DNA of 64,000 nt from Sphaerisporangium rubeum (lineage in GTDB: Bacteria; Actinomycetota; Actinomycetes; Streptosporangiales; Streptosporangiaceae): assembly GCF_014207705.1 (NCBI RefSeq), contig NZ_JACHIU010000001.1:2046001-2110000 (forward strand), read 5' to 3'. The notes under the pieces are model-generated. The model did no database searches. It saw only the letters and a list, made by a program, of their open reading frames with translations, and was not told where the DNA came from. Below, in pieces: positions 1 to 64,000 of the stretch. Made by a program: the position numbers and the translations under genes. Each line of letters starts with the position of its first letter. Within the stretch, counting starts at the first letter, position 1.

Positions 1-56
1 CGGAAACCGGCGCGCACCAGCTCCTGGTCGTCGACCAGCACCACTTTGACGCTCAC
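1..56 (-). CDS. NarL/LuxR-family response regulator (5' end only)
   Basis: Only the first 18 or so codons lie in the window. They read from a GTG at 56 as VSVKVVLVDDQELVRAGF, which is the beginning of a CheY-like receiver with its acidic DD pair. The GTG overlaps the stop of the upstream histidine kinase by four bases (GTGA), so the two are translationally coupled. The DNA-binding half lies outside the window; NarL type is inferred from the partner kinase. Confidence 0.8.
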   Translation of the reverse strand, partial: MSVKVVLVDDQELVRAGF

Positions 57-1345
57 GCGGCCCTGCTCACCGGCAGCCGCACACTGACCTGGAACCCGCC
101 GCCGGGGATCGGGGCCGCGCGCACGCTGCCGTCGTACATGGCGACCCGCTCCCGCATGCCGATCAGCCCGTGGCCGCCGATGCCGGGAGGCGCCGCCGCG
201 CCGCGGCCGTCGTCGGTGACCTGCAGCAGGACCTCACGGCCGCGGTACGTCATGTCGACCCGGGCCACCGCTCCCGGGCCGCCGTGCTTGAGGGTGTTGG
301 TGAGGGCTTCCTGCACGACACGGTAGATCACGAGCTGCTCGCCTTCCGGCAGGTCGATCGGGGTGCCGCCGACGGTGAACTCCACCGCCATGCCGGAACG
401 GCGCACCTGGGTCACGAGGTCGTCGAGCTGCGCGACACCGGGCTGCGGCGCGTACTCCTCCGCCTGGCCGTCCTGCCGCAGCATGCCGACCAGGCGCCGC
501 ATCTCGGCGAGCGCCTCACGTCCGGTGCGCGAGATGGTGCCGAGGGCCTGACGTGCCTGCTCGGGGTCGGAACTCATGGCGTACCCGGCGCCGTCCGCCT
601 GGACGATCATCACGCTGACGTTGTGCGCCACCACGTCGTGCAGCTCGCGCGCGATCCTGGCGCGCTCAGCGGCGGTGGCGATGAGCGCCTGCTGGTCCCG
701 TTCCCGCTCGGCGCGCTCCGCGCGTTCCTCCAGGCTTTCCAGGTAGCGGCGGCGCGTGTTGGCGTAGATGCCGGCGATCCAGGGGCTGAGCACGAAGAAC
801 GTGCCGGAGAAGATGGCCAGCGGCTCGACGGCGACATCCCAGCGGATCAGCGCGAGGATCAGGCCGAGCTCGACGACCGCGCCTGCGGCCACGGCCCAGC
901 GCAGCGCGCAGCGGGCCGCCACGCCGTACATCGCGACGAGCACCGCTATGTTGGCCGGAACAGGCTGGATCCCGAGCAGCCACTGGCAGAAGCACACCAG
1001 CGCGACGACGGCGAACATCTGCACCGGACGGGCCCGCCGCCAGGCCAGCGGGATCACGAGTGCGGCCGACAACAGCACGTAGCCCCAGACACCGGGTGGC
1101 CTGCCGCCGGGAGGCGGCGACTCGACGTACGCGGGTATGGCCATCGCGCACAGGATGACGAGGGGTGCGATGGCGAGCCCGTCGATCAGGTTGCGATGGC
1201 GCGACCCCCACGCGCGTACTCTGCCGAACACGCCTCCAACACTACGTTCGGGCCCGGGTGATCCCCGTCCGTCTGGAGAGGGATCTGCGGCTACGACCCA
1301 GGTCGTACACAGGACAAATGCCCTTACACCCCTCTTACGGCGCAT
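53..1345 (-). CDS. NarL-type two-component sensor histidine kinase
   Basis: This is a membrane sensor kinase whose partner regulator overlaps its 3' end. Hydrophobic segments fill residues about 54-195, followed by a short coiled coil (about 200-228). The HisKA_3 dimerisation box has the phospho-acceptor His near 236 in ELHDVVAHNVS. A HATPase_c domain follows, with QEALTNTLKHG as the N box near 345-355 and DDGRG and GGHGLIGMRER as the G boxes. The signal sensed is unknown. The first 38 codons are poor in third-position GC, so a GTG at 1231 may be the true start; the ATG at 1345 is the longest option. Confidence 0.88.
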   Translation of the reverse strand: MRRKRGVRAFVLCTTWVVAADPSPDGRGSPGPERSVGGVFGRVRAWGSRHRNLIDGLAIAPLVILCAMAIPAYVESPPPGGRPPGVWGYVLLSAALVIPLAWRRARPVQMFAVVALVCFCQWLLGIQPVPANIAVLVAMYGVAARCALRWAVAAGAVVELGLILALIRWDVAVEPLAIFSGTFFVLSPWIAGIYANTRRRYLESLEERAERAERERDQQALIATAAERARIARELHDVVAHNVSVMIVQADGAGYAMSSDPEQARQALGTISRTGREALAEMRRLVGMLRQDGQAEEYAPQPGVAQLDDLVTQVRRSGMAVEFTVGGTPIDLPEGEQLVIYRVVQEALTNTLKHGGPGAVARVDMTYRGREVLLQVTDDGRGAAAPPGIGGHGLIGMRERVAMYDGSVRAAPIPGGGFQVSVRLPVSRAA

Positions 1346-1417
1346 GCGGGATAGTTCTTAGCAGGGAGCCACCCTCGGGTGGATAAAGGGAGACCGCGAT
1401 GCGGGTCGGCGCCGCCC

Positions 1418-1451
1418 GGGTCGCGTGGCAGGGGGAGAAGCCACGTGACCC
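1418..1451. other. imperfect 12-bp inverted repeat of unknown role
   Basis: GGGTCGCGTGGC (1418-1429) faces GCCACGTGACCC (1440-1451), matching in 11 of 12 positions with a 10-nt loop. It lies between the kinase gene and the tRNA, with no plus-strand gene downstream. I could not match it to a known riboswitch. It may be a leader structure, a terminator or a protein site. Confidence 0.4.
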
Positions 1452-1520
1452 GGGGAACCTCGGCCCCACCGTCTCCGCCTCTCCTGGCGCGAACGGCCCC
1501 ATGCCCAGCGGGCCCACAGC

Positions 1521-1557
1521 GCGGAGGCCGCCCCCAGGTGGTGGGGGCGGCCTCCGC
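1521..1557 (-). terminator. hairpin terminator downstream of the tRNA
   Basis: A perfect 16-bp inverted repeat (1521-1536 and 1542-1557) with a 5-nt loop starts 20 nt beyond the encoded CCA of the minus-strand tRNA. There is no clear U-run on either side, which is common for GC-rich actinomycete terminators. Confidence 0.7.
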
Positions 1558-1576
1558 TATTCGTCCAGGTAGGACC

Positions 1577-1652
1577 TGGTGGGGTCGGTGGGATTCGAAC
1601 CCACACTGTCAGGTACCTAAAACCTGTGCCTCTGCCATTGGGCTACGACCCC
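1577..1652 (-). tRNA. tRNA with UAG anticodon (reads CUA, nominally Leu), short variable loop, encoded CCA
   Basis: The minus strand folds as a cloverleaf. The acceptor stem GGGGTCG/CGACCCC is perfect. The 5-bp anticodon stem CAGGT/ACCTG encloses loop TTTAGGT, giving anticodon TAG. The variable loop is about 5 nt, and the T arm GTGGG-TTCGAAT-CCCAC is canonical. Discriminator A73 is followed by an encoded CCA (1579-1577). The D stem GCCC/GAGGC needs one bulged A. Normal bacterial tRNA-Leu is class II with a long variable arm, so this is atypical. The anticodon predicts Leu, but the charging identity cannot be settled from sequence. Confidence 0.85.
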
Positions 1653-1752
1653 GCGTGGGCCTCCGCCATCTTAATTGAGCTTCGGCGGCACCCGTAGCGA
1701 CTGGCGTGGTGACCGTTAGTCCAGGTCCGGGGTCATGTCCTTGGGTCCCGGC

Positions 1753-2226
1753 TCAGTCGACGCCGAGCTCCTTGCGCAGGCGTGCCACATGGCCGGTCGC
1801 CTTCACGTTGTACATGGCCTTCTCGATCTTTCCGTCCGGATCGATGACGAACGTGGACCGCAGCACACCGAGGATGGTCTTGCCGTAGTTCTTCTTCTCG
1901 CCGTACGCGCCGTACGCCTGGTGGACCTTCAGCTCCGGGTCCGACAGCAGCGGGAACGTCAGCGCGTCGCGCTCGGCGAACTTCGCGAGCTTGGCCGGCG
2001 TGTCCTTCGACACCCCGAGCACCGTCACCCCGGCCGCGTGCAGCGCCGCGAGGCTGTCGCGGAAGTCGCAGGCCTGCGTCGTGCACCCCGGCGTCATCGC
2101 CGCGGGGTAGAAGTACAGCACCACCCGCTTGCCGCGGTAGGCGTCGAGGCTGACGTCCGCGCCGGTCGCGTCGGGAAGGGTGAAGCCCGGGGCGGCGTCC
2201 CCCGGCTGGAGTCTGGTCTCAGTCAC
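1753..2226 (-). CDS. bcp: peroxiredoxin, BCP/AhpC-TSA family
   Basis: A cytosolic thiol peroxidase of 157 aa that reduces hydrogen peroxide and organic hydroperoxides. The peroxidatic Cys is C48 in TPGCTTQAC, and a candidate resolving Cys, C53, lies five residues later, the spacing of atypical 2-Cys BCP/PrxQ enzymes. The C-terminal half (GVSKDTP, FPLLSDP, STFVIDPDGKI) is typical of the thioredoxin-fold family. The start is the GTG at 2226 (VTETRLQPGD). The long open frame upstream is a shadow of the gene at 2696-3883. Confidence 0.93.
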   Translation of the reverse strand: MTETRLQPGDAAPGFTLPDATGADVSLDAYRGKRVVLYFYPAAMTPGCTTQACDFRDSLAALHAAGVTVLGVSKDTPAKLAKFAERDALTFPLLSDPELKVHQAYGAYGEKKNYGKTILGVLRSTFVIDPDGKIEKAMYNVKATGHVARLRKELGVD

Positions 2227-2376
2227 GCAAGCCAACCTACGGCACAGGACACCCGTGCGGCCCACCATGCCACACGGTGACAGGACCTGACAGACTGATC
2301 CTTGCGAACACGGCACGAACACGGTACTAACACGGCACGCCGGGACGGGGCCGGCGACGAGGAAGGGGACCACGCG

Positions 2377-2688
2377 ATGGCGGACACCGACCCAGAGGCG
2401 CTGGAGAGAGAGATCGAGCGCACACGGGCCGAACTGGCGACCACGGTGGACGCCATAGCCGACCGGGTGAGCCCCAAACGCGTGGCGGGCCGGCAGATGG
2501 CCAAGGTCAAGGCCACCGCCGACCACCTGCTCACCTCGACCCGCGACCTGCTGACCCCTCCGCCGGCGTACGGCGACGAGCAGGACGAGCCGCAGGCCCC
2601 GCCGTCCCTGGCCCCGATCCTGATCGGCATCGGCGCCGCTCTCGCGGTCGCCGCCACCATCACGTTGTGGCGGCGCCGCCGCCGCTAG
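2377..2688 (+). CDS. DUF3618 membrane-anchored small protein
   Basis: 103 aa with a strongly charged N-terminal helix (EREIERTRAELATTVDAIAD, residues about 9-28). A linker follows, then one transmembrane helix near the C terminus (PILIGIGAALAVAATITLW) ending in five arginines. This matches DUF3618, common in actinobacteria and often near phage-holin-superfamily or peroxiredoxin genes; its function is unknown. The ATG at 2377 is preceded by GAGGAAGGGG. The gene is divergent from the peroxiredoxin. Confidence 0.85.
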   Translation: MADTDPEALEREIERTRAELATTVDAIADRVSPKRVAGRQMAKVKATADHLLTSTRDLLTPPPAYGDEQDEPQAPPSLAPILIGIGAALAVAATITLWRRRRR

Positions 2689-2695
2689 AGGGCCG

Positions 2696-3883
2696 CTAGA
2701 GGAACGTCTTCCCCTCGCCGCGGTACGTCGGCACGGTCTCCACCACGCGGTCGCCGTCCACCAGGTGCAGGTGGTCGAACCGTTCGCACAGCTCCCCGGC
2801 CTTGGCGTGCCGGAACCACACGCGGTCGCCGACGCGCAACTCGTCCGCGGCGGCGCCGAGCAGCGGGGTCTGCACCTCACCGGCGCCTTCGCGCGCGTCG
2901 TACCGCAGACCCGCCGGCAGGTACGGCTGCGGCAGCCGGATCGCGCCGGGGGAGCCGGACGCCGGATAGCCCCCGCCGAGCACGGTGACCACACCGGGAG
3001 CGGGACGACGCACCACCGGCATGGCGAACAACGCGGCCGGACGGCCGGTGAAGCCGCGGTAGAAGTCGAACAGCCGGGGATGGTAAAAACCGGAGCCCGC
3101 GGTCACCTCGGTGACGGCCTTCTCGCGGCTGGTCTTCTCCAGGGAACCGGTGCCGCCTCCGTTGACGAACTCCAGGTCCGCCACCTCGCGCACCGCGCGC
3201 ACGATCCGTCCCCGGCGGCTCATCAGCTCACGCCGCGACCGTCCTTGCGTCCACCGCAGCAGGTGACCGTACACCCCCGGTACCCGGTCGCCGACACCCG
3301 CGATCTGCGCCTCGTACGCCATCAGCCCCACCAGCCGGAACCCCGGCCGCTTGGCGACGGCCTCGGCCAGCCCGGCCGCCTGACCGGGCTCCCGCACCGG
3401 GGACCGCAGCACACCGGCCCGCAGCCGGCCGCCGAAGGCGACGAACCCCGCGTCCACGTCCAGGCACACCCGGATCTCGTGCCGGGGAGAGACCTCACGC
3501 ACCGCGTCCGCGATGAGATCCAGATGCTCGGCGCAGTCCACCATCACGCTGATGGCCCCGGCCGCTCCGGCGTCCCCGGCGAGCGCGGCCAGCGCGGCGC
3601 GGTCCACCGTGGGGTAGGCCACGAGGATGTCCGAGAACCCCTCGGACGCCAGCCACAACGCCTCGGGAAGCGTGAACGCCATCACCCCGGCGTACCCGTC
3701 CATGTCGAGGACCCGCCGCAGCACCTCACGGCACCGGATCGACTTGCTCGCCACCCGGATCGGCTTGCCCCCGGCCCGGCGCGCCATCGCCACCCCGTTC
3801 GCGCGCATCGCCGCCAGGTCGACGACCGCGAACGGCGGCTCCAGTTCCGCGGTGGCCTTGTCGAGCCGCTCACGATCACCCAT
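2696..3883 (-). CDS. PLP fold-III amino acid deaminase/aldolase (D-threonine aldolase/alanine racemase-like)
   Basis: 395 aa. The N-terminal TIM barrel carries the likely Schiff-base lysine K47 in IRVASKSIRC, in the usual position for alanine-racemase and D-threonine-aldolase barrels. The C-terminal beta domain contains VTVLGGGYP and a late GDRVWFRHAKAGELCE segment, typical of the actinobacterial family called amino acid deaminase/aldolase. Substrate is not assignable: it could be a D-threonine or D-serine type aldolase or dehydratase. The stop lies 7 bases from the convergent DUF3618 gene. Confidence 0.85.
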   Translation of the reverse strand: MGDRERLDKATAELEPPFAVVDLAAMRANGVAMARRAGGKPIRVASKSIRCREVLRRVLDMDGYAGVMAFTLPEALWLASEGFSDILVAYPTVDRAALAALAGDAGAAGAISVMVDCAEHLDLIADAVREVSPRHEIRVCLDVDAGFVAFGGRLRAGVLRSPVREPGQAAGLAEAVAKRPGFRLVGLMAYEAQIAGVGDRVPGVYGHLLRWTQGRSRRELMSRRGRIVRAVREVADLEFVNGGGTGSLEKTSREKAVTEVTAGSGFYHPRLFDFYRGFTGRPAALFAMPVVRRPAPGVVTVLGGGYPASGSPGAIRLPQPYLPAGLRYDAREGAGEVQTPLLGAAADELRVGDRVWFRHAKAGELCERFDHLHLVDGDRVVETVPTYRGEGKTFL

Positions 3884-3916
3884 ACCGGCAGCCTAACCCG
3901 CCGAGCTAACATGAGC

Positions 3917-5386
3917 CTAGGTCACGTTTCCGGGCTCTTGCGTCCCCCGCCATCCGAACGCCAGCCCCGCCGCGAGACACGCCACCGGCAGCACCGGCAC
4001 CACGTACCGGTGGTCGAACGCCGCGATCATCGGCGGCAGGACGAGCAGCACCACGGCGGCCGTCCACGGCAGCAGCACCGGCGCGCCGAGCCGCCGCCAC
4101 CGTGCCACCACCCCCACCAGCCCGACCAGCAGGATCACCGCGAGCAGCGGCCCACGGACGTACCCCTGGGTCTGGTACGCGCGCAACCACCCCGCGTACG
4201 GCTCCACCACCGCCGTGTCCGCGCGCACCCCCTGGTACACGGCCGTCAGCTCGGCCGCGGACATCCCCCCGGAGGCCGTCTTGTCGTCGAACGGATCGAT
4301 CGCCGCAGGGAAGACATACGCGCTCTGCGGTCCCTTGGCCGGATACACCCGCCGCGTCCACTCGAAAGCCCACAACGCGTCCCCGACCCCCGTCCGCAGG
4401 AAGTCGAACGGCTGCGCCAGGATCGCCTCCTTGGCGAACCGGCCGCTCAGCCGCTCCCGGTCGGCGTCCTTCTTCACGGCCGCCAACGGCGACTCCTCGG
4501 CCCAGATGTACCGAGGCGGCGTCAGTCTCTGGTCCGGCGGCACGGTAGGACACAGCACCCGCTCCTCACCGAGGTCCGGCATCTTCGCGCAGTCGGCGAA
4601 CGACATCGTCCTGGCCCACAGCCACACGTTGCTCTGCCCCAGCCCGTACGACCCGTGCACACTGCGGAACCACACCGCGTACCCACCGACCCCGACCGCC
4701 GCCACCAGCCCCGCCGCCACCACGGCCCGCCACCCGGCCCGGCACAGCACCATGTAGACAAGCACCACGACCAGCACGGCCAGCCCCACCGTACGGGTCA
4801 GCGTCGCCGCCGCCAGCAGCCCCCCCGCGAGCGCCGCCGTCCACACCGGCGGCCTGCGCCACCACAGCACCGCCGCCACCCCCGCCGTCACGAGGAACGT
4901 GAACAGCAGATCCGCCATCACCAGATGTTCGAGCTGCACCATGTGCACATCCAGCAGCACCGGCGCCGCCGCGAGCGCCGCACCCCACCCCGGCACCCGG
5001 CCCCGCCGCCGCACCACCGCGTAGACCAGCACCCCCATCGCGACCCCCAGCAGGTGCTGCACGACCGTCACCACCATGAAGCTCCGCAGCGGCCACAGCC
5101 CCCAAAGGAACAGCGAGTACCCCGAAGGCCGCGACTCCAGCGGCTGCGGATCCACCCCCGCGTTCACATAGGCAAACGAATCAGCCCAGAACCACAACGC
5201 CGGCCGATACCCCAACTCCGCGACCACCCGCAACCCCACCCCGGCCACCAGCAAAAGCACCACCACCCAGTGCTCCCGCCAGAACCCCGGCGCACGCCGC
5301 TCCACCACCGCGGACCTCTCGGCGACCGAAGCAGCAGCACCCGGTCCCACCTGGACCTCCTCACGCCGACACCGGGAAGCCTTCAT
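3917..5386 (-). CDS. polytopic membrane protein, GT-C glycosyltransferase-like
   Basis: 489 aa with about 10-12 hydrophobic helices separated by short loops and one large extracytoplasmic region (about residues 240-370). An acidic motif in the first loop (WADSFAYVNAG) resembles the catalytic Asp loop of GT-C enzymes of the ArnT/PMT class, which transfer sugars from polyprenyl carriers. The protein starts with a charged, cytoplasmic N terminus. Donor and acceptor are unknown, and no cell-wall gene lies next to it. Confidence 0.7.
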   Translation of the reverse strand: MKASRCRREEVQVGPGAAASVAERSAVVERRAPGFWREHWVVVLLLVAGVGLRVVAELGYRPALWFWADSFAYVNAGVDPQPLESRPSGYSLFLWGLWPLRSFMVVTVVQHLLGVAMGVLVYAVVRRRGRVPGWGAALAAAPVLLDVHMVQLEHLVMADLLFTFLVTAGVAAVLWWRRPPVWTAALAGGLLAAATLTRTVGLAVLVVVLVYMVLCRAGWRAVVAAGLVAAVGVGGYAVWFRSVHGSYGLGQSNVWLWARTMSFADCAKMPDLGEERVLCPTVPPDQRLTPPRYIWAEESPLAAVKKDADRERLSGRFAKEAILAQPFDFLRTGVGDALWAFEWTRRVYPAKGPQSAYVFPAAIDPFDDKTASGGMSAAELTAVYQGVRADTAVVEPYAGWLRAYQTQGYVRGPLLAVILLVGLVGVVARWRRLGAPVLLPWTAAVVLLVLPPMIAAFDHRYVVPVLPVACLAAGLAFGWRGTQEPGNVT

Positions 5387-5494
5387 GCTAGGCGCACGCC
5401 GTGACTCCGTCCGTCATCACCGGCGAAATCTCAGGGAAGTCACCAAAGGCCGCTCCGTGGACCTGGAATTCGGATACTTTCGGTAATCGAGAGT

Positions 5495-5507
5495 TCACTT
5501 GCAGTGA
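5495..5507. promoter_or_regulatory. candidate operator palindrome upstream of the XRE gene
   Basis: TCACT-TGC-AGTGA is a perfect 5-bp inverted repeat 60 nt upstream of the XRE start. XRE regulators bind short palindromes of this size and often autoregulate. No second copy was seen, so this is only a candidate. Confidence 0.3.
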
Positions 5508-5566
5508 CAACAATTCTTGTGAGCACCTTCGTGAACCGAGAAGGTAATCGCTGACGCAGGAGATAT

Positions 5567-6388
5567 ATGTCCACCGAACGGCCGGATCCGTACAAGTCCC
5601 CCCGCGATCTCTTCGCGTTCGAACTCCGCCGTCACCGCCAGGCCGCGGAACTGTCGCAGCGTCAACTGGCCCGACGCATGGACTATTCGGACTCGTTGAT
5701 CAACATGGTCGAGGCCGCCAAACGTCCTCCTACGCGCCGCTTCGCCGAACTGGCCGACCGTGCTCTCGGCCTGGACGGCGACATGCTCCGCCTCTACACC
5801 GCGACGACATGGAACAAGGCCCCCGACTACCTCCGTTCGTGGCTGGAGGAAGAGCAGGAGGCCACCTCTCTGCGCACCTGGCAGCCCTCCATCGTTCCCG
5901 GTCTGCTCCAGACGGAGTCCTACGCTCGCGAAATCCTGGCCGCCTGGCCGAGTATCACCGCCGAAGAACTCGACGAGAGGTTGTCCAACCGGATGCAACG
6001 GCAGGCGATCCTCGTCGGCGACAAACCACCCGACCTCAACATCCTGCTCGACGAGGACGTGATCCGGCACATGATCGGCGGGGCCGCCGTCATGCGTGAA
6101 CAACTGGACCACTTGCTGCAGGTCGTTTCTCGGTGGCATGTGACGATGCAGATAGTTCCTTATGTCGCACGTCCGCACTGCGGTCAGATGGGTGGGTTTG
6201 TCCTCGCTGAACGAAATGGAGTCGCTTATGCTGCTTACGCGGAAGCTCAACCGGTCGGCCGCACTTTCGACGAACGCCGACTGATCGCCGACCTGATACG
6301 CCGATACGACGCGATCAGGGCCCAGGCTCTACCCGTCAAAGAGTCGCTCCGGCTCGTAGAGGAAGCGGTGGACCGAATTGGCGTCTGA
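5567..6388 (+). CDS. XRE-family regulator with DUF5753 domain
   Basis: 273 aa. A lambda-repressor-like helix-turn-helix occupies about residues 15-70 (LRRHRQAAELSQRQLARRMD). The remaining 190 residues are the DUF5753 ligand or partner domain (WQPSIVPGLLQTESYAR, MQIVPY, GGFVLAE). This architecture is the WhiJ-like class of streptomycete regulators, typically paired with a small DUF397 protein. Here the DUF397 gene starts inside its 3' end. The ATG is preceded by CAGGAGATAT. The local GC is lower than in neighbouring genes, as is common for this family. Confidence 0.93.
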   Translation: MSTERPDPYKSPRDLFAFELRRHRQAAELSQRQLARRMDYSDSLINMVEAAKRPPTRRFAELADRALGLDGDMLRLYTATTWNKAPDYLRSWLEEEQEATSLRTWQPSIVPGLLQTESYAREILAAWPSITAEELDERLSNRMQRQAILVGDKPPDLNILLDEDVIRHMIGGAAVMREQLDHLLQVVSRWHVTMQIVPYVARPHCGQMGGFVLAERNGVAYAAYAEAQPVGRTFDERRLIADLIRRYDAIRAQALPVKESLRLVEEAVDRIGV

Positions 6389-6578
6389 CCTTCGGAACGC
6401 GCAGTGGCGTAAGAGCAGCTTCAGTGGTGACTCAGGCGAGTGTGTCGAGGTCGCGTCTGATCTGTCCGGATTTCACTTCCTCCGTGACAGCAAGAACCTC
6501 ACTGGACCTTCGCTGGCCGTCCCTTCCAAGGAGTGGTCCATCTTCGTGAACCAGGTGAAGGCCACGGGTCTTCGCTGA
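6378..6578 (+). CDS. DUF397 small protein, copy 1
   Basis: 66 aa, starting at a TTG that overlaps the XRE gene by 11 bases. It has the family core WRKSSFSGDSGECVEVA and a C-terminal W-x-FVNQVK helix. DUF397 proteins pair with XRE/DUF5753 regulators and are thought to antagonise or modulate them; for this pair that is an inference from adjacency. Confidence 0.92.
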   Translation: MASDLRNAQWRKSSFSGDSGECVEVASDLSGFHFLRDSKNLTGPSLAVPSKEWSIFVNQVKATGLR

Positions 6579-6596
6579 ACCACGTATAGCTCCACT

Positions 6597-6612
6597 GTCA
6601 GTATTCACTGAC
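6597..6612. promoter_or_regulatory. candidate palindrome between the DUF397 copies
   Basis: GTCAGT-ATTC-ACTGAC is a perfect 6-bp inverted repeat in the gap between the two DUF397 genes. It is not the same word as the palindrome upstream of the XRE gene. It could be an operator or a weak terminator. Confidence 0.3.
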
Positions 6613-6669
6613 GTTGAGGGCCTACCGTTGAACACTTACTACATCTCATATAGGAAGCGGTGCACCAGA

Positions 6670-6879
6670 TTGGCGTATGACCTATGGGTCGCACGGTGGC
6701 ACAAGAGCACTTACAGCAGCGACTCAGGCGAGTGTGTCGTGGTCGCATCCGATCTGTCCGGGATTCGTCTCATCCGTGATAGCAAGAATCCATCCGGGCC
6801 GGTACTGGCCGTCTCCCTCGATCAGTGGTCCGCGTTCCTGAGCGGTGTGAGGGCATCGAATCCTCGTTGGCTTCTGTGA
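6670..6879 (+). CDS. DUF397 small protein, copy 2
   Basis: 69 aa from a TTG at 6670, which aligns exactly with the TTG start of copy 1; an in-frame TTG at 6628 would add 14 residues. The core WHKSTYSSDSGECVVVASDLSG and tail SLDQWSAFLSGVR align along the full length with copy 1. The 25 bases before the start copy the last codons of the XRE gene, so this is a duplication of the junction plus DUF397. The stop is 5 bases from the convergent sdaA stop. Confidence 0.85.
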   Translation: MAYDLWVARWHKSTYSSDSGECVVVASDLSGIRLIRDSKNPSGPVLAVSLDQWSAFLSGVRASNPRWLL

Positions 6880-6884
6880 AGTGG

Positions 6885-8261
6885 TCAGCATTCGATGACG
6901 TTCACGGCCAGGCCGCCGCGGCTGGTCTCCTTGTACTTGTCGAGCATGTCGCGGCCGGTGTCGCGCATGGTCTTTATGGCCTTGTCCAGGGCCACGTAGT
7001 GGGTGCCGTCGCCGTGGAGTGCTATTCGGGACGCTGCTATGGCCTTGATGGACGCCACGGCGTTGCGTTCGATGCAGGGGATCTGTACCAGGCCGCCGAT
7101 GGGGTCGCAGGTGAGGCCGAGGTTGTGTTCTATGCCGATCTCGGCGGCGTTCTCGACCTGCTGGGGGGTGCCGCCGAGGACTTCTGTCAGTGCGGCGGCG
7201 GCCATGGAGCAGGCGGAGCCGACTTCTCCCTGGCAGCCGACCTCGGCGCCGCTGATGGAGGCGTTCTCCTTGAACAGGACGCCTATCGCGCCGGCGGTGA
7301 GGAGGAAACGGATGGTTCCCTCGTCGTCGGCTCCGGGGGTGAAGCGGTGGTAGTAGGACAGGACGGCGGGGATGATGCCGGCGGCCCCGTTGGTCGGGGC
7401 CGTGACTATCCGGCCGCCTGCGGCGTTCTCCTCGTTGACGGCCAAGGCGTAGAGGGTGACCCAGTCCATGGCGTTCAGGGGGTCGGCCTCGGGGGATTCG
7501 CTCTGGAGTTTGCGGTGGAGACGGTGGGCCCGGCGTTTCACCTTCAGGCCGCCGGGGAGGACGCCTTCGCTGGTGCAGCCTCGGGTGACGCATTCGGCCA
7601 TGACGCGCCACAGGGTGAGAAGTCCTTCGCGGATCTCGGCTTCTGTGCGGCCGAAGGCCTTTTCGTTCTCCAGCATCAGGCCGGAGATGGACAGGCCGGT
7701 CTCCTCGCAGTGGTCGAGGAGTTCCTTGGCTGTGGTGAAGGGGTGGGGGAGTTCGGTGTCGTCCTGCTTGATGCGGTCGGCGCCGGTGGCGTTCTCGTCG
7801 ATGACGAAGCCGCCGCCTACCGAGTAGTAGGTCTTCTCCCTGAGTTGGCCGCCTTCTTTTCCGTAGGCGGTGAAGCGCATGCCATTGGGATGCCGGGGGA
7901 GGGAGATCTTGCGTTCGAAGACGAGGTCCTCGCCTACTTCGAAGGGGATTTCCTGCTCGGCGTAGATCTTGACCTTGCCGGTCTCACGCATGGCCGCGAG
8001 CTTTTCCGGCACCGTGTCCACGTCGACCGTTTCCGGCTTCTCACCGGAGAGGCCGAGCAGCACGGCCTTGTCGCTGCCGTGGCCCTTTCCGGTGAGGCCG
8101 AGTGAGCCGTAGAGGATGACCTGGATTCTCGTGGTCTTCTCCAGCAGGCCGTCCTGGTGCAGGCCGCGTGCGAACTTGTGCGCAGCCGCCATGGGACCGC
8201 CGGTGTGTGAGCTCGACGGGCCGATGCCGATCTTGAACAGATCGAAGACGCTGATCGCCAT
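6885..8261 (-). CDS. sdaA: L-serine ammonia-lyase, single-chain iron-sulfur type
   Basis: 458 aa. It deaminates L-serine to pyruvate and ammonia using a 4Fe-4S cluster. The N-terminal beta domain starts with the signature [13 protein letters not shown]. The C-terminal alpha domain carries the cluster cysteines in [17 protein letters not shown] and in [19 protein letters not shown]. Full length is normal for the fused bacterial enzyme. It lies just downstream of gcvT-gcvH on the same strand, so glycine turned into serine (through a SHMT not in this window) could be drained to pyruvate. Confidence 0.97.
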
Positions 8262-8436
8262 GGTGGTGGCCCTTCTGGAGCGTGGTACGTGGTACTTCCC
8301 CGCGCGTCCGGCGACTCACCGCCGTACGCGGCGCCGGCTTCGCCGTACGTGGTTCCCGCCGTCGCGGCGCCGGCAACGACCGGCGGCTGGCGGTGGGGAA
8401 CAGGTGCCGGTGGTGTGGAGTGCCGGCGTGGGTGTG

Positions 8437-8628
8437 GACTTGGCCTCCGACGGCGCCGGTTGTGGAGTCGGGTGGGTGGGGTGTCGGTCAGGACGTTCGG
8501 GACTTGGCCTCCGACGGCGCCGGTTGTGGAGTCGGGTGGGTGGGGTGTCGGTCAGGACGTTCGGGACTTGGCCTCCGACGGCGCCGGTCGTGGAGTCGGG
8601 TGGGTGGGGTGTCGGTCAGGACGTTCGG
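8437..8628. repeat. 64-bp tandem repeat, three copies
   Basis: Units start at 8437, 8501 and 8565 with GACTTGGCCTCCGACGGCG. Copies 1 and 2 appear identical, and copy 3 differs by one base early on (GGTCGTGG for GGTTGTGG). It is non-coding by position between two minus-strand genes. Confidence 0.95.
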
Positions 8629-8651
8629 GAGGTGGGTGAGCAGGGGTGGGG

Positions 8652-8676
8652 CCTCGGCCGAAGGGGTCGGCCGAGG
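8652..8676 (-). terminator. hairpin terminator of the gcvT-gcvH operon
   Basis: A perfect 10-bp inverted repeat CCTCGGCCGA/TCGGCCGAGG with a 5-nt loop begins 17 bases after the gcvH stop. There is no U-run. Confidence 0.7.
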
Positions 8677-8692
8677 GTCGGGGTGTGGGTCG

Positions 8693-9078
8693 TCAGGAGT
8701 CTGTGGTGGTGAGGGTGGTGTATTCCTCCGGGGTGAGGAGGTCCTCGGGGTCGCCGGAGACGCGGATGCGGAAGAGCCAGCCTTCGCCGTACGGGTCGGA
8801 GTTGACCAGGGACGGGTCGTCCACCACGAATTCGTTGATCTCGACGACTTCGCCGCCTATGGGGGCGTAGATGTCGCTGACGGACTTGGTGGACTCGACC
8901 TCGCCTACGGCCTCGCCGGGCTGCAGGGTGCTGCCGGCTTCGGGGAGCTGGACGAAGACGACGTCGCCGAGGGACTCGGCGGCGTAGGCCGTGATCCCCA
9001 CGGTGACGACGGGGCCGTCATCGAGGCCGGCGATCCACTCGTGCTCCTTGGTGTAGCTGAGCTCCTCGGGAATGCTGC

Positions 9079-9082
<4 letters not shown>
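8693..9082 (-). CDS. gcvH: glycine cleavage system H protein
   Basis: 129 aa lipoyl carrier of the glycine cleavage complex. The lipoylated lysine is K66 in [16 protein letters not shown]. The start was set at GTG 9082 because it overlaps the gcvT stop as GTGA and sits 5-6 bases after GGAGG. A GTG at 9088 lies inside that ribosome-binding site and is less likely. Coupling to gcvT gives matched production of the T and H proteins; gcvP is not in the window. Confidence 0.96.
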
Positions 9083-10170
<1,088 letters not shown>

Positions 10171-10210
10171 GTCTCACACCTCAGGCAGGGTCGGATGTCA
10201 GCATCCTCCC

Positions 10211-10400
10211 CCTCTGTCATCGGTGCCTGAGAGTTTCGCCCGAGTTTTACCGGACTTTCACCTTCGGCGAGGCTCGTCGAGGACGAGCCTTCTTTCCAGA
10301 GGCCACCTGACCCGCGCGGTCCTTTGCCTTGTGAGGTTCGTGGGAGGACTTGCTCCTTCAGGGGTCCTGACCGGATGCCAGGACGCTCTCCCGCACGGGG
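10211..10400 (-). ncRNA. tandem-aptamer glycine riboswitch in the gcvT leader
   Basis: Read on the minus strand, the leader has two aptamer cores. The first runs from GCGGGAGAGCGTCC near 10395 through CTGAAGGAGCAAGTCCTCCC and AAGGCAAAGGACC to CCTCTGG. The second has GCCGAAGGTGAAAG and GAAACTCTCAGGCACCG near 10220-10265. These are the conserved words of the gcvT-type glycine riboswitch. It lies 40-230 bases upstream of gcvT. Glycine binding is expected to switch the operon on; tandem aptamers are the common arrangement. Confidence 0.93.
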
Positions 10401-10421
10401 TCGCCGGTGTTCCGGCCCACC

Positions 10422-11135
10422 CTACCAACGGGAGGCAGGCGCGGCGGAGGCCACCAAGGCGGAGAACAGGGGGCTGTCGGCGGAGGTCTCGGGGTGCCAC
10501 TGCACGCCGAGCGCGAACGGGTGTCCCGCGAGCTCGACCGCCTCGACGGTGCCGTCCTCGGCGACGGCGGACACCGTCAGCCCGTCGCCGAGCCGGTCCA
10601 CCGCCTGGTGGTGGTAGTGCGCGGCGTCGGCCGGCCCGGCGCCGAGCACGCCGGCCAGCTTGCTGCCTTCGGCGACCCGCACCGGCAGGTGACCGAACTC
10701 ACCGGGTGCCGGCGCGTGCGCCGCGTGGCCGACGACGTCCGGCAGGTGCTGGTGCAGGGTGCCGCCGAGGTGGACGTTGAGCACCTGCAGGCCGCGGCAG
10801 ATGCCGAGCAGCGGCAACCCGGCGGCGAGCGCCGCGCCGACCAGCGCGAACTCCGCCTCGTCCCGGAAGCCGCGCACGTACCCGGTCCGGTCGTGCGGCG
10901 CCGCGCCGTACCTGGCGGGGTCCAGGTCGCCGCCGCCGGCGACGATGAGCCCGTCCAGCCGCTCCACGAGCGGCGCCGGGTCCCCGCTGGGTGGCACGAT
11001 CACGGGCTGGCCGCCGGCCGCCGCGACCCGCTCGACGTAGTCGTACGGCAGCAGCGCGGCCGTCATCCGCCATACGGTGAAGGCGGCGGGTTCGACGTAG
11101 CAGGTGATGCCGATGACCGGCCGGTACGTCCCCAT
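10422..11135 (-). CDS. gamma-glutamyl-gamma-aminobutyrate hydrolase family protein (PuuD-like)
   Basis: 237 aa class I glutamine-amidotransferase fold. The nucleophile is C113 in LLGICRGLQVL, and the catalytic His-Glu pair is in VQWHPE near the C terminus. In the gamma-glutamylated putrescine route it would release GABA and glutamate. It is the last gene of the polyamine operon, and its ATG shares one base with the SDR stop (TGATG). PuuD is supported by the neighbouring ligase and aldehyde dehydrogenase; the family also contains other C26 hydrolases. Confidence 0.88.
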   Translation of the reverse strand: MGTYRPVIGITCYVEPAAFTVWRMTAALLPYDYVERVAAAGGQPVIVPPSGDPAPLVERLDGLIVAGGGDLDPARYGAAPHDRTGYVRGFRDEAEFALVGAALAAGLPLLGICRGLQVLNVHLGGTLHQHLPDVVGHAAHAPAPGEFGHLPVRVAEGSKLAGVLGAGPADAAHYHHQAVDRLGDGLTVSAVAEDGTVEAVELAGHPFALGVQWHPETSADSPLFSALVASAAPASRW

Positions 11136-11899
11136 CACAGCGGGGTGACGTACGCGCCGGAGATGCCGCCGTCCACCAGGAACTCGGCCCCGGTGATGAA
11201 GCTCGCGTCGTCGGAGGCGAGGAACGCGACCGCCGCGGCGATCTCGGACGCCTCGGCGAACCGGCCCATCGGCACGTGCACCAGCCGCCGTTGCGCACGC
11301 TCGGGGTCCTTGGCGAACAGTTCCCGCAGCAACGGCGTGTCCACCGGCCCCGGGCACAGCGCGTTCACGCGGATCCCTTCGCGTGCGAACTGCACGCCGA
11401 GTTCCCTGGTCATGGACAGCACGCCGCCTTTGGACGCGGTGTAGGAGATCTGGGACGTCGCCGACCCCATCACCGCGACGAACGACGCGGTGTTGATGAT
11501 GGACCCCTTGCCCTGCCGCCGCATGTGCGGGATGGCGTGCTTGCAGCACAGGTACACGCTGGTGAGGTTGACCTCCTGCACCCGCCGCCACGCCTCGATG
11601 CCGGTGGTCAGGATGGAGTCGTCGTCCGGCGGCGAGATGCCGGCGTTGTTGAAGGCGACGTCCAGACGGCCGTACGTCTCGACGGCCGTCTCGAACATGC
11701 GGGCCACGTCCTCCTCGCTGGTGACGTCGACCCGGACGAACAGCCCGCCGACCTCGTCGGCGATCTTGGCACCTCCCTCCTCGTCGAGGTCGGCGCACAC
11801 GACCTTGGCGCCTTCCTCGGCGAGCCGGCGCGCGGTGGCGAGCCCGATGCCTCCCGCCGCTCCGGTGATCACGGCGACACGGTCCTGCAGACGTTGCAT
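11135..11899 (-). CDS. SDR-family oxidoreductase in the polyamine operon
   Basis: 254 aa classical short-chain dehydrogenase. The NAD(P) motif TGAAGGIG is near residue 12-19, NNAG near 88-91, and the catalytic YTASK follows a Ser-rich strand. The family hallmark at the end is FLVDGGISG. It lies between the PuuD-like hydrolase and the aldehyde dehydrogenase. E. coli Puu has a flavin oxidase (PuuB) that makes the aldehyde; none is seen here, and whether this SDR contributes to that step or acts on a different alcohol or keto intermediate is unknown. Confidence 0.87.
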   Translation of the reverse strand: MQRLQDRVAVITGAAGGIGLATARRLAEEGAKVVCADLDEEGGAKIADEVGGLFVRVDVTSEEDVARMFETAVETYGRLDVAFNNAGISPPDDDSILTTGIEAWRRVQEVNLTSVYLCCKHAIPHMRRQGKGSIINTASFVAVMGSATSQISYTASKGGVLSMTRELGVQFAREGIRVNALCPGPVDTPLLRELFAKDPERAQRRLVHVPMGRFAEASEIAAAVAFLASDDASFITGAEFLVDGGISGAYVTPL

Positions 11900-11919
11900 A
11901 TCGGCGATCTCTCCTGATC

Positions 11920-13263
11920 TCAGTGAGCGATGAAGACGTTCTTGGTCTCGGTGAAGGCGGCCAGCGCGTCCGGTCCGAGCTCACGGCCGAGCCCGGACTC
12001 CTTGTAGCCGCCGAACGGCGTCCAGTACCGCACCGAGGAGTGCGAGTTGACCGAGAGGTTCCCCGCCTCGACGGCCCGCGCCACCCGCAGCGCACGGCCG
12101 ACGTTCTCGGTCCAGATGGATCCCGACAGTCCGTACGGCGTGTCGTTGGCGATGCGCACGGCGTGCGCCTCGTCGTCGAACGGCACCACGCCGACCACCG
12201 GACCGAAGATCTCCTCGGTGAAGGCCCGCTCGTCCAGCGCGGCGTGCGTGAGCACGGTCGGCGGGAACCAGAACCCCTTCCCCGCCGGACAGGTGCCCTG
12301 GAAACGCGGCGTGCCGGTCACGTACGACGCGACCCGGTCGCGGTGGTCGGCGCTGATCAGCGGCCCCATGTCGGTGCCGGGGTCGCGCGGGTCCCCGACG
12401 ACGACGGCCGCCACGGCACGCTCCAGCCGTTCCAGGAACTCCTCGTACACCGGCCGCTCCACCAGCACCCGCGACCTGGCGCAGCAGTCCTGTCCGCTGT
12501 TGTCGAACACCGCGCCAGGCGCGGACGCCGCGGCCCGTTCGAGGTCGGCGTCGGCGAACACGATGTTGGCGCTCTTGCCGCCGAGTTCCAGCGTGACCCG
12601 TTTGACGGTGCGCGCCGCCGTGGCCGCGATCTGCTTGCCGACCTCGGTGGAACCGGTGAACACGATCTTGCGGACGTCCGGATGTTCCACGAGCCGGGCC
12701 CCGGCGACCTCCCCGGCTCCCGGCAGCACCTGGAGCACCCCCTCGGGGAGGCCGGCCTCCAAGGCGAGTGCGGCGAGCCGCATCGCGGTCAGCGGCGTCC
12801 ACTCGGCGGGCTTCACGACGACGGTGTTGCCGGCGGCGAGCGCCGGCGCGACACCCCACGTCATGATGACCATGGGGAAGTTCCACGGCACGATCACGGC
12901 GACGACGCCGAGGGGCTCGTGGAAGGTGATGTCCACCCCGCCGGCCACCGGGATCTGCCTGCCGAAGTCGCGCTCCGGCGCTCCGGCGTAGTAATGCAGC
13001 ACGTCGCGGACGTTGCCGGCCTCCCACCGCGCGTTGCCGATGGTGTGACCGCAGTTGGCGAGCTCCAGCTCGGCCAGTTCCTCGGCGTGCCGGTCCACGA
13101 GGTCGGCGAACCGCCGCAGCAGCCGCGCGCGGTCCCCCGGAGCGACGTCCCGCCAGGCGGGGAACGCGGCCTTGGCCCGCGCCACGGCGCGGTCGGTCTC
13201 ACCGCGACCGGCCGGTTCGACGTCGGCCAGCACGTCCTCGGTGGCCGGATTGATGATTTTCAT
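11920..13263 (-). CDS. aldehyde dehydrogenase (PuuC-like)
   Basis: 447 aa NAD(P)-dependent aldehyde dehydrogenase. The catalytic glutamate motif VTLELGGKSANIV and the cysteine region NSGQDCCARS are both present, as is the C-terminal FGGYKESGLGRELG. It begins one base after the glutamine-synthetase-like gene stops, so both are in one operon. Context suggests oxidation of gamma-glutamyl-aminobutyraldehyde or a related amino-aldehyde. At 447 aa it is slightly shorter than the typical 480-500, because the N terminus begins close to the Rossmann domain (KIINPATEDVLADV). Confidence 0.92.
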   Translation of the reverse strand: MKIINPATEDVLADVEPAGRGETDRAVARAKAAFPAWRDVAPGDRARLLRRFADLVDRHAEELAELELANCGHTIGNARWEAGNVRDVLHYYAGAPERDFGRQIPVAGGVDITFHEPLGVVAVIVPWNFPMVIMTWGVAPALAAGNTVVVKPAEWTPLTAMRLAALALEAGLPEGVLQVLPGAGEVAGARLVEHPDVRKIVFTGSTEVGKQIAATAARTVKRVTLELGGKSANIVFADADLERAAASAPGAVFDNSGQDCCARSRVLVERPVYEEFLERLERAVAAVVVGDPRDPGTDMGPLISADHRDRVASYVTGTPRFQGTCPAGKGFWFPPTVLTHAALDERAFTEEIFGPVVGVVPFDDEAHAVRIANDTPYGLSGSIWTENVGRALRVARAVEAGNLSVNSHSSVRYWTPFGGYKESGLGRELGPDALAAFTETKNVFIAH

Positions 13264-13264
13264 G

Positions 13265-14611
13265 TCACATCCGCTCGAATCCCCGGAAAAGCTCCCAGTC
13301 GGTGACGGCCGCGTCGAAGGCGGCCAACTCCACCTTGGCGTTGTTGGCGTAGTGCTCCACGACCTCCTCACCCAGCGCCGACGTGGCGATCCGCGAGCCC
13401 TCCCACAGCGCCAGCGCCTCCCGCAGCGTGCTCGGCACCCGCTCCGCGCCGGACGAGTAGGCGTTGCCGGTGTACGGCTCCTCAAGCGGCAGCTCGTCGT
13501 CGATGCCTTTCAGACCCGCCGCGACCAGCGCCGAGACCGCGAGGTAGGGGTTGACGTCACCTCCCGGCACGCGGTTCTCCACCCGCAGCGAGTGACCGTG
13601 GCCGACCAGCCGCAACGAGCAGGTGCGGTTGTCCACCCCCCACTTGACGGCCGTCGGCGCGAAACTGCCGTCCACGTACCGCTTGTAGGAGTTGACGTTC
13701 GGTGCGTACATCAGCGTCAGCTCCCGCAGCGCGGCGAGCTGACCCGCGATGAAATGCTCGCCGGTCTTCGACAGCCCGTACGGCCCGTCGCCTGCCATCA
13801 CCGGCCGGCCCTCGGTGTCGCGCAGCGAGATGTGGATGTGGCAGGAGTTGCCTTCACGCTGGTTCGGCTTCGCCATGAACGTGATCGACATGCCTTCCTG
13901 GGCCGCGATCTCCTTGGCGCCGTTCTTGTAGATCGTGTGGTTGTCGCACGTCGCCAGCGCCTCGGCGTACCGGAAGGCGATCTCGTGCTGGCCGAGGTTG
14001 CACTCACCCTTGGCAGACTCGACGTACATGCCGGCCCCCTCCATGCCGAGCCGCACACGGCGCAGCAGCGGCTCCACGCGTGCGGTGCCGAGCAGGGAGT
14101 AGTCCACGTTGTACAGATTGGCCGGGGTGAGGTCGCGGTACGCCTTGGACCACGCGCTCTCGTAGCTGTCGGTGTAGACGCAGAATTCCAGCTCGGTGCC
14201 GACGTACGCCTGCCAGCCGCGCTCGGCGAGCCGCGCGAGCTGACCGCGCAGGATCTGCCGCGGCGAGGCCGGCACCTCCGTGCCGTCCTCCCACACGATG
14301 TCGGCCATCACGAGCGCCGTGCCCTCCTGCCAAGGCACGCGGCGCAGCGTCGACAGATCGGGTCTCATGACGAAGTCGCCGTACCCGCGGTCCCACGACG
14401 ACATGCGGTAACCGCCGACGGTGTTCATGTCGACGTCCACCGCGAGAAGGTAGTTGCACCCCTCGGCGGCGTGGTCGAGCACCTCCTCCAGGAAGTACCG
14501 CGCGGCGAGCCGCTTGCCCTGGAGGCGTCCCTGCATGTCGGTGATGGCGAGCAGCACGGTGTCCACCCGACCGGCGGTCACCTCGTCACGCAGTTCGTCG
14601 AGGGTGAGCAC
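13265..14611 (-). CDS. glutamine synthetase family ligase (gamma-glutamylpolyamine synthetase-like)
   Basis: 448 aa with the GS beta-grasp and catalytic barrel. Metal and ATP ligand segments include VGTELEFCVY, ESAKGECNLGQHEI, GNSCHIHISL and the later RVPGGDVNPYLAVSA. The sequence is of the GlnA3/GlnA4/PuuA type rather than GlnA1, and it lacks the adenylylated Tyr context of housekeeping GS. In the first step of the pathway it would ligate glutamate to a polyamine or amine. It is the first gene of the operon, and the candidate operator lies directly upstream. Confidence 0.92.
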   Translation of the reverse strand: MLTLDELRDEVTAGRVDTVLLAITDMQGRLQGKRLAARYFLEEVLDHAAEGCNYLLAVDVDMNTVGGYRMSSWDRGYGDFVMRPDLSTLRRVPWQEGTALVMADIVWEDGTEVPASPRQILRGQLARLAERGWQAYVGTELEFCVYTDSYESAWSKAYRDLTPANLYNVDYSLLGTARVEPLLRRVRLGMEGAGMYVESAKGECNLGQHEIAFRYAEALATCDNHTIYKNGAKEIAAQEGMSITFMAKPNQREGNSCHIHISLRDTEGRPVMAGDGPYGLSKTGEHFIAGQLAALRELTLMYAPNVNSYKRYVDGSFAPTAVKWGVDNRTCSLRLVGHGHSLRVENRVPGGDVNPYLAVSALVAAGLKGIDDELPLEEPYTGNAYSSGAERVPSTLREALALWEGSRIATSALGEEVVEHYANNAKVELAAFDAAVTDWELFRGFERM

Positions 14612-14630
14612 GGCGCTCCTTCCGTCAAAA

Positions 14631-14644
14631 GTCTGGAATCAGAC
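14631..14644. promoter_or_regulatory. candidate FCD-regulator operator (GTCTG-N4-CAGAC)
   Basis: A perfect 5-bp inverted repeat with a 4-bp spacer lies 20 bases upstream of the ligase start, in the divergent gap shared with the GntR-family gene. FadR-subfamily regulators bind short palindromes in such gaps. The assignment rests on position and symmetry only. Confidence 0.45.
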
Positions 14645-14752
14645 CATTGGCGGCATGCAAGCATCAGCGGCACCCTCACGTCAACGGTCGCGGTCGCACT
14701 GCGACCGCGAAAAGCGCTGGTCTCCTACCATTGATGACAGGAGGTGGGAGGA

Positions 14753-15478
14753 ATGACGGCCGAGCCGCGGCTTGTCGCGCTCCTCGGGCCGGTCAGGGCA
14801 GGCAACGCCTTCGAGGAGACCGTCGAGCGGCTGTTACAGGCGATCAAACTCGGCGTGGTCGCGCCGGGCCGCAAACTCCCCCCCGAACGCGAACTGGCCG
14901 CGCAGCTCGGCATCAGCCGCGTCACCCTCCGCGAGGCCATCCGCGCACTGCAGGAGTCGGGCTACCTCGACGTCCGCCGCGGCCGGTACGGCGGAGCGTT
15001 CGTCGTGTACCAGCCCCCCCGTCCCGGCCCCGCCGACCTGCGCCGTGCCGTGGCCGAGATGGGCCCGGGCGAACTCGACGACGCACTGACCCTCCGCATG
15101 GCCATCGAATGCGGCGCCGCACAAGTCCTCGCCACCACCGAGTTGACCGAGCCCCAACGCGCGTTGCTGTCGCGCCGCCTCGCCGACGTCAACGACGCCG
15201 CCCCAGGCGACTACCGCCGCCTCGACACCGCCTTCCACCTCTCCATAGCCGAACTCACCGGCTCCCCCCTCCTCACCGCAGCCGCCGCCGACGCACGCCT
15301 CCGAGTGACCGACCTCCTCAACGCCATCCCCGTCCTCGGCCCCAACATCGACCACGCCGCCACCCAACACGTCGCCATGGTCGACGCCATCCTCTCCGGC
15401 GACCCCGAAGCCGCCCGCCGCGCCGTGGTCGAACACCTCGACGCCACCGCGTCCCTGCTCCGCGCCTTCCTGGCCTGA
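14753..15478 (+). CDS. GntR/FadR-family (FCD) transcription regulator
   Basis: 241 aa. The winged helix spans residues about 20-85 (LPPERELAAQLGISRVTLREAIRAL), and an all-helical FCD ligand domain occupies about 100-235. The ATG at 14753 follows GGAGGTGGGAGGA; a GTG at 14744 is possible but lies in the ribosome-binding site. It is divergent from the polyamine operon and is its probable local regulator. Codon 28 (14834-14836) is TTA, the rare bldA-dependent leucine codon, which could tie its translation to development. Confidence 0.92.
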   Translation: MTAEPRLVALLGPVRAGNAFEETVERLLQAIKLGVVAPGRKLPPERELAAQLGISRVTLREAIRALQESGYLDVRRGRYGGAFVVYQPPRPGPADLRRAVAEMGPGELDDALTLRMAIECGAAQVLATTELTEPQRALLSRRLADVNDAAPGDYRRLDTAFHLSIAELTGSPLLTAAAADARLRVTDLLNAIPVLGPNIDHAATQHVAMVDAILSGDPEAARRAVVEHLDATASLLRAFLA

Positions 15479-15495
15479 CCCACGCATGAACCTCG

Positions 15496-15532
15496 CTTTC
15501 CAGGGGAGTGAACCCTGGCACTCAATGGAAAG
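15496..15532 (+). promoter_or_regulatory. overlapping hairpins that can mask a ribosome-binding site
   Basis: CTTTCCA (15496-15502) pairs perfectly with TGGAAAG (15526-15532), and the latter contains the Shine-Dalgarno-like GGAAAGG, 8 bases before the ATG at 15542. The competing stem CCAGGG/CCCTGG (15500-15505 and 15513-15518) uses three of the same bases. The two folds could act as a translational switch. Confidence 0.35.
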
Positions 15533-15541
15533 GCGAAACTC

Positions 15542-15736
15542 ATGGGTCTCCTGGACAAGCTGAACCTCCGCCAACTAAAGGCACGAACCACCCATCACCT
15601 CGCCAAATCCACCGGCAACCGCCGCCTCGCCGCCAAAGCCCGCACCGAGGAAGCAGAAGCCAAACTCCTGAGAACCCAAGACGAAATCCTGGAAACCGCC
15701 AAGGAAATCCGCCGAGAATACGGCATGCGCACCTGA
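15542..15736 (+). CDS. small, highly charged protein of unknown function
   Basis: 64 aa, with no family that I recognise. It is predicted nearly all helical, rich in Lys, Arg and Glu (AKARTEEAEAKLLRTQDEIL). It has no membrane segment or signal peptide. The ATG follows GGAAAGG at good spacing. Third-position GC is lower than in neighbours. Confidence 0.6.
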   Translation: MGLLDKLNLRQLKARTTHHLAKSTGNRRLAAKARTEEAEAKLLRTQDEILETAKEIRREYGMRT

Positions 15737-15760
15737 CACCCCGACCTCCTTCGGCGGCGG

Positions 15761-15862
15761 GTCGGCCCGGTGGTGGGGTCGGCCCGGTGGTGGGGTCGGC
15801 CCGGTGGTGGGGTCGGCCCGGTGGTGGGGTCGGCCCGGTGGTGGGGTCGGCCCGGTGGTGGG
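15761..15862. repeat. 17-bp tandem repeat, six perfect copies plus degenerate tail
   Basis: GTCGGCCCGGTGGTGGG repeats exactly at 15761, 15778, 15795, 15812, 15829 and 15846. Degenerate versions continue to about 15930. It lies in the 324-bp gap (15737-16060) between the small charged protein and the convergent transporter gene. No gene is seen in that gap. Confidence 0.95.
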
Positions 15863-16060
15863 GTCGGCCCGATGGTCGTCTAGTGGTGGGTCGGCCTGGT
15901 GGTGGTGTGTGGTTGGTCGGCCCGGTGGTTGGTCGGTCGGGGATGAGCGACTGCGACCGGGTCGCTCACCGCCGTGTCCCGCGGGGGTTCGAACGGCGCC
16001 GACGCGGTGGGACGTGGTGCGGCGAATCCGGCGCCTTGGTACGGCGGGGCACCGGTCAGG

Positions 16061-17476
16061 TCACAGGGCCATGGTGAGGCTGCGGAGGGCCAGGCCGCCG
16101 CCGAGGACGACGATCATGGTGGCGGTGCCTACGGGGGTCAAGCCGGCGAGGCGGGCCGCGAGGCCCTGGCGGGTGGTGGCGAGGCGGGTCAGGCGGGTGG
16201 ACAGTTTGACCAGGAGGAGGCCGGTGGCGGTCAGGGTGGCGGCCATGCCGGTGCCGTAGGCCACGACGAGAGCGACGCCGAACCACGTACGGCCCAGTGC
16301 GGCCGCGCCGAGCAGGACGATGAGCGCGGAAGGGCTCGGCACCAGACCTCCGGCGATCCCTAGGCCGAGTAGGCCCGCACGGTCTTGCCTCTCGTGACCC
16401 TCGCCGTGTCCGTGTCCGTGGCCGTGTCCGTGGCCATGTCCATGTCCGTGGCCGAGTGGGCTCTTCCGGTTTCTCAGGGCTGAGATGAACAGGCGGGTGC
16501 CGAGGACGGCGAGGAGGAGGCCGCTCACCAGGCCCAGCCAGGACAGGACCGACTCGCCTGCTAGGGACGAGAACAGACTGATCAGCAGGCCGACGACCAG
16601 GACGCCGGCGGTGTGGGTGGCCGTCACCGTGGCGCCGACGACGAGTGCGTCCCTGGGACGGCCGCGGCGGCCCGCCAGGTAGGCGGCCATGATGGTCTTG
16701 CCGTGGCCGGGGATCAGCGCGTGGCCGGCGCCGAGCACGACCGCGAGCAGGATCGCCAGCAGACCGAGCGGGACCGTCAGGGACCGTCCGCCGACGAGGC
16801 CGGTGAAGGTGCGGTCCAGGGAGGCCAGCGCGTCCCCGAGCGGTCCCGGCAACCCGAAGCCGCCGGCGGCCTGAAGGCCCGCTCCGCCGCGATCAGCTTC
16901 AGGAGAGACCCCGGCGACGCGCAGGGTGACGGACCGCTGGTCCAGCGGATCATCCAGCAGATCCTCGGGATAGGTACGCAGGACATCGGTGGGGCTGTCG
17001 GCAGGCACCCCGGATGGCGCGAGCCGCAGACCAGTCCCCACGGCGGTGATCTCGCGCCAGCCGAGCTTGTCCCCGAGGAATGAGTCGGTGAGCGACACGG
17101 TTGACGACACACGGACCGAGGCCGACAGCTCGCAGGTCAACCGGCCGGTCCGCAGACCCCCCTGACCAGGCAGGTACTCGAACGAGGTCCGGCCGGCCCG
17201 CCATGGCACCGAGGCTCCGTCCACGACGAGCCGCTGGGAACGGGCCAGCTCCCCGCAGGTGGCCGCGGCGTACGCGGCGCGTTCGGCTGTGGACGCGCCG
17301 CCGGAGTGGTCGGTGTCCACGAGCGCCGCGGACTGCAGGGCCGGCAGTTCGGCGTAGTCGACCACGGCCGTGGACCGCACCTGACCGGGCCGCACCTCAA
17401 GGCCGTTGTGATGGTTGACGGTGAAGTTGCCGAGCGGGTGGAGCGCCACCACGGCGGCCACGGCCAGCGCGATCAT
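16061..17476 (-). CDS. NicO/RcnA-type metal transporter with extracytoplasmic N-terminal domain
   Basis: 471 aa. After a hydrophobic N terminus, about 200 residues form a soluble, presumably external domain. This domain contains an EF-hand-like loop, DTDHSGGASTAE, near residue 54. The C-terminal half has about six membrane helices with the NicO signature GHALIPGHGK and a His-Gly cytoplasmic loop of alternating GH (near residues 345-360), a metal-binding loop typical of nickel/cobalt permeases. It is the last gene of the DUF4331-TPR-transporter operon. Nickel or cobalt is the family substrate, not proven here. Confidence 0.85.
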   Translation of the reverse strand: MIALAVAAVVALHPLGNFTVNHHNGLEVRPGQVRSTAVVDYAELPALQSAALVDTDHSGGASTAERAAYAAATCGELARSQRLVVDGASVPWRAGRTSFEYLPGQGGLRTGRLTCELSASVRVSSTVSLTDSFLGDKLGWREITAVGTGLRLAPSGVPADSPTDVLRTYPEDLLDDPLDQRSVTLRVAGVSPEADRGGAGLQAAGGFGLPGPLGDALASLDRTFTGLVGGRSLTVPLGLLAILLAVVLGAGHALIPGHGKTIMAAYLAGRRGRPRDALVVGATVTATHTAGVLVVGLLISLFSSLAGESVLSWLGLVSGLLLAVLGTRLFISALRNRKSPLGHGHGHGHGHGHGHGHGEGHERQDRAGLLGLGIAGGLVPSPSALIVLLGAAALGRTWFGVALVVAYGTGMAATLTATGLLLVKLSTRLTRLATTRQGLAARLAGLTPVGTATMIVVLGGGLALRSLTMAL

Positions 17477-17558
17477 GCGAACCTCGCCAGAGTCGAGTCG
17501 GAGGTTGTACCGGTGGGCCGGCGACGAGAACCGTCCCGCGTGACGGCGGCCGGCGCGA

Positions 17559-18848
17559 TCACGTGAACCTCGCCAGAGAGGGGAGTGCCGGGTCGAACCG
17601 GGGGTTGTATTCGCGGGTCAGTGCCGTGAACCGGGTGGTGTCGCGGCCGGTGGCTTTCTCGATGAGCGCGCGGTGGTGTGCGATGAGCGCGTTGCGCCAG
17701 CCGAGGGCCGTGGCCTCGCGTGTGTACGGCAGGGCTTCGCGGGGACGGCCCGCCTTGTGCAGGGCCCAGGCGAGCGCGTCGGCCGCCACCATGTTGGGGT
17801 TGCGCGCGTACTCGGCGCGCGCGTGCCGTACGGCCGTGGCGGGGGAGCCGTGGTCGGCTTCGAACTCGGCCCACGTGATGTCGTCGCGCACGCCGGCGGC
17901 GGCCATGAGGTCCTTCTGCGCGCGCAGCAGCGTCCACTGCGGCGACGGGTCCCGGCCCAGCTTCTCCAGCACCTCGCCGTACTCGACGACGTACTGCGGC
18001 AGCGGGAGCCGCTCCACCACCTCGGCGTAGCCGCCGGCGGCGCGTTCCAGGTCCCCTCCGAGCGCGGCGGCGCGGGCCAGCCCGGCACGGGCCGGCAGGA
18101 AGCCGGGTGACGCGCGCAGCGCCTCGTCGTACATCCGCACGGCGGCGCCGAGGTCACCGGCACGCAGGGACAGCTCACCGAGGTGGTACCGGCAGTAGGC
18201 GCGGTCCTCGGGGGTGAAGGCGTCCTGGAGCGCGGCCTCCATGAGAGTGCGGGCCGTCGCGGTGTCCCCCCGCAGTTCCGCGTCGTACGAGGCGCGGGTG
18301 AAGGACGACACACCGGGCCGCAGGTCCGTCATGCGGCGCACCGCGCGGGACGCCGCCGGGTAGTCGCCGAGCTGCGTGTAGGCGTCGGCGAGCACGCCGT
18401 ACGCGGTGGCGCCGTAGGGGTTGGCCTCGGTGGCGCGGCGGGCCAGCCGCACGGCGGCGGCGAACTCGTGCCGTCCCGCCGCGAGCGCCGCCTGGCCGGT
18501 CAGCACGGCGAAGTCGCCGGGTGCGAGCCGCGCGGCCCGGTCCAGTGCCTGCTCGGCCTTGGTGTAGGACGACGGGTCGGCCGTGACCCTGGCCTGCTGG
18601 ACGTACGCGGCGCCGAGCGCGGCCCACGCCTGGTGGTCGCCCGGCAGCCGCCGCAGCCGTTCCTGGAGCGCCTTCACCGAGCCAGGCGCCGGGCCGGACA
18701 CCCCGGACACGTCGGCCGGCGCGGCGGCGGTGCGGGCCGGCGGCGCGCCGGTGGGGAGGAACGTGGCCCCCGCCGTGACGGCCACCGCGACGGTGAGCAC
18801 GCCTGCCGCGGCGGCGGCCGTCCTGCGCAGCCGGAGGAAGTCGCGCAT
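17559..18848 (-). CDS. exported tetratricopeptide-repeat protein
   Basis: 429 aa. Arg-rich N terminus (MRDFLRLRR), a hydrophobic helix at about residues 10-30 and a Pro/Ala linker indicate an exported or membrane-anchored protein. The rest consists of TPR-like helix pairs with Ala/Leu/Tyr periodicity (WAALGAAYVQQA, AYGVLADAYTQLGDYPAAS, ADALAWALHKAGRPREAL). TPRs scaffold protein complexes. It lies between DUF4331 and the metal transporter on the same strand with gaps below 90 bases. Confidence 0.88.
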   Translation of the reverse strand: MRDFLRLRRTAAAAAGVLTVAVAVTAGATFLPTGAPPARTAAAPADVSGVSGPAPGSVKALQERLRRLPGDHQAWAALGAAYVQQARVTADPSSYTKAEQALDRAARLAPGDFAVLTGQAALAAGRHEFAAAVRLARRATEANPYGATAYGVLADAYTQLGDYPAASRAVRRMTDLRPGVSSFTRASYDAELRGDTATARTLMEAALQDAFTPEDRAYCRYHLGELSLRAGDLGAAVRMYDEALRASPGFLPARAGLARAAALGGDLERAAGGYAEVVERLPLPQYVVEYGEVLEKLGRDPSPQWTLLRAQKDLMAAAGVRDDITWAEFEADHGSPATAVRHARAEYARNPNMVAADALAWALHKAGRPREALPYTREATALGWRNALIAHHRALIEKATGRDTTRFTALTREYNPRFDPALPSLARFT

Positions 18849-18905
18849 GGTGAACTCTCCTGAGATGTCCCGGTCCCCGGCACACGCCGGGGACCGGGGA
18901 GGCGG

Positions 18906-20297
18906 TCAGCGCGTGTTGACGGCGGCGGAGCCGGGGAGCGGGATGTAGGGGAACGTCGCCTGGAACGGCCGGTCGTTGACGTCGACCTTGTCGCCGGCGG
19001 CGAGCGCGTCGACCAGCTTGCCGGTGCGGGCGGCGCCTTCCATGACCTGCAGTGCGATGTCCACGACGTCGTCGCCGAGGCGGCGTCCGTTGGGGAAGCC
19101 CTGCGCGTCCCCCGCGAGCAGGCCGAGCCGCCGCGGGTTGGCGGCAGGGGGGACCGACATGTTGAGCCGCAGCATCTCGGACGGCCGGAACGCTCGCGGG
19201 TCGGCGTCCTTGTTGAGTATCTGCGAGTTCAGGTCGGCCTTGATCGGCCCGTTGGCCTTGGCGATGCCGGTGAGGAAGATCTGCACCAGGTCGTCACGCG
19301 GCGTCTTCGGCGCGGGGATCTTGTAGATGCCCTCGATCAGCTTCGGCAGCTCGGGGTGGGTGACCCGCTTGACCACGGCGGGGATGCTCGCGTCCTTGTC
19401 CGGGCTGAGCGAGTTGAAGGCGTCCTTGAGCCCCGCCGGCACGACGACCTCGTTGACCAGCGGATGGCCGAGGCGGGACACCTGCCTGAAGCCGCCGGGG
19501 CTCCACTTCTCCGTGGTGGTCCACACGCCGATGACCGGGTTGCGCCTGGCGTCGCCGCGCAGCGCGAGGTCTTCCTTCGGCACCTGGAGCGCGATGCTGT
19601 GCACGTTGTAGCCCTTGGTGGTGTCCTGGCCCACCTCGGACAGGTCGCCGCCGTACAGCAGGTCGAAGACCCGCAGGTCCAGGAAGAAGGCCTCGTCGGC
19701 CTGGCCGGCGAAGGTCACGCCGCCGCCGGGGAGCCGGCGCAGCGACTGCCTGCGCAGGTTCGCGTAGTCCGGCATGGAGGCGGGGCCGACGTTGCTCGGC
19801 GCGACCACGCCGTCCCTGATCACCGTGGTCCAGCCGTGCCTGGCGTCGAACCGCTTGAGGGTGTACCGCTGGCGGAACAGCAGGTTCGGGTCGTTGAGCG
19901 AGGTGACCTGGCCGTTGTTGTACAGGAAGGTGGCGTCGCCGCGCCGGTCCTCGTCGCGGAACGTCCACTGGTAGGTGATGTCGGGCTTGCCGTTGCCGTT
20001 GTTGTCGATCTTGATGTTGTAACGCGACCGGGTGTCGAACGTGTAGTAGTTCGGGCCGCCGACCGGTTCCTCGAACGGGATCCAGTTCGCGATGAGGGTG
20101 ACGGTGTCCGGCTTGTCCGGGCTGACGAAGGCGTACAGGTCGGTGTTGTCGTTGCGCGGGTCGCCGGCGATCATCGGCGCCTCACGGTGGGACGACGCGC
20201 CGCCGGGCTCGGGGCGGAGCACGGCGAACGAGGAGGCCGACAGCACCCCCACGGCCGCCAGCGCGATCAGAGATCGCCGGTTGATCCGGAGTTCCAT
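18906..20297 (-). CDS. exported DUF4331 family protein
   Basis: 463 aa starting at MELRINRRSL. The signal peptide (about residues 8-35) is followed by the DUF4331 hallmark SSHREAPMIAGDPRNDNTDLYAFVSPD. Later segments include YTFDTRSRYNIKIDNNGNGKPD, a possible calcium-binding Asp/Asn loop, and a C-terminal end FPYIPLPGS. The biochemical function of DUF4331 is unknown. It is the first gene of the operon with the TPR and NicO proteins, which suggests an envelope complex. Confidence 0.93.
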   Translation of the reverse strand: MELRINRRSLIALAAVGVLSASSFAVLRPEPGGASSHREAPMIAGDPRNDNTDLYAFVSPDKPDTVTLIANWIPFEEPVGGPNYYTFDTRSRYNIKIDNNGNGKPDITYQWTFRDEDRRGDATFLYNNGQVTSLNDPNLLFRQRYTLKRFDARHGWTTVIRDGVVAPSNVGPASMPDYANLRRQSLRRLPGGGVTFAGQADEAFFLDLRVFDLLYGGDLSEVGQDTTKGYNVHSIALQVPKEDLALRGDARRNPVIGVWTTTEKWSPGGFRQVSRLGHPLVNEVVVPAGLKDAFNSLSPDKDASIPAVVKRVTHPELPKLIEGIYKIPAPKTPRDDLVQIFLTGIAKANGPIKADLNSQILNKDADPRAFRPSEMLRLNMSVPPAANPRRLGLLAGDAQGFPNGRRLGDDVVDIALQVMEGAARTGKLVDALAAGDKVDVNDRPFQATFPYIPLPGSAAVNTR

Positions 20298-20491
20298 GCC
20301 GCTCGGGTCCTTTCGGGCCGCCGGTCGCCGTGCGACCGGTCGTTGTCCGGGAGTGGGAGAGGTCCGGCCGGGATCCTCATCCGCGTATACGCGGCGGTGG
20401 CGTGATCGGATTGGTGGTTCTTCGAAGAACTTCCGATCGGCCTCGCCGCGTGCACGTCTCCCCGCCGGTGCGACCGGCGGCCGGAAAGGGT

Positions 20492-21250
20492 TCAGCCCGC
20501 GAGGCGGCGCATGGACGTCACCGACCACCACACGGTGACCAGCGCGAGAACCGCCATGAGCCCGAACGACAACGGGACCGAGCCGTCGGAGAGCCTTCCG
20601 TCGAACAGCGCACGGCCCGCCTCGACCGCGTGGTAGAGCGGGTTGAACTTGGCGATGACCTGCATCCACTGCGGCGCGAGCGAGATGGGCAGCAGGATGC
20701 CGGTCAGCAGGATCAGTGGCAGCGCGAAGAGCTGCATGATCTGCGACATGCCGTTCTCGTCGCGCAGCGCGAGCGCGAGGCCGTACGACAGGCCGGAGGC
20801 GAACAGGCCGGTCACCGCCATCAGGCCGATGAACAGCGCGAGGCCCGGCAGGCTGGGCCGCATCCCCATGACGAGGCCGAGCACCACGATGAGCAGCGCC
20901 TGGACCACCAGGATGATCATGTCGCGCACGGTGCGGCCGAGCACGATGGCCGGCCGGCTGACCGGGCTCACCGCGAGCCTCTCCAGGACGCCGGTACGGA
21001 TCTCCATGATCATGCCGAAGCCCACGAAAAGGGAGCCGAACAGCGCGATCATGATCATCATGCCGGGGGTGAACTGTTTCAGTGTCTCGGCCTCAGGCAC
21101 GCCGGGGGTGAGCCTGGCCAGCAGTGGCGCGAACATCAGCATGTACAGCAGCGGCTGCAGGATGCCGAACAACGGCCAGACGGGGTTGCGCGCGCTGTTC
21201 CGCAGCTCGTAGCCGAGGAACAACGCGGTGTGCTTGAGCACGTTGGGCAC
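20492..21250 (-). CDS. ABC-2 type exporter permease (DrrB-like)
   Basis: 252 aa with six predicted membrane helices, the family's usual size. The ABC-2 conserved region GILLPISLAPQWMQVIAKFNPLYHAVEA precedes the last helices. It is transcribed after the ATPase gene, separated by 28 bases, forming a two-gene exporter of the daunorubicin-resistance type. Substrate is unknown; no biosynthetic genes are nearby. Confidence 0.93.
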   Translation of the reverse strand: MPNVLKHTALFLGYELRNSARNPVWPLFGILQPLLYMLMFAPLLARLTPGVPEAETLKQFTPGMMIMIALFGSLFVGFGMIMEIRTGVLERLAVSPVSRPAIVLGRTVRDMIILVVQALLIVVLGLVMGMRPSLPGLALFIGLMAVTGLFASGLSYGLALALRDENGMSQIMQLFALPLILLTGILLPISLAPQWMQVIAKFNPLYHAVEAGRALFDGRLSDGSVPLSFGLMAVLALVTVWWSVTSMRRLAG

Positions 21251-21278
21251 GGGTCTCTCCAGGTCTGATGGCGGTGGG

Positions 21279-22268
21279 TCAGGCGGCGGCGTCCCGTAGG
21301 GACCGGCCGGTCTTGTGCAGGAAGACGTCGTCGAGGGTGGCGCGGTCCAGCGAGATGGAGCGGATCACGACGCCGCTCTCCTCCAGCACACGCAGCAGGC
21401 CCGGCAGTGCGTGCTCGCCGTCGTCGAGGTAGACACGCAGCACGTCGCCGTCCACCCGCACCTCCCTGGTGTACGGCTGGGCCTCCAGAAGCTTGCTCAC
21501 GCCGGGCCGCGCGTCCTGGTCGGCGTCTCGCGGAGCGGTGTCGCCGGTGCGCAGCGTCACCACGTCGCTCGCCACCTCACGCTTGAGTGCGGCGGGGGTG
21601 CCCTCGGCGACGATCTCGCCGTGGTCGACGATCGCCAGGCGGTCGCACAGCGCGTCGGCCTCGTCGAGGTAGTGCGTGGACAGCAGCACGCTGGTGCCCT
21701 CGCGGCGCAGCAGCCGGATCTGGTCCCACAGGTTGGCGCGGTTCTGCGGGTCGAGGCCGGTGGTCGGCTCGTCGAGGAACAGCAGCGGCGGCCGGTGCAC
21801 GAGGCCGAGCGCGATGGCGACCCGCCGCTTCTGACCGCCGGAAAGGGTGCGTCCCGGCCGGTCGGCGAACTCGGTGAGGTCGAACGCGGTGAGCATCTCC
21901 TCGACCCGCTCGGCGGCCTCGGCCCTGCCGAGGCCGTTGACGCGCGCGGCGAGCATCAGATTGGCGCGCGCGCCGTTGTTCTCGTCCACCCCGCCGGCCT
22001 GGCTGACGTATCCGATGCGGCGGCGGATCTCGTACGGCTCCTTGGCCAGGTCGTACCCCGCCACCTGCGCGGTGCCGCCGGTGGGGGCGATGAGCGTGGA
22101 CAGCATGCGCATCGTGGTGGTCTTCCCCGCGCCGTTCGGGCCGAGCACGCCGAAGATCTCACCGGTCTCGACGGCGAGGTCGATGCCTTTGACCGCCTCG
22201 ACGGTCTGCTGACCTTTGCGGCTTCGCGTGGTGAATGTCTTCTTCAAGCTTGTCGCGGTGATAATCAC
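21279..22268 (-). CDS. ABC exporter ATPase (DrrA-like)
   Basis: 329 aa. Walker A GPNGAGKTTTMRML, signature LSGGQKRRVAIALGL, Walker B LLFLDEPTTGLDPQNR and the switch His (LSTHYLDEAD) are all intact. The C-terminal DUF4162 region (residues about 235-315), typical of DrrA proteins, is present (VRVDGDVLRVYLDDGE). It works with the permease directly downstream. Confidence 0.95.
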   Translation of the reverse strand: MIITATSLKKTFTTRSRKGQQTVEAVKGIDLAVETGEIFGVLGPNGAGKTTTMRMLSTLIAPTGGTAQVAGYDLAKEPYEIRRRIGYVSQAGGVDENNGARANLMLAARVNGLGRAEAAERVEEMLTAFDLTEFADRPGRTLSGGQKRRVAIALGLVHRPPLLFLDEPTTGLDPQNRANLWDQIRLLRREGTSVLLSTHYLDEADALCDRLAIVDHGEIVAEGTPAALKREVASDVVTLRTGDTAPRDADQDARPGVSKLLEAQPYTREVRVDGDVLRVYLDDGEHALPGLLRVLEESGVVIRSISLDRATLDDVFLHKTGRSLRDAAA

Positions 22269-22391
22269 ATCTTTTCCTCTCCGTGTCAGCGGATGATTCT
22301 TGGCCCTCCGCCAGGGGGAAGGTCAACCGGTTTACGCTCACAGCGCTGCTCGCCTGCTGCGGCGGAACCGGCCGGGCCTAGGGTGAGAGGC

Positions 22392-23084
22392 ATGGGAAGA
22401 CCCGTCGCTTTGATCACCGGTGGCTCACGCGGCGTGGGGGCCGCGGTGGCCCGCGCGCTCGCGCCTGAGTACGACCTGCTGCTCGGCGGCCGCGAGAGCA
22501 CGGCGCTCCAGCACGTGTGCGCCGAGCTCGGCGCACGGCCGTGGCCGGTGGAGCTGACCGACGAGCGGGCCGTCGCCGAGGCGGTGGCCGGCGTGGAGCG
22601 GCTGGACGTGCTGGTGCACAGCGCGGGTGTGGCGCGGCTCGGCACGATCGCGGAGCTGCCGGCGGTGGCGTGGCGCGAGATGTTCGAGGTGAACGTCACG
22701 GCCGTCGCCACCCTCACCCGGTTGCTGCTGCCGGCGCTGCGCATCGCTCGCGGCCACGTCGTGATGATCAACTCCGGCTCGGGGCGGCGCGCCGCGCCGA
22801 ACTGGGGTGCCTACGCGGCGAGCAAGTTCGCGCTGCGCGCGCTCGCCGACGCGTTGCGGCTGGAGGAGGCGGACAACGGCGTGCGCGTCACCACGGTCTA
22901 CCCCGGCCGGGTCGACACCGACATGCAGCGATCGGTGCGCGAGCAGGAAGGCGGCGAGTACGAGCCCGGCCGCTACCTCGCTCCGGAGTCGGTGGCCCGC
23001 GCCGTTCTCGCCACGCTCGGCACCGGTGACGACGCGCATGTCACCGAGATCATCGTGCGGCCGGCGGCCGGCCCCCTCACCTGA
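22392..23084 (+). CDS. SDR-family oxidoreductase
   Basis: 230 aa from the ATG at 22392. It has the cofactor motif TGGSRGVG, HSAG in place of NNAG, catalytic Ser in MINSGSG and YAASK, then VYPGRVDTDMQ. The small size and PGRVDTDM pattern fit the classical SDR subgroup. The gene is divergent from the exporter ATPase across 123 bases. Substrate cannot be predicted. Confidence 0.9.
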   Translation: MGRPVALITGGSRGVGAAVARALAPEYDLLLGGRESTALQHVCAELGARPWPVELTDERAVAEAVAGVERLDVLVHSAGVARLGTIAELPAVAWREMFEVNVTAVATLTRLLLPALRIARGHVVMINSGSGRRAAPNWGAYAASKFALRALADALRLEEADNGVRVTTVYPGRVDTDMQRSVREQEGGEYEPGRYLAPESVARAVLATLGTGDDAHVTEIIVRPAAGPLT

Positions 23085-23321
23085 CGATATTCACCGGTCA
23101 GGCGCCGTTTTTCCCGCGGTCCCCTTCGGGTCTTTTTCTCCTCAGGCAGGCGCTGGGGGTATGCGGCTCATCCTTGAGAAGGACACAGGAAACCGTTCTC
23201 CGGTCCTATCTCTTTAGGGAATCTTTGCCGTGAACTGTTCGTTGTTGGGGGCAAGCAGGGGGAGAGCGGGGTCAGCCCCGCTCCACCCGCTCAATACGGC
23301 GGGCGGCGAGACGAGGTGCCG

Positions 23322-24263
23322 ATGGCAAGGCCGACGGGGAATCGGACGCAGGAGCAGCAGGTCGCGGACAGGGACCTGCTCGGCACGTATCTGGCGGAGA
23401 TAGGCCGGGTGCCGCTGCTGAGCGCGGAGCAGGAGGTCGAGCTCGCCAAGCGCATCGAGGCGGGCCTGTTCGCCGAGCAGCTCCTGGACGGCGGTGACCC
23501 CGAGCCGAAGCACGGGGACGCCACCGACGAGGAGCTCGAACGGCTCGCGGTTTCGGGGCAGCGGGCCAAGGACGAGTTCATCCAGGCGAACCTCCGGCTG
23601 GTCGTCGCGGTGGCCCGGAAGTACTCCGGGCGGGGGATGCCGCTGATCGACCTGGTGCAGGAGGGCAACCTCGGTCTCGTGCGCGCCGTGGAGAAGTTCG
23701 ACTACAGCCGTGGCTACAAGTTCTCGACCTACGCCACGTGGTGGATCCGCCAGTCCGTCGGCCGCGCCATCCACGAGCAGGCGCGGCCGGTGCGGCTGCC
23801 GACCCACGCCGGCGAGCAGATGACCCGGCTCATGCGGGTCCGCCGTGACCTGATGGCCGAGTTCGACACCGAGCCGACCGACGACGACCTCGCCGCGCTG
23901 CTCGACCTGCCGATCGAGCGGGTGCGCGAGCTGCGCCGCTGGGCCTCCGACCCGGTCTCCCTCCAGCTCGGCGTGGGTGACGAGGACGAGACCGAGCTCG
24001 GCGACATGATCGCCGACGACACCTGGGCCGACCCCGAGCAGCAGGCGATGGACACCCTCGACCGCGAGCGGCTGGAGGTCTGGCTGCACGGCCTGGAGGG
24101 ACAGCTCCGCGAGATGTTGCGGTGGCGTTACGGTCTGGTCGACGGTCGTGAGCACACCCTCACGGAGGTCGGCGAGCGGTACGGCATCGGCCGCGACCGG
24201 GCCCGCCGCATGGAGCGCGACGCGCTGGCCCGGTTGCGGAAGCTCGCGCAGACGGCCGCGTGA
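23322..24263 (+). CDS. RNA polymerase sigma factor, sigma-70 group-2-like
   Basis: 313 aa. Regions 1.2 (DLLGTYLAEIGRVPLLSAEQEVELAKRIE), 2.1-2.4 (NLRLVVAVARKYSGRGMPLIDLVQEGNLGL, then TYATWWIRQSVGRAIHEQAR), 3 and 4.2 (TLTEVGERYGIGRDRARRMERDALARLR) are complete. It lacks the long region 1.1 of the principal HrdB-type factor, and region 4.2 has DRARRMER where HrdB-type proteins usually have ERIRQIE. It is therefore an alternative group 2 or related factor. An in-frame GTG two codons upstream (23316) is also possible. Confidence 0.93.
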   Translation: MARPTGNRTQEQQVADRDLLGTYLAEIGRVPLLSAEQEVELAKRIEAGLFAEQLLDGGDPEPKHGDATDEELERLAVSGQRAKDEFIQANLRLVVAVARKYSGRGMPLIDLVQEGNLGLVRAVEKFDYSRGYKFSTYATWWIRQSVGRAIHEQARPVRLPTHAGEQMTRLMRVRRDLMAEFDTEPTDDDLAALLDLPIERVRELRRWASDPVSLQLGVGDEDETELGDMIADDTWADPEQQAMDTLDRERLEVWLHGLEGQLREMLRWRYGLVDGREHTLTEVGERYGIGRDRARRMERDALARLRKLAQTAA

Positions 24264-24308
24264 CGCGACCGCGCACCGCGCGAGATTCACCCTTATCTTC
24301 CTTTTGTG

Positions 24309-24333
24309 ACGGTCCGGTGGCGTGCCGGACCGT
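24309..24333 (+). terminator. hairpin terminator after the sigma-factor gene
   Basis: ACGGTCCGG/CCGGACCGT is a perfect 9-bp stem with a 7-nt loop, 45 bases after the stop. A second GC-rich stem follows near 24352-24372. Confidence 0.6.
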
Positions 24334-24435
24334 GTCGCGACGCAGGTAGGCGGCCCCCTGGGGTCGCCTCCGGCGTCGCCGGCCCCATGCGTGCGTCCAG
24401 TTAGAGACGTACCGATAAGGGTCGCTGGCCGATCC

Positions 24436-24504
24436 GAAACCTGGCCGAAACACTGTGTCCGCGAGTTTCACCTACGTGAAACACCACAGGTAAGGACCTG
24501 AAAC
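24436..24504 (+). promoter_or_regulatory. GlnR-like operator array upstream of amt-glnK-glnD
   Basis: Five-base words recur at exact 11-bp spacing: TTCAC (24467), GAAAC (24478), GGTAA (24489) and GAAAC (24500). A separate pair GAAAC-N6-GAAAC lies at 24436 and 24447. This matches the actinomycete GlnR layout of alternating GTnAC-like and GAAAC boxes with 6-bp spacers. It ends 114 bases before the amt start. It predicts induction by nitrogen limitation. The rest of the 355-bp gap (24264-24618) holds the sigma-gene terminator and no gene. Confidence 0.75.
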
Positions 24505-24618
24505 GGCGGAAGAACACGCTTTCGGCCAACGTCAGTGCGCAGCCGGTCAATGAAGCCCTGGAGCGCCCACTGCGGGAGAAATCGGCCACACGCCATTTTG
24601 TAAGGAGGGTCGCATCGA

Positions 24619-26267
<1,649 letters not shown>

Positions 26268-26271
26268 CGGG

Positions 26272-28635
26272 ATGATGAGAGGCGACGCTCGCTCATACGC
26301 CGCGGCCCGCAAAGAGCGGACCTCGGACATCGATCGCTGGCTGGCCGACCTGTTCCGCACGGCGCATCCGCAGCCGTACGGCCGGGACGGCCGGGCCTGG
26401 CCCGGGGGGACGAAGAGCGGGTTCGCGACCGCGGACGAGCGCGGTGCCGGCGGCCTGTCACCAGGTGCCGGCACCGCACCCGCAGGGGCCGGCACGCCCT
26501 ACGCGGGCAGCGGTGTCGCTCTGGTCGCGGTCGGCAGCCTGGGGCGAGGGGAGCTCGCCCCAGGTAGTGACCTCGACCTGGTCCTCATCCACAACGGCCA
26601 GGACGACGTGGCCCGCATCGCGGACCGCATCTGGTACCCCATCTGGGACTCGGGGCTGGGCCTCGACCACTCGGTCCGCACGGTCGACGAGGTCACCAAG
26701 GTGGCCAGGGAGGACCTCAAGGCGGTCCTCGGCCTGATCCAGGCCCGGCACGTGACCGGGGACCCCGAGCTGACGAGGGCCGCACGCGAGGCGGTGCTCG
26801 CCGAATGGCGCGCCGACTCGCGGCGCAGGCTCGCCGAACTGCGGGAGGCGGCCGACAAGCGCGCCGAGTCCTCAGGCGAGCTGGCCTTCCTCCTCGAACC
26901 CGACCTCCAGGACTCCCGTGGCGGCCTGCGCGACGTCCAGGCCATGCAGGCGGTCGCCGCCGCCTGGGTCGCCTCCGCGCCGGGGCCGCGCGTCCGCGAG
27001 GCCTACGAACTTCTGCTCGATGTCCGGCACGGCCTCCACCTGGTCACCGCGCGCGGCGCCGACCGCCTGGTGCTGCAGGAACAGGACGCCGTGGCCGGCG
27101 CGCTCGGCCTGCTGGACGCCGAGGCGCTGATGCGGCGCCTCGCCGAGGCGGGCCGCACGATCTCGCACGCCTTCGACGCCACATGGCGCACCGTGGACCG
27201 TCTGCTGTCCGGTCCCGCGCCTCGGGGCCGCAGGCCGCTCGCCGACGGCGTCGTCGAGCACGGCGGCGAGGTGGTGCTGGCGCGCGGGGTGAACCCCAAG
27301 GACGACCCCGTGCTGATCCTGCGCGCGGCGGCCGCCGCCGCGGAGGCGGGCCTGCCGATCGCGCCGGCCACCGTGTCGCTGCTCGCCGCGCAGTCCCCGC
27401 CGATGCCGGTCCCCTGGCCGGACGAGGCGCGCGACGCGCTGGTGGCGCTGCTCGGCGCCGGCCGTGCCGCCGTCCCGGTGTGGGAGGAGCTCGACCAGGC
27501 CGGCGTCATCGTGCGGCTCATCCCCGACTGGGAGCGGGTGCGGCACCGGCCGCAGCGCAACCCCGTGCACCGCTTCACCGTGGACCGCCACCTCATCGAG
27601 ACCGCGGCCGGCGCGGCGTCGTTCACCCGTGAGGTGGCGCGGCCCGACCTGCTGCTGATCTCCGCGCTGCTGCACGACGTCGGCAAGGGCTGGCCCGGCG
27701 ACCACTCCACCACCGGTGAGGTCGTCGCCAGGGACATCGGCGCGCGCATGGGCCTGCCTCAGGCCGACGTCGACATTCTCGCCACCGTGGTCCGCCACCA
27801 TCTGCTGCTTCCCGAGACCGCGACGCGCCGCGACCTGGACGACCCGGTCACCATCGAGCGCGTCGCCGAGGCCGTCGGCTCTCGCCTGGTGCTGGAGCTG
27901 CTGGCCGCGCTCGCCGTGGCGGACGGCCACGCCACCGGTCCGGCCGCGTGGAACACGTGGAAGGCGTCGCTGGTCTCCGAGCTTGTGCGCCGGGTCCGCT
28001 CGGTGCTCTCCGGCAGCGCGCCGGCCCCCGCGCCTGCCTTGTCGCCGCAGCAGGCGTCCCTGGCCCGCCACGGCGGCGGCGCCGTGCGCATCAACGGCGG
28101 CGCCGTGACGGTGGTGGCACCCGACCGTCCCGGCCTGCTGTGGCGTGCCGCCGGTGTCCTCGCGGCCCACCGCATGGTGGTTCGCTCGGCCTCGGCCGCC
28201 TCGGCGTCGTCGACCGCCGTCATCGAGTTCGCCGTCGTCCCCGAGTACGGCACCCCGCCGGACCCGGCGACCCTGGAGGCCGACCTGCGCCTGGTCCTCG
28301 CGGGCCGCCTCGACATCGAGCAACGCCTGGCCCGCCGCACCAGGTCGCTGCGTCCCGCGCGCGTTCCCGTGGCGCCACCCCGGGTGAGCCTGGTGGACGA
28401 CGCGTCGCAGACCGCCACGGTGGTGGAGGTCCGCGCTCATGACCGTCCCGGTCTGCTGTGGCGCATCGGCAGGGCCTTCGGCGAATGCAACCTCGACGTC
28501 CGCGCCGCCAGGGTGGAGACCCTCGGCGCCGAGGCGGTGGACGTCTTCTACGTGGTCGACCGCGCGGGCCGTCCTCTCACCGATCCCGAGCAACGCATCC
28601 AGGTAAGGGAACACGTCCTCGCCGCGCTCCGCTGA
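26272..28635 (+). CDS. glnD: PII nucleotidyltransferase / nucleotide-removing enzyme
   Basis: 787 aa. The nucleotidyltransferase motif GSLGRGELAPGSDLDLVL is near residue 85-102. A GlnE-like helical domain (FLLEPDLQDSRGGLRDVQ) follows, then an HD domain (LLHDVGKG near 465) that removes the modification. Two ACT domains lie at the C terminus, each with the DRPGLLWR word. Actinobacterial GlnD adenylylates PII rather than uridylylating it, as known from Streptomyces. Adjacent ATGs at 26272 and 26275 are both possible. Confidence 0.96.
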   Translation: MMRGDARSYAAARKERTSDIDRWLADLFRTAHPQPYGRDGRAWPGGTKSGFATADERGAGGLSPGAGTAPAGAGTPYAGSGVALVAVGSLGRGELAPGSDLDLVLIHNGQDDVARIADRIWYPIWDSGLGLDHSVRTVDEVTKVAREDLKAVLGLIQARHVTGDPELTRAAREAVLAEWRADSRRRLAELREAADKRAESSGELAFLLEPDLQDSRGGLRDVQAMQAVAAAWVASAPGPRVREAYELLLDVRHGLHLVTARGADRLVLQEQDAVAGALGLLDAEALMRRLAEAGRTISHAFDATWRTVDRLLSGPAPRGRRPLADGVVEHGGEVVLARGVNPKDDPVLILRAAAAAAEAGLPIAPATVSLLAAQSPPMPVPWPDEARDALVALLGAGRAAVPVWEELDQAGVIVRLIPDWERVRHRPQRNPVHRFTVDRHLIETAAGAASFTREVARPDLLLISALLHDVGKGWPGDHSTTGEVVARDIGARMGLPQADVDILATVVRHHLLLPETATRRDLDDPVTIERVAEAVGSRLVLELLAALAVADGHATGPAAWNTWKASLVSELVRRVRSVLSGSAPAPAPALSPQQASLARHGGGAVRINGGAVTVVAPDRPGLLWRAAGVLAAHRMVVRSASAASASSTAVIEFAVVPEYGTPPDPATLEADLRLVLAGRLDIEQRLARRTRSLRPARVPVAPPRVSLVDDASQTATVVEVRAHDRPGLLWRIGRAFGECNLDVRAARVETLGAEAVDVFYVVDRAGRPLTDPEQRIQVREHVLAALR

Positions 28636-28936
28636 CCCGTGCGGAGGCGTGGGTCGTACGGACTTCGGGACGGACCGAAATGGTCCGGGGTGGTCCGATG
28701 GCGACGCCTGCGCAAGATCCACTCAAGGTTTCGTCCGGTGGATCATCACCTTGAGAGATGAGCGGCTACTCCTGTGCTCACCTGCGGCTTTGCGGAGTGG
28801 ATCATAACGATTATGTTCAACTGAGCCATTCTGGCGTCGACATCCGTGACCTTGTGGTCGAATTATGCCCGCTTATGTACTTATCGGCCATGCCGTCATC
28901 CATGCATGGAAGATCGCGGGGGGTGGCACGGTACGG
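28636..28936. other. spacer between glnD and conservon 1
   Basis: Apart from the inverted repeat at 28722-28755, the 300-bp gap has an AT-richer stretch at 28785-28890 that is a reasonable place for the conservon promoter. I see no further gene. An in-frame upstream start at 28865 would shorten the gap. Confidence 0.5.
28722..28755 (+). terminator. candidate hairpin after glnD
   Basis: CTCAAGGT (28722-28729) and ACCTTGAG (28748-28755) form a perfect 8-bp inverted repeat with an 18-nt loop, 87 bases past the glnD stop. It could end the nitrogen operon or be an operator for the conservon that follows. Confidence 0.4.
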
Positions 28937-31897
28937 ATGGCAGAGAACAAGGAACCGGGGGGAGCCGGACAGGTCTCTGAGGGCGGCCACTCGGCGAGAG
29001 AACGGCGGCGCGGCGGCGACCGGCCACGTACCCGGCAGGGACAGCACGGCCAGCACGGCCGGGAACGGATCTCACGGCTCTCGCTGCGCAACTGGCGCGT
29101 GCCGGCCCGGCTCACGGCGCTGATCCTCGTGCCGACCGTCGTCGGCGTGCTGCTCGCGGGACTACGGGTGGTCTCGTCCATCGAAAGCGTGGGGACCTAC
29201 CAGCGGCACGCCACCGAGGCGGCGTCGGCCGCCGACCTGCGCGCGCTCGCGGCGGCGCTCGGACTGGAACGCGACAGAGCCATCTGGTCGCAGGTGTCCC
29301 GGCAGCAGCGGACGCCGCTGGCGCGGCAGCGTGAGGTCGTGGACGCCGCGGCGGCCAAGGTCCGCGAGGACGTCGCCGGGATCGGCCCCGAGCACGGCGC
29401 TCGTGCCGTCGAGGACGCGCGCCAGGTCGGCACGCGGCTGGACGCGCTCGCCGTGATCCGCGAGAGCGGCCGGCCCGCCGAGTACGGCACCGTCGTCGCC
29501 GCGGTGCTGCGCCTGCACGACGAGCTTCTGCAGCACAGCGATGACCCGCAGCTCACCAGTGGTTCGCGTGGCCTGATCGCGCTCGCGCACGCCAAGGAGG
29601 AGGCGTCGCAGCAACGCGGCACGCTCCTCGGCACGCTGGCACGGGGACGCAACTTCACGCCGGACACGCTTGAGGCGTTCATCGCCTCGCGGTCACGGCA
29701 GCGGGCCGAGCTGAACTCCTTCAACGCCGAGGCGGGGGCCGACAACGGACGGCTGCTCGCGCAGACCGTGCAGGGAGGGGAGGTCATCAGGGCCGAGCTG
29801 ACCAAGTCATGGGCCATCGCCCTGGCCAGCCGCAACCTGCCGATCCGGGACGCCGCGGGCCGGGCCTCGGCGATCAAGCAGTGGTTCGACGACAGCACCA
29901 AGACCATCGACCTGCTCGGCCAGGTGGAGCAGCGCGTCGCCTCCGGCGTGGCGAGCCGCGGTGTCGCGCTGGAGTCCACCGAGCGCCGCAACGCCATCAT
30001 CGCCGGCGTCCTGATCCTCGCACTGCTCCTGCTCGTGCTGACCACCACCGTGCTGATCGCGCGCTCCATGGTGCGTCCGCTGCGCCGCCTGCGCGCGGAG
30101 GCCCTGGAGATCGCGGGGTACCGCCTGCCGAGCGCGGTGCGCCGCATGCGTGAGGACGGCGCCACGCAGGCGCCGGACGTCCAGCCCATCCTCGTCGGCA
30201 CGGCCGACGAGATCGGTGAGGTCGCCACCGCCTTCGACGAGGTGCACCGGCAGGCGCTGTTCCTCGCCGCCGAGGAGTCGCAGCTGCGCGGCAACGTCAA
30301 CGCGATGTTCGTCAACCTGTCGCGGCGCATCCAGACCCTGGTGGAACGGCAGATCTCGCTGATCGACGGCCTTGAGCGCGGCGAGGAGGACGGCCGGCGC
30401 CTGGCGGACCTGTTCAAGCTGGACCACCTGGCCACCCGCATGCGCCGCAACAGTGAGAACCTCCTGGTCCTCGCGGGTCACGAGGCCGCGCGCAAGCGCA
30501 GCCAGCCCGCCAAACTCGTGGACGTCGTGCGCGCCTCGCTGTCGGAGGTCGAGGACTACCAGCGGGTCACGGTGAAGGTCCACCGCAGCGCGGCCATCGC
30601 CGGTCACGCCGCCAACGACGTGGTCCACCTCATCGCCGAGCTGGTCGAGAACGCGCTGTCGTTCTCCCCCGGCACCACCCGGGTCGTGGTGTCCAGCAGC
30701 ATGATCGAAGGCGGCGGCGCGCTGCTCGCGATCAGCGACTCCGGCATCGGCATGACGCAGGAGGAGGTCGCCGACGTCAACCGGCGGCTCGCCGACCCGC
30801 CGGTGGTGGACGTCTCGGTGTCCCGGCGCATGGGCCTGTTCGTGGTCGGCCGCCTTTCGCTGCGTCACGGCATCCGCGTGCAGATGCGCCGGGGGGACTC
30901 GGCCGGCCTCATCGCCATGGTGCTGTTCCCGCCTCAGCTCATCACGGTGGACGCCGGCCGCGTCCCCGCGGCGCCGCAGCAGAGCCTGCGGGCCGACCAG
31001 GGGGGACCGGTCACCGGCGGCAACGGCGCGTCGGCGCCGAGCGGTTCCTTCGCGCCGTTCGCCACACCCGGCACCGGCCCGGTCTCCGCGTTCGGCGACC
31101 CGCCGACCGGTCCCCACAACGCCGAGTCCCCGCAGGTCCCCCGGCAGGCCGCGTCTCCGCGCACCGGCCCCGCCACCGGCCCGGCCGGCCCGATCGGGGT
31201 GCCGTCCGGACCGTTCTCCGCCGACAGCGGGCCGTACGTGACCCGCGCTCCCGAGCCGTACGTGACCCGCGCGGACGGGCCCGACACGTTCGGAGGGCCG
31301 CCGTCCGGTCCGTCCGGTCACCCGGGAGGGTTCGCGCCTGAGGCCCCCACCGGTCCGTTCGGCCCGCCTGCCGACGCGCGGGGACCGGTCACCCCGGAGC
31401 CGCTCGGGCCGCGTACCGGACCGGCCGGCTCGCCGCTGGAACAGGGGGACGAGTACCTGCCGATCTTCGCCGCGGTGGAGTCGGCGTGGTTCCGCCGTCC
31501 CGACGCCGCGCGCGACGGCGAGGCGGCCGGGACCCCCGAGGGTCCCGCGACGCCGGACCGGCGCGAGGACGAGGAGGCCGTGCCGGCCGGCGGCTGGGGG
31601 ACGAGCGCCGACCAGGGCCGCCGAGCGGCCGACGCGGTGCGGGACCCCTCGCTCGGCGGCATCACCGCGGCCGGCCTGCCGAAGCGCACCCCGAAGGCCA
31701 ATCTCGTGCCGGGCTCGTTGCCGCCGGCCCCCGCACCCGCCGCGGCCCCCGCGCCGCGGCCCGCGCGTCCCGAGGTGTCGGCCGACGTGGTCCGCGCGCG
31801 GATGTCCCGCTTCCAGCAGGGCATCCAGCGTGGCCGCGCCGACATCTCCGAGGCGGCCACCCGCCGGCCCGGTCCCGAGGGGCCGGCCGGTGACTGA
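28937..31897 (+). CDS. cvnA: conservon 1 sensor-like histidine kinase CvnA
   Basis: About 986 aa. The order is: charged N terminus; membrane helix (about 59-79); nitrate/nitrite-sensing-type external helical domain (about 80-350); second helix (about 352-376); HAMP-like linker; dimerisation region with LDHLATRMRRN (His near 495); and HATPase_c (about 555-660; LIAELVENALSFSP, ISDSGIGMT). A Pro/Gly/Ala-rich disordered tail of about 320 residues contains EYLPIFAAVESAWFRR (31451-31498) and GLPKRTPKANLVPGS (31673-31717), then a final RMSRFQQGIQRGRA. Start ATG 28937 was chosen over 28865 for its position after GGGGGG; this is uncertain. Confidence 0.92.
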   Translation: MAENKEPGGAGQVSEGGHSARERRRGGDRPRTRQGQHGQHGRERISRLSLRNWRVPARLTALILVPTVVGVLLAGLRVVSSIESVGTYQRHATEAASAADLRALAAALGLERDRAIWSQVSRQQRTPLARQREVVDAAAAKVREDVAGIGPEHGARAVEDARQVGTRLDALAVIRESGRPAEYGTVVAAVLRLHDELLQHSDDPQLTSGSRGLIALAHAKEEASQQRGTLLGTLARGRNFTPDTLEAFIASRSRQRAELNSFNAEAGADNGRLLAQTVQGGEVIRAELTKSWAIALASRNLPIRDAAGRASAIKQWFDDSTKTIDLLGQVEQRVASGVASRGVALESTERRNAIIAGVLILALLLLVLTTTVLIARSMVRPLRRLRAEALEIAGYRLPSAVRRMREDGATQAPDVQPILVGTADEIGEVATAFDEVHRQALFLAAEESQLRGNVNAMFVNLSRRIQTLVERQISLIDGLERGEEDGRRLADLFKLDHLATRMRRNSENLLVLAGHEAARKRSQPAKLVDVVRASLSEVEDYQRVTVKVHRSAAIAGHAANDVVHLIAELVENALSFSPGTTRVVVSSSMIEGGGALLAISDSGIGMTQEEVADVNRRLADPPVVDVSVSRRMGLFVVGRLSLRHGIRVQMRRGDSAGLIAMVLFPPQLITVDAGRVPAAPQQSLRADQGGPVTGGNGASAPSGSFAPFATPGTGPVSAFGDPPTGPHNAESPQVPRQAASPRTGPATGPAGPIGVPSGPFSADSGPYVTRAPEPYVTRADGPDTFGGPPSGPSGHPGGFAPEAPTGPFGPPADARGPVTPEPLGPRTGPAGSPLEQGDEYLPIFAAVESAWFRRPDAARDGEAAGTPEGPATPDRREDEEAVPAGGWGTSADQGRRAADAVRDPSLGGITAAGLPKRTPKANLVPGSLPPAPAPAAAPAPRPARPEVSADVVRARMSRFQQGIQRGRADISEAATRRPGPEGPAGD

Positions 31898-31963
31898 TCC
31901 GCGACACCGGCGCCGGCCGCAGCAGAACCGGCAGTACGCAATGAACGCGATGAGGAGGGGCTC

Positions 31964-32386
31964 ATGATCGACCTGAGTCACGAGGCACGCAGGTTCGACT
32001 GGCTGATCACGGAGTTCGTCGGCGGGACGCCTGGCGTGGCGCACGCCGTCGTCGTCTCGGCCGACGGACTGCGCCTCGCGAACTCCGAGGGATTCCCGCC
32101 GGACCGGGCCGACCAGCTCGCCGCGGTCGCCGCGGGCCTGCTGAGCCTCACGGTGGGTGCGTCCCGCGTCTTCGACGGCGGCGGGGTCACGCAGACGGTG
32201 GTCGAGATGCAGCGCGGCATCATGCTGGTGATGGCCATCAGCGACGGGTCGTGTCTCGCGGTCCTGGCGTCGCCTGACTGCGACATGGGCCTGGTGGCCT
32301 ACCAGATGACGATGCTCGTCGAGCGGGTCGGGCAGGTTCTCACCCCCGCCTTGCGCGCCGAGTTGCAGACCTCCAGGATCCGGTGA
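31964..32386 (+). CDS. cvnB: conservon 1 roadblock/LC7 protein CvnB
   Basis: 140 aa roadblock/LC7 fold. Hallmarks are TPGVAHAVVVSADGLRLA, the Ala-rich LAAVAAGLLSL helix and a late CDMGLVAYQMTMLVERVGQ. In conservons this MglB-like protein is expected to interact with the CvnD GTPase. The ATG lies 66 bases after cvnA. The stop overlaps cvnC by 4 bases (GTGA). Confidence 0.96.
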   Translation: MIDLSHEARRFDWLITEFVGGTPGVAHAVVVSADGLRLANSEGFPPDRADQLAAVAAGLLSLTVGASRVFDGGGVTQTVVEMQRGIMLVMAISDGSCLAVLASPDCDMGLVAYQMTMLVERVGQVLTPALRAELQTSRIR

Positions 32387-32745
32387 TGCTGGGGGGTGAC
32401 GGGACCGAGGACGAGCCGCTCTTCCGTCCCTACGCCGTCACCGGGGGCCGTGCCGAGCCTGATTACCATCTCGCGATGGAGACACTTGTCTCATCGGCCC
32501 CGATAATGAGCGATGATTTGTCCTTGCTCACCCCGGAGCAAGAGGCGATCATCGTGCTCTGCCACTCCGTCCATTCGGTCGCGGAGATCTCCGCACTGCT
32601 GCGGGTTCCGCTCGGAGTGGCCCGCGTGCTGGTCGCCGACCTGGCCGACGAAGGTCTGGTACGTCTGCACCTGCCCCGGCTCGACCAAGGACAGCCTGAC
32701 CTCAACCTGCTCGAAAGGGTTCTCAGTGGACTTCGCAGGCTCTAG
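32383..32745 (+). CDS. cvnC: conservon 1 DUF742 protein CvnC
   Basis: 120 aa. An N-terminal FRPYAVTGGRAEP motif is followed by a winged-helix-like core (EAIIVLCHSVHSVAEISALLRVPLGVARVLVADLADEGLV) and the invariant end LLERVLSGLRRL. DUF742 is a conservon-specific family of unknown biochemical role. Its last 20 bases overlap cvnD in another frame. Confidence 0.95.
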   Translation: MMLGGDGTEDEPLFRPYAVTGGRAEPDYHLAMETLVSSAPIMSDDLSLLTPEQEAIIVLCHSVHSVAEISALLRVPLGVARVLVADLADEGLVRLHLPRLDQGQPDLNLLERVLSGLRRL

Positions 32746-33313
32746 CCGCGGCCCGGCGCTGACGTCGACCAAGATCGTCGTCGCCGGTGGCTTCGGCGTC
32801 GGCAAGACCACGTTCGTCGGCGCGGTGTCGGAGATCCTTCCCCTCACCACCGAGGCGGTCATGACCGACGCGAGCGCCGGCATCGACGACCTCGGTCTCA
32901 CCCCCCACAAGACGACGACCACCGTGGCCATGGACTTCGGCCGGTTGTCGCTGGACCAGGATCTCATCCTGTACTTGTTCGGCACCCCGGGCCAGCACCG
33001 GTTCTGGTTCATGTGGGACGACCTGGTGCGCGGCGCGATCGGCGCGGTGGTGCTGGTGGACACGCGGCGGCTGGCCGACTGCTTCCCCGCCATCGACTAC
33101 TTCGAGGAGGCGGGCCTGCCGTTCGTCGTGGCCGTCAACGGCTGGGACGGCCACTTCCCGCACGTCGAGATGGAGGTGCGCGAGGCGCTCACGCTCGCGC
33201 CGCACATCCCGATCGTGCGCACCGACGCGCGTGCCAGGGACGCCGTGAAGTCGACGCTGATCGCGCTGGTGGAGTACGTGCTGACCCTCCGCGCGGCGTA
33301 CGGCCGCGCCTGA
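32726..33313 (+). CDS. cvnD: conservon 1 small GTPase CvnD
   Basis: 195 aa Ras/MglA-like G protein. P loop GGFGVGKTTFVG, a switch region around DASAGIDDLG and KTTTTVAMDFGRL, the G3-like LYLFGTPGQHRFWFMWDDL, and VAVNGWDG in the G4 position (N-G-W-D instead of NKxD). The GTG start lies inside cvnC. Together with CvnA-C it is expected to form a membrane-associated signalling complex, as shown for Streptomyces cvn9. Confidence 0.95.
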   Translation: MDFAGSSRGPALTSTKIVVAGGFGVGKTTFVGAVSEILPLTTEAVMTDASAGIDDLGLTPHKTTTTVAMDFGRLSLDQDLILYLFGTPGQHRFWFMWDDLVRGAIGAVVLVDTRRLADCFPAIDYFEEAGLPFVVAVNGWDGHFPHVEMEVREALTLAPHIPIVRTDARARDAVKSTLIALVEYVLTLRAAYGRA

Positions 33314-33334
33314 CCGTCCGGCAGGCCGCCAGGG

Positions 33335-34294
33335 TCAGGACCCCTGCGCCGTCCACCAGTGGGCCGCGACCAGCTCGGTCACCAGGGTCTCGGTGAGCAG
33401 CGCGACACCGGGGTCGTCGTCGCCGCGGTACCTGATCGCGTGGGCTCCCGGCACGTCGGCGCCGACCGCCAGCACGGTGGAGCCGCGCAGCCGCAGCCAC
33501 TCCATGGCCTGCTCGTCGTAGCGCGAGCCGGGGAACAGCACGGCACGGTAGTCGAGCGTCTTGGCCAGGTACACGTCCACGTGTGACCAGTCGCCGGTCT
33601 CGCACGCCGTGGCCGGCCGGCGGGGGCCCTCACGCACCATCAGCGCCGACTGCTCGGCCGACGACAGGCGCTCCACCGGCGCGAGGGTGTACACGCCGTG
33701 CGGGCCGTCGAGCAGGCGGAGCGCCTCAGGCAGCCACTCCGCGCGCCGGTCCAGCAGGTCGGCCGTGGCCAGCGCCGTCCGCCGCAGCAGGCCCGGTACG
33801 TCGGCCTTCACTCCGGTGAGCCGGCTCTCCAGGGCCAGCAGCAGCGCGAGCGTGTGCTGGAAGGTGCGGCAGGCGACCCCGCCGCGTTCCTCTCCCGCGG
33901 CCATGTCCACCACCAGCCCCGCGTGCCGCGTGACCGGTGAGCCCGGCGTGTTGGTCAGCGCGAGCACCTGGGACGCGCCGGTGTGCCTGGCCAGCGCGTC
34001 CAGCGTCTCGCGGCTGCCGCCGGTGGCCGAGATCGCCACCACGAGGGTGTCGCGGCCCGGCGGGTACCCGGCCGTGGCGGAGGCGTACTCGGCCACCGCG
34101 TCCAGACCGGCGGACCGCAGCCGCAGCGCCGCGACCCGTGCCGCGTACCGTGAGCTTCCCATGCCGAGGAACACCACGCGCCGCACGCCGTCCCCGAGCT
34201 CGCCGAACGGGTCACCCGTCTCCAGCGAGGCGGCCAGCGCATCGAGCGCGGCGGGTTTGGCCTCCAGATCGGCCAGGTACAGGTCGGGCTTCAC
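33335..34294 (-). CDS. SIS-domain protein (glucosamine-phosphate isomerase/deaminase-like)
   Basis: 319 aa with two sugar-isomerase (SIS) folds. The first has VVFLGMGSSRYAA near residue 44 and VVAISATGGSRETLDAL, and the second begins around 185 with GPHGVYTLAPVERLSSAEQ. It lacks the N-terminal amidotransferase of GlmS and resembles AgaS/NagB-II-type proteins acting on amino-sugar phosphates. It is transcribed in the same direction as, and 78 bases after, a maltokinase-like kinase. The pairing suggests amino-sugar phosphorylation and isomerisation. Confidence 0.82.
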   Translation of the reverse strand: MKPDLYLADLEAKPAALDALAASLETGDPFGELGDGVRRVVFLGMGSSRYAARVAALRLRSAGLDAVAEYASATAGYPPGRDTLVVAISATGGSRETLDALARHTGASQVLALTNTPGSPVTRHAGLVVDMAAGEERGGVACRTFQHTLALLLALESRLTGVKADVPGLLRRTALATADLLDRRAEWLPEALRLLDGPHGVYTLAPVERLSSAEQSALMVREGPRRPATACETGDWSHVDVYLAKTLDYRAVLFPGSRYDEQAMEWLRLRGSTVLAVGADVPGAHAIRYRGDDDPGVALLTETLVTELVAAHWWTAQGS

Positions 34295-34372
34295 ACGGTC
34301 TCCTCGGCGGCGGTCGCCACGAACTTACGCGCCTGCCGGTGGCGCCGGGTCACCGGGGGGTACGCCACGCCG

Positions 34373-35440
34373 TCACGACGGGAAGCGCGCGCGCAGCACC
34401 CCCATGGGTGCGTAGCGCCAGCGCGGCAGGTGCCGGGTGGCGTAGATCAGCTCACGGCACTCCTGCTCGATCTCGAACGGCGCGAGCAGGGACTCCTCGA
34501 GCAGCCACGGCTTGCCTCCCTCGGCCAGCCGCGTCCGGTACGCCGACAGCAGCGTGTCCCTGGCGGACGCGGCCCACGCCACCGCCTCGCCGGGGTCGGC
34601 GCCTCTGCGCCTGATCGCCACCTCGGCCACGTGTTCCAGGCTCGTGCGCAGTTGCGCGACGTCGCGGGCCGCGGGCTGGTAGGGGTCCTCACCGCGCACG
34701 GTGGGGTTGCCGTCGAAGTCGATGATCGCGTACCCGTCCCGCCAGCGCAGGGTCTGTCCCACGTGCAGGTCGCCGTGCACGCGGATGCGCGGCGTGTCCC
34801 CGGCCCGGCCGAGCGGCTCGACCAGTTCGCGCAGCCGTCCCGCGATCGCGGCCAGCCACTCGCCGTCCTCGCCTCGGGTGAGCTCCAGCGCCTCTGACAG
34901 CGCGTGCGTCGCGCGGCGGACCCACCCGTCGCCGGGGTCGCCGTGACGTACCGGCTCGGGGATCGCGGGGGAGGGGGTCGCGAGCGCCAGGTGCAGGTCC
35001 GCGGCGAGCCGGCCGAGGTCGGCGGCGCAGGCCGTGCGGCCGGCGACGGCCTCGGTCACGCACCAGTCCCAGCCGTCCGCGGCGTCCGGCAGGTACGCGG
35101 TCACCAGCGCCACCAGCGTCCCCGGGTCGCCGTCCCGCGTGGTCAGCGCGGCGTACGGCCGTGCGATCTCGGTGAAGCCGACGGCGGCGAGGTGCGCGAA
35201 GAACTCCGGCGCGGGCTGGGGGAGCGGCGGCGGAGGGGTGAACCACTTGACGACCACCTGTTCGTCCACGATCACCGAGCGGTTCGTCTGGTCGACCTCG
35301 ATCGCGCGCTCGGCCGCACCGGGCCTGATCGCCGGTAGCGGCTGGAACTGAATCACGCTGTAGCCACCCGGTGGCGCGGTACCGAGCGACAGCGCCGCGA
35401 CCAGGCCACTACTGCGTCCGTCACCCGCAGACGGAGGCAC
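34373..35440 (-). CDS. maltokinase-like sugar kinase (candidate glucosamine kinase)
   Basis: About 355 aa of the aminoglycoside-phosphotransferase/maltokinase fold. The nucleotide-side strand QVVVKWF, the Brenner-like catalytic loop RVHGDLHVGQTLR and the metal-binding IIDFDGNP are intact. Actinobacterial glucosamine kinases belong to this fold and are reported near SIS-domain genes, which is the arrangement here; maltokinase without trehalose-synthase neighbours is less likely. The start is uncertain: GTG 35440 was chosen because third-position GC is high downstream of it, with GTG 35356 and TTG 35512 as alternatives. Confidence 0.72.
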   Translation of the reverse strand: MPPSAGDGRSSGLVAALSLGTAPPGGYSVIQFQPLPAIRPGAAERAIEVDQTNRSVIVDEQVVVKWFTPPPPLPQPAPEFFAHLAAVGFTEIARPYAALTTRDGDPGTLVALVTAYLPDAADGWDWCVTEAVAGRTACAADLGRLAADLHLALATPSPAIPEPVRHGDPGDGWVRRATHALSEALELTRGEDGEWLAAIAGRLRELVEPLGRAGDTPRIRVHGDLHVGQTLRWRDGYAIIDFDGNPTVRGEDPYQPAARDVAQLRTSLEHVAEVAIRRRGADPGEAVAWAASARDTLLSAYRTRLAEGGKPWLLEESLLAPFEIEQECRELIYATRHLPRWRYAPMGVLRARFPS

Positions 35441-35468
35441 CGGCGTGCCGGACGACCCGGCGTCGGCT

Positions 35469-35486
35469 GTTGAACTCAGATTCAAC
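35469..35486. promoter_or_regulatory. candidate operator GTTGAA-N6-TTCAAC
   Basis: A perfect 6-bp inverted repeat with a 6-bp spacer lies between the divergent sugar-kinase gene and the ABC importer (starting at 35640). It could be an operator for either. No regulator gene is adjacent. Confidence 0.35.
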
Positions 35487-35639
35487 GCGACTCCCAAACT
35501 ACGAGCTAACAATGTCCCGAAAAGTCTTGCTCATGTTGATATGGGCTGCAACACTTCCTGCCCTGGTCTGCCGTGCGAAGGTCAGGCACTGCGGTCAACA
35601 TCGAACCTCAGCAGCTTAAGAACCTAAGGAGTAGCGGTC

Positions 35640-36779
35640 GTGTCCCGAATCCGGTACACCCGTCGTCTTCCGGCCGCCGCCGTCGCCGCCGGTCTCGCGC
35701 TCGCCCTCACGGCGTGCGGTGGTGGCGAATCCCCCACGAGCGCGGACGGCGGAGCCCCCACCGCTGCCGCCGAGCAGCTCAACCCCAACGCGGACCTGTC
35801 CAAGCAGGGGCTGACGATCACCATCTGGGACGGCTACAGCCCCAAGGACCTGCCCCAGCAGGTCAAGGCCAAGCTCGGCTTCGACGTGAAGGTGTCGATC
35901 CACGACACCAACGAGACGGCCATGGCCAAGCTGACCGCGAGCGCCGACAGCGGCATCGACGTCGCGTTCGTCTCCGGCCAGTACGCGCAGGCGCTCAACG
36001 AGCAGGGCCTGCTCGAGCCGCTGCACCCCGAGCTCATCCCGAACCTGGCGAACCTCTACCCCGAGGCCTCCCAGATGTCGTTCGACAAGGGCAACAGGTT
36101 CTCCGTCCCCTACACCTGGGGGACCACCGGCATCTGCTACCGCACCGACCTGGTGAAGGCGCCGCCGACGAGCTGGAACGACATCCTCAACCCGCCGGCC
36201 GACCTCAAGGGCAAGGTCACCATGATGACCACCGAGCGCTGGCTCGCGCTGCCGGCGCTCAAGTCGCTCGGGTACTCCATCAACACCTCCGACGACAAGC
36301 AGCTCGCGCAGGCCAAGGACGTGCTGCTGAAGGCCAAGCAGTCGCTGCTCGCCTACGACGACACGACGTTCGGCTCGCGCCTGGAGAAGGGCGAGGCCGC
36401 GATGGTGGAGGCGTGGGACGGCTGGTGCCCGACCACCAACCCGAAGATCAAGTTCGCGGTGCCGAAGGAAGGCAGCGACCTCTGGTCCGACACCATGGTG
36501 ATCATGAAGTCGTCCAAGAACAAGGAGGCGGCGCACGCCTTCATCAACTTCATCCTGGACCCGGCCGTGCACAGCTGGGTGGCCGAGAACATCCTGTACA
36601 AGGTGCCGAACAAGGCCGCCATGGACCTGCTCGCCGCCAACAACAAAAAGCTCATCGAGGACAACCAGCCGCTGCAGATGACCCCGGCCGACCTGCTCAA
36701 GGGCGAGTCGATCGTGGACCTCGGTGAGGCGTCCACCAAGTACACCCGGTTGTCCACCGAAGTGTCCGCCGGCCAGTGA
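35640..36779 (+). CDS. polyamine-type ABC transporter substrate-binding lipoprotein
   Basis: 379 aa. The lipobox ALTACGGG at about residue 21-26 follows a short Arg-rich signal peptide. The mature part is a PotD/PotF-class binding protein (LTITIWDGYSPKDLP, VPYTWGTTGICYRTD, VEAWDGWCPTTNP, LVVIMKSSKN-like VIMKSSKNKEAAHAFINF). The GTG start follows TAAGGAG. It heads an operon with two permeases and an ATPase. Uptake of putrescine, spermidine or a related amine would feed the catabolic operon 20 kb upstream; that link is inferred. Confidence 0.92.
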   Translation: MSRIRYTRRLPAAAVAAGLALALTACGGGESPTSADGGAPTAAAEQLNPNADLSKQGLTITIWDGYSPKDLPQQVKAKLGFDVKVSIHDTNETAMAKLTASADSGIDVAFVSGQYAQALNEQGLLEPLHPELIPNLANLYPEASQMSFDKGNRFSVPYTWGTTGICYRTDLVKAPPTSWNDILNPPADLKGKVTMMTTERWLALPALKSLGYSINTSDDKQLAQAKDVLLKAKQSLLAYDDTTFGSRLEKGEAAMVEAWDGWCPTTNPKIKFAVPKEGSDLWSDTMVIMKSSKNKEAAHAFINFILDPAVHSWVAENILYKVPNKAAMDLLAANNKKLIEDNQPLQMTPADLLKGESIVDLGEASTKYTRLSTEVSAGQ

Positions 36780-36789
36780 CGGTCCCGCG

Positions 36790-37722
36790 TTGACCATCGA
36801 ACGACAAGCCGCGCGGCCCGGCGCGGCGGCCGGCCCCCCTCAGGGACGGCCGCCGCGCCTGGCGCGCGCACTGAGCCTCGCCGCCGCGCGCCTGATCTTC
36901 CTCGGGCCCGGCCTCACCTACCTGATCGTGCTGCTGGTCGTGCCGCTCGCTCTCATGCTGAGCTACACGATCTTCCGCAGGGGCCGGTTCGGCGGCGTGG
37001 TGTACGAGACGACCGGGGAGAACTTCACCCGCCTGGTCGATCCGCTCTACTTCGACATCGTCCTGAACTCCATCAAGATCGCCGTCCTGACGACGCTGAT
37101 CGCGCTGCTCATCGGGTACCCGACGGCGTACGTCATCGCCAGGCTGCCGCGCAAGTGGAAGACCATCGCGCTGATCGCGATCGTGCTGCCGTTCTGGACC
37201 AACTTCCTGATCCGCGTGTACGCCTGGGTCATCCTGCTCAGCGGTCCGGGCCTGGTGAACAAGGTGCTCACCGGCTTCGGCCTGATCGACGAGCCGCTGA
37301 AGCTGCTCTACAACGAGGGGGCCGTCGTCACCGGCCTGCTGTACTCCTACCTGCCGCTGATGATCCTCCCGCTGTACGCCGCGATCGAGCGCCTGGACCC
37401 GAGCCTGCTCGAGGCGTCGGCCAACCTCGGCGCGCGGCCGTCCCGCACGTTCTGGTCGGTCACGCTGCCGCTCACCGCACCCGGAGCGCTCACCGGATGC
37501 GTGTTCGTCTTCGTGCCGTGCCTCGGCAACTTCGTCATCCCCGAACTCCTCGGCGGCGGCCGGTCCATCATGGTCGGCAACCTGATCAGGGACCAGTTCC
37601 TCAAGGCGCGCGACTGGCCGTTCGGCTCCACGCTCCAGCTCGCGGTGATCGCCGCGCTGATCGTGCTGCTCTTCCTGCAGGCATGGGCCTCACGGGTGTA
37701 CGGAGGCGACCGGCGTGCGTAG
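36790..37722 (+). CDS. polyamine-type ABC permease (PotB/PotH class)
   Basis: 310 aa from TTG 36790; an in-frame GTG at 36724 would overlap the binding-protein gene. Six membrane helices are predicted, with the EAA-type loop LDPSLLEASANLGARPSRTFWSV for ATPase docking. The 3' end overlaps the next permease by 8 bases. Confidence 0.92.
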   Translation: MTIERQAARPGAAAGPPQGRPPRLARALSLAAARLIFLGPGLTYLIVLLVVPLALMLSYTIFRRGRFGGVVYETTGENFTRLVDPLYFDIVLNSIKIAVLTTLIALLIGYPTAYVIARLPRKWKTIALIAIVLPFWTNFLIRVYAWVILLSGPGLVNKVLTGFGLIDEPLKLLYNEGAVVTGLLYSYLPLMILPLYAAIERLDPSLLEASANLGARPSRTFWSVTLPLTAPGALTGCVFVFVPCLGNFVIPELLGGGRSIMVGNLIRDQFLKARDWPFGSTLQLAVIAALIVLLFLQAWASRVYGGDRRA

Positions 37723-38488
37723 ACCCCGCCTGATCCTTGTCCCGTTCTGGCTGACGTACGTCTTCCTGTACGCGCCGATCCTCGTGCTCGTCGTGATGTC
37801 GTTCAACTCCGGCAAGTCGCCGTACGTCTACGAGGGATTCAGCCTGAAGTGGTTCGGCGAGCTCGCCGGGAACGCCACCGTGCGCCAGGGCCTGGTCAAC
37901 ACGCTGATCGTGGCCGTCGGCGCGACCGTGCTGTCCACGGTGCTCGGCACGCTCCTCGCGGTCGGCATGGCGCGCTACACCAGGTCACGGCTGCTCGACG
38001 CGTTCGGCCTGCTGCCGGCCGTCATGCCGGACCTGGCGCTCGCCATCGGACTGCTGATCTTCTACTCGGCGATCCGGATGACGCTCGGCCTGCACTCGAT
38101 CGTCCTGGCGCACGCGGTGTTCGGCATGGCGTTCGTCGCGGCCGTGGTGCGCACGCGGCTCGCGCACGCCGACACCTCCCTGGAGGAGGCGTCACGCGAC
38201 CTCGGCGCGACACCGCTGACGACGTTCCTGCGCATCACGCTGCCGACGCTGGCCCCCGGCATCGCGGCGGGTGCGCTGCTCGCGTTCACGTTGTCCATCG
38301 ACGAGTTCGTGCTGGCGTTCTTCACCGCCGCGCCGACCGAGCCGACCCTGCCGATCGTCATCTACTCGATGGTGCGCTTCGGCGTCACCCCACAGATCAA
38401 CGCGCTGGCGACGTTGCTGCTCGCGGTGAGTTTCACCGTGGTCATCGCCGCGCAGCGCATGACCCGACTGACGGAGTCGCTTCGATGA
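37715..38488 (+). CDS. polyamine-type ABC permease (PotC/PotI class)
   Basis: 257 aa, GTG start. Six helices, with the EAA loop DTSLEEASRDLGATPLTTFLRI and the family-typical SIDEFVLAFFTAAP. It overlaps both neighbours (8 bases upstream, ATGA downstream). Confidence 0.94.
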   Translation: MRRPRLILVPFWLTYVFLYAPILVLVVMSFNSGKSPYVYEGFSLKWFGELAGNATVRQGLVNTLIVAVGATVLSTVLGTLLAVGMARYTRSRLLDAFGLLPAVMPDLALAIGLLIFYSAIRMTLGLHSIVLAHAVFGMAFVAAVVRTRLAHADTSLEEASRDLGATPLTTFLRITLPTLAPGIAAGALLAFTLSIDEFVLAFFTAAPTEPTLPIVIYSMVRFGVTPQINALATLLLAVSFTVVIAAQRMTRLTESLR

Positions 38489-39558
38489 CCGCTGTTTCAC
38501 GGGCCGAGCAGGCCCGCGCCGCGTCAGAGGCGCTGGTGGGGATCACCGGGGTCTCGCGGAGGTTCGGGGACGTCGTCGCCCTCGACGGTGTCACCCTGGA
38601 CATCAGGCAGGGAGAGTTCTTCGCGCTGCTCGGCCCGAGCGGCTGCGGCAAGACGACACTCCTGCGCATCCTCGCCGGCTTCGAGTCACCCGACGAGGGC
38701 ACCGTCACCCTGGACGGCGCCGACCTGCTGTCCCGGCCGGCGCACCGCCGTCCGGTCAACCTGATGTTCCAGTCGTACGCGCTGTTCCCCCACATGACCG
38801 TGGCGAAGAACGTCGCCTACGGCCTGGAACGCGAAGGGCTGCCGCGCGCCGAGGTGCGCACCCGCGTCGCAGAGGTGCTGGACACCGTGGGCCTCACCCC
38901 GCAGGCGGGACGCCGGCCGCACCAGCTGTCCGGCGGCCAGCGCCAGCGGGTCGCGCTGGCCCGTGCCATCGTGAAACGGCCCCGGCTGCTGCTGCTGGAC
39001 GAGCCGCTGTCCGCGCTGGACAAGAAGGTGCGGGCCGAGATGCAGCTGGAGCTCAAGCGGCTGCAGCACGAGGTCGGCATCACCTTCGTCGTGGTGACCC
39101 ACGACCAGGAGGAGGCGATGTCGCTGGCCGACCGCATCGCGGTGATGGACGAGGGCCGCGTGGAGCAGGTCGACGCACCCGTGCGGCTGTACGAGCGGCC
39201 CGCGACGCCGTTCGTCGCCGGCTTCATCGGGGACAACAACCTGTTCGAGGGCACCGCCGCCGGTGACGGCCTGGTGGTGCCGGGACTTGGCACGCTCCCG
39301 GCCACGGGAGGGTTCGCCGCCGGCGCGCCGGCGCTGCTCGGCGTGCGTCCGGAATCGGTGCGCCTGACCTCAGGCGGGGTGCTGCGCGGCGTCGTGGCCG
39401 ACGTGAGTTTCTTCGGCGGCGTGTCGCACATCGCCGTACGGGTGCCGGGACACGACCGGCCGGTGCTGGTCGCCGCGCAGGGACCCGCCAAGGTGCAGGC
39501 CGGCGCCGAGGTCGGGCTCGACTGGCGGGCCGCCGACGCGGTGCTGATCGCGCGGTGA
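38485..39558 (+). CDS. polyamine-type ABC transporter ATPase (PotA class)
   Basis: 357 aa. Walker A GPSGCGKTTLLRIL, signature QLSGGQRQRVALARAI, Walker B LLLDEPLSALD and switch His (VVTHDQEEAMSLADRIAVM) are intact. A C-terminal TOBE_2 regulatory domain spans about 275-355. The stop lies 2 bases from the convergent TetR stop, leaving no room for a separate terminator. Confidence 0.95.
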   Translation: MTAVSRAEQARAASEALVGITGVSRRFGDVVALDGVTLDIRQGEFFALLGPSGCGKTTLLRILAGFESPDEGTVTLDGADLLSRPAHRRPVNLMFQSYALFPHMTVAKNVAYGLEREGLPRAEVRTRVAEVLDTVGLTPQAGRRPHQLSGGQRQRVALARAIVKRPRLLLLDEPLSALDKKVRAEMQLELKRLQHEVGITFVVVTHDQEEAMSLADRIAVMDEGRVEQVDAPVRLYERPATPFVAGFIGDNNLFEGTAAGDGLVVPGLGTLPATGGFAAGAPALLGVRPESVRLTSGGVLRGVVADVSFFGGVSHIAVRVPGHDRPVLVAAQGPAKVQAGAEVGLDWRAADAVLIAR

Positions 39559-39560
39559 GC

Positions 39561-40169
39561 TCAGTCGCAGTCCAGCGCGTTGCCGGTGGCGACCCGCGCG
39601 TAGCCGAGGATGTTCTCCGCCGCCTCCCGCGGCCCGATCACCGGGTGCCTGGCCGTGATGCGGTAGCCGTAGGCGTCCTCCAGCGCGACCAGGTTGCGCG
39701 CGATCATCAGCGATTCACCGCTGAGCCGGAACACCTGGAGCGCCGCGCCGGTGTCGAGGATCGACTGGTACAGCGCGACCTGCCGGTCGTACAGCGTGGT
39801 GAGCAGCACGGCGTACACGCGGTTGCGCGCGGCGGCGCCACCGAGCTCGTTGAGCAGCCGCACACCCGGGTCGTCGGGACCGGACGGCAGGCCCGAGCGC
39901 ACCGTCACCACGAGCTTGCGCGCCGGCTCGCTGACCCCCGCCACGCGTTTGACCCGCAGCTCGTAGAACCGCTCCATGCCGGCGTGGTGCGCCTCGACCA
40001 GCAGCTCACCGAGGTCGGGGTAGTGGTAGAGCACCGCGCCGGACGTCAGCCCGGCCTCCTCGGCCACGTGGTTGAGGTGCACCCCCTGGGTGCCGTACCG
40101 CAGGATGGCACGCCGCGCGGCCTCGATGAGGTCCACGCGCCGATCGGCCCGGCTCTTGCGCGCGCTCAT
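39561..40169 (-). CDS. TetR-family transcription regulator
   Basis: 202 aa. The helix-turn-helix is at about residues 10-55 (GVHLNHVAEEAGLTSGAVLYHYPDLGELLVEAH). The C-terminal ligand domain resembles BetI-type regulators. The ATG at 40169 follows GGGGAGGGA; an ATG six codons upstream is less well placed. It faces the macrolide-type glycosyltransferase across a 132-bp gap and converges on the ABC importer. Control of the glycosyltransferase is the simpler reading, though BetI-like proteins also regulate amine transport. Confidence 0.92.
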   Translation of the reverse strand: MSARKSRADRRVDLIEAARRAILRYGTQGVHLNHVAEEAGLTSGAVLYHYPDLGELLVEAHHAGMERFYELRVKRVAGVSEPARKLVVTVRSGLPSGPDDPGVRLLNELGGAAARNRVYAVLLTTLYDRQVALYQSILDTGAALQVFRLSGESLMIARNLVALEDAYGYRITARHPVIGPREAAENILGYARVATGNALDCD

Positions 40170-40198
40170 GCGTCCCTCCCCGTTCACCCCGATGTTGA

Positions 40199-40223
40199 AG
40201 ACGGAGTCTAAAGTGCTCTGTCT
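40199..40223. promoter_or_regulatory. candidate TetR operator
   Basis: AGACGGAG (40199-40206) and CTCTGTCT (40216-40223) form an inverted repeat matching in 7 of 8 positions across a 9-bp spacer, in the gap between the divergent TetR and glycosyltransferase genes. Confidence 0.4.
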
Positions 40224-40301
40224 CTTCCTAGCTAGCGATACCTGCGTTCCCGAGTACCCAGCCCATGTTTTTTGAACCCACCTTCAACTAATGGAGGACC
40301 G

Positions 40302-41576
40302 ATGGCCACCATTCTGTTCATGCCGGAAAGCGCCTACGGGCCGACGAACAACTGCATCGGCGTCGCCGACATCCTTCGGCAGCGTGGTCACCGCGTGGTC
40401 TTCGCCGCGGAGGCGTCGTGGAAGGGCAAGCTCACCGCGCTCGGCTTCGAGGAGGATCTGGTCGACCTGGCCCCGCCGGCCGAGGAGGAGCAGGACGCGG
40501 GACAGTTCTGGAAGGACTTCATCCGCGACACCGCACCCGAGTACCGCAAGTCCACGCTGGAGCAGCTGGAGACCGTCACCAAGCCGATCTGGGACGCGCT
40601 CATCGACGGCACCAAGTACTGCGAGCCGCAGCTCAAGGCCATCATCGAGCGGGTACGACCGGACGTGATCGTCGAGGACAACGTGATCGCGTTCCCGGCC
40701 CTGGTCACCGCGGGAAAGCCGTTCGTGCGCATCGTCTCGTGCAACCCGCTGGAGGTGAAGGGGGACGGCGTGGCGCCGGTGTTCTCCGGCCTGCCGGCGG
40801 ACGACCCCTCGCAGTGGGACGCGTTCCGCGCCGAGTACGACCGCACGCACCGTGAGATCTGGGAGGCGTTCAACGCCTGGGTGGTGGAGCAGGGGGCTCC
40901 CGCGCTGCCGGACCTGGAGTTCATCCACGAGGGGGACCTGAACCTCTACGTGTACCCGGAGATCCTCGACTACACCGACGCGCGGCCCCTCGGGCCGTCC
41001 TGGCACCGGCTGGACTCCTCGGTCCGCGAGACCGACGACAATTTCCTGATGCCCGAATCCCTGGCCGGCGGCGAGGGTTCGCTGGTCTACTTCTCGCTCG
41101 GCTCGCTCGGCTCGGCCGACGTCGAGCTGATGCAGCGGGTCATCGACCTGCTCGGCACCACGCCGCACCGCTACATCGTCTCCAAGGGTCCGCTGCACGA
41201 GGAGATCAAGCTGGCGGACAACATGTGGGGCGCCGAGATCGTGCCGCAGACCAAGATCCTTCCGCTGGTCGACCTGGTCATCACGCACGGCGGCAACAAC
41301 ACCACCACCGAGGCGCTGCACTTCGGCAAGCCGATGATCCTGCTGCCGCTGTTCTGGGACCAGTACGACAACGCGCAGCGTGTGCACGAGCTGGGCTACG
41401 GCGTGCGGCTGTCGACGTACAGCTTCGCCGACGAGGAGCTCACCGGCGCGGTGGAGCGCCTGCTCGGCGACGCGGACCTGCGCGCGCGGCTCGCCGCGGC
41501 CGGTGAGGAGATCCGCAGGCGGGACGGCCTGCGCAAGGCCGCCGACCTGATCGAAGGCGCCGCGGCCCCGGCCTGA
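40302..41576 (+). CDS. GT1 glycosyltransferase, macrolide-glycosyltransferase type
   Basis: 424 aa GT-B enzyme. The N-terminal acceptor domain begins ILFMPESAYGPTNNCIGVADILRQRG. The donor-binding region has VPQTKILPLVDLVITHGGNNTTTEALHFGKPMILLP near residue 315-350, the MGT/UGT signature. Such enzymes glucosylate macrolides or other hydrophobic acceptors. The ATG at 40302 follows ATGGAGGA. No polyketide genes are near, so detoxification is more likely than biosynthesis. Confidence 0.9.
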   Translation: MATILFMPESAYGPTNNCIGVADILRQRGHRVVFAAEASWKGKLTALGFEEDLVDLAPPAEEEQDAGQFWKDFIRDTAPEYRKSTLEQLETVTKPIWDALIDGTKYCEPQLKAIIERVRPDVIVEDNVIAFPALVTAGKPFVRIVSCNPLEVKGDGVAPVFSGLPADDPSQWDAFRAEYDRTHREIWEAFNAWVVEQGAPALPDLEFIHEGDLNLYVYPEILDYTDARPLGPSWHRLDSSVRETDDNFLMPESLAGGEGSLVYFSLGSLGSADVELMQRVIDLLGTTPHRYIVSKGPLHEEIKLADNMWGAEIVPQTKILPLVDLVITHGGNNTTTEALHFGKPMILLPLFWDQYDNAQRVHELGYGVRLSTYSFADEELTGAVERLLGDADLRARLAAAGEEIRRRDGLRKAADLIEGAAAPA

Positions 41577-41954
41577 GCCCGTGATCCGCCTCTGTGGTCA
41601 CATCTGTCGCGTTCTGCCACCTTCGTGATTGTCTCCCGGCGCCGGTCCGGAACCGGCGCCGGAGCGAGGACGACTGGGCCATGATGGGCGATGTCAGTCG
41701 ATCCGCCGCCGGGTCAGGAACACGTGTCGTCCCGGTCCCCCGTGCTCTCCGCTCGCATAGTTACGGAAGCGAGAAGGGGGATTTATCCGCTTAGATGGGT
41801 GTTTGGTGACATTTGTCAATCAATGTGCTGTTGGCCGATCTGGTACGGGTGTGTTGCAATTACCCTCGCCTGATGGATGTCTCGGACGTCTCATGCGCCC
41901 CGCGCGTGACGTACCCCCCTACACGCCAGGCCCGGTGAGAGGTTGCGAAATCCA
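41577..41954. other. 378-bp gene-free spacer before conservon 2
   Basis: It holds the hairpin at 41636-41662, then an AT-richer stretch (about 41755-41880) likely to contain the conservon 2 promoter. No gene is seen. The last 20 bases (GAGAGGTTGCGA then GTG) resemble the corresponding site before conservon 3. Confidence 0.55.
41636..41662 (+). terminator. hairpin terminator after the glycosyltransferase
   Basis: CCGGCGCCGGT and ACCGGCGCCGG are a perfect 11-bp stem with a 5-nt loop, 60 bases after the stop codon. No U-run. Confidence 0.6.
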
Positions 41955-44900
41955 GTGAGCACACAGGACCCTCGGGGCAATCCGGGTCGTAGTGGCCGCG
42001 TGGAGCGGTCCGCGTCCCCCTTGCCACGCACGCAGAAGGGCGGAAGCTGGCTCAGGCTGCGCAACTGGCGTGTGCGATCACGACTGATCGCCCTCATCAT
42101 CATCCCCACCATCGTCGGCGTGATCCTCGGCGCCGTGCAGCTCACCAACGCCGTCGGCACGTCCGGCGAGTACAGCCGTCTCACCGAGGTCGCCGCCCTC
42201 GTCGAACGCATCGACGTCCTCATCCATGAAGTGGACAAGGAACGCGACCTCACCGCGTGGTACATCGCGGAGGGCCGCCGCCAGGCCCGCTTCAAGAAGG
42301 TGCGCGAACAGCAGGACGCCGTCGACCAGGCCCGCGAACCGGTGCTCTCCATGGTCTCCGACCTGGACTCCTCGCACACCGCGCGTGTCCGCGCCGAAGC
42401 CGACGAGATCCGCCGCTGGCTGGAAGGCCTGCCGGGTCTGCGTGAACGTATCGCCGAGCCGTCGGTGCCCCCCCGAGCGGCGCTGCGCATGTACTCCGCC
42501 GTGATCGGCGTCCTGCAGAGCATGCAGGGCGAGCTCGGCACCTCCGGCTTCGACCAGCGCCTGCTCGGCGACAGCATCGCGCTCAACGCGCTCAGCCAGG
42601 CCAAGGAAGAGGTCGCGCGCCAGCGCGGCCTCATGACCGTCGCCCTGACCTCCCGCGCCTCCGGCGGCACCGGGTTCGACTACGACGACTTCGTCGACTT
42701 CCCCGGTTCGTTCAGCCGCCAGGAGAGCCAGACCACGAGGTTCTTCGCCGAGGCCTCCCCGGCCGACGTGGACTTCTACAACGACACCGTGCGCGGCCAG
42801 CAGGTCGACCGGGCCGACTCGATGCGCGCGCTCGCGCTGGCGCAGCTGCGGCAGTTCAAGGAGATCCAGGACCTCGACCCGCTGCGCCGCGACGACACCT
42901 CGGTCTGGTACGCCGCCACCTCCGCGGTGGTCGACCGCATGCGCCAGGTCGAGGAACGGCTCGCCGGATCGGTCGTCCAGCAGAGCCAGGCCCTTCGTGA
43001 CGAGGCGCAGCGGCAGGCCCTCATCTCCGGTGGCCTCATCCTCGTACTGCTGCTGCTGGTCCTCATCATCACCGCCGTCGTCGCGAGCTCGCTGACCCGG
43101 CCGCTGCGCCGCCTGCGCGCCGAGGCACTGGAGATCGCCGGCGTGCGGCTGCCGGAGACGGTGCAGCGTCTGCGCGAGTCCTCCGACAGCAACCCGTCGG
43201 CCGAGGTCATTCCCATCGGCGTGTCCTCCAGGGACGAGATGGGTGAGGTCGCGCGGGCCTTCGACGAGGTCCACCGCGAGGCGATCCGCCTGGCCGGTGA
43301 CGAGGCCCGCCTGCGCAGCAACGTCAACGCGATGTTCGTCAACCTCTCCCGGCGCAGCCAGACGCTGGTGGAACGGCAGCTCAGCCTCATCGACGGACTG
43401 GAGCAGGGCGAACAGGACGAGAACCGTCTGTCCAACCTGTTCAAGCTGGACCACCTGGCCACCCGCATGCGCCGCAACAGCGAGAACCTGCTGGTCCTCG
43501 CGGGGCAGGAGCCCGCGCGGCGCTGGAGCCAGCCCGTCCCGCTGGTCGACATCGTGCGTGCCTCGCTGTCGGAGGTCGAGGGGTACGAGCGGGTGGACCT
43601 GCGCGTCCAGTCCGGCACCTCCGTCGTCGGCCAGGCCGTGAACGACGTCGTGCACCTGGTGGCCGAGCTGGTGGAGAACGCCATCTCCTTCTCGCCGCGC
43701 GAGACCAAGGTCCTGGTGTCGAGCAACCGCATCGACGGCGGCGGCGTCATGATCTCGGTGAGCGACAGCGGGATCGGCATGACGGCCGACGAACTGGCCG
43801 AGGCCAACTGGCGGCTCGCCAACCCGCCGGTGGTGGACGTGTCGGTGTCCCGGCGCATGGGCCTGTTCGTGGTCGGCCGCCTCGCGCTGCGCCACAACAT
43901 CCGCGTCCAGTTGCGCCAGCAGGACGCCGGCGGGCTCAACGCCATGGTGCTGCTGCCGGACGCTCTGCTGTCGGCGACCGGCGCGCCGCAGTTCGCCGGC
44001 ATGCCGGCCGAGGCGATGGGCCCGGCGACCGGCGGGCAGTACGGAGCGCCGCAGGCGCCGTCGTTCGGCGCTCCCGGCGGCGGCTTCGAACCGGCGCGCG
44101 GCGGCGCTCGTCCGGCGGCCTTCGGCGCCGACGACCACGCCGTGCCGGCCCCGGCCGGCGGCCAGGGCACGTTCCCCGGGTCGTTCGAGCGCGACAATCC
44201 CTTCGAGCGGTTCGAGCGCGACCCGTTCGAGCGGCCCGCCGCGGCCCGGTCGCCTTTCGAACGGTCAGGCGCGCCACGCGACATGTTCGAGAGCCCCGCC
44301 GTCGCGCAGCCGCCGGGAGGCAATCCGTTCGAGCGCGCCGACGGCCAGGACCCGTTCGACAAGTACTTCAACCCCAACCCGCCGCTCGACACCCCGTGGC
44401 CGGCGGACGTGCCACCGCCGGGCAGCGGCGCCGGCGCCGGCTGGCCGGGTCTCGCCGACCAGGAGACCGCGTCGTGGCCCGCCGTACCCGGCGGTCCGCA
44501 GGGACCGTCGTCGTACGGCGGCGCGCAGGGCCCCTCGTCGTTCGGCGGCCCGCAAGGACCGTCGTCGTTCGGCGGCCCGCAGGGACCGTCGTCGTTCGGC
44601 GGTCCGCCGACCGGCGGCTCGATGTTCGGCCCGCCGACCGGCGGCTCGGCCACAGGACCGCTGGCGGCCGGTCCGCTCGGCCGGTCCAGCCGCTTCGGCG
44701 GCGTACCCGACCTGGACCACACCGGTCCCCTCCCCGCCGTGAGCAGTTCCGCGCTCGACGGCGGCGAGGAGGAATACCTGCCGATCTTCGCCGCGGTCGA
44801 GTCGGACTGGTTCCGCCGCAGCGACCTCCCCGCGCAGCCGCAGAGCGAAGAGGTCGTCGTGCGCGAGGAGCAGCCGGTGCCGTCCGCCGGCAGGCACGAC

Positions 44901-45227
44901 GACGAGGAGCCGGCGCGGGCCTGGTCGTCCCCAGGTGACGCCGGCTGGCAGGCCGCGCAGGCGGTCAAGGAGCCGTCACTCGGCGGCGTCACCTCCTCAG
45001 GCCTCCCGAAGCGCGTCCCGAAGGCCAACCTCGTGCCGGGGTCGGCCGAGCCGACCCCTTCGGTGTTCAGCCCGCCACCCTCGCTGTCACCCGACCGGGT
45101 GCGCAGCCGGCTGTCGAGCTTCCAAGAGGGTGTGCGCAAGGGCCGGGCCGTGGCCCGGGGCGAACATCTCGACGAGGACTCTTCTTCACCCATGAGAAAC
45201 AGTGAACGGAACAAGGAGGACTCGTGA
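41955..45227 (+). CDS. cvnA: conservon 2 sensor-like histidine kinase CvnA
   Basis: 1090 aa from GTG 41955. It has membrane helices at about 40-62 and 354-380 that flank the external helical domain. A HAMP-like linker follows, then LDHLATRMRRN near 497 and HATPase_c about 562-668 (LVAELVENAISFSP, VSDSGIGMT). The tail of about 420 residues has repeated Phe-Glu-Arg words (NPFERFERDPFER) and a four-unit QGPSSFGGP repeat. EEYLPIFAAVESDWFRR follows (from 44769), then GLPKRVPKANLVPGS and RLSSFQEGVRKGRA. GAGAGG 12 bases before the GTG supports this start. The end overlaps cvnB (GTGA). Confidence 0.94.
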   Translation: MSTQDPRGNPGRSGRVERSASPLPRTQKGGSWLRLRNWRVRSRLIALIIIPTIVGVILGAVQLTNAVGTSGEYSRLTEVAALVERIDVLIHEVDKERDLTAWYIAEGRRQARFKKVREQQDAVDQAREPVLSMVSDLDSSHTARVRAEADEIRRWLEGLPGLRERIAEPSVPPRAALRMYSAVIGVLQSMQGELGTSGFDQRLLGDSIALNALSQAKEEVARQRGLMTVALTSRASGGTGFDYDDFVDFPGSFSRQESQTTRFFAEASPADVDFYNDTVRGQQVDRADSMRALALAQLRQFKEIQDLDPLRRDDTSVWYAATSAVVDRMRQVEERLAGSVVQQSQALRDEAQRQALISGGLILVLLLLVLIITAVVASSLTRPLRRLRAEALEIAGVRLPETVQRLRESSDSNPSAEVIPIGVSSRDEMGEVARAFDEVHREAIRLAGDEARLRSNVNAMFVNLSRRSQTLVERQLSLIDGLEQGEQDENRLSNLFKLDHLATRMRRNSENLLVLAGQEPARRWSQPVPLVDIVRASLSEVEGYERVDLRVQSGTSVVGQAVNDVVHLVAELVENAISFSPRETKVLVSSNRIDGGGVMISVSDSGIGMTADELAEANWRLANPPVVDVSVSRRMGLFVVGRLALRHNIRVQLRQQDAGGLNAMVLLPDALLSATGAPQFAGMPAEAMGPATGGQYGAPQAPSFGAPGGGFEPARGGARPAAFGADDHAVPAPAGGQGTFPGSFERDNPFERFERDPFERPAAARSPFERSGAPRDMFESPAVAQPPGGNPFERADGQDPFDKYFNPNPPLDTPWPADVPPPGSGAGAGWPGLADQETASWPAVPGGPQGPSSYGGAQGPSSFGGPQGPSSFGGPQGPSSFGGPPTGGSMFGPPTGGSATGPLAAGPLGRSSRFGGVPDLDHTGPLPAVSSSALDGGEEEYLPIFAAVESDWFRRSDLPAQPQSEEVVVREEQPVPSAGRHDDEEPARAWSSPGDAGWQAAQAVKEPSLGGVTSSGLPKRVPKANLVPGSAEPTPSVFSPPPSLSPDRVRSRLSSFQEGVRKGRAVARGEHLDEDSSSPMRNSERNKEDS
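44499..44606 (+). repeat. 27-bp in-frame tandem repeat in the CvnA2 tail
   Basis: Four units start at 44499, 44526, 44553 and 44580, each encoding QGPSS(Y/F)GG(A/P). The last two units differ by a single base. It adds to a low-complexity, probably flexible linker. Confidence 0.9.
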
Positions 45228-45646
45228 GGGAGCTGAGCCAGGCTGCTCGCGGAGTCAACTGGTTGATCACCGACTTCGTGAACAACGTGCCGGGGGTGGC
45301 CCACACCGTGGTCGTCTCCTCGGACGGGTTGCCGCTGGCGTTCTCCGAGGGCTTTCCAAAGGATCGGGCCGATCAACTGGCGGCGGTCGCCGCGGGCCTG
45401 ATCAGCCTGACTCAAGGCGCCTCCCGGGTGTTCGAGGGGGGTGCGGTCACGCAGACCGTGGTGGAGATGCAGCGTGGGTTGTTGCTGATCATGTCGATCA
45501 GTGACGGTTCGTGCCTGGCCGTGCTGGCGGCCCCGGACTGTGACATGGGTCTGGTGGCCTACCAGATGACTTTGCTTGTCGAGCGTGCCGGTCAGGTCTT
45601 GACCCCGGCGGTGCGTGCAGAACTCCAGGCGTCTCAACCTCGGTGA
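45224..45646 (+). CDS. cvnB: conservon 2 roadblock/LC7 protein CvnB
   Basis: 140 aa. The start MRELSQAARGVNWLITDFVNNVPGVAHTVVVSSDGL and end LLVERAGQVLTPAVRAELQASQPR match the conservon 3 copy nearly throughout. GTG start coupled to cvnA2. The stretch 45419-45570 differs from conservon 3 at only one base (45507), pointing to recent recombination between the copies. Confidence 0.96.
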   Translation: MRELSQAARGVNWLITDFVNNVPGVAHTVVVSSDGLPLAFSEGFPKDRADQLAAVAAGLISLTQGASRVFEGGAVTQTVVEMQRGLLLIMSISDGSCLAVLAAPDCDMGLVAYQMTLLVERAGQVLTPAVRAELQASQPR

Positions 45647-45669
45647 GACGCCGGTGAGAGGAGAAGGCT

Positions 45670-46137
45670 GTGGCACCCCGCGGCTGGACGGATGACGGTG
45701 ACCCGCTGAGCGGGCCGCCGTCCTACCCGTCGATCAACGACGCGCGCCGGTACCCCGGCGACGCGCCGGCACCACCGGGGCCGGGCCCCGGGCCGGTGGA
45801 GCAGAGCTCCCTGGTACGTCCCTACGCCATGACGGGTGGCCGCACCGCTCCACGGACCGCGCTCGCCCTTGAGGCCCTGGTCTCCTCCTTGTTGTCGACC
45901 CATCAAGACATCTCGACGCTCACCCCGGAGAAGCAGGCGATCAGCCAGCTCTGCCGCCAGGTGCGGTCGGTCGCCGAGATCGCCGCGCTGCTCCGCGTGC
46001 CCCTCGGGGTGGCCCGTGTCGTCATCGCCGACATGGCCGCCGAGGGCCTGGTCCAGGTCCACCAGCCGCAACTGGACACGGGTAAGCCTGATCTCAACTT
46101 GCTCGAAAGGGTTCTCAGTGGACTTCGCAGGCTCTAA
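45670..46137 (+). CDS. cvnC: conservon 2 DUF742 protein CvnC
   Basis: 155 aa from a GTG following GAGAGGAGAAGGC. The N terminus is about 35 residues longer than in the other two copies and Pro/Gly-rich (PGDAPAPPGPGPGP). It is followed by VRPYAMTGGRTAP and the helix-turn-helix-like core LCRQVRSVAEIAALLRVPLGVARVVIADMAAEGLV, then LLERVLSGLRRL. Confidence 0.95.
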   Translation: MAPRGWTDDGDPLSGPPSYPSINDARRYPGDAPAPPGPGPGPVEQSSLVRPYAMTGGRTAPRTALALEALVSSLLSTHQDISTLTPEKQAISQLCRQVRSVAEIAALLRVPLGVARVVIADMAAEGLVQVHQPQLDTGKPDLNLLERVLSGLRRL

Positions 46138-46438
46138 CCGGGCCCCGGCACTGACCTCGACGAAGATCGTCGTCGCCGGGGGCTTCGGCGTCGGCAAGAC
46201 GACCTTCGTCGGCGCCGTGTCGGAGATCGTCCCCCTCACCACAGAAGCCGTCATGACCGACGCCAGCGCCGGCATCGACGACCTGGGACTCACCCCCCAC
46301 AAGACCACGACCACCGTCGCCATGGACTTCGGCCGCGTGTCACTGGACCAGGACCTCATCCTGTACCTGTTCGGCACCCCCGGCCAGCACCGCTTCTGGT
46401 TCATGTGGGACGACCTCGTACGCGGCGCCATCGGCGCG
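46093..46438 (+). repeat. 346-bp perfect repeat, copy in conservon 2
   Basis: Identical base for base to 55480-55825 (offset 9387). It covers the cvnC end, the overlap and the 5' half of cvnD. Flanks on both sides differ. Confidence 0.95.
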
Positions 46439-46714
46439 GTGGTGCTGGTGGACACGCGGCGGCTGGCCGACTGCTTCCCCGCCATCGACTACTTCGAGGA
46501 GGCGCAGCTGCCGTTCGTGGTCGGCGTCAACGGCTGGGACGGGCACTACGCGCACGCCGACGAGGAGGTCCGTGAGGCGCTGACCCTCGCGCCGCACATC
46601 CCGCTGGTCCGCACCGACGCGCGTTCGCGCGACTCGGTGAAGTCCACGCTGATCGCGCTGGTGGAACACGCGCTGACGATGCGGGTGGCGGTCCCCGGCT
46701 GGGGAGGCCGCTGA
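46118..46714 (+). CDS. cvnD: conservon 2 small GTPase CvnD
   Basis: 198 aa, same motifs as the other CvnD proteins (GGFGVGKTTFVG, FGTPGQHRFWFMWDDL, VGVNGWDG). Its DNA is a mosaic: bases up to 46438 are identical to cvnD3 over 346 bp (counting the cvnC end), and 46430-46504 are identical to cvnD1. Only the last third is its own. GTG start inside cvnC. Confidence 0.95.
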   Translation: MDFAGSNRAPALTSTKIVVAGGFGVGKTTFVGAVSEIVPLTTEAVMTDASAGIDDLGLTPHKTTTTVAMDFGRVSLDQDLILYLFGTPGQHRFWFMWDDLVRGAIGAVVLVDTRRLADCFPAIDYFEEAQLPFVVGVNGWDGHYAHADEEVREALTLAPHIPLVRTDARSRDSVKSTLIALVEHALTMRVAVPGWGGR

Positions 46715-46726
46715 GCCTCCGGCCGC

Positions 46727-46747
46727 GGACCGCCACCCCGGCGGTCC
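46727..46747. terminator. hairpin between conservon 2 and the convergent methyltransferase
   Basis: GGACCGCC/GGCGGTCC is an 8-bp perfect stem with a 5-nt loop in the 43-bp gap between two convergent genes, suitable as a shared terminator. Confidence 0.55.
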
Positions 46748-46757
46748 CGCGCCGACG

Positions 46758-47762
46758 CTAGACGGGCCTGGCCTCGACGACGCTCGCGTTGAACGGGATC
46801 GGGATCACACGGGTCAGCTCCAGGCCCGCCTTCTCCAGGAGCACGGTGTACTCCGACCTGCTGCGCTCGCGTCCCTGACCGAAGATGCTGAGCATGCGGA
46901 TGTCGAGGTCCTTGCCGAAGTGCGGTTCGTCGTCGTCCGGCAGCACCATCTCCACGAGCAGCACCCGGCCGTGCTGCGGCACGGCGACCCGCACCGTGCC
47001 GAGGACGCGCAGCGCGTCGTTGTCGTCCCAGTTGTGCACGACGCTGCCGAGCAGGTAGGCGTCGGCGCCGGCCGGGACCGAGGCGAAGAAGTCGCCTGCC
47101 ACGAACTCGCACCGGTCGGCGAGCCCCCACGACTCGAACGCCGCCTGCGCGGCCGGCAGCACCTGTGCCAGCTCGAACAGCGTGGCGCGCATCTCAGGGT
47201 TGGCCCGAAGGATCGCCGCGGTGAGGTGACCCCGGCCGCCGCCGACGTCCACCAGCGTGCGGACCTCGGCGAAGTCGTACTGTTCCGCGACACCCGCGGC
47301 CATCGGCACGGCGCGCACGGTCATGTACTCGTTGAACAGCGCGAGCAGCTCGGGGTCGCCGGCCATGTAGTCGTACAGGACCCCCTTGGTCTCGACCCAG
47401 TGGGAGCGGCCCGTGCGCACGGTGCTCGTCAGCCCCGCCAGCGCGATCGCCAGCGTGGGGTCGGTGTTGAACAGCACACTGGTGCGCAGTGAGGACGGCA
47501 GGTCCGAGCGCAGCAGCGCGCCGGTGCCGGTGAGCGCGTACCGGTCCTCGCCGACCGTCTCCACCAGCCCCACCGACGCCATCGCGCGCATCAGCCGGCC
47601 GAGCGACGGCGCGTGGGCCTCGCAGCGGGTGGCCAGCTCCGTCACGGTCAGCGGGCCGTCCGCCAGGTGGTCGGCGACCCGCAGTTCCGCCATGGTCCGC
47701 ATCGCCGAGGCCCGCCAGCTGCTGCGCAGCGTGTCCCAGATGGGGCTCGCCGGATCGGTCAT
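46758..47762 (-). CDS. SAM-dependent O-methyltransferase (COMT-like, two-domain)
   Basis: 334 aa. The N-terminal dimerisation winged helix is at about 20-100 (ELATRCEAHAPSLGRLMRAMAS). The SAM-binding DVGGGRGHLTAAIL is near 178. The catalytic region LGSVVHNWDDNDALRVL carries the conserved His. The family methylates hydroxyls of small aromatic or polyketide molecules. It lies 61 bases after the ABC ATPase in the same orientation, so it is probably the last gene of that importer operon; a catabolic or modifying role on the imported substrate is a guess. Confidence 0.88.
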   Translation of the reverse strand: MTDPASPIWDTLRSSWRASAMRTMAELRVADHLADGPLTVTELATRCEAHAPSLGRLMRAMASVGLVETVGEDRYALTGTGALLRSDLPSSLRTSVLFNTDPTLAIALAGLTSTVRTGRSHWVETKGVLYDYMAGDPELLALFNEYMTVRAVPMAAGVAEQYDFAEVRTLVDVGGGRGHLTAAILRANPEMRATLFELAQVLPAAQAAFESWGLADRCEFVAGDFFASVPAGADAYLLGSVVHNWDDNDALRVLGTVRVAVPQHGRVLLVEMVLPDDDEPHFGKDLDIRMLSIFGQGRERSRSEYTVLLEKAGLELTRVIPIPFNASVVEARPV

Positions 47763-47823
47763 GTCTTCCTCCAGTCGTACAGGTGGTACACGCGGGACCG
47801 CGGGGGTGCGCGCACCCGCCGCC

Positions 47824-48594
<771 letters not shown>

Positions 48595-48638
48595 GGTGTT
48601 TTCCTCGGGTCGCTGTGAACTGCCCGGCGCGCCGACCG

Positions 48639-49490
48639 CTAGGTCGTCTGCCGGGCCCGCCGGTGCCAGGAGAGGATGCGCTTCTCGGCGAGCAGGAAGG
48701 ACGCGTTCAGGGTGTAGCCGAGAATGCCGAGCACCACGATGGAGCCCCACATCGCAGCCATGTCGAACGTCTGCTGGGTGAACATGAGCTGGTAGCCGAT
48801 GCCGTCGGTCGCGCCGACCAGCTCGGACACGACCATCAGCACCACGGCGAGCGACAGGCTCAGGCGCAGCCCCGCGAAGATCTTCGGCGCGGCCGACGGC
48901 AGCACGACGCGCACCAACCGGCGCGCGCCGCGCACCCCGAAGACCCGCGCGGTGTCGGTGTGCACGCGGTCGACGTACCGCGCGCCGTCGATGGTGTTGA
49001 TGAGGATGGGCCAGATCACGCCGTACACGATGGTGGCCACCTGCATCTGCGTGCTGGTCTTGAACAGCACGATGAACAGGGGGATCAGCGCGGCCGGCGG
49101 CACGGCCCTGCAGAACTCGATGACAGGGTCGACGTAGTCGGCCAGCACGCGGGAACGGCCGACCGCGACGCCGATCGCGACCCCCGCCACGCACGCCATG
49201 AGCCAGCCGCCGAACAGGCGGCCGAGGCTCGGCCCGAACGTGTCCAGCGCCTCGTCGGTGAGGAACAGCCGGGAGGCGGGGCCGGTGAGCCACAGCTCGT
49301 ACATGCGCGTGGCGATCTGCGACGGCGGCGGGAAGTACACCGACTCGGCGACCCTGGCCGCGGCCTCCCACACGGCGACGGCGACCGGTACCAGCCACAC
49401 CTGAGCGGCCAGCGCGGTGAGGGCCCCGCGCGTGCGGCGGGGACGGGACGGCGCCGGGGGAGCGGGGGGCGCGGTGGTGGTGACGCTCAT
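48639..49490 (-). CDS. NitT/TauT-type ABC permease 2 (SsuC-like)
   Basis: 283 aa from ATG 49490, coupled by ATGA to the permease upstream. Membrane helices lie about 35-280, with the EAA loop HTDTARVFGVRGARRLVRVVLPSAAPKIFAGLRL. The N terminus is Pro/Ala-rich and cytosolic. Confidence 0.93.
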   Translation of the reverse strand: MSVTTTAPPAPPAPSRPRRTRGALTALAAQVWLVPVAVAVWEAAARVAESVYFPPPSQIATRMYELWLTGPASRLFLTDEALDTFGPSLGRLFGGWLMACVAGVAIGVAVGRSRVLADYVDPVIEFCRAVPPAALIPLFIVLFKTSTQMQVATIVYGVIWPILINTIDGARYVDRVHTDTARVFGVRGARRLVRVVLPSAAPKIFAGLRLSLSLAVVLMVVSELVGATDGIGYQLMFTQQTFDMAAMWGSIVVLGILGYTLNASFLLAEKRILSWHRRARQTT

Positions 49491-50260
49491 GACTCTCCCA
49501 CCGCCGCGACCGCGTGCCAGCGGAACGCGCGGCGTTGCAGGCGCACCAGCAAAATGTTCGCCACGAGGCCGAGCGCACCGGTCCACAGGATGCACGCGAG
49601 GATGAGGTCGGTGCGCAGGCCGGACGCCGCGCGGAGCATGTAGACGCCGATGCCGCTGACCCCGCCGGCCAGCAGCTCGGTGCTCACGGTGACGACGAAC
49701 GCCACCGACGACGCCAGCCGCACCCCCGTCATCACGAACGGCGCGGCACTCGGCAGCGACACCCTGCGCAGCACGTCGAGCCGGCCGAAGCCGAAGCTGC
49801 GCAGTGTGTCCTTGGCCACCGGGTCCACGTCCTTCAGTCCGTACATGGTGTTGATCAGCAGGGGCCAGGCCGAGGCGTAGACCACCGCGATGATCTTGAC
49901 GACCTCGGTGGACGGCACCAGCAGGGTCACCAGCGGGATCAGCGCGATGGAGGGGATCGGCCGCAAGAACTCCACCAGCGGACGGGACGCGAGCTCGGCC
50001 CGCCGCAGGTTGCCGAGCACGAGGCCGAGGGGGACGGCGCCGAGCACGGCGACGAGCAGGCCTATGGCCCAGACCCGCAGCGTCGAGAGCAGGTCCGGGG
50101 GGAACTCCGGGTCGGCCGGCAGGCGCACCGCCTCCACCAGGACCGCCGACATGCGCGGAAGCAGCGCGGGGTCGACGAGCCCGGAGGCGCCTGCGGCCTC
50201 CGCCGCGATCAGCAGGCCCGCGACGCCGATGGCGCCGCGGGCCACGCGCCGGCCGATCAT
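49487..50260 (-). CDS. NitT/TauT-type ABC permease 1
   Basis: 257 aa with six helices and the EAA loop VAKDTLRSFGFGRLDVLRRVSLPSAAPFVMTGVRL. Paralogous to the second permease, so the importer uses a heterodimeric membrane part. It overlaps the binding-protein gene by 4 bases. Confidence 0.93.
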   Translation of the reverse strand: MIGRRVARGAIGVAGLLIAAEAAGASGLVDPALLPRMSAVLVEAVRLPADPEFPPDLLSTLRVWAIGLLVAVLGAVPLGLVLGNLRRAELASRPLVEFLRPIPSIALIPLVTLLVPSTEVVKIIAVVYASAWPLLINTMYGLKDVDPVAKDTLRSFGFGRLDVLRRVSLPSAAPFVMTGVRLASSVAFVVTVSTELLAGGVSGIGVYMLRAASGLRTDLILACILWTGALGLVANILLVRLQRRAFRWHAVAAVGES

Positions 50261-51252
50261 TGAGGCTGCGGCACCAGGAGCGGGGTGACGTCGAGCTTCT
50301 CGGTGAGGTAGCCGTACTCGAGCATCAGGTCGGCGACTCGCTGGATGCGGTTCGCGCTCAGCGTCGTCGGGAACGCGCCGAGGGTGATGACCGCGGCGTC
50401 CTGCGGGGAGATCTTGGTGTACTTCGGCAGGATCGACTCGACCTCTTTACGGTCGGAGGCGGCGAGCTGCTGACCCTTGGCGTAGGCCCGCTGGAAGGCG
50501 GCGACGGTGTTGGGGTTGGCCTCGGCCCACTTCTTGGTGACCGTCCACCCGGCCATCGGGAAGTCGGCCATCGCGCCGGTCATCGTGTCGGCGATCTTGC
50601 GCGCGCCGGCGTTCTTCTGCACGCCGGTCAGGAACGGCTCGGTGAGCCACGCCGCGTCGACCTTGCCGGTCGCCAGCGCGGCCGGCATGTCGGGGAAGGC
50701 GTACTGCTGGAACTTGACGTCCTTCAGCCGGTCGAGGCCGACCGTGCGCAACGTCGAGCCGGCGGCCATCTCGCCGATGCTGTTCACCGCGGGCACGGCG
50801 ATGTTGGCACCCTTGAGGTCCTTCGGCGTCTCGATCTTGGAGTCCTTGGGGACGACCAGGGCGAAGGTGTCGGGCTTGGCCTGGTAGGCGTCCGCGACGA
50901 AGCGGAAGTCCCCACCCTTCTTGGACTGGATGTTGATGATCGCGAAGTAGTTGCCGAGGATCATGTCCAGGCTGCCGCCGAGCAGGTTCGGCACGGCGAT
51001 GGCGCTGCTCTGCAGCTGCGTGACGTTGACCGTCAGCCCTTCTTCCTTGAAGAAGCCCTTCGCGATGGCGATGTGCATTCCCGCCGAGTCGGGAATCGGC
51101 AGGGCACCGACGGTGATCGTGGTCTTCTCCAGCGCCTTCCCCTCGGCTGATGGCGCCGCCGACGGGGTCGAACCCCCGCCGCAGGCCGTGAGTCCGAGAC
51201 TCACGACGGTGCCGATGCCGATGAGGAAGGTACGACCCCTGAATCGTCTCAT
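50257..51252 (-). CDS. NitT/TauT-type substrate-binding lipoprotein
   Basis: 331 aa. The lipobox LGLTACGGG is near residue 21-26. The mature part (ITVGALPIPDSAGMHIAIAKGFFKEEGL, LGNYFAIINIQSKK, AWLTEPFLTG) is an NMT1/SsuA-type periplasmic-binding fold. The family binds sulfonates, nitrate, thiamine precursors or aromatic acids; the ligand cannot be chosen from sequence. First gene of the operon that ends in the O-methyltransferase. Confidence 0.92.
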   Translation of the reverse strand: MRRFRGRTFLIGIGTVVSLGLTACGGGSTPSAAPSAEGKALEKTTITVGALPIPDSAGMHIAIAKGFFKEEGLTVNVTQLQSSAIAVPNLLGGSLDMILGNYFAIINIQSKKGGDFRFVADAYQAKPDTFALVVPKDSKIETPKDLKGANIAVPAVNSIGEMAAGSTLRTVGLDRLKDVKFQQYAFPDMPAALATGKVDAAWLTEPFLTGVQKNAGARKIADTMTGAMADFPMAGWTVTKKWAEANPNTVAAFQRAYAKGQQLAASDRKEVESILPKYTKISPQDAAVITLGAFPTTLSANRIQRVADLMLEYGYLTEKLDVTPLLVPQPQ

Positions 51253-51686
51253 TCGGTGTCCTTATTTGGGATATGTGGGGGGTTTGTGACTTTGGGTGCC
51301 ATTTGGGGACGCTGACTTGGCGAGCGTGAAGCCTAGCGTGCACGATTCCGGGCTTACACCGCCAAGCCGCATTTGTCATGAAACTCGTAAGAAAGTCCAG
51401 TTTGGTGTGCTATGTGAAGTTAGGCGGCCTATGGGACCTTGGAACGCGGTAAATGCGGATCTGGTGATATATCAGACCGACCGTGTGCTTGTGATGTCGG
51501 TGAACTCGTGTGCCTGGTCATTGACTGAAGCGTAGGCGACGGAATAAAGATTTGGAACGTTCTAAACCGCCATACTGCTTGGTTGAACTCCTGGCTATAT
51601 GCTCCAATTGCCCCCTGACTTGCCATGTGTCACACCATTCACATGGTTTCCCCCCAACGCAGACCAGCCGCGAGAGGTTGCGACCA
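51253..51686. other. 434-bp divergent spacer before conservon 3
   Basis: AT-richer than the surroundings over most of its length, as expected for a divergent promoter region serving the importer and conservon 3. I see no gene. No strong palindrome was noted. Confidence 0.5.
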
Positions 51687-54600
51687 GTGAGGACAGCAAC
51701 AATCGAGAGCGGTCGCCGCGACACGCCGGGCGCAACCCCGCCTTCCTCCGACCCGGGTGAGCAGGCCGCTCCTCCGATGCAGTCGTCCAGAAGGTCGGTG
51801 GCCCTGCGCAACTGGCGGGTGCGAACCCGTCTCATCGCGCTCATCCTGGTGCCGACACTGGTGGCCGTCCTCCTCGGCGGTCTCCGCGTGTACGGCTCGA
51901 TCCAGAGCGCCTCGGAGTACGAGCGCCTCCGCACGGTCGCCGAATTCGGCATCAACCTGGCCGACCTGGTACACGAGATCGACCTGGAACGCGACCTGTC
52001 GGTGCGGTTCGTCGCCAACGGCCGCCGCGGGAACCAGGCACGCCTGCTCATCCGGGACCAGCAGAACGCCGTGGACGCCGCCGCGCAGATCGTCGCGGAC
52101 CGGCGCGAGGTCGTGGAACCCAGTCTCGGCAGCATCGGCCGGCAGGCGTACCGGCGTGTGCTCGGCCGGATGGCCCAGCTCCGCACCCTGCGCGAGACCA
52201 TCGGAGAGTCCCAGCTTCCGCCGCTGCCTTCGATGCAGAAGTACAACGAGGTCAACGACGACATCCTCGCGCTGTTCGACGAAGTGGGCCGAGGCGGTGG
52301 CGACGAGGCGCTGAGCTCGCGGGCCGCGGCGCTCACCTCACTGGTCCGGGCCGCCGAGCAGGCGTCCCGCCAGCGCGGCCTGATGTCCATCGCTCTGACC
52401 TTCCACGCGTTCGACCCGACGTTGCTGGAGGCGTTCAACGCGGCCCGCGCGCAGCAGGCCAGCGAACTGAGCGCCTTCCTGTTCCGGGCCGGCGCCACCG
52501 AACGTCAACGCTACTCCGACACCGTCACGAGCCCGCTGATCGACCGCGCCGCCGGTGTGGTGGACCGCGTGCTGTCACTCGCACGCGAAGGCGCGGAGCT
52601 GCGAAACCTCAGCGGTGGCGCCGAGAGCGACGTCGACTACTGGTTCAAGGCCGCGAGCGACGGGCTGGACCGCATGCAGGTCGTGCAGCGGGCCCTCGGC
52701 CGCACCATCGTCGACCAGGCCTCGGAGTTCGCGCGGTCCGACCAGAGCCAGGCCGCGATCGACATCGCCGTGCTCGCCGTGCTGCTCATCATGGTCCTCG
52801 TCATCACCACCGTCGTGGCGCGCTCACTGGTGAGCCCGCTGCGGCGGCTGCGCCGCGAGGCGCTGGAGATCGCCGGCCGCCGCCTGCCCGAGCTGGTGCA
52901 GAAGCTGCGCGAGTCCGAGGCGTCGGAGGGGCCGCCTGACGTGCGGCCGATCGGCGTGATGTCCAACGACGAGGTCGGCGAGGTCGCGCGCGCGTTCGAC
53001 GAGGTGCACCGCGAGGCGATCCGCCTCGCGAGCGACGAGGCGCAGCTGCGCAGCAACGTCAGCGCCATGTTCGTCAACCTGTCGCGGCGCACGCAGACCC
53101 TGGTGGAACGGCAGATCAGCCTGATCGACGGTCTCGAACAGGGCGAGCAGGACGACGGCAGGCTCGGCGACCTGTTCCGCCTGGACCACCTGGCGACCCG
53201 CATGCGCCGCAACAGTGAGAACCTGCTGGTCCTCGCCGGCCAGGAGCCCGCGCGGCGGTGGAGCCAGCCGGTGCCGCTGCTGGACATCGCGCGCGCGTCG
53301 CTGTCGGAGGTCGAGAACTACGAGCGGGTCGCGATGAACGTCCCGACCGGGGTGTCCATCGCCGGCCAGGCGGTCAACGACGTCATCCACCTCCTGGCGG
53401 AGCTGGTGGAGAACGCCATCTCGTTCTCGCCGCGCGAGACCAGGGTCACCATGACGGCCAACCGCATCGACGGCGGCGGCGTGATGATCTCCATCACCGA
53501 CGCCGGCATCGGGATGACCGACGAGGAACTGGCCCAGACCAACTGGCGCCTCGCGCACCCGCCGGTGGTGGACGTGTCGGTGTCCCGGCGCATGGGCCTG
53601 TTCGTGGTCGGCCGCCTCGCGCTGCGCAACGGCATTCGCGTGCAGCTGCGGCGGCACGACGGCGGCGGGCTCACCGCGATGGTGCTGCTGCCGGAGACGC
53701 TGATGGGCACACCCACCCACGCGCCTGGCGGTCCCGCCACCGCCGGAGCGCCTGCCTGGGCCTCGTCCGGGCAGCCGGCCGGCCTGTTCACGCCGGCGGC
53801 CGCGACCGCCGGGTCCTCGTCGTTCGGCCCCATGACCGGTCCCTACGGCCCGGCCACCGGCGGCACCAACGGCGCCGGAGGCCTCGGGCCGATGGGCCCC
53901 ACCACCGGAGGCGGCTACGGGTACGGCGGGTACGGCGATCCGTCCACCGGCCCCGGCGGCCACGGCGGCTACGGGGATCCGTCCACCGGTCAGGGCAACC
54001 ACGGCGGCTACGGCGGCCCGCCGTCCGGGCCGGGCATGTTCGGCGGTCCTGCCACCGGCGCGTTCGGCGGCCCGTCCACCGGCGGGTACGCCGGCCCGTC
54101 CACCGGGCCCGCCACCGGCGCGTTCGGCGGCCCGGCAACCGGCCCCTCCATGGGTTCTCCTCCAGGGCCGGGACGCTTCGGTCCACCTACGGGCCCGCCG
54201 ACGAGCGAGATGCCACCGGTGCGGATGCGCCCCCGCCGTTACGAGACCTCCGAGCAGGACGCCGCCACCGGCCCGCTTCCCGTCGTGCGCAGCGCGCCAA
54301 TGGAACAGGAGGAGTACTTGCCGATCTTCGCCGCCGTCGAGTCGGCCTGGTTCCGGCGTGCCGAGCCGAACGCACCGGAGGCCCCGGTGGCCGGCTGGCA
54401 GGAGGCCGCGGCGGACCGCGGCTGGCAGGCCGCGGCCGTCGTACAGGAGCCGGTGCGGGACGGCACCACATCCGCCGGTCTGCCGAAGCGGGTACCGAAG
54501 GCCAACCTGGTCCCCGGCTCGGCGAACACCGCCGAGCAGGGCCCGTCGTCGCCGGCGCCGGCAATGCCGCCGCTGTCCCCCGAGCGGGCACGCAACCGCC

Positions 54601-54713
54601 TGTCCAGCTTTCAGCAAGGCATCCGGCAGGGCCGCGCGGTCGCCCGGGGCGAGCTGAGCGAGGACGAGGTGCCGTACAAAACTGAGCTGCGTCGCATGGA
54701 GGAAGAGCAGTGA
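51687..54713 (+). CDS. cvnA: conservon 3 sensor-like histidine kinase CvnA
   Basis: 1008 aa from GTG 51687, placed after GAGAGGTTGCGA as in conservon 2. Helices lie at about 50-70 and 357-381 around the external helical domain. LDHLATRMRRN is near 498 and HATPase_c at about 560-670 (LLAELVENAISFSP, ITDAGIGMT). The tail of about 335 residues is dominated by Gly-Tyr-Gly-Asp-Pro-Ser-Thr and Gly-Pro-(A/S)-Thr-Gly units. EEYLPIFAAVESAWFRR follows (from 54309), then GLPKRVPKANLVPGS and RLSSFQQGIRQGRA. The stop overlaps cvnB (GTGA). Confidence 0.94.
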   Translation: MRTATIESGRRDTPGATPPSSDPGEQAAPPMQSSRRSVALRNWRVRTRLIALILVPTLVAVLLGGLRVYGSIQSASEYERLRTVAEFGINLADLVHEIDLERDLSVRFVANGRRGNQARLLIRDQQNAVDAAAQIVADRREVVEPSLGSIGRQAYRRVLGRMAQLRTLRETIGESQLPPLPSMQKYNEVNDDILALFDEVGRGGGDEALSSRAAALTSLVRAAEQASRQRGLMSIALTFHAFDPTLLEAFNAARAQQASELSAFLFRAGATERQRYSDTVTSPLIDRAAGVVDRVLSLAREGAELRNLSGGAESDVDYWFKAASDGLDRMQVVQRALGRTIVDQASEFARSDQSQAAIDIAVLAVLLIMVLVITTVVARSLVSPLRRLRREALEIAGRRLPELVQKLRESEASEGPPDVRPIGVMSNDEVGEVARAFDEVHREAIRLASDEAQLRSNVSAMFVNLSRRTQTLVERQISLIDGLEQGEQDDGRLGDLFRLDHLATRMRRNSENLLVLAGQEPARRWSQPVPLLDIARASLSEVENYERVAMNVPTGVSIAGQAVNDVIHLLAELVENAISFSPRETRVTMTANRIDGGGVMISITDAGIGMTDEELAQTNWRLAHPPVVDVSVSRRMGLFVVGRLALRNGIRVQLRRHDGGGLTAMVLLPETLMGTPTHAPGGPATAGAPAWASSGQPAGLFTPAAATAGSSSFGPMTGPYGPATGGTNGAGGLGPMGPTTGGGYGYGGYGDPSTGPGGHGGYGDPSTGQGNHGGYGGPPSGPGMFGGPATGAFGGPSTGGYAGPSTGPATGAFGGPATGPSMGSPPGPGRFGPPTGPPTSEMPPVRMRPRRYETSEQDAATGPLPVVRSAPMEQEEYLPIFAAVESAWFRRAEPNAPEAPVAGWQEAAADRGWQAAAVVQEPVRDGTTSAGLPKRVPKANLVPGSANTAEQGPSSPAPAMPPLSPERARNRLSSFQQGIRQGRAVARGELSEDEVPYKTELRRMEEEQ

Positions 54714-55132
54714 GGGAGCTGAGCCAGGCCGCTCGCGGTATCAACTGGTTGATCACCGATTTCGTCCGCGGCGTTCCGGGAGTGGCGCACACGGTGGTCG
54801 TCTCGTCCGACGGACTGCCACTGGCCTACTCGGAGGGCTTTCCGAAGGACAGGGCCGATCAGCTGGCGGCGGTCGCCGCGGGCCTGATCAGCCTGACCCA
54901 GGGAGCCTCCCGGGTGTTCGAGGGGGGTGCGGTCACGCAGACCGTGGTGGAGATGCAGCGTGGGTTGTTGCTGATCATGTCGATCAGTGACGGCTCGTGC
55001 CTGGCCGTGCTGGCGGCCCCGGACTGTGACATGGGTCTGGTGGCCTACCAGATGACGCTGATGGTCGAGCGCGCCGGTCAAGTGCTGACCCCGGCCGTGC
55101 GCGCCGAGCTTCAGGCGTCGTCGCCGCGGTGA
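54710..55132 (+). CDS. cvnB: conservon 3 roadblock/LC7 protein CvnB
   Basis: 140 aa, GTG start coupled to cvnA3. Nearly the same protein as the conservon 2 CvnB; it differs at positions such as FVRGVPG for FVNNVPG and LMVERAGQ for LLVERAGQ. The DNA stretch 54905-55056 differs from conservon 2 at one base. Confidence 0.96.
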   Translation: MRELSQAARGINWLITDFVRGVPGVAHTVVVSSDGLPLAYSEGFPKDRADQLAAVAAGLISLTQGASRVFEGGAVTQTVVEMQRGLLLIMSISDGSCLAVLAAPDCDMGLVAYQMTLMVERAGQVLTPAVRAELQASSPR

Positions 55133-55524
55133 CGTCCATGGGTGGCGGTCCCGGCTGGGAGGACGGCTTACGGCCTTACCAGCCGGAGCCGTCCTCACCG
55201 GTGCGTCCCTTCACCGTCACCGGTGGCCGGTCGGCGCCGCGGACGCATCTGGCCATGGAGACGCTGGTGCACTCCACAATTCCGGCTTACCACGACCTCT
55301 CCGGACTGATTCCTGAGTACCAGGCGATCTGCTCGCTCTGCCGCCAGGTGCGGTCGGTCGCCGAGATCTCCGCGTTGCTGCGCGTGCCGCTCGGCGTGGC
55401 CCGCGTCCTCATCTCGGACATGGCCGCCGAAGGACTCGTCCAGCTGCACCAGCCGCAACTGGACGCCGGAAAGCCGGACCTCAACTTGCTCGAAAGGGTT
55501 CTCAGTGGACTTCGCAGGCTCTAA
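55129..55524 (+). CDS. cvnC: conservon 3 DUF742 protein CvnC
   Basis: 131 aa from a GTG overlapping cvnB by 4 bases. VRPFTVTGGRSAP, then LCRQVRSVAEISALLRVPLGVARVLISDMAAEGLV and LLERVLSGLRRL. Codon 14 (55168-55170) is TTA, the rare bldA-dependent codon, in a gene otherwise of normal GC-rich codon use. Confidence 0.95.
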   Translation: MTSMGGGPGWEDGLRPYQPEPSSPVRPFTVTGGRSAPRTHLAMETLVHSTIPAYHDLSGLIPEYQAICSLCRQVRSVAEISALLRVPLGVARVLISDMAAEGLVQLHQPQLDAGKPDLNLLERVLSGLRRL

Positions 55525-55825
55525 CCGGGCCCCGGCACTGACCTCGACGAAGATCGTCGTCGCCGGGGGCTTCGGCGTCGGCAAGACGACCTTCGTCGGC
55601 GCCGTGTCGGAGATCGTCCCCCTCACCACAGAAGCCGTCATGACCGACGCCAGCGCCGGCATCGACGACCTGGGACTCACCCCCCACAAGACCACGACCA
55701 CCGTCGCCATGGACTTCGGCCGCGTGTCACTGGACCAGGACCTCATCCTGTACCTGTTCGGCACCCCCGGCCAGCACCGCTTCTGGTTCATGTGGGACGA
55801 CCTCGTACGCGGCGCCATCGGCGCG
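55480..55825 (+). repeat. 346-bp perfect repeat, copy in conservon 3
   Basis: Partner of 46093-46438. Direct orientation, so recombination between the two could also delete the intervening 9.4 kb. Confidence 0.95.
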
Positions 55826-56098
55826 ATCGTGCTGGTCGACACCCGGCGCCTGGCCGACAGTTTTCCCGCCATCGACTACTTCGAGGAGGCGAAACTGCCG
55901 TTCGTCATCGGGCTCAACGGCTGGGACGGCCAGCACCCCTACCAGGAGGAGGAGGTGCGCGACGCGCTCACGCTCGGGCCGCACATCCCGATCGTGCGCA
56001 CCGACGCACGGAAACGGGAAATGGTGAAGAGCACGCTGATCTCCCTGGTCGAGCACGCGCTCACCATGCGCGTCTCGGTGCCAGGCCGGCGCGGCTGA
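55505..56098 (+). CDS. cvnD: conservon 3 small GTPase CvnD
   Basis: 197 aa with all CvnD motifs (GGFGVGKTTFVG, FGTPGQHRFWFMWDDL, IGLNGWDG). The first 321 bases are identical to cvnD2; after 55825 the copies diverge sharply. GTG start inside cvnC. Confidence 0.95.
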   Translation: MDFAGSNRAPALTSTKIVVAGGFGVGKTTFVGAVSEIVPLTTEAVMTDASAGIDDLGLTPHKTTTTVAMDFGRVSLDQDLILYLFGTPGQHRFWFMWDDLVRGAIGAIVLVDTRRLADSFPAIDYFEEAKLPFVIGLNGWDGQHPYQEEEVRDALTLGPHIPIVRTDARKREMVKSTLISLVEHALTMRVSVPGRRG

Positions 56099-56212
56099 CC
56101 CCTCAGCCGTTCGCGGGCACGCGTGACCGGCCCGGGAAGCGGCTAGGCTGGGAGGTCGAGTCGCACACCGCACGACCCCGGACGACCCGTAGCGCAGAGG
56201 CTGGCCAATCAC

Positions 56213-57766
56213 GTGTTCGAGACGCTTTCCGACCGGCTGACATCGGTCTTCTCCTCCCTGAGGTCCAAGGGCAGGCTGTCCGACGCCGACATCGACGCGA
56301 CCTGCCGAGAGATCCGCATCGCCCTTCTCGAGGCCGACGTCGCGCTCCCCGTGGTCCGCGACTTCGTGTCCCACGTCAAGGAGCGGGCCCGCGGCAGCGA
56401 GGTCTCCCAGGCGCTCAACCCCGCACAGCAGGTCGTCAAGATCGTCAACGACGAGCTGGTCGCCATCCTCGGCGGCGAGACGCGCCGGCTGCGGTTCGCC
56501 AAGAACCCGCCGACCGTCATCATGCTCGCTGGTCTCCAAGGCGCCGGCAAGACCACCCTCGCGGGCAAGCTCGCCCGCTGGCTGCGCGAGCAGGGCCACG
56601 CGCCGCTGCTGGTCGCCGCCGACCTGCAGCGGCCCAACGCCGTGCAGCAGCTCCAGGTGGTCGGCGAGCGCGCCGGCGTCGCCGTGCACGCTCCCGAGCC
56701 CGGCAACGGCACCGGTGACCCCGTCGCCGTGGCGCGCGGCTCGATCGACCACGCACGCCGCCTGCAGCACGACATCGTCATCATCGACACCGCCGGCCGC
56801 CTCGGCATCGACCAGGAGCTGATGAAGCAGGCCGCCGACATCCGCGACGCGGTCCGGCCCGACGAGGTCCTGTTCGTCGTCGACGCCATGATCGGCCAGG
56901 ACGCCGTCACCACGGCCCAGGCTTTCATGGAAGGCGTCGGCTTCGACGGCGTGGTGCTCACCAAGCTCGACGGCGACGCGCGCGGCGGCGCGGCCCTGTC
57001 GGTGCGTCACATCACCGGCCGTCCCATCATGTTCGCCTCGACCGGTGAGAAGCTCGAGGACTTCGACGCCTTCCACCCCGACCGCATGGCGTCCCGCATC
57101 CTCGACATGGGTGACATCCTCACCCTGATCGAGCAGGCGCAGCGCACCTTCGACGAGCAAGAGGCCGCCAAGATGGCCGGCAAGCTCGTCTCGGGTGACA
57201 ACTTCACGCTCGACGACTTCCTCGAGCAGATGCTGATGGTCCGCAAGATGGGGCCCATCAAGAACCTCCTCGGCATGATGCCGGGCATGGGGCAGATGCG
57301 CGACCAGCTCAACCAGGTCGACGAGCGCGACCTCGACCGTGTCGCCGCCATCATCCGCTCGATGACCCCGGCCGAGCGCGCCGAGCCGAAGATGATCAAC
57401 GGCTCCCGGCGCGCGCGCATCGCGCGCGGCTCCGGCGTCACCGTCACCGAGGTCGCCAACCTCGTGGTCCGGTTCTTCGAGGCGCAGAAGATGATGCGCC
57501 AGATGGCCGGCGGCATGGGCATCCCCGGCATGCCCGGCGGACGCAACAAGGGCAAGGCGGCGCAGAAGAAGGCCAAGAAGGGCCGCCGGGTCAGCGGCGA
57601 CCCGCGCAAGGCCGCGCTCGGCAAGACCGCGCCGTCCGGCGGGTCCGGCGACACCCCCCGCCTGCCTCCCGGCCTCGGCGGGCTCGGCGCGGGCCAACTG
57701 CCCCCCGGCCTGGAGCTTCCTCCTGGTTTCGACCCGTCCAAGCTCAAGCTTCCCGGGCAGAAGTAG
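56213..57766 (+). CDS. ffh: signal recognition particle GTPase Ffh
   Basis: 517 aa. The N-terminal helical bundle is followed by the G domain with P loop [14 protein letters not shown] near 106 and [13 protein letters not shown]. The Met-rich M domain ([23 protein letters not shown], residues about 340-460) includes the 4.5S-RNA-binding motif [11 protein letters not shown]. The C-terminal tail is Gly/Pro/Lys-rich and actinobacterial. Start GTG 56213. It begins the conserved export/ribosome block. Confidence 0.98.
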
Positions 57767-57960
57767 GCACCACGGGAGAAGCGGGGCGTCGATTCGGCGT
57801 CACGCCTGTTGTCTGGCACAATGGCACGTTGGAACACCGTGACCGTGGATGCCCTCTCACCTCCGCGGGTCACGGCCTGTCCCTCGGGCGGTCTTCCCGC
57901 CGTGCCCCACTCGGCGCGTCGCCCGCTCACCCTTTTCAAAGCCCAGGAGAGACCACACCC

Positions 57961-58431
57961 GTGGCAGTCAAGATCAAGCTCAAGCGGCTCGGCATGATCC
58001 GCAACCCGCAGTACCGCATCGTGGTGGCGGACAGCCGCACCAAGCGTGACGGCCGTGCGATCGAGGAGATCGGCCTTTACCACCCGAAGGAAAACCCTTC
58101 GCTCATCCAGGTGAACTCCGAGCGCGCGCAGTACTGGCTGGGGGTCGGCGCGCAGCCGACCGAGCCGGTGCTGAAGCTGTTCAAGCTCACCGGCGACTGG
58201 CAGAAGTTCAAGGGCGAGGCCGCTCCGGCGCCGCTGCTGGTGGCCGAGCCCAAGTCGGACCGCCACGCCGCCTACGAGGCCGCCGCCAAGGAGTCGCTGT
58301 CCGCGGACGCCGGTGGCAACACCGCCACCACGCAGCGCAAGAGCCGTAAGGCCGCCCCGAAGGCCGACGACACCGCCGCGACCCCGGCCGAGCCGGCCGC
58401 CGCGGAGGAGAAGCCGGAAGGCGAGGCCTGA
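57961..58431 (+). CDS. rpsP: 30S ribosomal protein S16
   Basis: 156 aa from GTG 57961 after CAGGAGAGACC. The first 80 residues are the conserved S16 core ([20 protein letters not shown]). An Ala/Lys/Glu-rich extension of about 65 residues follows, which is common in actinobacteria. The KH-protein gene starts 2 bases after the stop. Confidence 0.98.
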
Positions 58432-58432
58432 G

Positions 58433-58675
58433 GTGCTTGAGGAGGCCCTTGAGCACCTGGTCAAGGGCATCGTCGAACATCCCGACGACGTCCTCGTGCG
58501 CGGCCGCCGCATCCGCAGCGGCCGCGTCCTGGAAGTCCGGGTCCACCCTGAGGACCTCGGCAAGGTCATCGGGCGCGGCGGCCGCACGGCCAAGGCGCTT
58601 CGCACCGTCGTCAACGCACTCGCCGACGGCAAGTACGTCCGGGTCGACCTGCTCGACCTGAACGAAGCCCGGTAA
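58433..58675 (+). CDS. khpA: KH-domain RNA-binding protein KhpA
   Basis: 80 aa single KH domain with the GxxG loop in VIGRGGRTAKALR. GTG start 2 bases after rpsP. KhpA forms an RNA chaperone with KhpB in Gram-positives; this location between rpsP and rimM is typical. Confidence 0.96.
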   Translation: MLEEALEHLVKGIVEHPDDVLVRGRRIRSGRVLEVRVHPEDLGKVIGRGGRTAKALRTVVNALADGKYVRVDLLDLNEAR

Positions 58676-58700
58676 CGCGGCGACACACGCGAGACCCTCG

Positions 58701-58738
58701 CGACAGGGGACCCCCGGCAGCCGGGCGGTCCCCTGTCG
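58701..58738 (+). terminator. hairpin between khpA and rimM
   Basis: CGACAGGGGACC/GGTCCCCTGTCG is a perfect 12-bp stem, extended inside by a CCCGG/CCGGG stem. There is no U-run. It may attenuate or partly end transcription from rpsP, as the rimM gene follows 66 bases later. Confidence 0.6.
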
Positions 58739-58804
58739 TGGTTCCCGGCCACGTTCCCCGTGGCCACACTCTTTCGGGCCACAGTCATTGGGAGGAACAG
58801 CGAC

Positions 58805-59320
58805 GTGCAGCTCGTCGTCGGCCGCATCGGCCGTCCGCACGGCGTCCACGGTGAGGTCACCGTCGAGGTCCGCACCGACGACCCCGAGGCGCGCTTCAGC
58901 CCGGGTACGTCGCTCGCCACCGACCCGCCGCAGACCGGGCCGCTGGTCGTCGAAGGCGCGCGCTGGCACAAGAACATCCTGCTGCTCCGCCTCGCCGGCG
59001 TCTCAGGACGCGAAGGCGCCGAGGCGCTGCGCGGCACCCTGCTCGTCATCGACTCGGCCGACGTGCCGCCGCCGTCCGATCCCGACGAGTTCCACGACCA
59101 CCAGCTCATCGGCCTGACCGTGGTCACCGCCGGCGGCGAGATCGTCGGCGAGGTCACCGACGTCCGCCACCACGGGCAGGATCTCCTGGTGATCCGCCGC
59201 GGCGCCGAGGACGTGCTGGTGCCGTTCGTCAAGGCGCTGGTCCCCGAGGTGGACATCGACGGCGGACGCCTCGTCGTGGACGCGCCGCCAGGTCTGCTCG
59301 ACCCCGGCCAGGCGCTGTGA
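58805..59320 (+). CDS. rimM: 16S rRNA processing protein RimM
   Basis: 171 aa from GTG 58805 after GGGAGGAACAG. The N-terminal RimM beta barrel (VVGRIGRPHGVHGEVTVEVRTDDPEARF) is followed by a PRC-barrel (HDHQLIGLTVV-like region, VPFVKALVPEVDIDGGRLVVDAPPGLL). It assists 30S head maturation through S19. The stop overlaps a GTG in the trmD frame. Confidence 0.97.
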   Translation: MQLVVGRIGRPHGVHGEVTVEVRTDDPEARFSPGTSLATDPPQTGPLVVEGARWHKNILLLRLAGVSGREGAEALRGTLLVIDSADVPPPSDPDEFHDHQLIGLTVVTAGGEIVGEVTDVRHHGQDLLVIRRGAEDVLVPFVKALVPEVDIDGGRLVVDAPPGLLDPGQAL

Positions 59321-59331
59321 CGGGGGCCGCC

Positions 59332-60117
59332 ATGCGCATGGACATCATCACGATCTTCCCGGAGTACTTCGCGCCGCTGGACGTCTCACTGATCGGCAAG
59401 GCCCGGGCCAAGGGCCTGCTCGACATCCGGGTGCACCAGTTGCGTGACTGGACCCACGACGTCCACCGCACCGTGGACGACACCCCGTACGGCGGCGGGC
59501 CCGGCATGGTGATGAAACCCGAGCCCTGGGGTGAGGCCCTCGACGCCGTCATCGGCGACGCCGCCACCCCGCCACGCCTGGTGGTCCCCACACCGAGCGG
59601 ACGGCCGTTCACCCAGGAGACGGCCCTGGCGTACGCCAAGGAGCCCTGGCTGCTGTTCGCGCCGGCCCGCTACGAAGGCATCGACGCGCGCGTCATGGCC
59701 GAGTACGGCGACCGCCTGCGCGTCGACGAGGTCGGCATCGGCGACTACGTCCTGGCCGGGGGAGAGGCCGCCGTGCTCGTCATGGTGGAGGCCGTGGGCC
59801 GCCTGCTCCCCGGCGTCCTCGGCAACGTCCACTCCGCCGCCGACGACTCCTTCGCCCCCGGCGCCATGTCCGGCCTGCTGGAAGGCCCCGTCTACACCAA
59901 GCCCCCCGTGTGGCGCGGCCACGAGGTGCCTCCGGTGCTGCTGTCCGGCAACCACGGCGCGATCGCCAGGTGGCGCAGGGACGAGGCGCTGCGCCGCACC
60001 GTCGCCAACCGGCCCGAGCTGGCCGCCAGGCTCGACCCGGACGTCCTCGACAAACGGGACCATGAGGTGCTTCGCGAGGCTTCGTTTCGCTTCACGCCGG
60101 AAGATATGGCAGACTGA
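59332..60117 (+). CDS. trmD: tRNA (guanine-N1)-methyltransferase TrmD
   Basis: 261 aa from ATG 59332 ([13 protein letters not shown], the usual family start), with GGGGG upstream. A GTG at 59317 overlapping rimM is an alternative. The SPOUT knot region [23 protein letters not shown] binds SAM, and [22 protein letters not shown] is conserved. It makes m1G37 in tRNAs with G36-G37; the tRNA at 1577-1652 has G36 and G37. Confidence 0.97.
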
Positions 60118-60275
60118 ATCGCTGTCTCCGACTGCCCTGCGGTCGGTTGAGCCGGGAGATCACCCCGGCAGCCGAGACGATTTCAGTCCAGCACCCGCGT
60201 CTTCCTCGCCGCCATGCCTCGGGCATGGCCGGGCGGACCTCCGGGTGCTCGCTTCACAAGTTGAGGAACGCCGTC

Positions 60276-60641
60276 ATGCACACGCAGATCCAGGAGCTTG
60301 AGAAAGCCTCCCTTCGCAGTGACATCCCGCAGTTCCGCCCGGGTGACACGCTCGAAGTCCACGTGCGCGTCGTCGAAGGCAACCGCTCCCGCGTGCAGGT
60401 CTTCAAGGGCTTCGTGCTGCGCCGCCAGGGCGGGGGACTGCGTGAAACCTTCACCGTGCGCAAGGTCAGCTACGGCGTCGGTGTGGAGCGCACCTTCCCG
60501 GTGCACAGCCCGGTCATCGAGAAGATCGTGGTCGTGACCCGCGGCGACGTCCGCCGCGCCAAGCTCTACTACATGCGTGAGCTGCGCGGGAAGGCCGCCC
60601 GCATCCGCGAGAAGCGCGACGCGCTGCCCGCGGGCAAGTAG
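60276..60641 (+). CDS. rplS: 50S ribosomal protein L19
   Basis: 121 aa from ATG 60276. Conserved words [29 protein letters not shown] and the end [15 protein letters not shown] are intact. The 158-bp leader upstream has a GC-rich fold around 60140-60180 that may be an autoregulatory site; this is speculative. Confidence 0.98.
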
Positions 60642-60652
60642 GGTCCCGGCGT

Positions 60653-60681
60653 TGGCCCGCACCCACCTGGGATGCGGGCCA
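60653..60681 (+). terminator. hairpin terminator after rplS
   Basis: TGGCCCGCA/TGCGGGCCA is a perfect 9-bp stem with an 11-nt loop, followed by TTCTGCTG. It begins 11 bases past the rplS stop. Confidence 0.75.
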
Positions 60682-60829
60682 TTCTGCTGCCCGCACGGCG
60701 CTCTTTCTTTGACCGCCGTGCCGAGTCGGCGACCCGCCGGGCGGGAGACATCATTTAGGCTCGACAGCGATGACTTGCCACATCCGGGGGACGGCGGGCC
60801 GAGCCGCCCTGTCGAAGACGAGGTAGAGC

Positions 60830-61684
60830 GTGGTCGCGGAAGACACCAAGCCGTCAGCCAAGGGCGGCAAGGAGAAAAAAGGCTCCTTCTGGCGTGAACT
60901 GCCCGTCCTCGTGGTGGTGGCGCTGGTCCTGGCGCTGATCATCAAGAGTTTCGTGGTGCAGGCCTTCTACATCCCGTCGGAGTCGATGGAGCCGACTCTG
61001 CTGGTCAACGACCGGGTGCTCGTCAACAAACTCGTCTACCACACCCGCGACATCGAGCGCGGCGACATCGTGGTCTTCTCCGGAGTCGACTCCTGGGCCT
61101 CCGAGGTCGAGGTGCCGGAGCCCGGCAACCCCGTCGCCGGCTTCTTCCGCTGGGTCGGCACCGCCTTCGGCGTGGTCCCCGGCGAGAAGGACTACATCAA
61201 GAGGGTCATCGGCCTGCCTGGCGACGTCGTGAAGTGCTGCGACGCACAGGGACGCATCACCGTCAACGGTGTGCCCCTGGAGGAGAAGGCCTACCTGTTC
61301 CCCGCCGACGAGCCGTCCCAGAAGTTCTTCGAGATCAAGGTGCCGAAGGACCGCCTGTGGGTCATGGGCGACCACCGCTCGGTGTCACTCGACTCCCGCT
61401 CCCACCAGGGCGACCCCGGCGGCGGCGCCATCCCGATGGACAGCGTCGTAGGCCGTGCCTTCGTCATCGTCTGGCCCTTCTCCCGCGCCGCGATCCTCCC
61501 CATCCCCGACACCTTCACCCAGCCGGCCCTCCACCAGGCCGCCGCCGTGACCGGCGGCGCCGCCCCGCTCCTCCTCGGCTTCGCCGGCGCCGTACCCCTG
61601 GTGGCCCTGCGCCGCCGTCGCCACCCGATCCACCAGAAGCCCTCCATCCTCAAGGGCCACGGCGTGACCGACACGAAGAAATGA
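60830..61684 (+). CDS. lepB: type I signal peptidase, copy 1
   Basis: 284 aa, GTG start. Cytosolic Lys-rich N terminus, one membrane helix (about 25-45), catalytic Ser52 in IPSESMEPT, and general-base Lys124 in DYIKRVIGLPGD. Box E is MGDHRSVSLDSR. A second hydrophobic helix at the C terminus (about 240-265) gives a two-helix topology. It is coupled to a second lepB by ATGA. Confidence 0.96.
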   Translation: MVAEDTKPSAKGGKEKKGSFWRELPVLVVVALVLALIIKSFVVQAFYIPSESMEPTLLVNDRVLVNKLVYHTRDIERGDIVVFSGVDSWASEVEVPEPGNPVAGFFRWVGTAFGVVPGEKDYIKRVIGLPGDVVKCCDAQGRITVNGVPLEEKAYLFPADEPSQKFFEIKVPKDRLWVMGDHRSVSLDSRSHQGDPGGGAIPMDSVVGRAFVIVWPFSRAAILPIPDTFTQPALHQAAAVTGGAAPLLLGFAGAVPLVALRRRRHPIHQKPSILKGHGVTDTKK

Positions 61685-62412
61685 CCACTCCTCCCCCCGA
61701 AGACACCGCCACCCCCCACCCCTCCAGCGCCTCCCCGGCCACGTCCGACCCGGACATGTCCGCATCCACCTCCCCCGACACGGCTACAGACACGGACACG
61801 GACACGGACACGGCAGGATCCTCCGCCGCCGGCCCTTCCGCGCCATCCGCGAGGAAGCGGCGCCGCGCCGGATGGCTGGAGTCGGTACTGCTGGTAGGGG
61901 GTGGAGTCGTCGCGGCGCTCCTGGCCAACGTCTTCGTCATCGGCTCGTTCTACATCCCGTCCGAGTCCATGGAGCCCACCCTTGAGATCGACGACCGTGT
62001 GATCGTCAACAAGCTCTCCGGTGACATCGGCCGCGGCGAGGTCGTCGTCTTCACCGGCTGGGACGGCACCCCGACCGTCAAGCGCGTCATCGGCATCGGC
62101 GGTGACCGGGTCAAGTGCTGCGACGCCGACGGCCGCATCACCGTCAACGGCAGACCCCTGCACGAGGAGTCCTACCTCCACCCCCAGGACTTCCCCTCCC
62201 AGGAGAAGTTCGACGTGACCGTGCCGAAGGAGCACCTGTGGCTGATGGGTGACCACCGGGCCGCCTCTGAGGACGCACGCGCTCACCTGAAGGAACCCGG
62301 CAAAGGCACCATCCCGACCAGCGCCGTGATCGGCCGCGCCGTGGCCCGCTACTGGCCCCTCGACCGCGTCGCCACACTCCCCGTCCCCGACGCCTTCTCC
62401 CACCTCCCCTGA
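61681..62412 (+). CDS. lepB: type I signal peptidase, copy 2
   Basis: 243 aa. The N-terminal 60 residues are Ser/Thr/Pro/Asp-rich with a Thr-Asp alternating run (about 36-44). One membrane helix (about 68-90) follows, with catalytic Ser96 in IPSESMEPT, Lys134 in TVKRVIGIGGD, and MGDHRAASEDAR. It lacks the C-terminal helix of copy 1. Multiple tandem type I signal peptidases after rplS are known in actinomycetes. Confidence 0.96.
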   Translation: MTTPPPEDTATPHPSSASPATSDPDMSASTSPDTATDTDTDTDTAGSSAAGPSAPSARKRRRAGWLESVLLVGGGVVAALLANVFVIGSFYIPSESMEPTLEIDDRVIVNKLSGDIGRGEVVVFTGWDGTPTVKRVIGIGGDRVKCCDADGRITVNGRPLHEESYLHPQDFPSQEKFDVTVPKEHLWLMGDHRAASEDARAHLKEPGKGTIPTSAVIGRAVARYWPLDRVATLPVPDAFSHLP

Positions 62413-62424
62413 CGACGACGTCCC

Positions 62425-62712
62425 CGACCGGCACGAGCGCTAGAACCGGCACGCGAACTCACCAGCGTCCTGTTCCGCACCGCGTTCTGCGGCAGCCGAC
62501 GGGCACGAGCGCCAGGACCGGCACGCGAACCCACCAGCGTCCTGTTCCGCACCGCGTTCTGCGGCAGCCGACCGGCACGAGCGCTAGAACCGGCACGCGA
62601 ACTCACCAGCGTCCTGTTCCGCACCGCGTTCTGCGGCAGCCGACGGGCACGAGCGCCAGGACCGGCACGCGAACCCACCAGCGTCCTGTTCCGCACCGCG
62701 TTCTGCGGCAGC
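62425..62712. repeat. nested tandem repeat: four 72-bp units arranged as a perfect 144-bp duplication
   Basis: Units begin at 62425, 62497, 62569 and 62641. Units 1 and 3 are identical, as are 2 and 4, while the 1/3 and 2/4 types differ at several bases (CGACCGG/CGACGGG, GCTAGAA/GCCAGGA, ACTCACC/CCCACC). A decayed fifth unit starts at 62713. Each unit contains CCGCA-N8-TGCGG, a small hairpin. It fills most of the 509-bp gap between lepB and rnhB, which holds no gene. Confidence 0.95.
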
Positions 62713-62921
62713 CGACCGGCACGTGTACCCGGGACCGCCGGCCGCCGTGCGTCGATCCCTGACCAGGACGCTCTTCCGGACCGCCGATAGCCGTACCCGA
62801 TGGGACCGATCGGGCGTAGGCTTGGCCGCATGGTCGTGCTCGAAACGTCGTTCGACGCCACCGGTGCCAGGCCGGCTCGCGGGTCCGTCGACTTGCGGTG
62901 GGGCGGCGAGCCGGCAGCCTT

Positions 62922-63617
62922 ATGAGCGTCCTCTATCGCCCGCGCCCCAGCATCGTCCGGCGCGACTCGGGCCTCTACGCGTACGAACGCGCGCTCGCCC
63001 GGCGCGGGTTCTCTCCCATCGCGGGTGTCGACGAGGCGGGCCGCGGCGCCTGCGCCGGCCCTCTGGTCGTCGCCGCCGTCGTGCTCGGCCCTCCCATCGA
63101 GGGCCTGACCGACTCCAAGCTCCTCACCCCGGCCCGCCGCGAGACCCTGTACGACGAGATCGTCGCTCGCGCGCGCGCCGTGAGCGTCGTGGTGATCCCC
63201 TCCGACGAGATCGACCGTCGTGGCCTGCACAAATGCAACATCGCCGGCATGCGGCGGGCCGTCGCGGGTCTCGGCTGCGATCTCGGGTACGTTCTGATCG
63301 ACGGATTCCCGGTGCCCGGCTTGCCCGCTCCGTCCCTGGCCGTCTGGAAAGGCGACCAGGTCTGCGCGTGTGTGGCCGCGGCGTCCATCGTCGCCAAAGT
63401 GAGCAGGGATCGCATCATGACCTCACTCGATGAGCGGTACCCCCTGTACGGCTTCGCCGAGCACAAGGGCTACGTCACCGCCGCACACCGCCAAGCACTG
63501 GCATCCCACGGCCCCACGCCACATCATCGGTTCTCCTTTGTGACCGTGAACTCGGTGATGCGGTCCGGGCCAGCCATCGAGATAGGCGACAATGGTGTGG
63601 GGGCCGGTGTCGCCTGA
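62922..63617 (+). CDS. rnhB: ribonuclease HII
   Basis: 231 aa from ATG 62922; a GTG at 62898 is a possible earlier start. The active-site motif GVDEAGRGACAGPLV is near residue 31. YVLIDGFPVPGL and AAASIVAKVSRDRIM carry the other conserved acidic and basic residues, and YGFAEHKGYVTAAH follows. It removes ribonucleotides from DNA. It lies between lepB and the DUF2469 gene, as in other actinobacteria. Confidence 0.97.
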   Translation: MSVLYRPRPSIVRRDSGLYAYERALARRGFSPIAGVDEAGRGACAGPLVVAAVVLGPPIEGLTDSKLLTPARRETLYDEIVARARAVSVVVIPSDEIDRRGLHKCNIAGMRRAVAGLGCDLGYVLIDGFPVPGLPAPSLAVWKGDQVCACVAAASIVAKVSRDRIMTSLDERYPLYGFAEHKGYVTAAHRQALASHGPTPHHRFSFVTVNSVMRSGPAIEIGDNGVGAGVA

Positions 63618-63656
63618 CAGGCCGCACCGGGGCAAGAAGGAAGGGGAAGGGCCGGG

Positions 63657-63980
63657 ATGAGCGCGGAGGATCTCGAGAAGTACGAGACCGAGATGGAGCT
63701 GCAGCTCTACCGTGAGTACCGCGACGTAGTAGGCCTGTTCACCTACGTCGTCGAAACCGAACGCCGCTTCTACCTGACCAACTCGGTAGACCTCGACGTC
63801 CGCACGGCAGAGAACGGCGACGTCTTCTTCGACGTCAAGATGCAGGACGCCTGGGTCTGGGACATGTACCGCCCCGCAAGATTCGTCAAGAACGTCCGAG
63901 TAGTCACCTTCAAAGACGTAAACGTCGAAGAACTAGCCAAACCCGACCTAGAAATGCCCAAGGAAGGCTTCTCCTCCTAA
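63657..63980 (+). CDS. DUF2469 protein
   Basis: 107 aa, strongly acidic at the start (MSAEDLEKYETEMELQLYREYRDVVGLF). DVKMQDAWVWDMYRPARFVKNVRVVTFKDVNVEEL closes it. The family is confined to actinobacteria, almost always directly after rnhB, and has no established function. ATG follows GAAGGGGAAGG. Confidence 0.96.
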   Translation: MSAEDLEKYETEMELQLYREYRDVVGLFTYVVETERRFYLTNSVDLDVRTAENGDVFFDVKMQDAWVWDMYRPARFVKNVRVVTFKDVNVEELAKPDLEMPKEGFSS

Positions 63981-64000
63981 CCCCCCTCCCCCCATAACCC

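Follow-up and report, generated by a model that had tools for sequence, protein, structure and literature searches.

Gene conversion among three conservon operons of Sphaerisporangium, with a probable recent transfer from cvnD2 into cvnD3

The window analysed here, a stretch of 64,000 nucleotides from the genome of Sphaerisporangium rubeum (one contig of 7.5 Mb), contains three conservon operons, all oriented alike on the forward strand: cvnA1-D1 (28865-33313), cvnA2-D2 (41943-46714) and cvnA3-D3 (51552-56098). Each encodes, in this order, a sensor-kinase-like CvnA, a roadblock CvnB, a DUF742 CvnC and a small GTPase CvnD, the arrangement given for conservons in the available parts of PMC13343842 and PMC4316618. 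The open reading frame cvnA1 (28865-31897) has Pfam matches to NIT, HAMP and HATPase_c, and those of the sensor-kinase-like cvnA2 (41943-45227) and cvnA3 (51552-54713), whose coordinates are taken from the first possible start, match histidine-kinase models. PF03259 identifies the roadblock/LC7 genes cvnB1 (31964-32386) and cvnB2 (45224-45646, MglB/MfpD-like); the open reading frame cvnB3 (54710-55132) was assigned by its 95.7% identity to cvnB2 and not by Pfam. All three cvnC genes, namely cvnC1 (32383-32745), cvnC2 (45670-46137, start uncertain) and cvnC3 (55129-55524), match PF05331. PF03029 is found in all three cvnD frames, which encode MglA-like small GTPases of 195, 198 and 197 aa: cvnD1 (32726-33313), cvnD2 (46118-46714, with a GTG start at 46118) and cvnD3 (55505-56098).

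The 3' parts of cvnA2 (44489-44661) and cvnA3 (53923-54150) contain repeats of 24-39 bp, and because the units differ between the two genes, the CvnA C-terminal tails diverge through repeat change. Tandem arrays also occur elsewhere in the window: a 17-bp unit present seven times at 15759-15876 (99% matching), a 64-bp unit present three times at 8436-8630 (99% matching), and 4.2 copies of a 72-bp unit at 62424-62723, which match at 100% when read as a 144-bp unit. The same genome carries two full-length rpoB-like genes (G000:C1:1429225-1431882 and 4909607-4912900, with open reading frames 1165 and 1191 aa long), and rpoB-like duplicates are seen in several congeners too. The rpoB matches, which also included fragments, were set aside for tree building.

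Three motifs of the GTPase can be read from the translation of CvnD2: 22-GFGVGKT-28 (G1), 86-GTPGQ-90 (G3) and 138-NGWD-141 (G4). All elements of the pattern described for MfpB are present, namely GxxxGKT in G1, GxxGQ in G3 and an N-x-x-D that replaces NKxD in G4. Residues G26, K27, T28, G86, G89, Q90 and N138 are unchanged across 30 sequences. From 35 family regions, the analysis used 30 cvnD genes of 11 family genomes and set aside the three regions of G022, L123 (G038), L140 (G066) and the second of the cvnD genes on L131. In two conservons of G022 (L142, L143), some 0.7-0.9 kb separates cvnD from the cvn gene before it, and L143 has a second, diverged cvnD-like stretch. A sequence search of the PDB returned only weak matches to Sec4 and Rab18 (best E 0.0017). 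When a structure model of CvnD2 (mean pLDDT 67, with switch I, residues 37-68, poorly modelled) was compared with the PDB by Foldseek, MglA structures ranked first (6izw_A, E 2.1e-9). As modelled, CvnD2 is a Ras-like fold nearest to MglA. For the related MfpB-MfpD pair, the part of PMC13015309 that is available has the switch I residue Lys61 modelled in contact with Asp33 of MfpD, the roadblock partner; the counterpart of Lys61 (MfpB numbering) in CvnD is K62.

The second operon shares exact DNA with both of the others. A preliminary description of the window had reported two matches, and re-comparison confirmed both: 46093-46438 equals 55480-55825 at 346/346 positions, and 46430-46504 equals 33038-33112, within cvnD1, at 75/75 positions. 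Both matches are exact and maximal, and they overlap by nine bases. The 346-bp tract begins 25 bp upstream of the cvnD2 GTG, within the 3' end of cvnC2, and consists of the last 45 bp of cvnC2, including the stop codon, and codons 1-107 of the 198 of cvnD2; its counterpart, 9387 bp away, covers the 3' end of cvnC3 and the 5' part of cvnD3. Just upstream of the tract the differences between the two copies are scattered, and downstream the divergence is strong. Since G4 (codons 138-141) and the G5-like motifs fall outside it, the tract corresponds to the P-loop/switch half of the GTPase and not to every nucleotide-binding motif. A second island of near-identity lies in cvnB, where 45419-45570 of cvnB2 and 54905-55056 of cvnB3 agree at 151/152 positions (89 + 62 bp exact, around a single mismatch); cvnC2 lies between the two islands.

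The significance of these matches was judged against the same three operons from eight congeners with complete copies (G001-G004, G006, G008-G010). The nine-genome tests excluded G005, whose cvnD genes are interrupted by N gaps and the ends of contigs, and G007, in which no cvnD2 was found; G007 was retained in the tract and 3' trees and in the approximately unbiased (AU) test. In the 321 coding bases that the tract contains, cvnD2 and cvnD3 show no differences in the window genome, as against 22-36 in each of the eight congeners. The identity extends to synonymous sites, as had been claimed for it: 0/107 third positions differ here, as against 20-28 of about 106 in the congeners. The product of the per-site identity frequencies in the congeners gives the 346-bp match a log10P of -21.3. 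For copies 2 and 3 taken from different species, the longest run in the same regions of about 1.6 kb is 74 bp (72 pairs), and the longest runs inside the nine genomes are 346, 176, 158, 147, 129, 84, 68, 59 and 53 bp, of which six exceed the cross-species maximum. The 346-bp tract has sharp borders, and the trees on either side of them conflict. This tract is a real and recent product of gene conversion. Altogether, ten runs reached a log10P of -5 or below: seven in cvnD, two in cvnB and one in cvnC. The cvnC run, 46 bp in G003 with a log10P of -6.1, is as strong as many of the cvnD runs and counts against the explanation preferred below. Runs with log10P between -3 and -5, mostly shorter than 40 bp where they lie in cvnA, were set aside as rate or alignment noise.

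Homogenization of operons 2 and 3 within a genome recurs in Sphaerisporangium. If the copies had only diverged, the copy 3 of a species should be as distant from its copy 2 as is the copy 3 of another species. Distances at fourfold-degenerate sites were therefore compared within and between the nine genomes, with 20,000 permutations. Between operons 2 and 3, same-genome distances are well below other-genome distances for cvnB (0.313 vs 0.443, p 0.00005) and for the first 321 bp of cvnD (0.259 vs 0.368, p 0.00005), and this holds when the window genome is omitted (cvnB, 0.313 vs 0.439, p 0.00005; cvnD, 0.291 vs 0.351, p 0.0001). The 3' end of cvnD gives no same-genome effect in the same nine-genome permutation test (0.500 vs 0.503, p 0.42). 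There is little or no homogenization of cvnC (0.403 vs 0.417, p 0.11), except at its 3' end, and the value for cvnA is 0.417 vs 0.428 (p 0.03). These small same-genome effects in cvnA and cvnC, with differences of up to 0.024 and p values of 0.009-0.11, also count against the preferred explanation. Sliding windows place the effect for copies 2 and 3 in approximately codons 21-120 of cvnB and codons 1-140 of cvnD, with a weaker effect over alignment codons 601-780 of cvnA. Copy 1 takes part mainly in cvnD, with a peak at codons 81-140, and shows small effects in cvnA and, with copy 3, in codons 1-60 of cvnB; for cvnB1 as a whole there is no strong homogenization with either cvnB2 or cvnB3 (p 0.76 and 0.20).

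The effect is most direct in codons 41-120 of cvnB, where the same-genome distance lies below the minimum of the 72 cross-species pairs in six of the nine genomes; in the window genome it is 6/46 fourfold sites, as against a cross-species minimum of 0.255. Paralogues of one genome are thus closer to each other at synonymous sites than they are between genomes, which is the mark of concerted evolution. Beyond Sphaerisporangium, exact runs of at least 60 bp between copies of one genome occur in 6/11 genomes examined. In the tract tree, cvnD sequences from G014, G015 and G047 cluster by genome, which in the 3' part they do not do, or do differently, with only moderate support for several of the branches. 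The spacing of the operons varies in one congener, G008 (L024), where about 4.3 kb separates the matches to operons 1 and 2, as against roughly 12-14 kb in the other congeners in which one contig holds both operons; the genes between these operons therefore differ. The earlier claim of gene conversion is strongly supported by the divergence seen in congeners, by the conflict between trees and by the homogenization within genomes across the genus.

Two accounts of the 346-bp identity would dispense with recombination in the living cell. Purifying selection and biased codon usage might by themselves hold the 5' halves identical, since the amino acids of this half are very conserved and its GC content is 70%, and this combination could account for the 75-bp match. 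Third positions of the tract nevertheless diverge in every congener compared, and cvnA and cvnC, which have the same codon usage, show an absent or tiny same-genome effect; on these two grounds pure selection or codon bias was rejected, and it is hardly credible as the cause of the longer tract. The identity might instead have been produced during assembly or polishing, by correction of one copy with reads of the other. The draft genome of the congener G005 (L017, L018) has N gaps inside cvnD3 and cvnD2 and contigs that break there, as is expected for identical stretches in a short-read assembly, so that these genes do cause assemblers difficulty. The window genome is one contig, however, the copies normally diverge by about 10% and here differ sharply right outside the tract, and comparable same-genome runs (187, 176, 158, 147, 134 and 129 bp) are found in independent assemblies, which makes an artefact of this kind very improbable.

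The status of the 75-bp match between cvnD2 and cvnD1 is quite different. The preliminary description took cvnD2 to consist in part of cvnD1-identical DNA, and the exact identity stands; as proof of an event it is weak, with a log10P of -2.8 before correction, and it indicates no direction of transfer. Among cross-species pairs of operons 1 and 2, runs of at least 75 bp occur in 1/72 and runs of at least 60 bp in 6/72. The match was accordingly rejected as independent proof of a second event, on its log10P and on that one cross-species pair. Over codons 108-129 of cvnD, same-genome copies of operons 1 and 2 are closer than other-genome copies (0.213 vs 0.405, permutation p 0.0006; p 0.006 without the window genome). 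The 75-bp match may be a remnant of conversion, in sequence so conserved that the match alone is weak evidence.

The direction of the 346-bp transfer can be approached through diagnostic codons, those whose state separates every cvnD2 of seven congeners from every cvnD3 (the window genome, G000, and G010 were not used to define them). At those inside the tract (codons 11, 59, 61, 78 and 79), the cvnD3 of the window genome is of the D2 type in 5/5 cases, and at those outside it (119, 135, 137, 153, 163, 170, 191, 196 and 198) it is of the D3 type in 9/9. The cvnD2 of the same genome is of the D2 type at 5/5 inside and 8/9 outside, the ninth codon being of neither type. Correspondingly, the tract tree groups this cvnD3 (G000_D3) with its own cvnD2, apart from the D3 clade, and the tree of the 3' part places it inside that clade (98). 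The residues brought into CvnD3 would be T59 and H61, which adjoin K62 (itself inside the converted part), and Q78/D79, which lie in the strands preceding the GTPGQ motif; G005 and G007 have the D3-type I59, S/T78 and E79 in their cvnD3. Given that conversion took place, cvnD2 (46093-46438) was probably the donor and cvnD3 (55480-55825) the mosaic recipient. The preliminary description had named cvnD2 as the mosaic gene; the conversion that it proposed stands, and its polarity is probably reversed.

The reading that best fits the data, and that we regard as likely, is that the three conservons exchange DNA by homologous, non-reciprocal gene conversion between direct-orientation cvnABCD operons, presumably through RecA-type recombination. 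In the latest event, operon 3 would have received a copy of about 346 bp of operon 2, which lies 9.4 kb away; the copied DNA comprised the cvnC 3' end and cvnD codons 1-107 and left a chimeric cvnD3 whose P-loop/switch half is of the cvnD2 type and whose C-terminal half is native. Constraint at the protein level would preserve similarity in the middle of cvnB and in the P-loop/switch half of cvnD, and conversion would then wipe out the synonymous differences; diverged stretches, namely cvnC, the greater part of cvnA and the 3' end of cvnD, would be out of its reach. Homogenization is correlated with the cross-species identity of codon positions 1 and 2 (Spearman 0.52, 0.42 and 0.48 for the three operon pairs), a correlation that is partly circular because past conversion itself raises identity. 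The earlier proposal that conversion keeps the nucleotide-binding half of the GTPases alike probably inverts cause and effect, since homogenization follows local conservation (Spearman 0.42-0.52) and identity-gated recombination suffices to explain it. It seems, from sequence comparison, that purifying selection on the protein sets where conversion can happen. MutS (TIGR01070) was found in 0/5 genomes searched, with a search that was positive in 11/14 control genomes, and NucS was found in 5/5; with NucS and no detected MutS, exchange between imperfect repeats may be easier.

Two further alternatives accept conversion and differ on its direction or its cause. The DNA may have passed from cvnD3 to cvnD2, with T59/Q78/D79 as ancestral residues that cvnD3 kept in the lineage of the window genome and G010. 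The cvnD3 of G010, the probable sister of the window genome, likewise has T59/Q78/D79, so that the replacement may in part be of earlier date, or ancestral, and in the cvnA+cvnC tree the two genomes are sisters on one side of the midpoint root. Nucleotide diagnostic sites in the tract are D2-state at 4/5 (6/7 in a second subset), and the remaining site, which is D3-state (1/5, or 1/7), counts against transfer from cvnD2. With a lnL difference of 2.4, the reverse direction is not rejected by the AU test (p 0.40), for which reason direction was not taken from the nucleotide tree alone; nor is a single D3 clade in the tract, with identical rows left free (lnL difference 17.2, p 0.19). Against this reversal, the nine other congeners with a readable cvnD3 all have I59 and E79, G007 and the first-branching G005 included (in the gyrB tree, the other ten genomes come together with moderate support, 89/83), and it is cvnD3 that switches type at the 3' breakpoint, cvnD2 being of the D2 type on both sides. 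Transfer from cvnD3 is therefore unlikely. The other alternative is that homogenization is adaptive, having been selected to keep the switch surfaces of the GAP-like CvnB and of CvnD interchangeable between operons. The islands do fall in the roadblock gene and in the switch half of the GTPase gene that goes with it, with the intervening cvnC skipped, and K62, the counterpart of the Lys61 modelled against MfpD Asp33 in the accessible part of PMC13015309, lies within the converted part. The islands also follow local sequence identity, however, which makes selection for sameness unnecessary, and conversion erased CvnD3-type residues that nine other species have kept, which speaks against strict selection either way. 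An adaptive origin is unlikely.

The cvnD3 of G010 (L028) is a separate chimera, D2-type at codons 59, 78, 79, 119 and 153 and D3-type at 61, 135, 137 and 163, and along one run of 119 bp it matches the cvnD2 of the same genome exactly.

Gene conversion is well established in bacteria, as for the duplicates tufA and tufB of Salmonella (PMC5485169, seen in part). The conservon case resembles it, so far as that portion goes, in that transfer is non-reciprocal, joins chromosomal duplicates and yields continuous tracts, which in tuf were measured experimentally. It differs in that the tuf copies are nearly identical throughout (12 differences in 1185 nt), whereas only parts of the cvn genes, which are about 90% similar, exchange; also unlike the Salmonella system as given in that portion, the cvn donor genome has no detected MutS. 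A survey found long-lasting concerted evolution in 26 prokaryotic genes and attributed it to recurrent gene conversion, and the accessible portion of that report states that many of these genes encode interacting proteins (PMC6053082). The conservons share with those cases a greater closeness of same-genome paralogues than of orthologues at synonymous sites. The survey, as far as its accessible portion goes, centres on concerted evolution over full lengths and for that reason left part-gene cases aside, whereas the cvn effect is limited to parts of genes; the conservons thus provide a clear example, in bacteria, of concerted evolution that is still under way in the class that PMC6053082 set aside. 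The words "GTPase" and "Streptomyces" do not occur in the accessible text of that survey, its tables being covered in part. The accessible portions of the conservon papers PMC13343842 and PMC4316618 mention duplication and loss and not recombination between conservons: "recombination" occurs in neither paper, and "gene conversion" does not occur in PMC4316618. No literature on gene conversion between conservons was found in a search limited to open-access sources. Gene conversion is itself well known, and for conservon operons it is, within that literature, without a description that we could find.

A speculative extension, which we think rather doubtful, is that the three conservons form one network, in which a switch core maintained by conversion (the middle of CvnB and the P-loop/switch half of CvnD) would serve private inputs (CvnA) and private outputs (CvnC and the C-terminal half of CvnD). 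Because CvnD3 appears to have gained a switch I neighbourhood of the CvnD2 type, with T59 and H61 beside K62, CvnB2 should now act on CvnD3. If so, cross-talk would arise by gene conversion in a single step. Actinomycetes often carry many conservons, and the exchange described here bears on how specificity and cross-talk between conservons are set. If parts of the GTPase and the roadblock protein are repeatedly copied between operons, trees of whole cvnB or cvnD genes would mislead as to orthology, and switch and effector surfaces could be newly combined in a single step.
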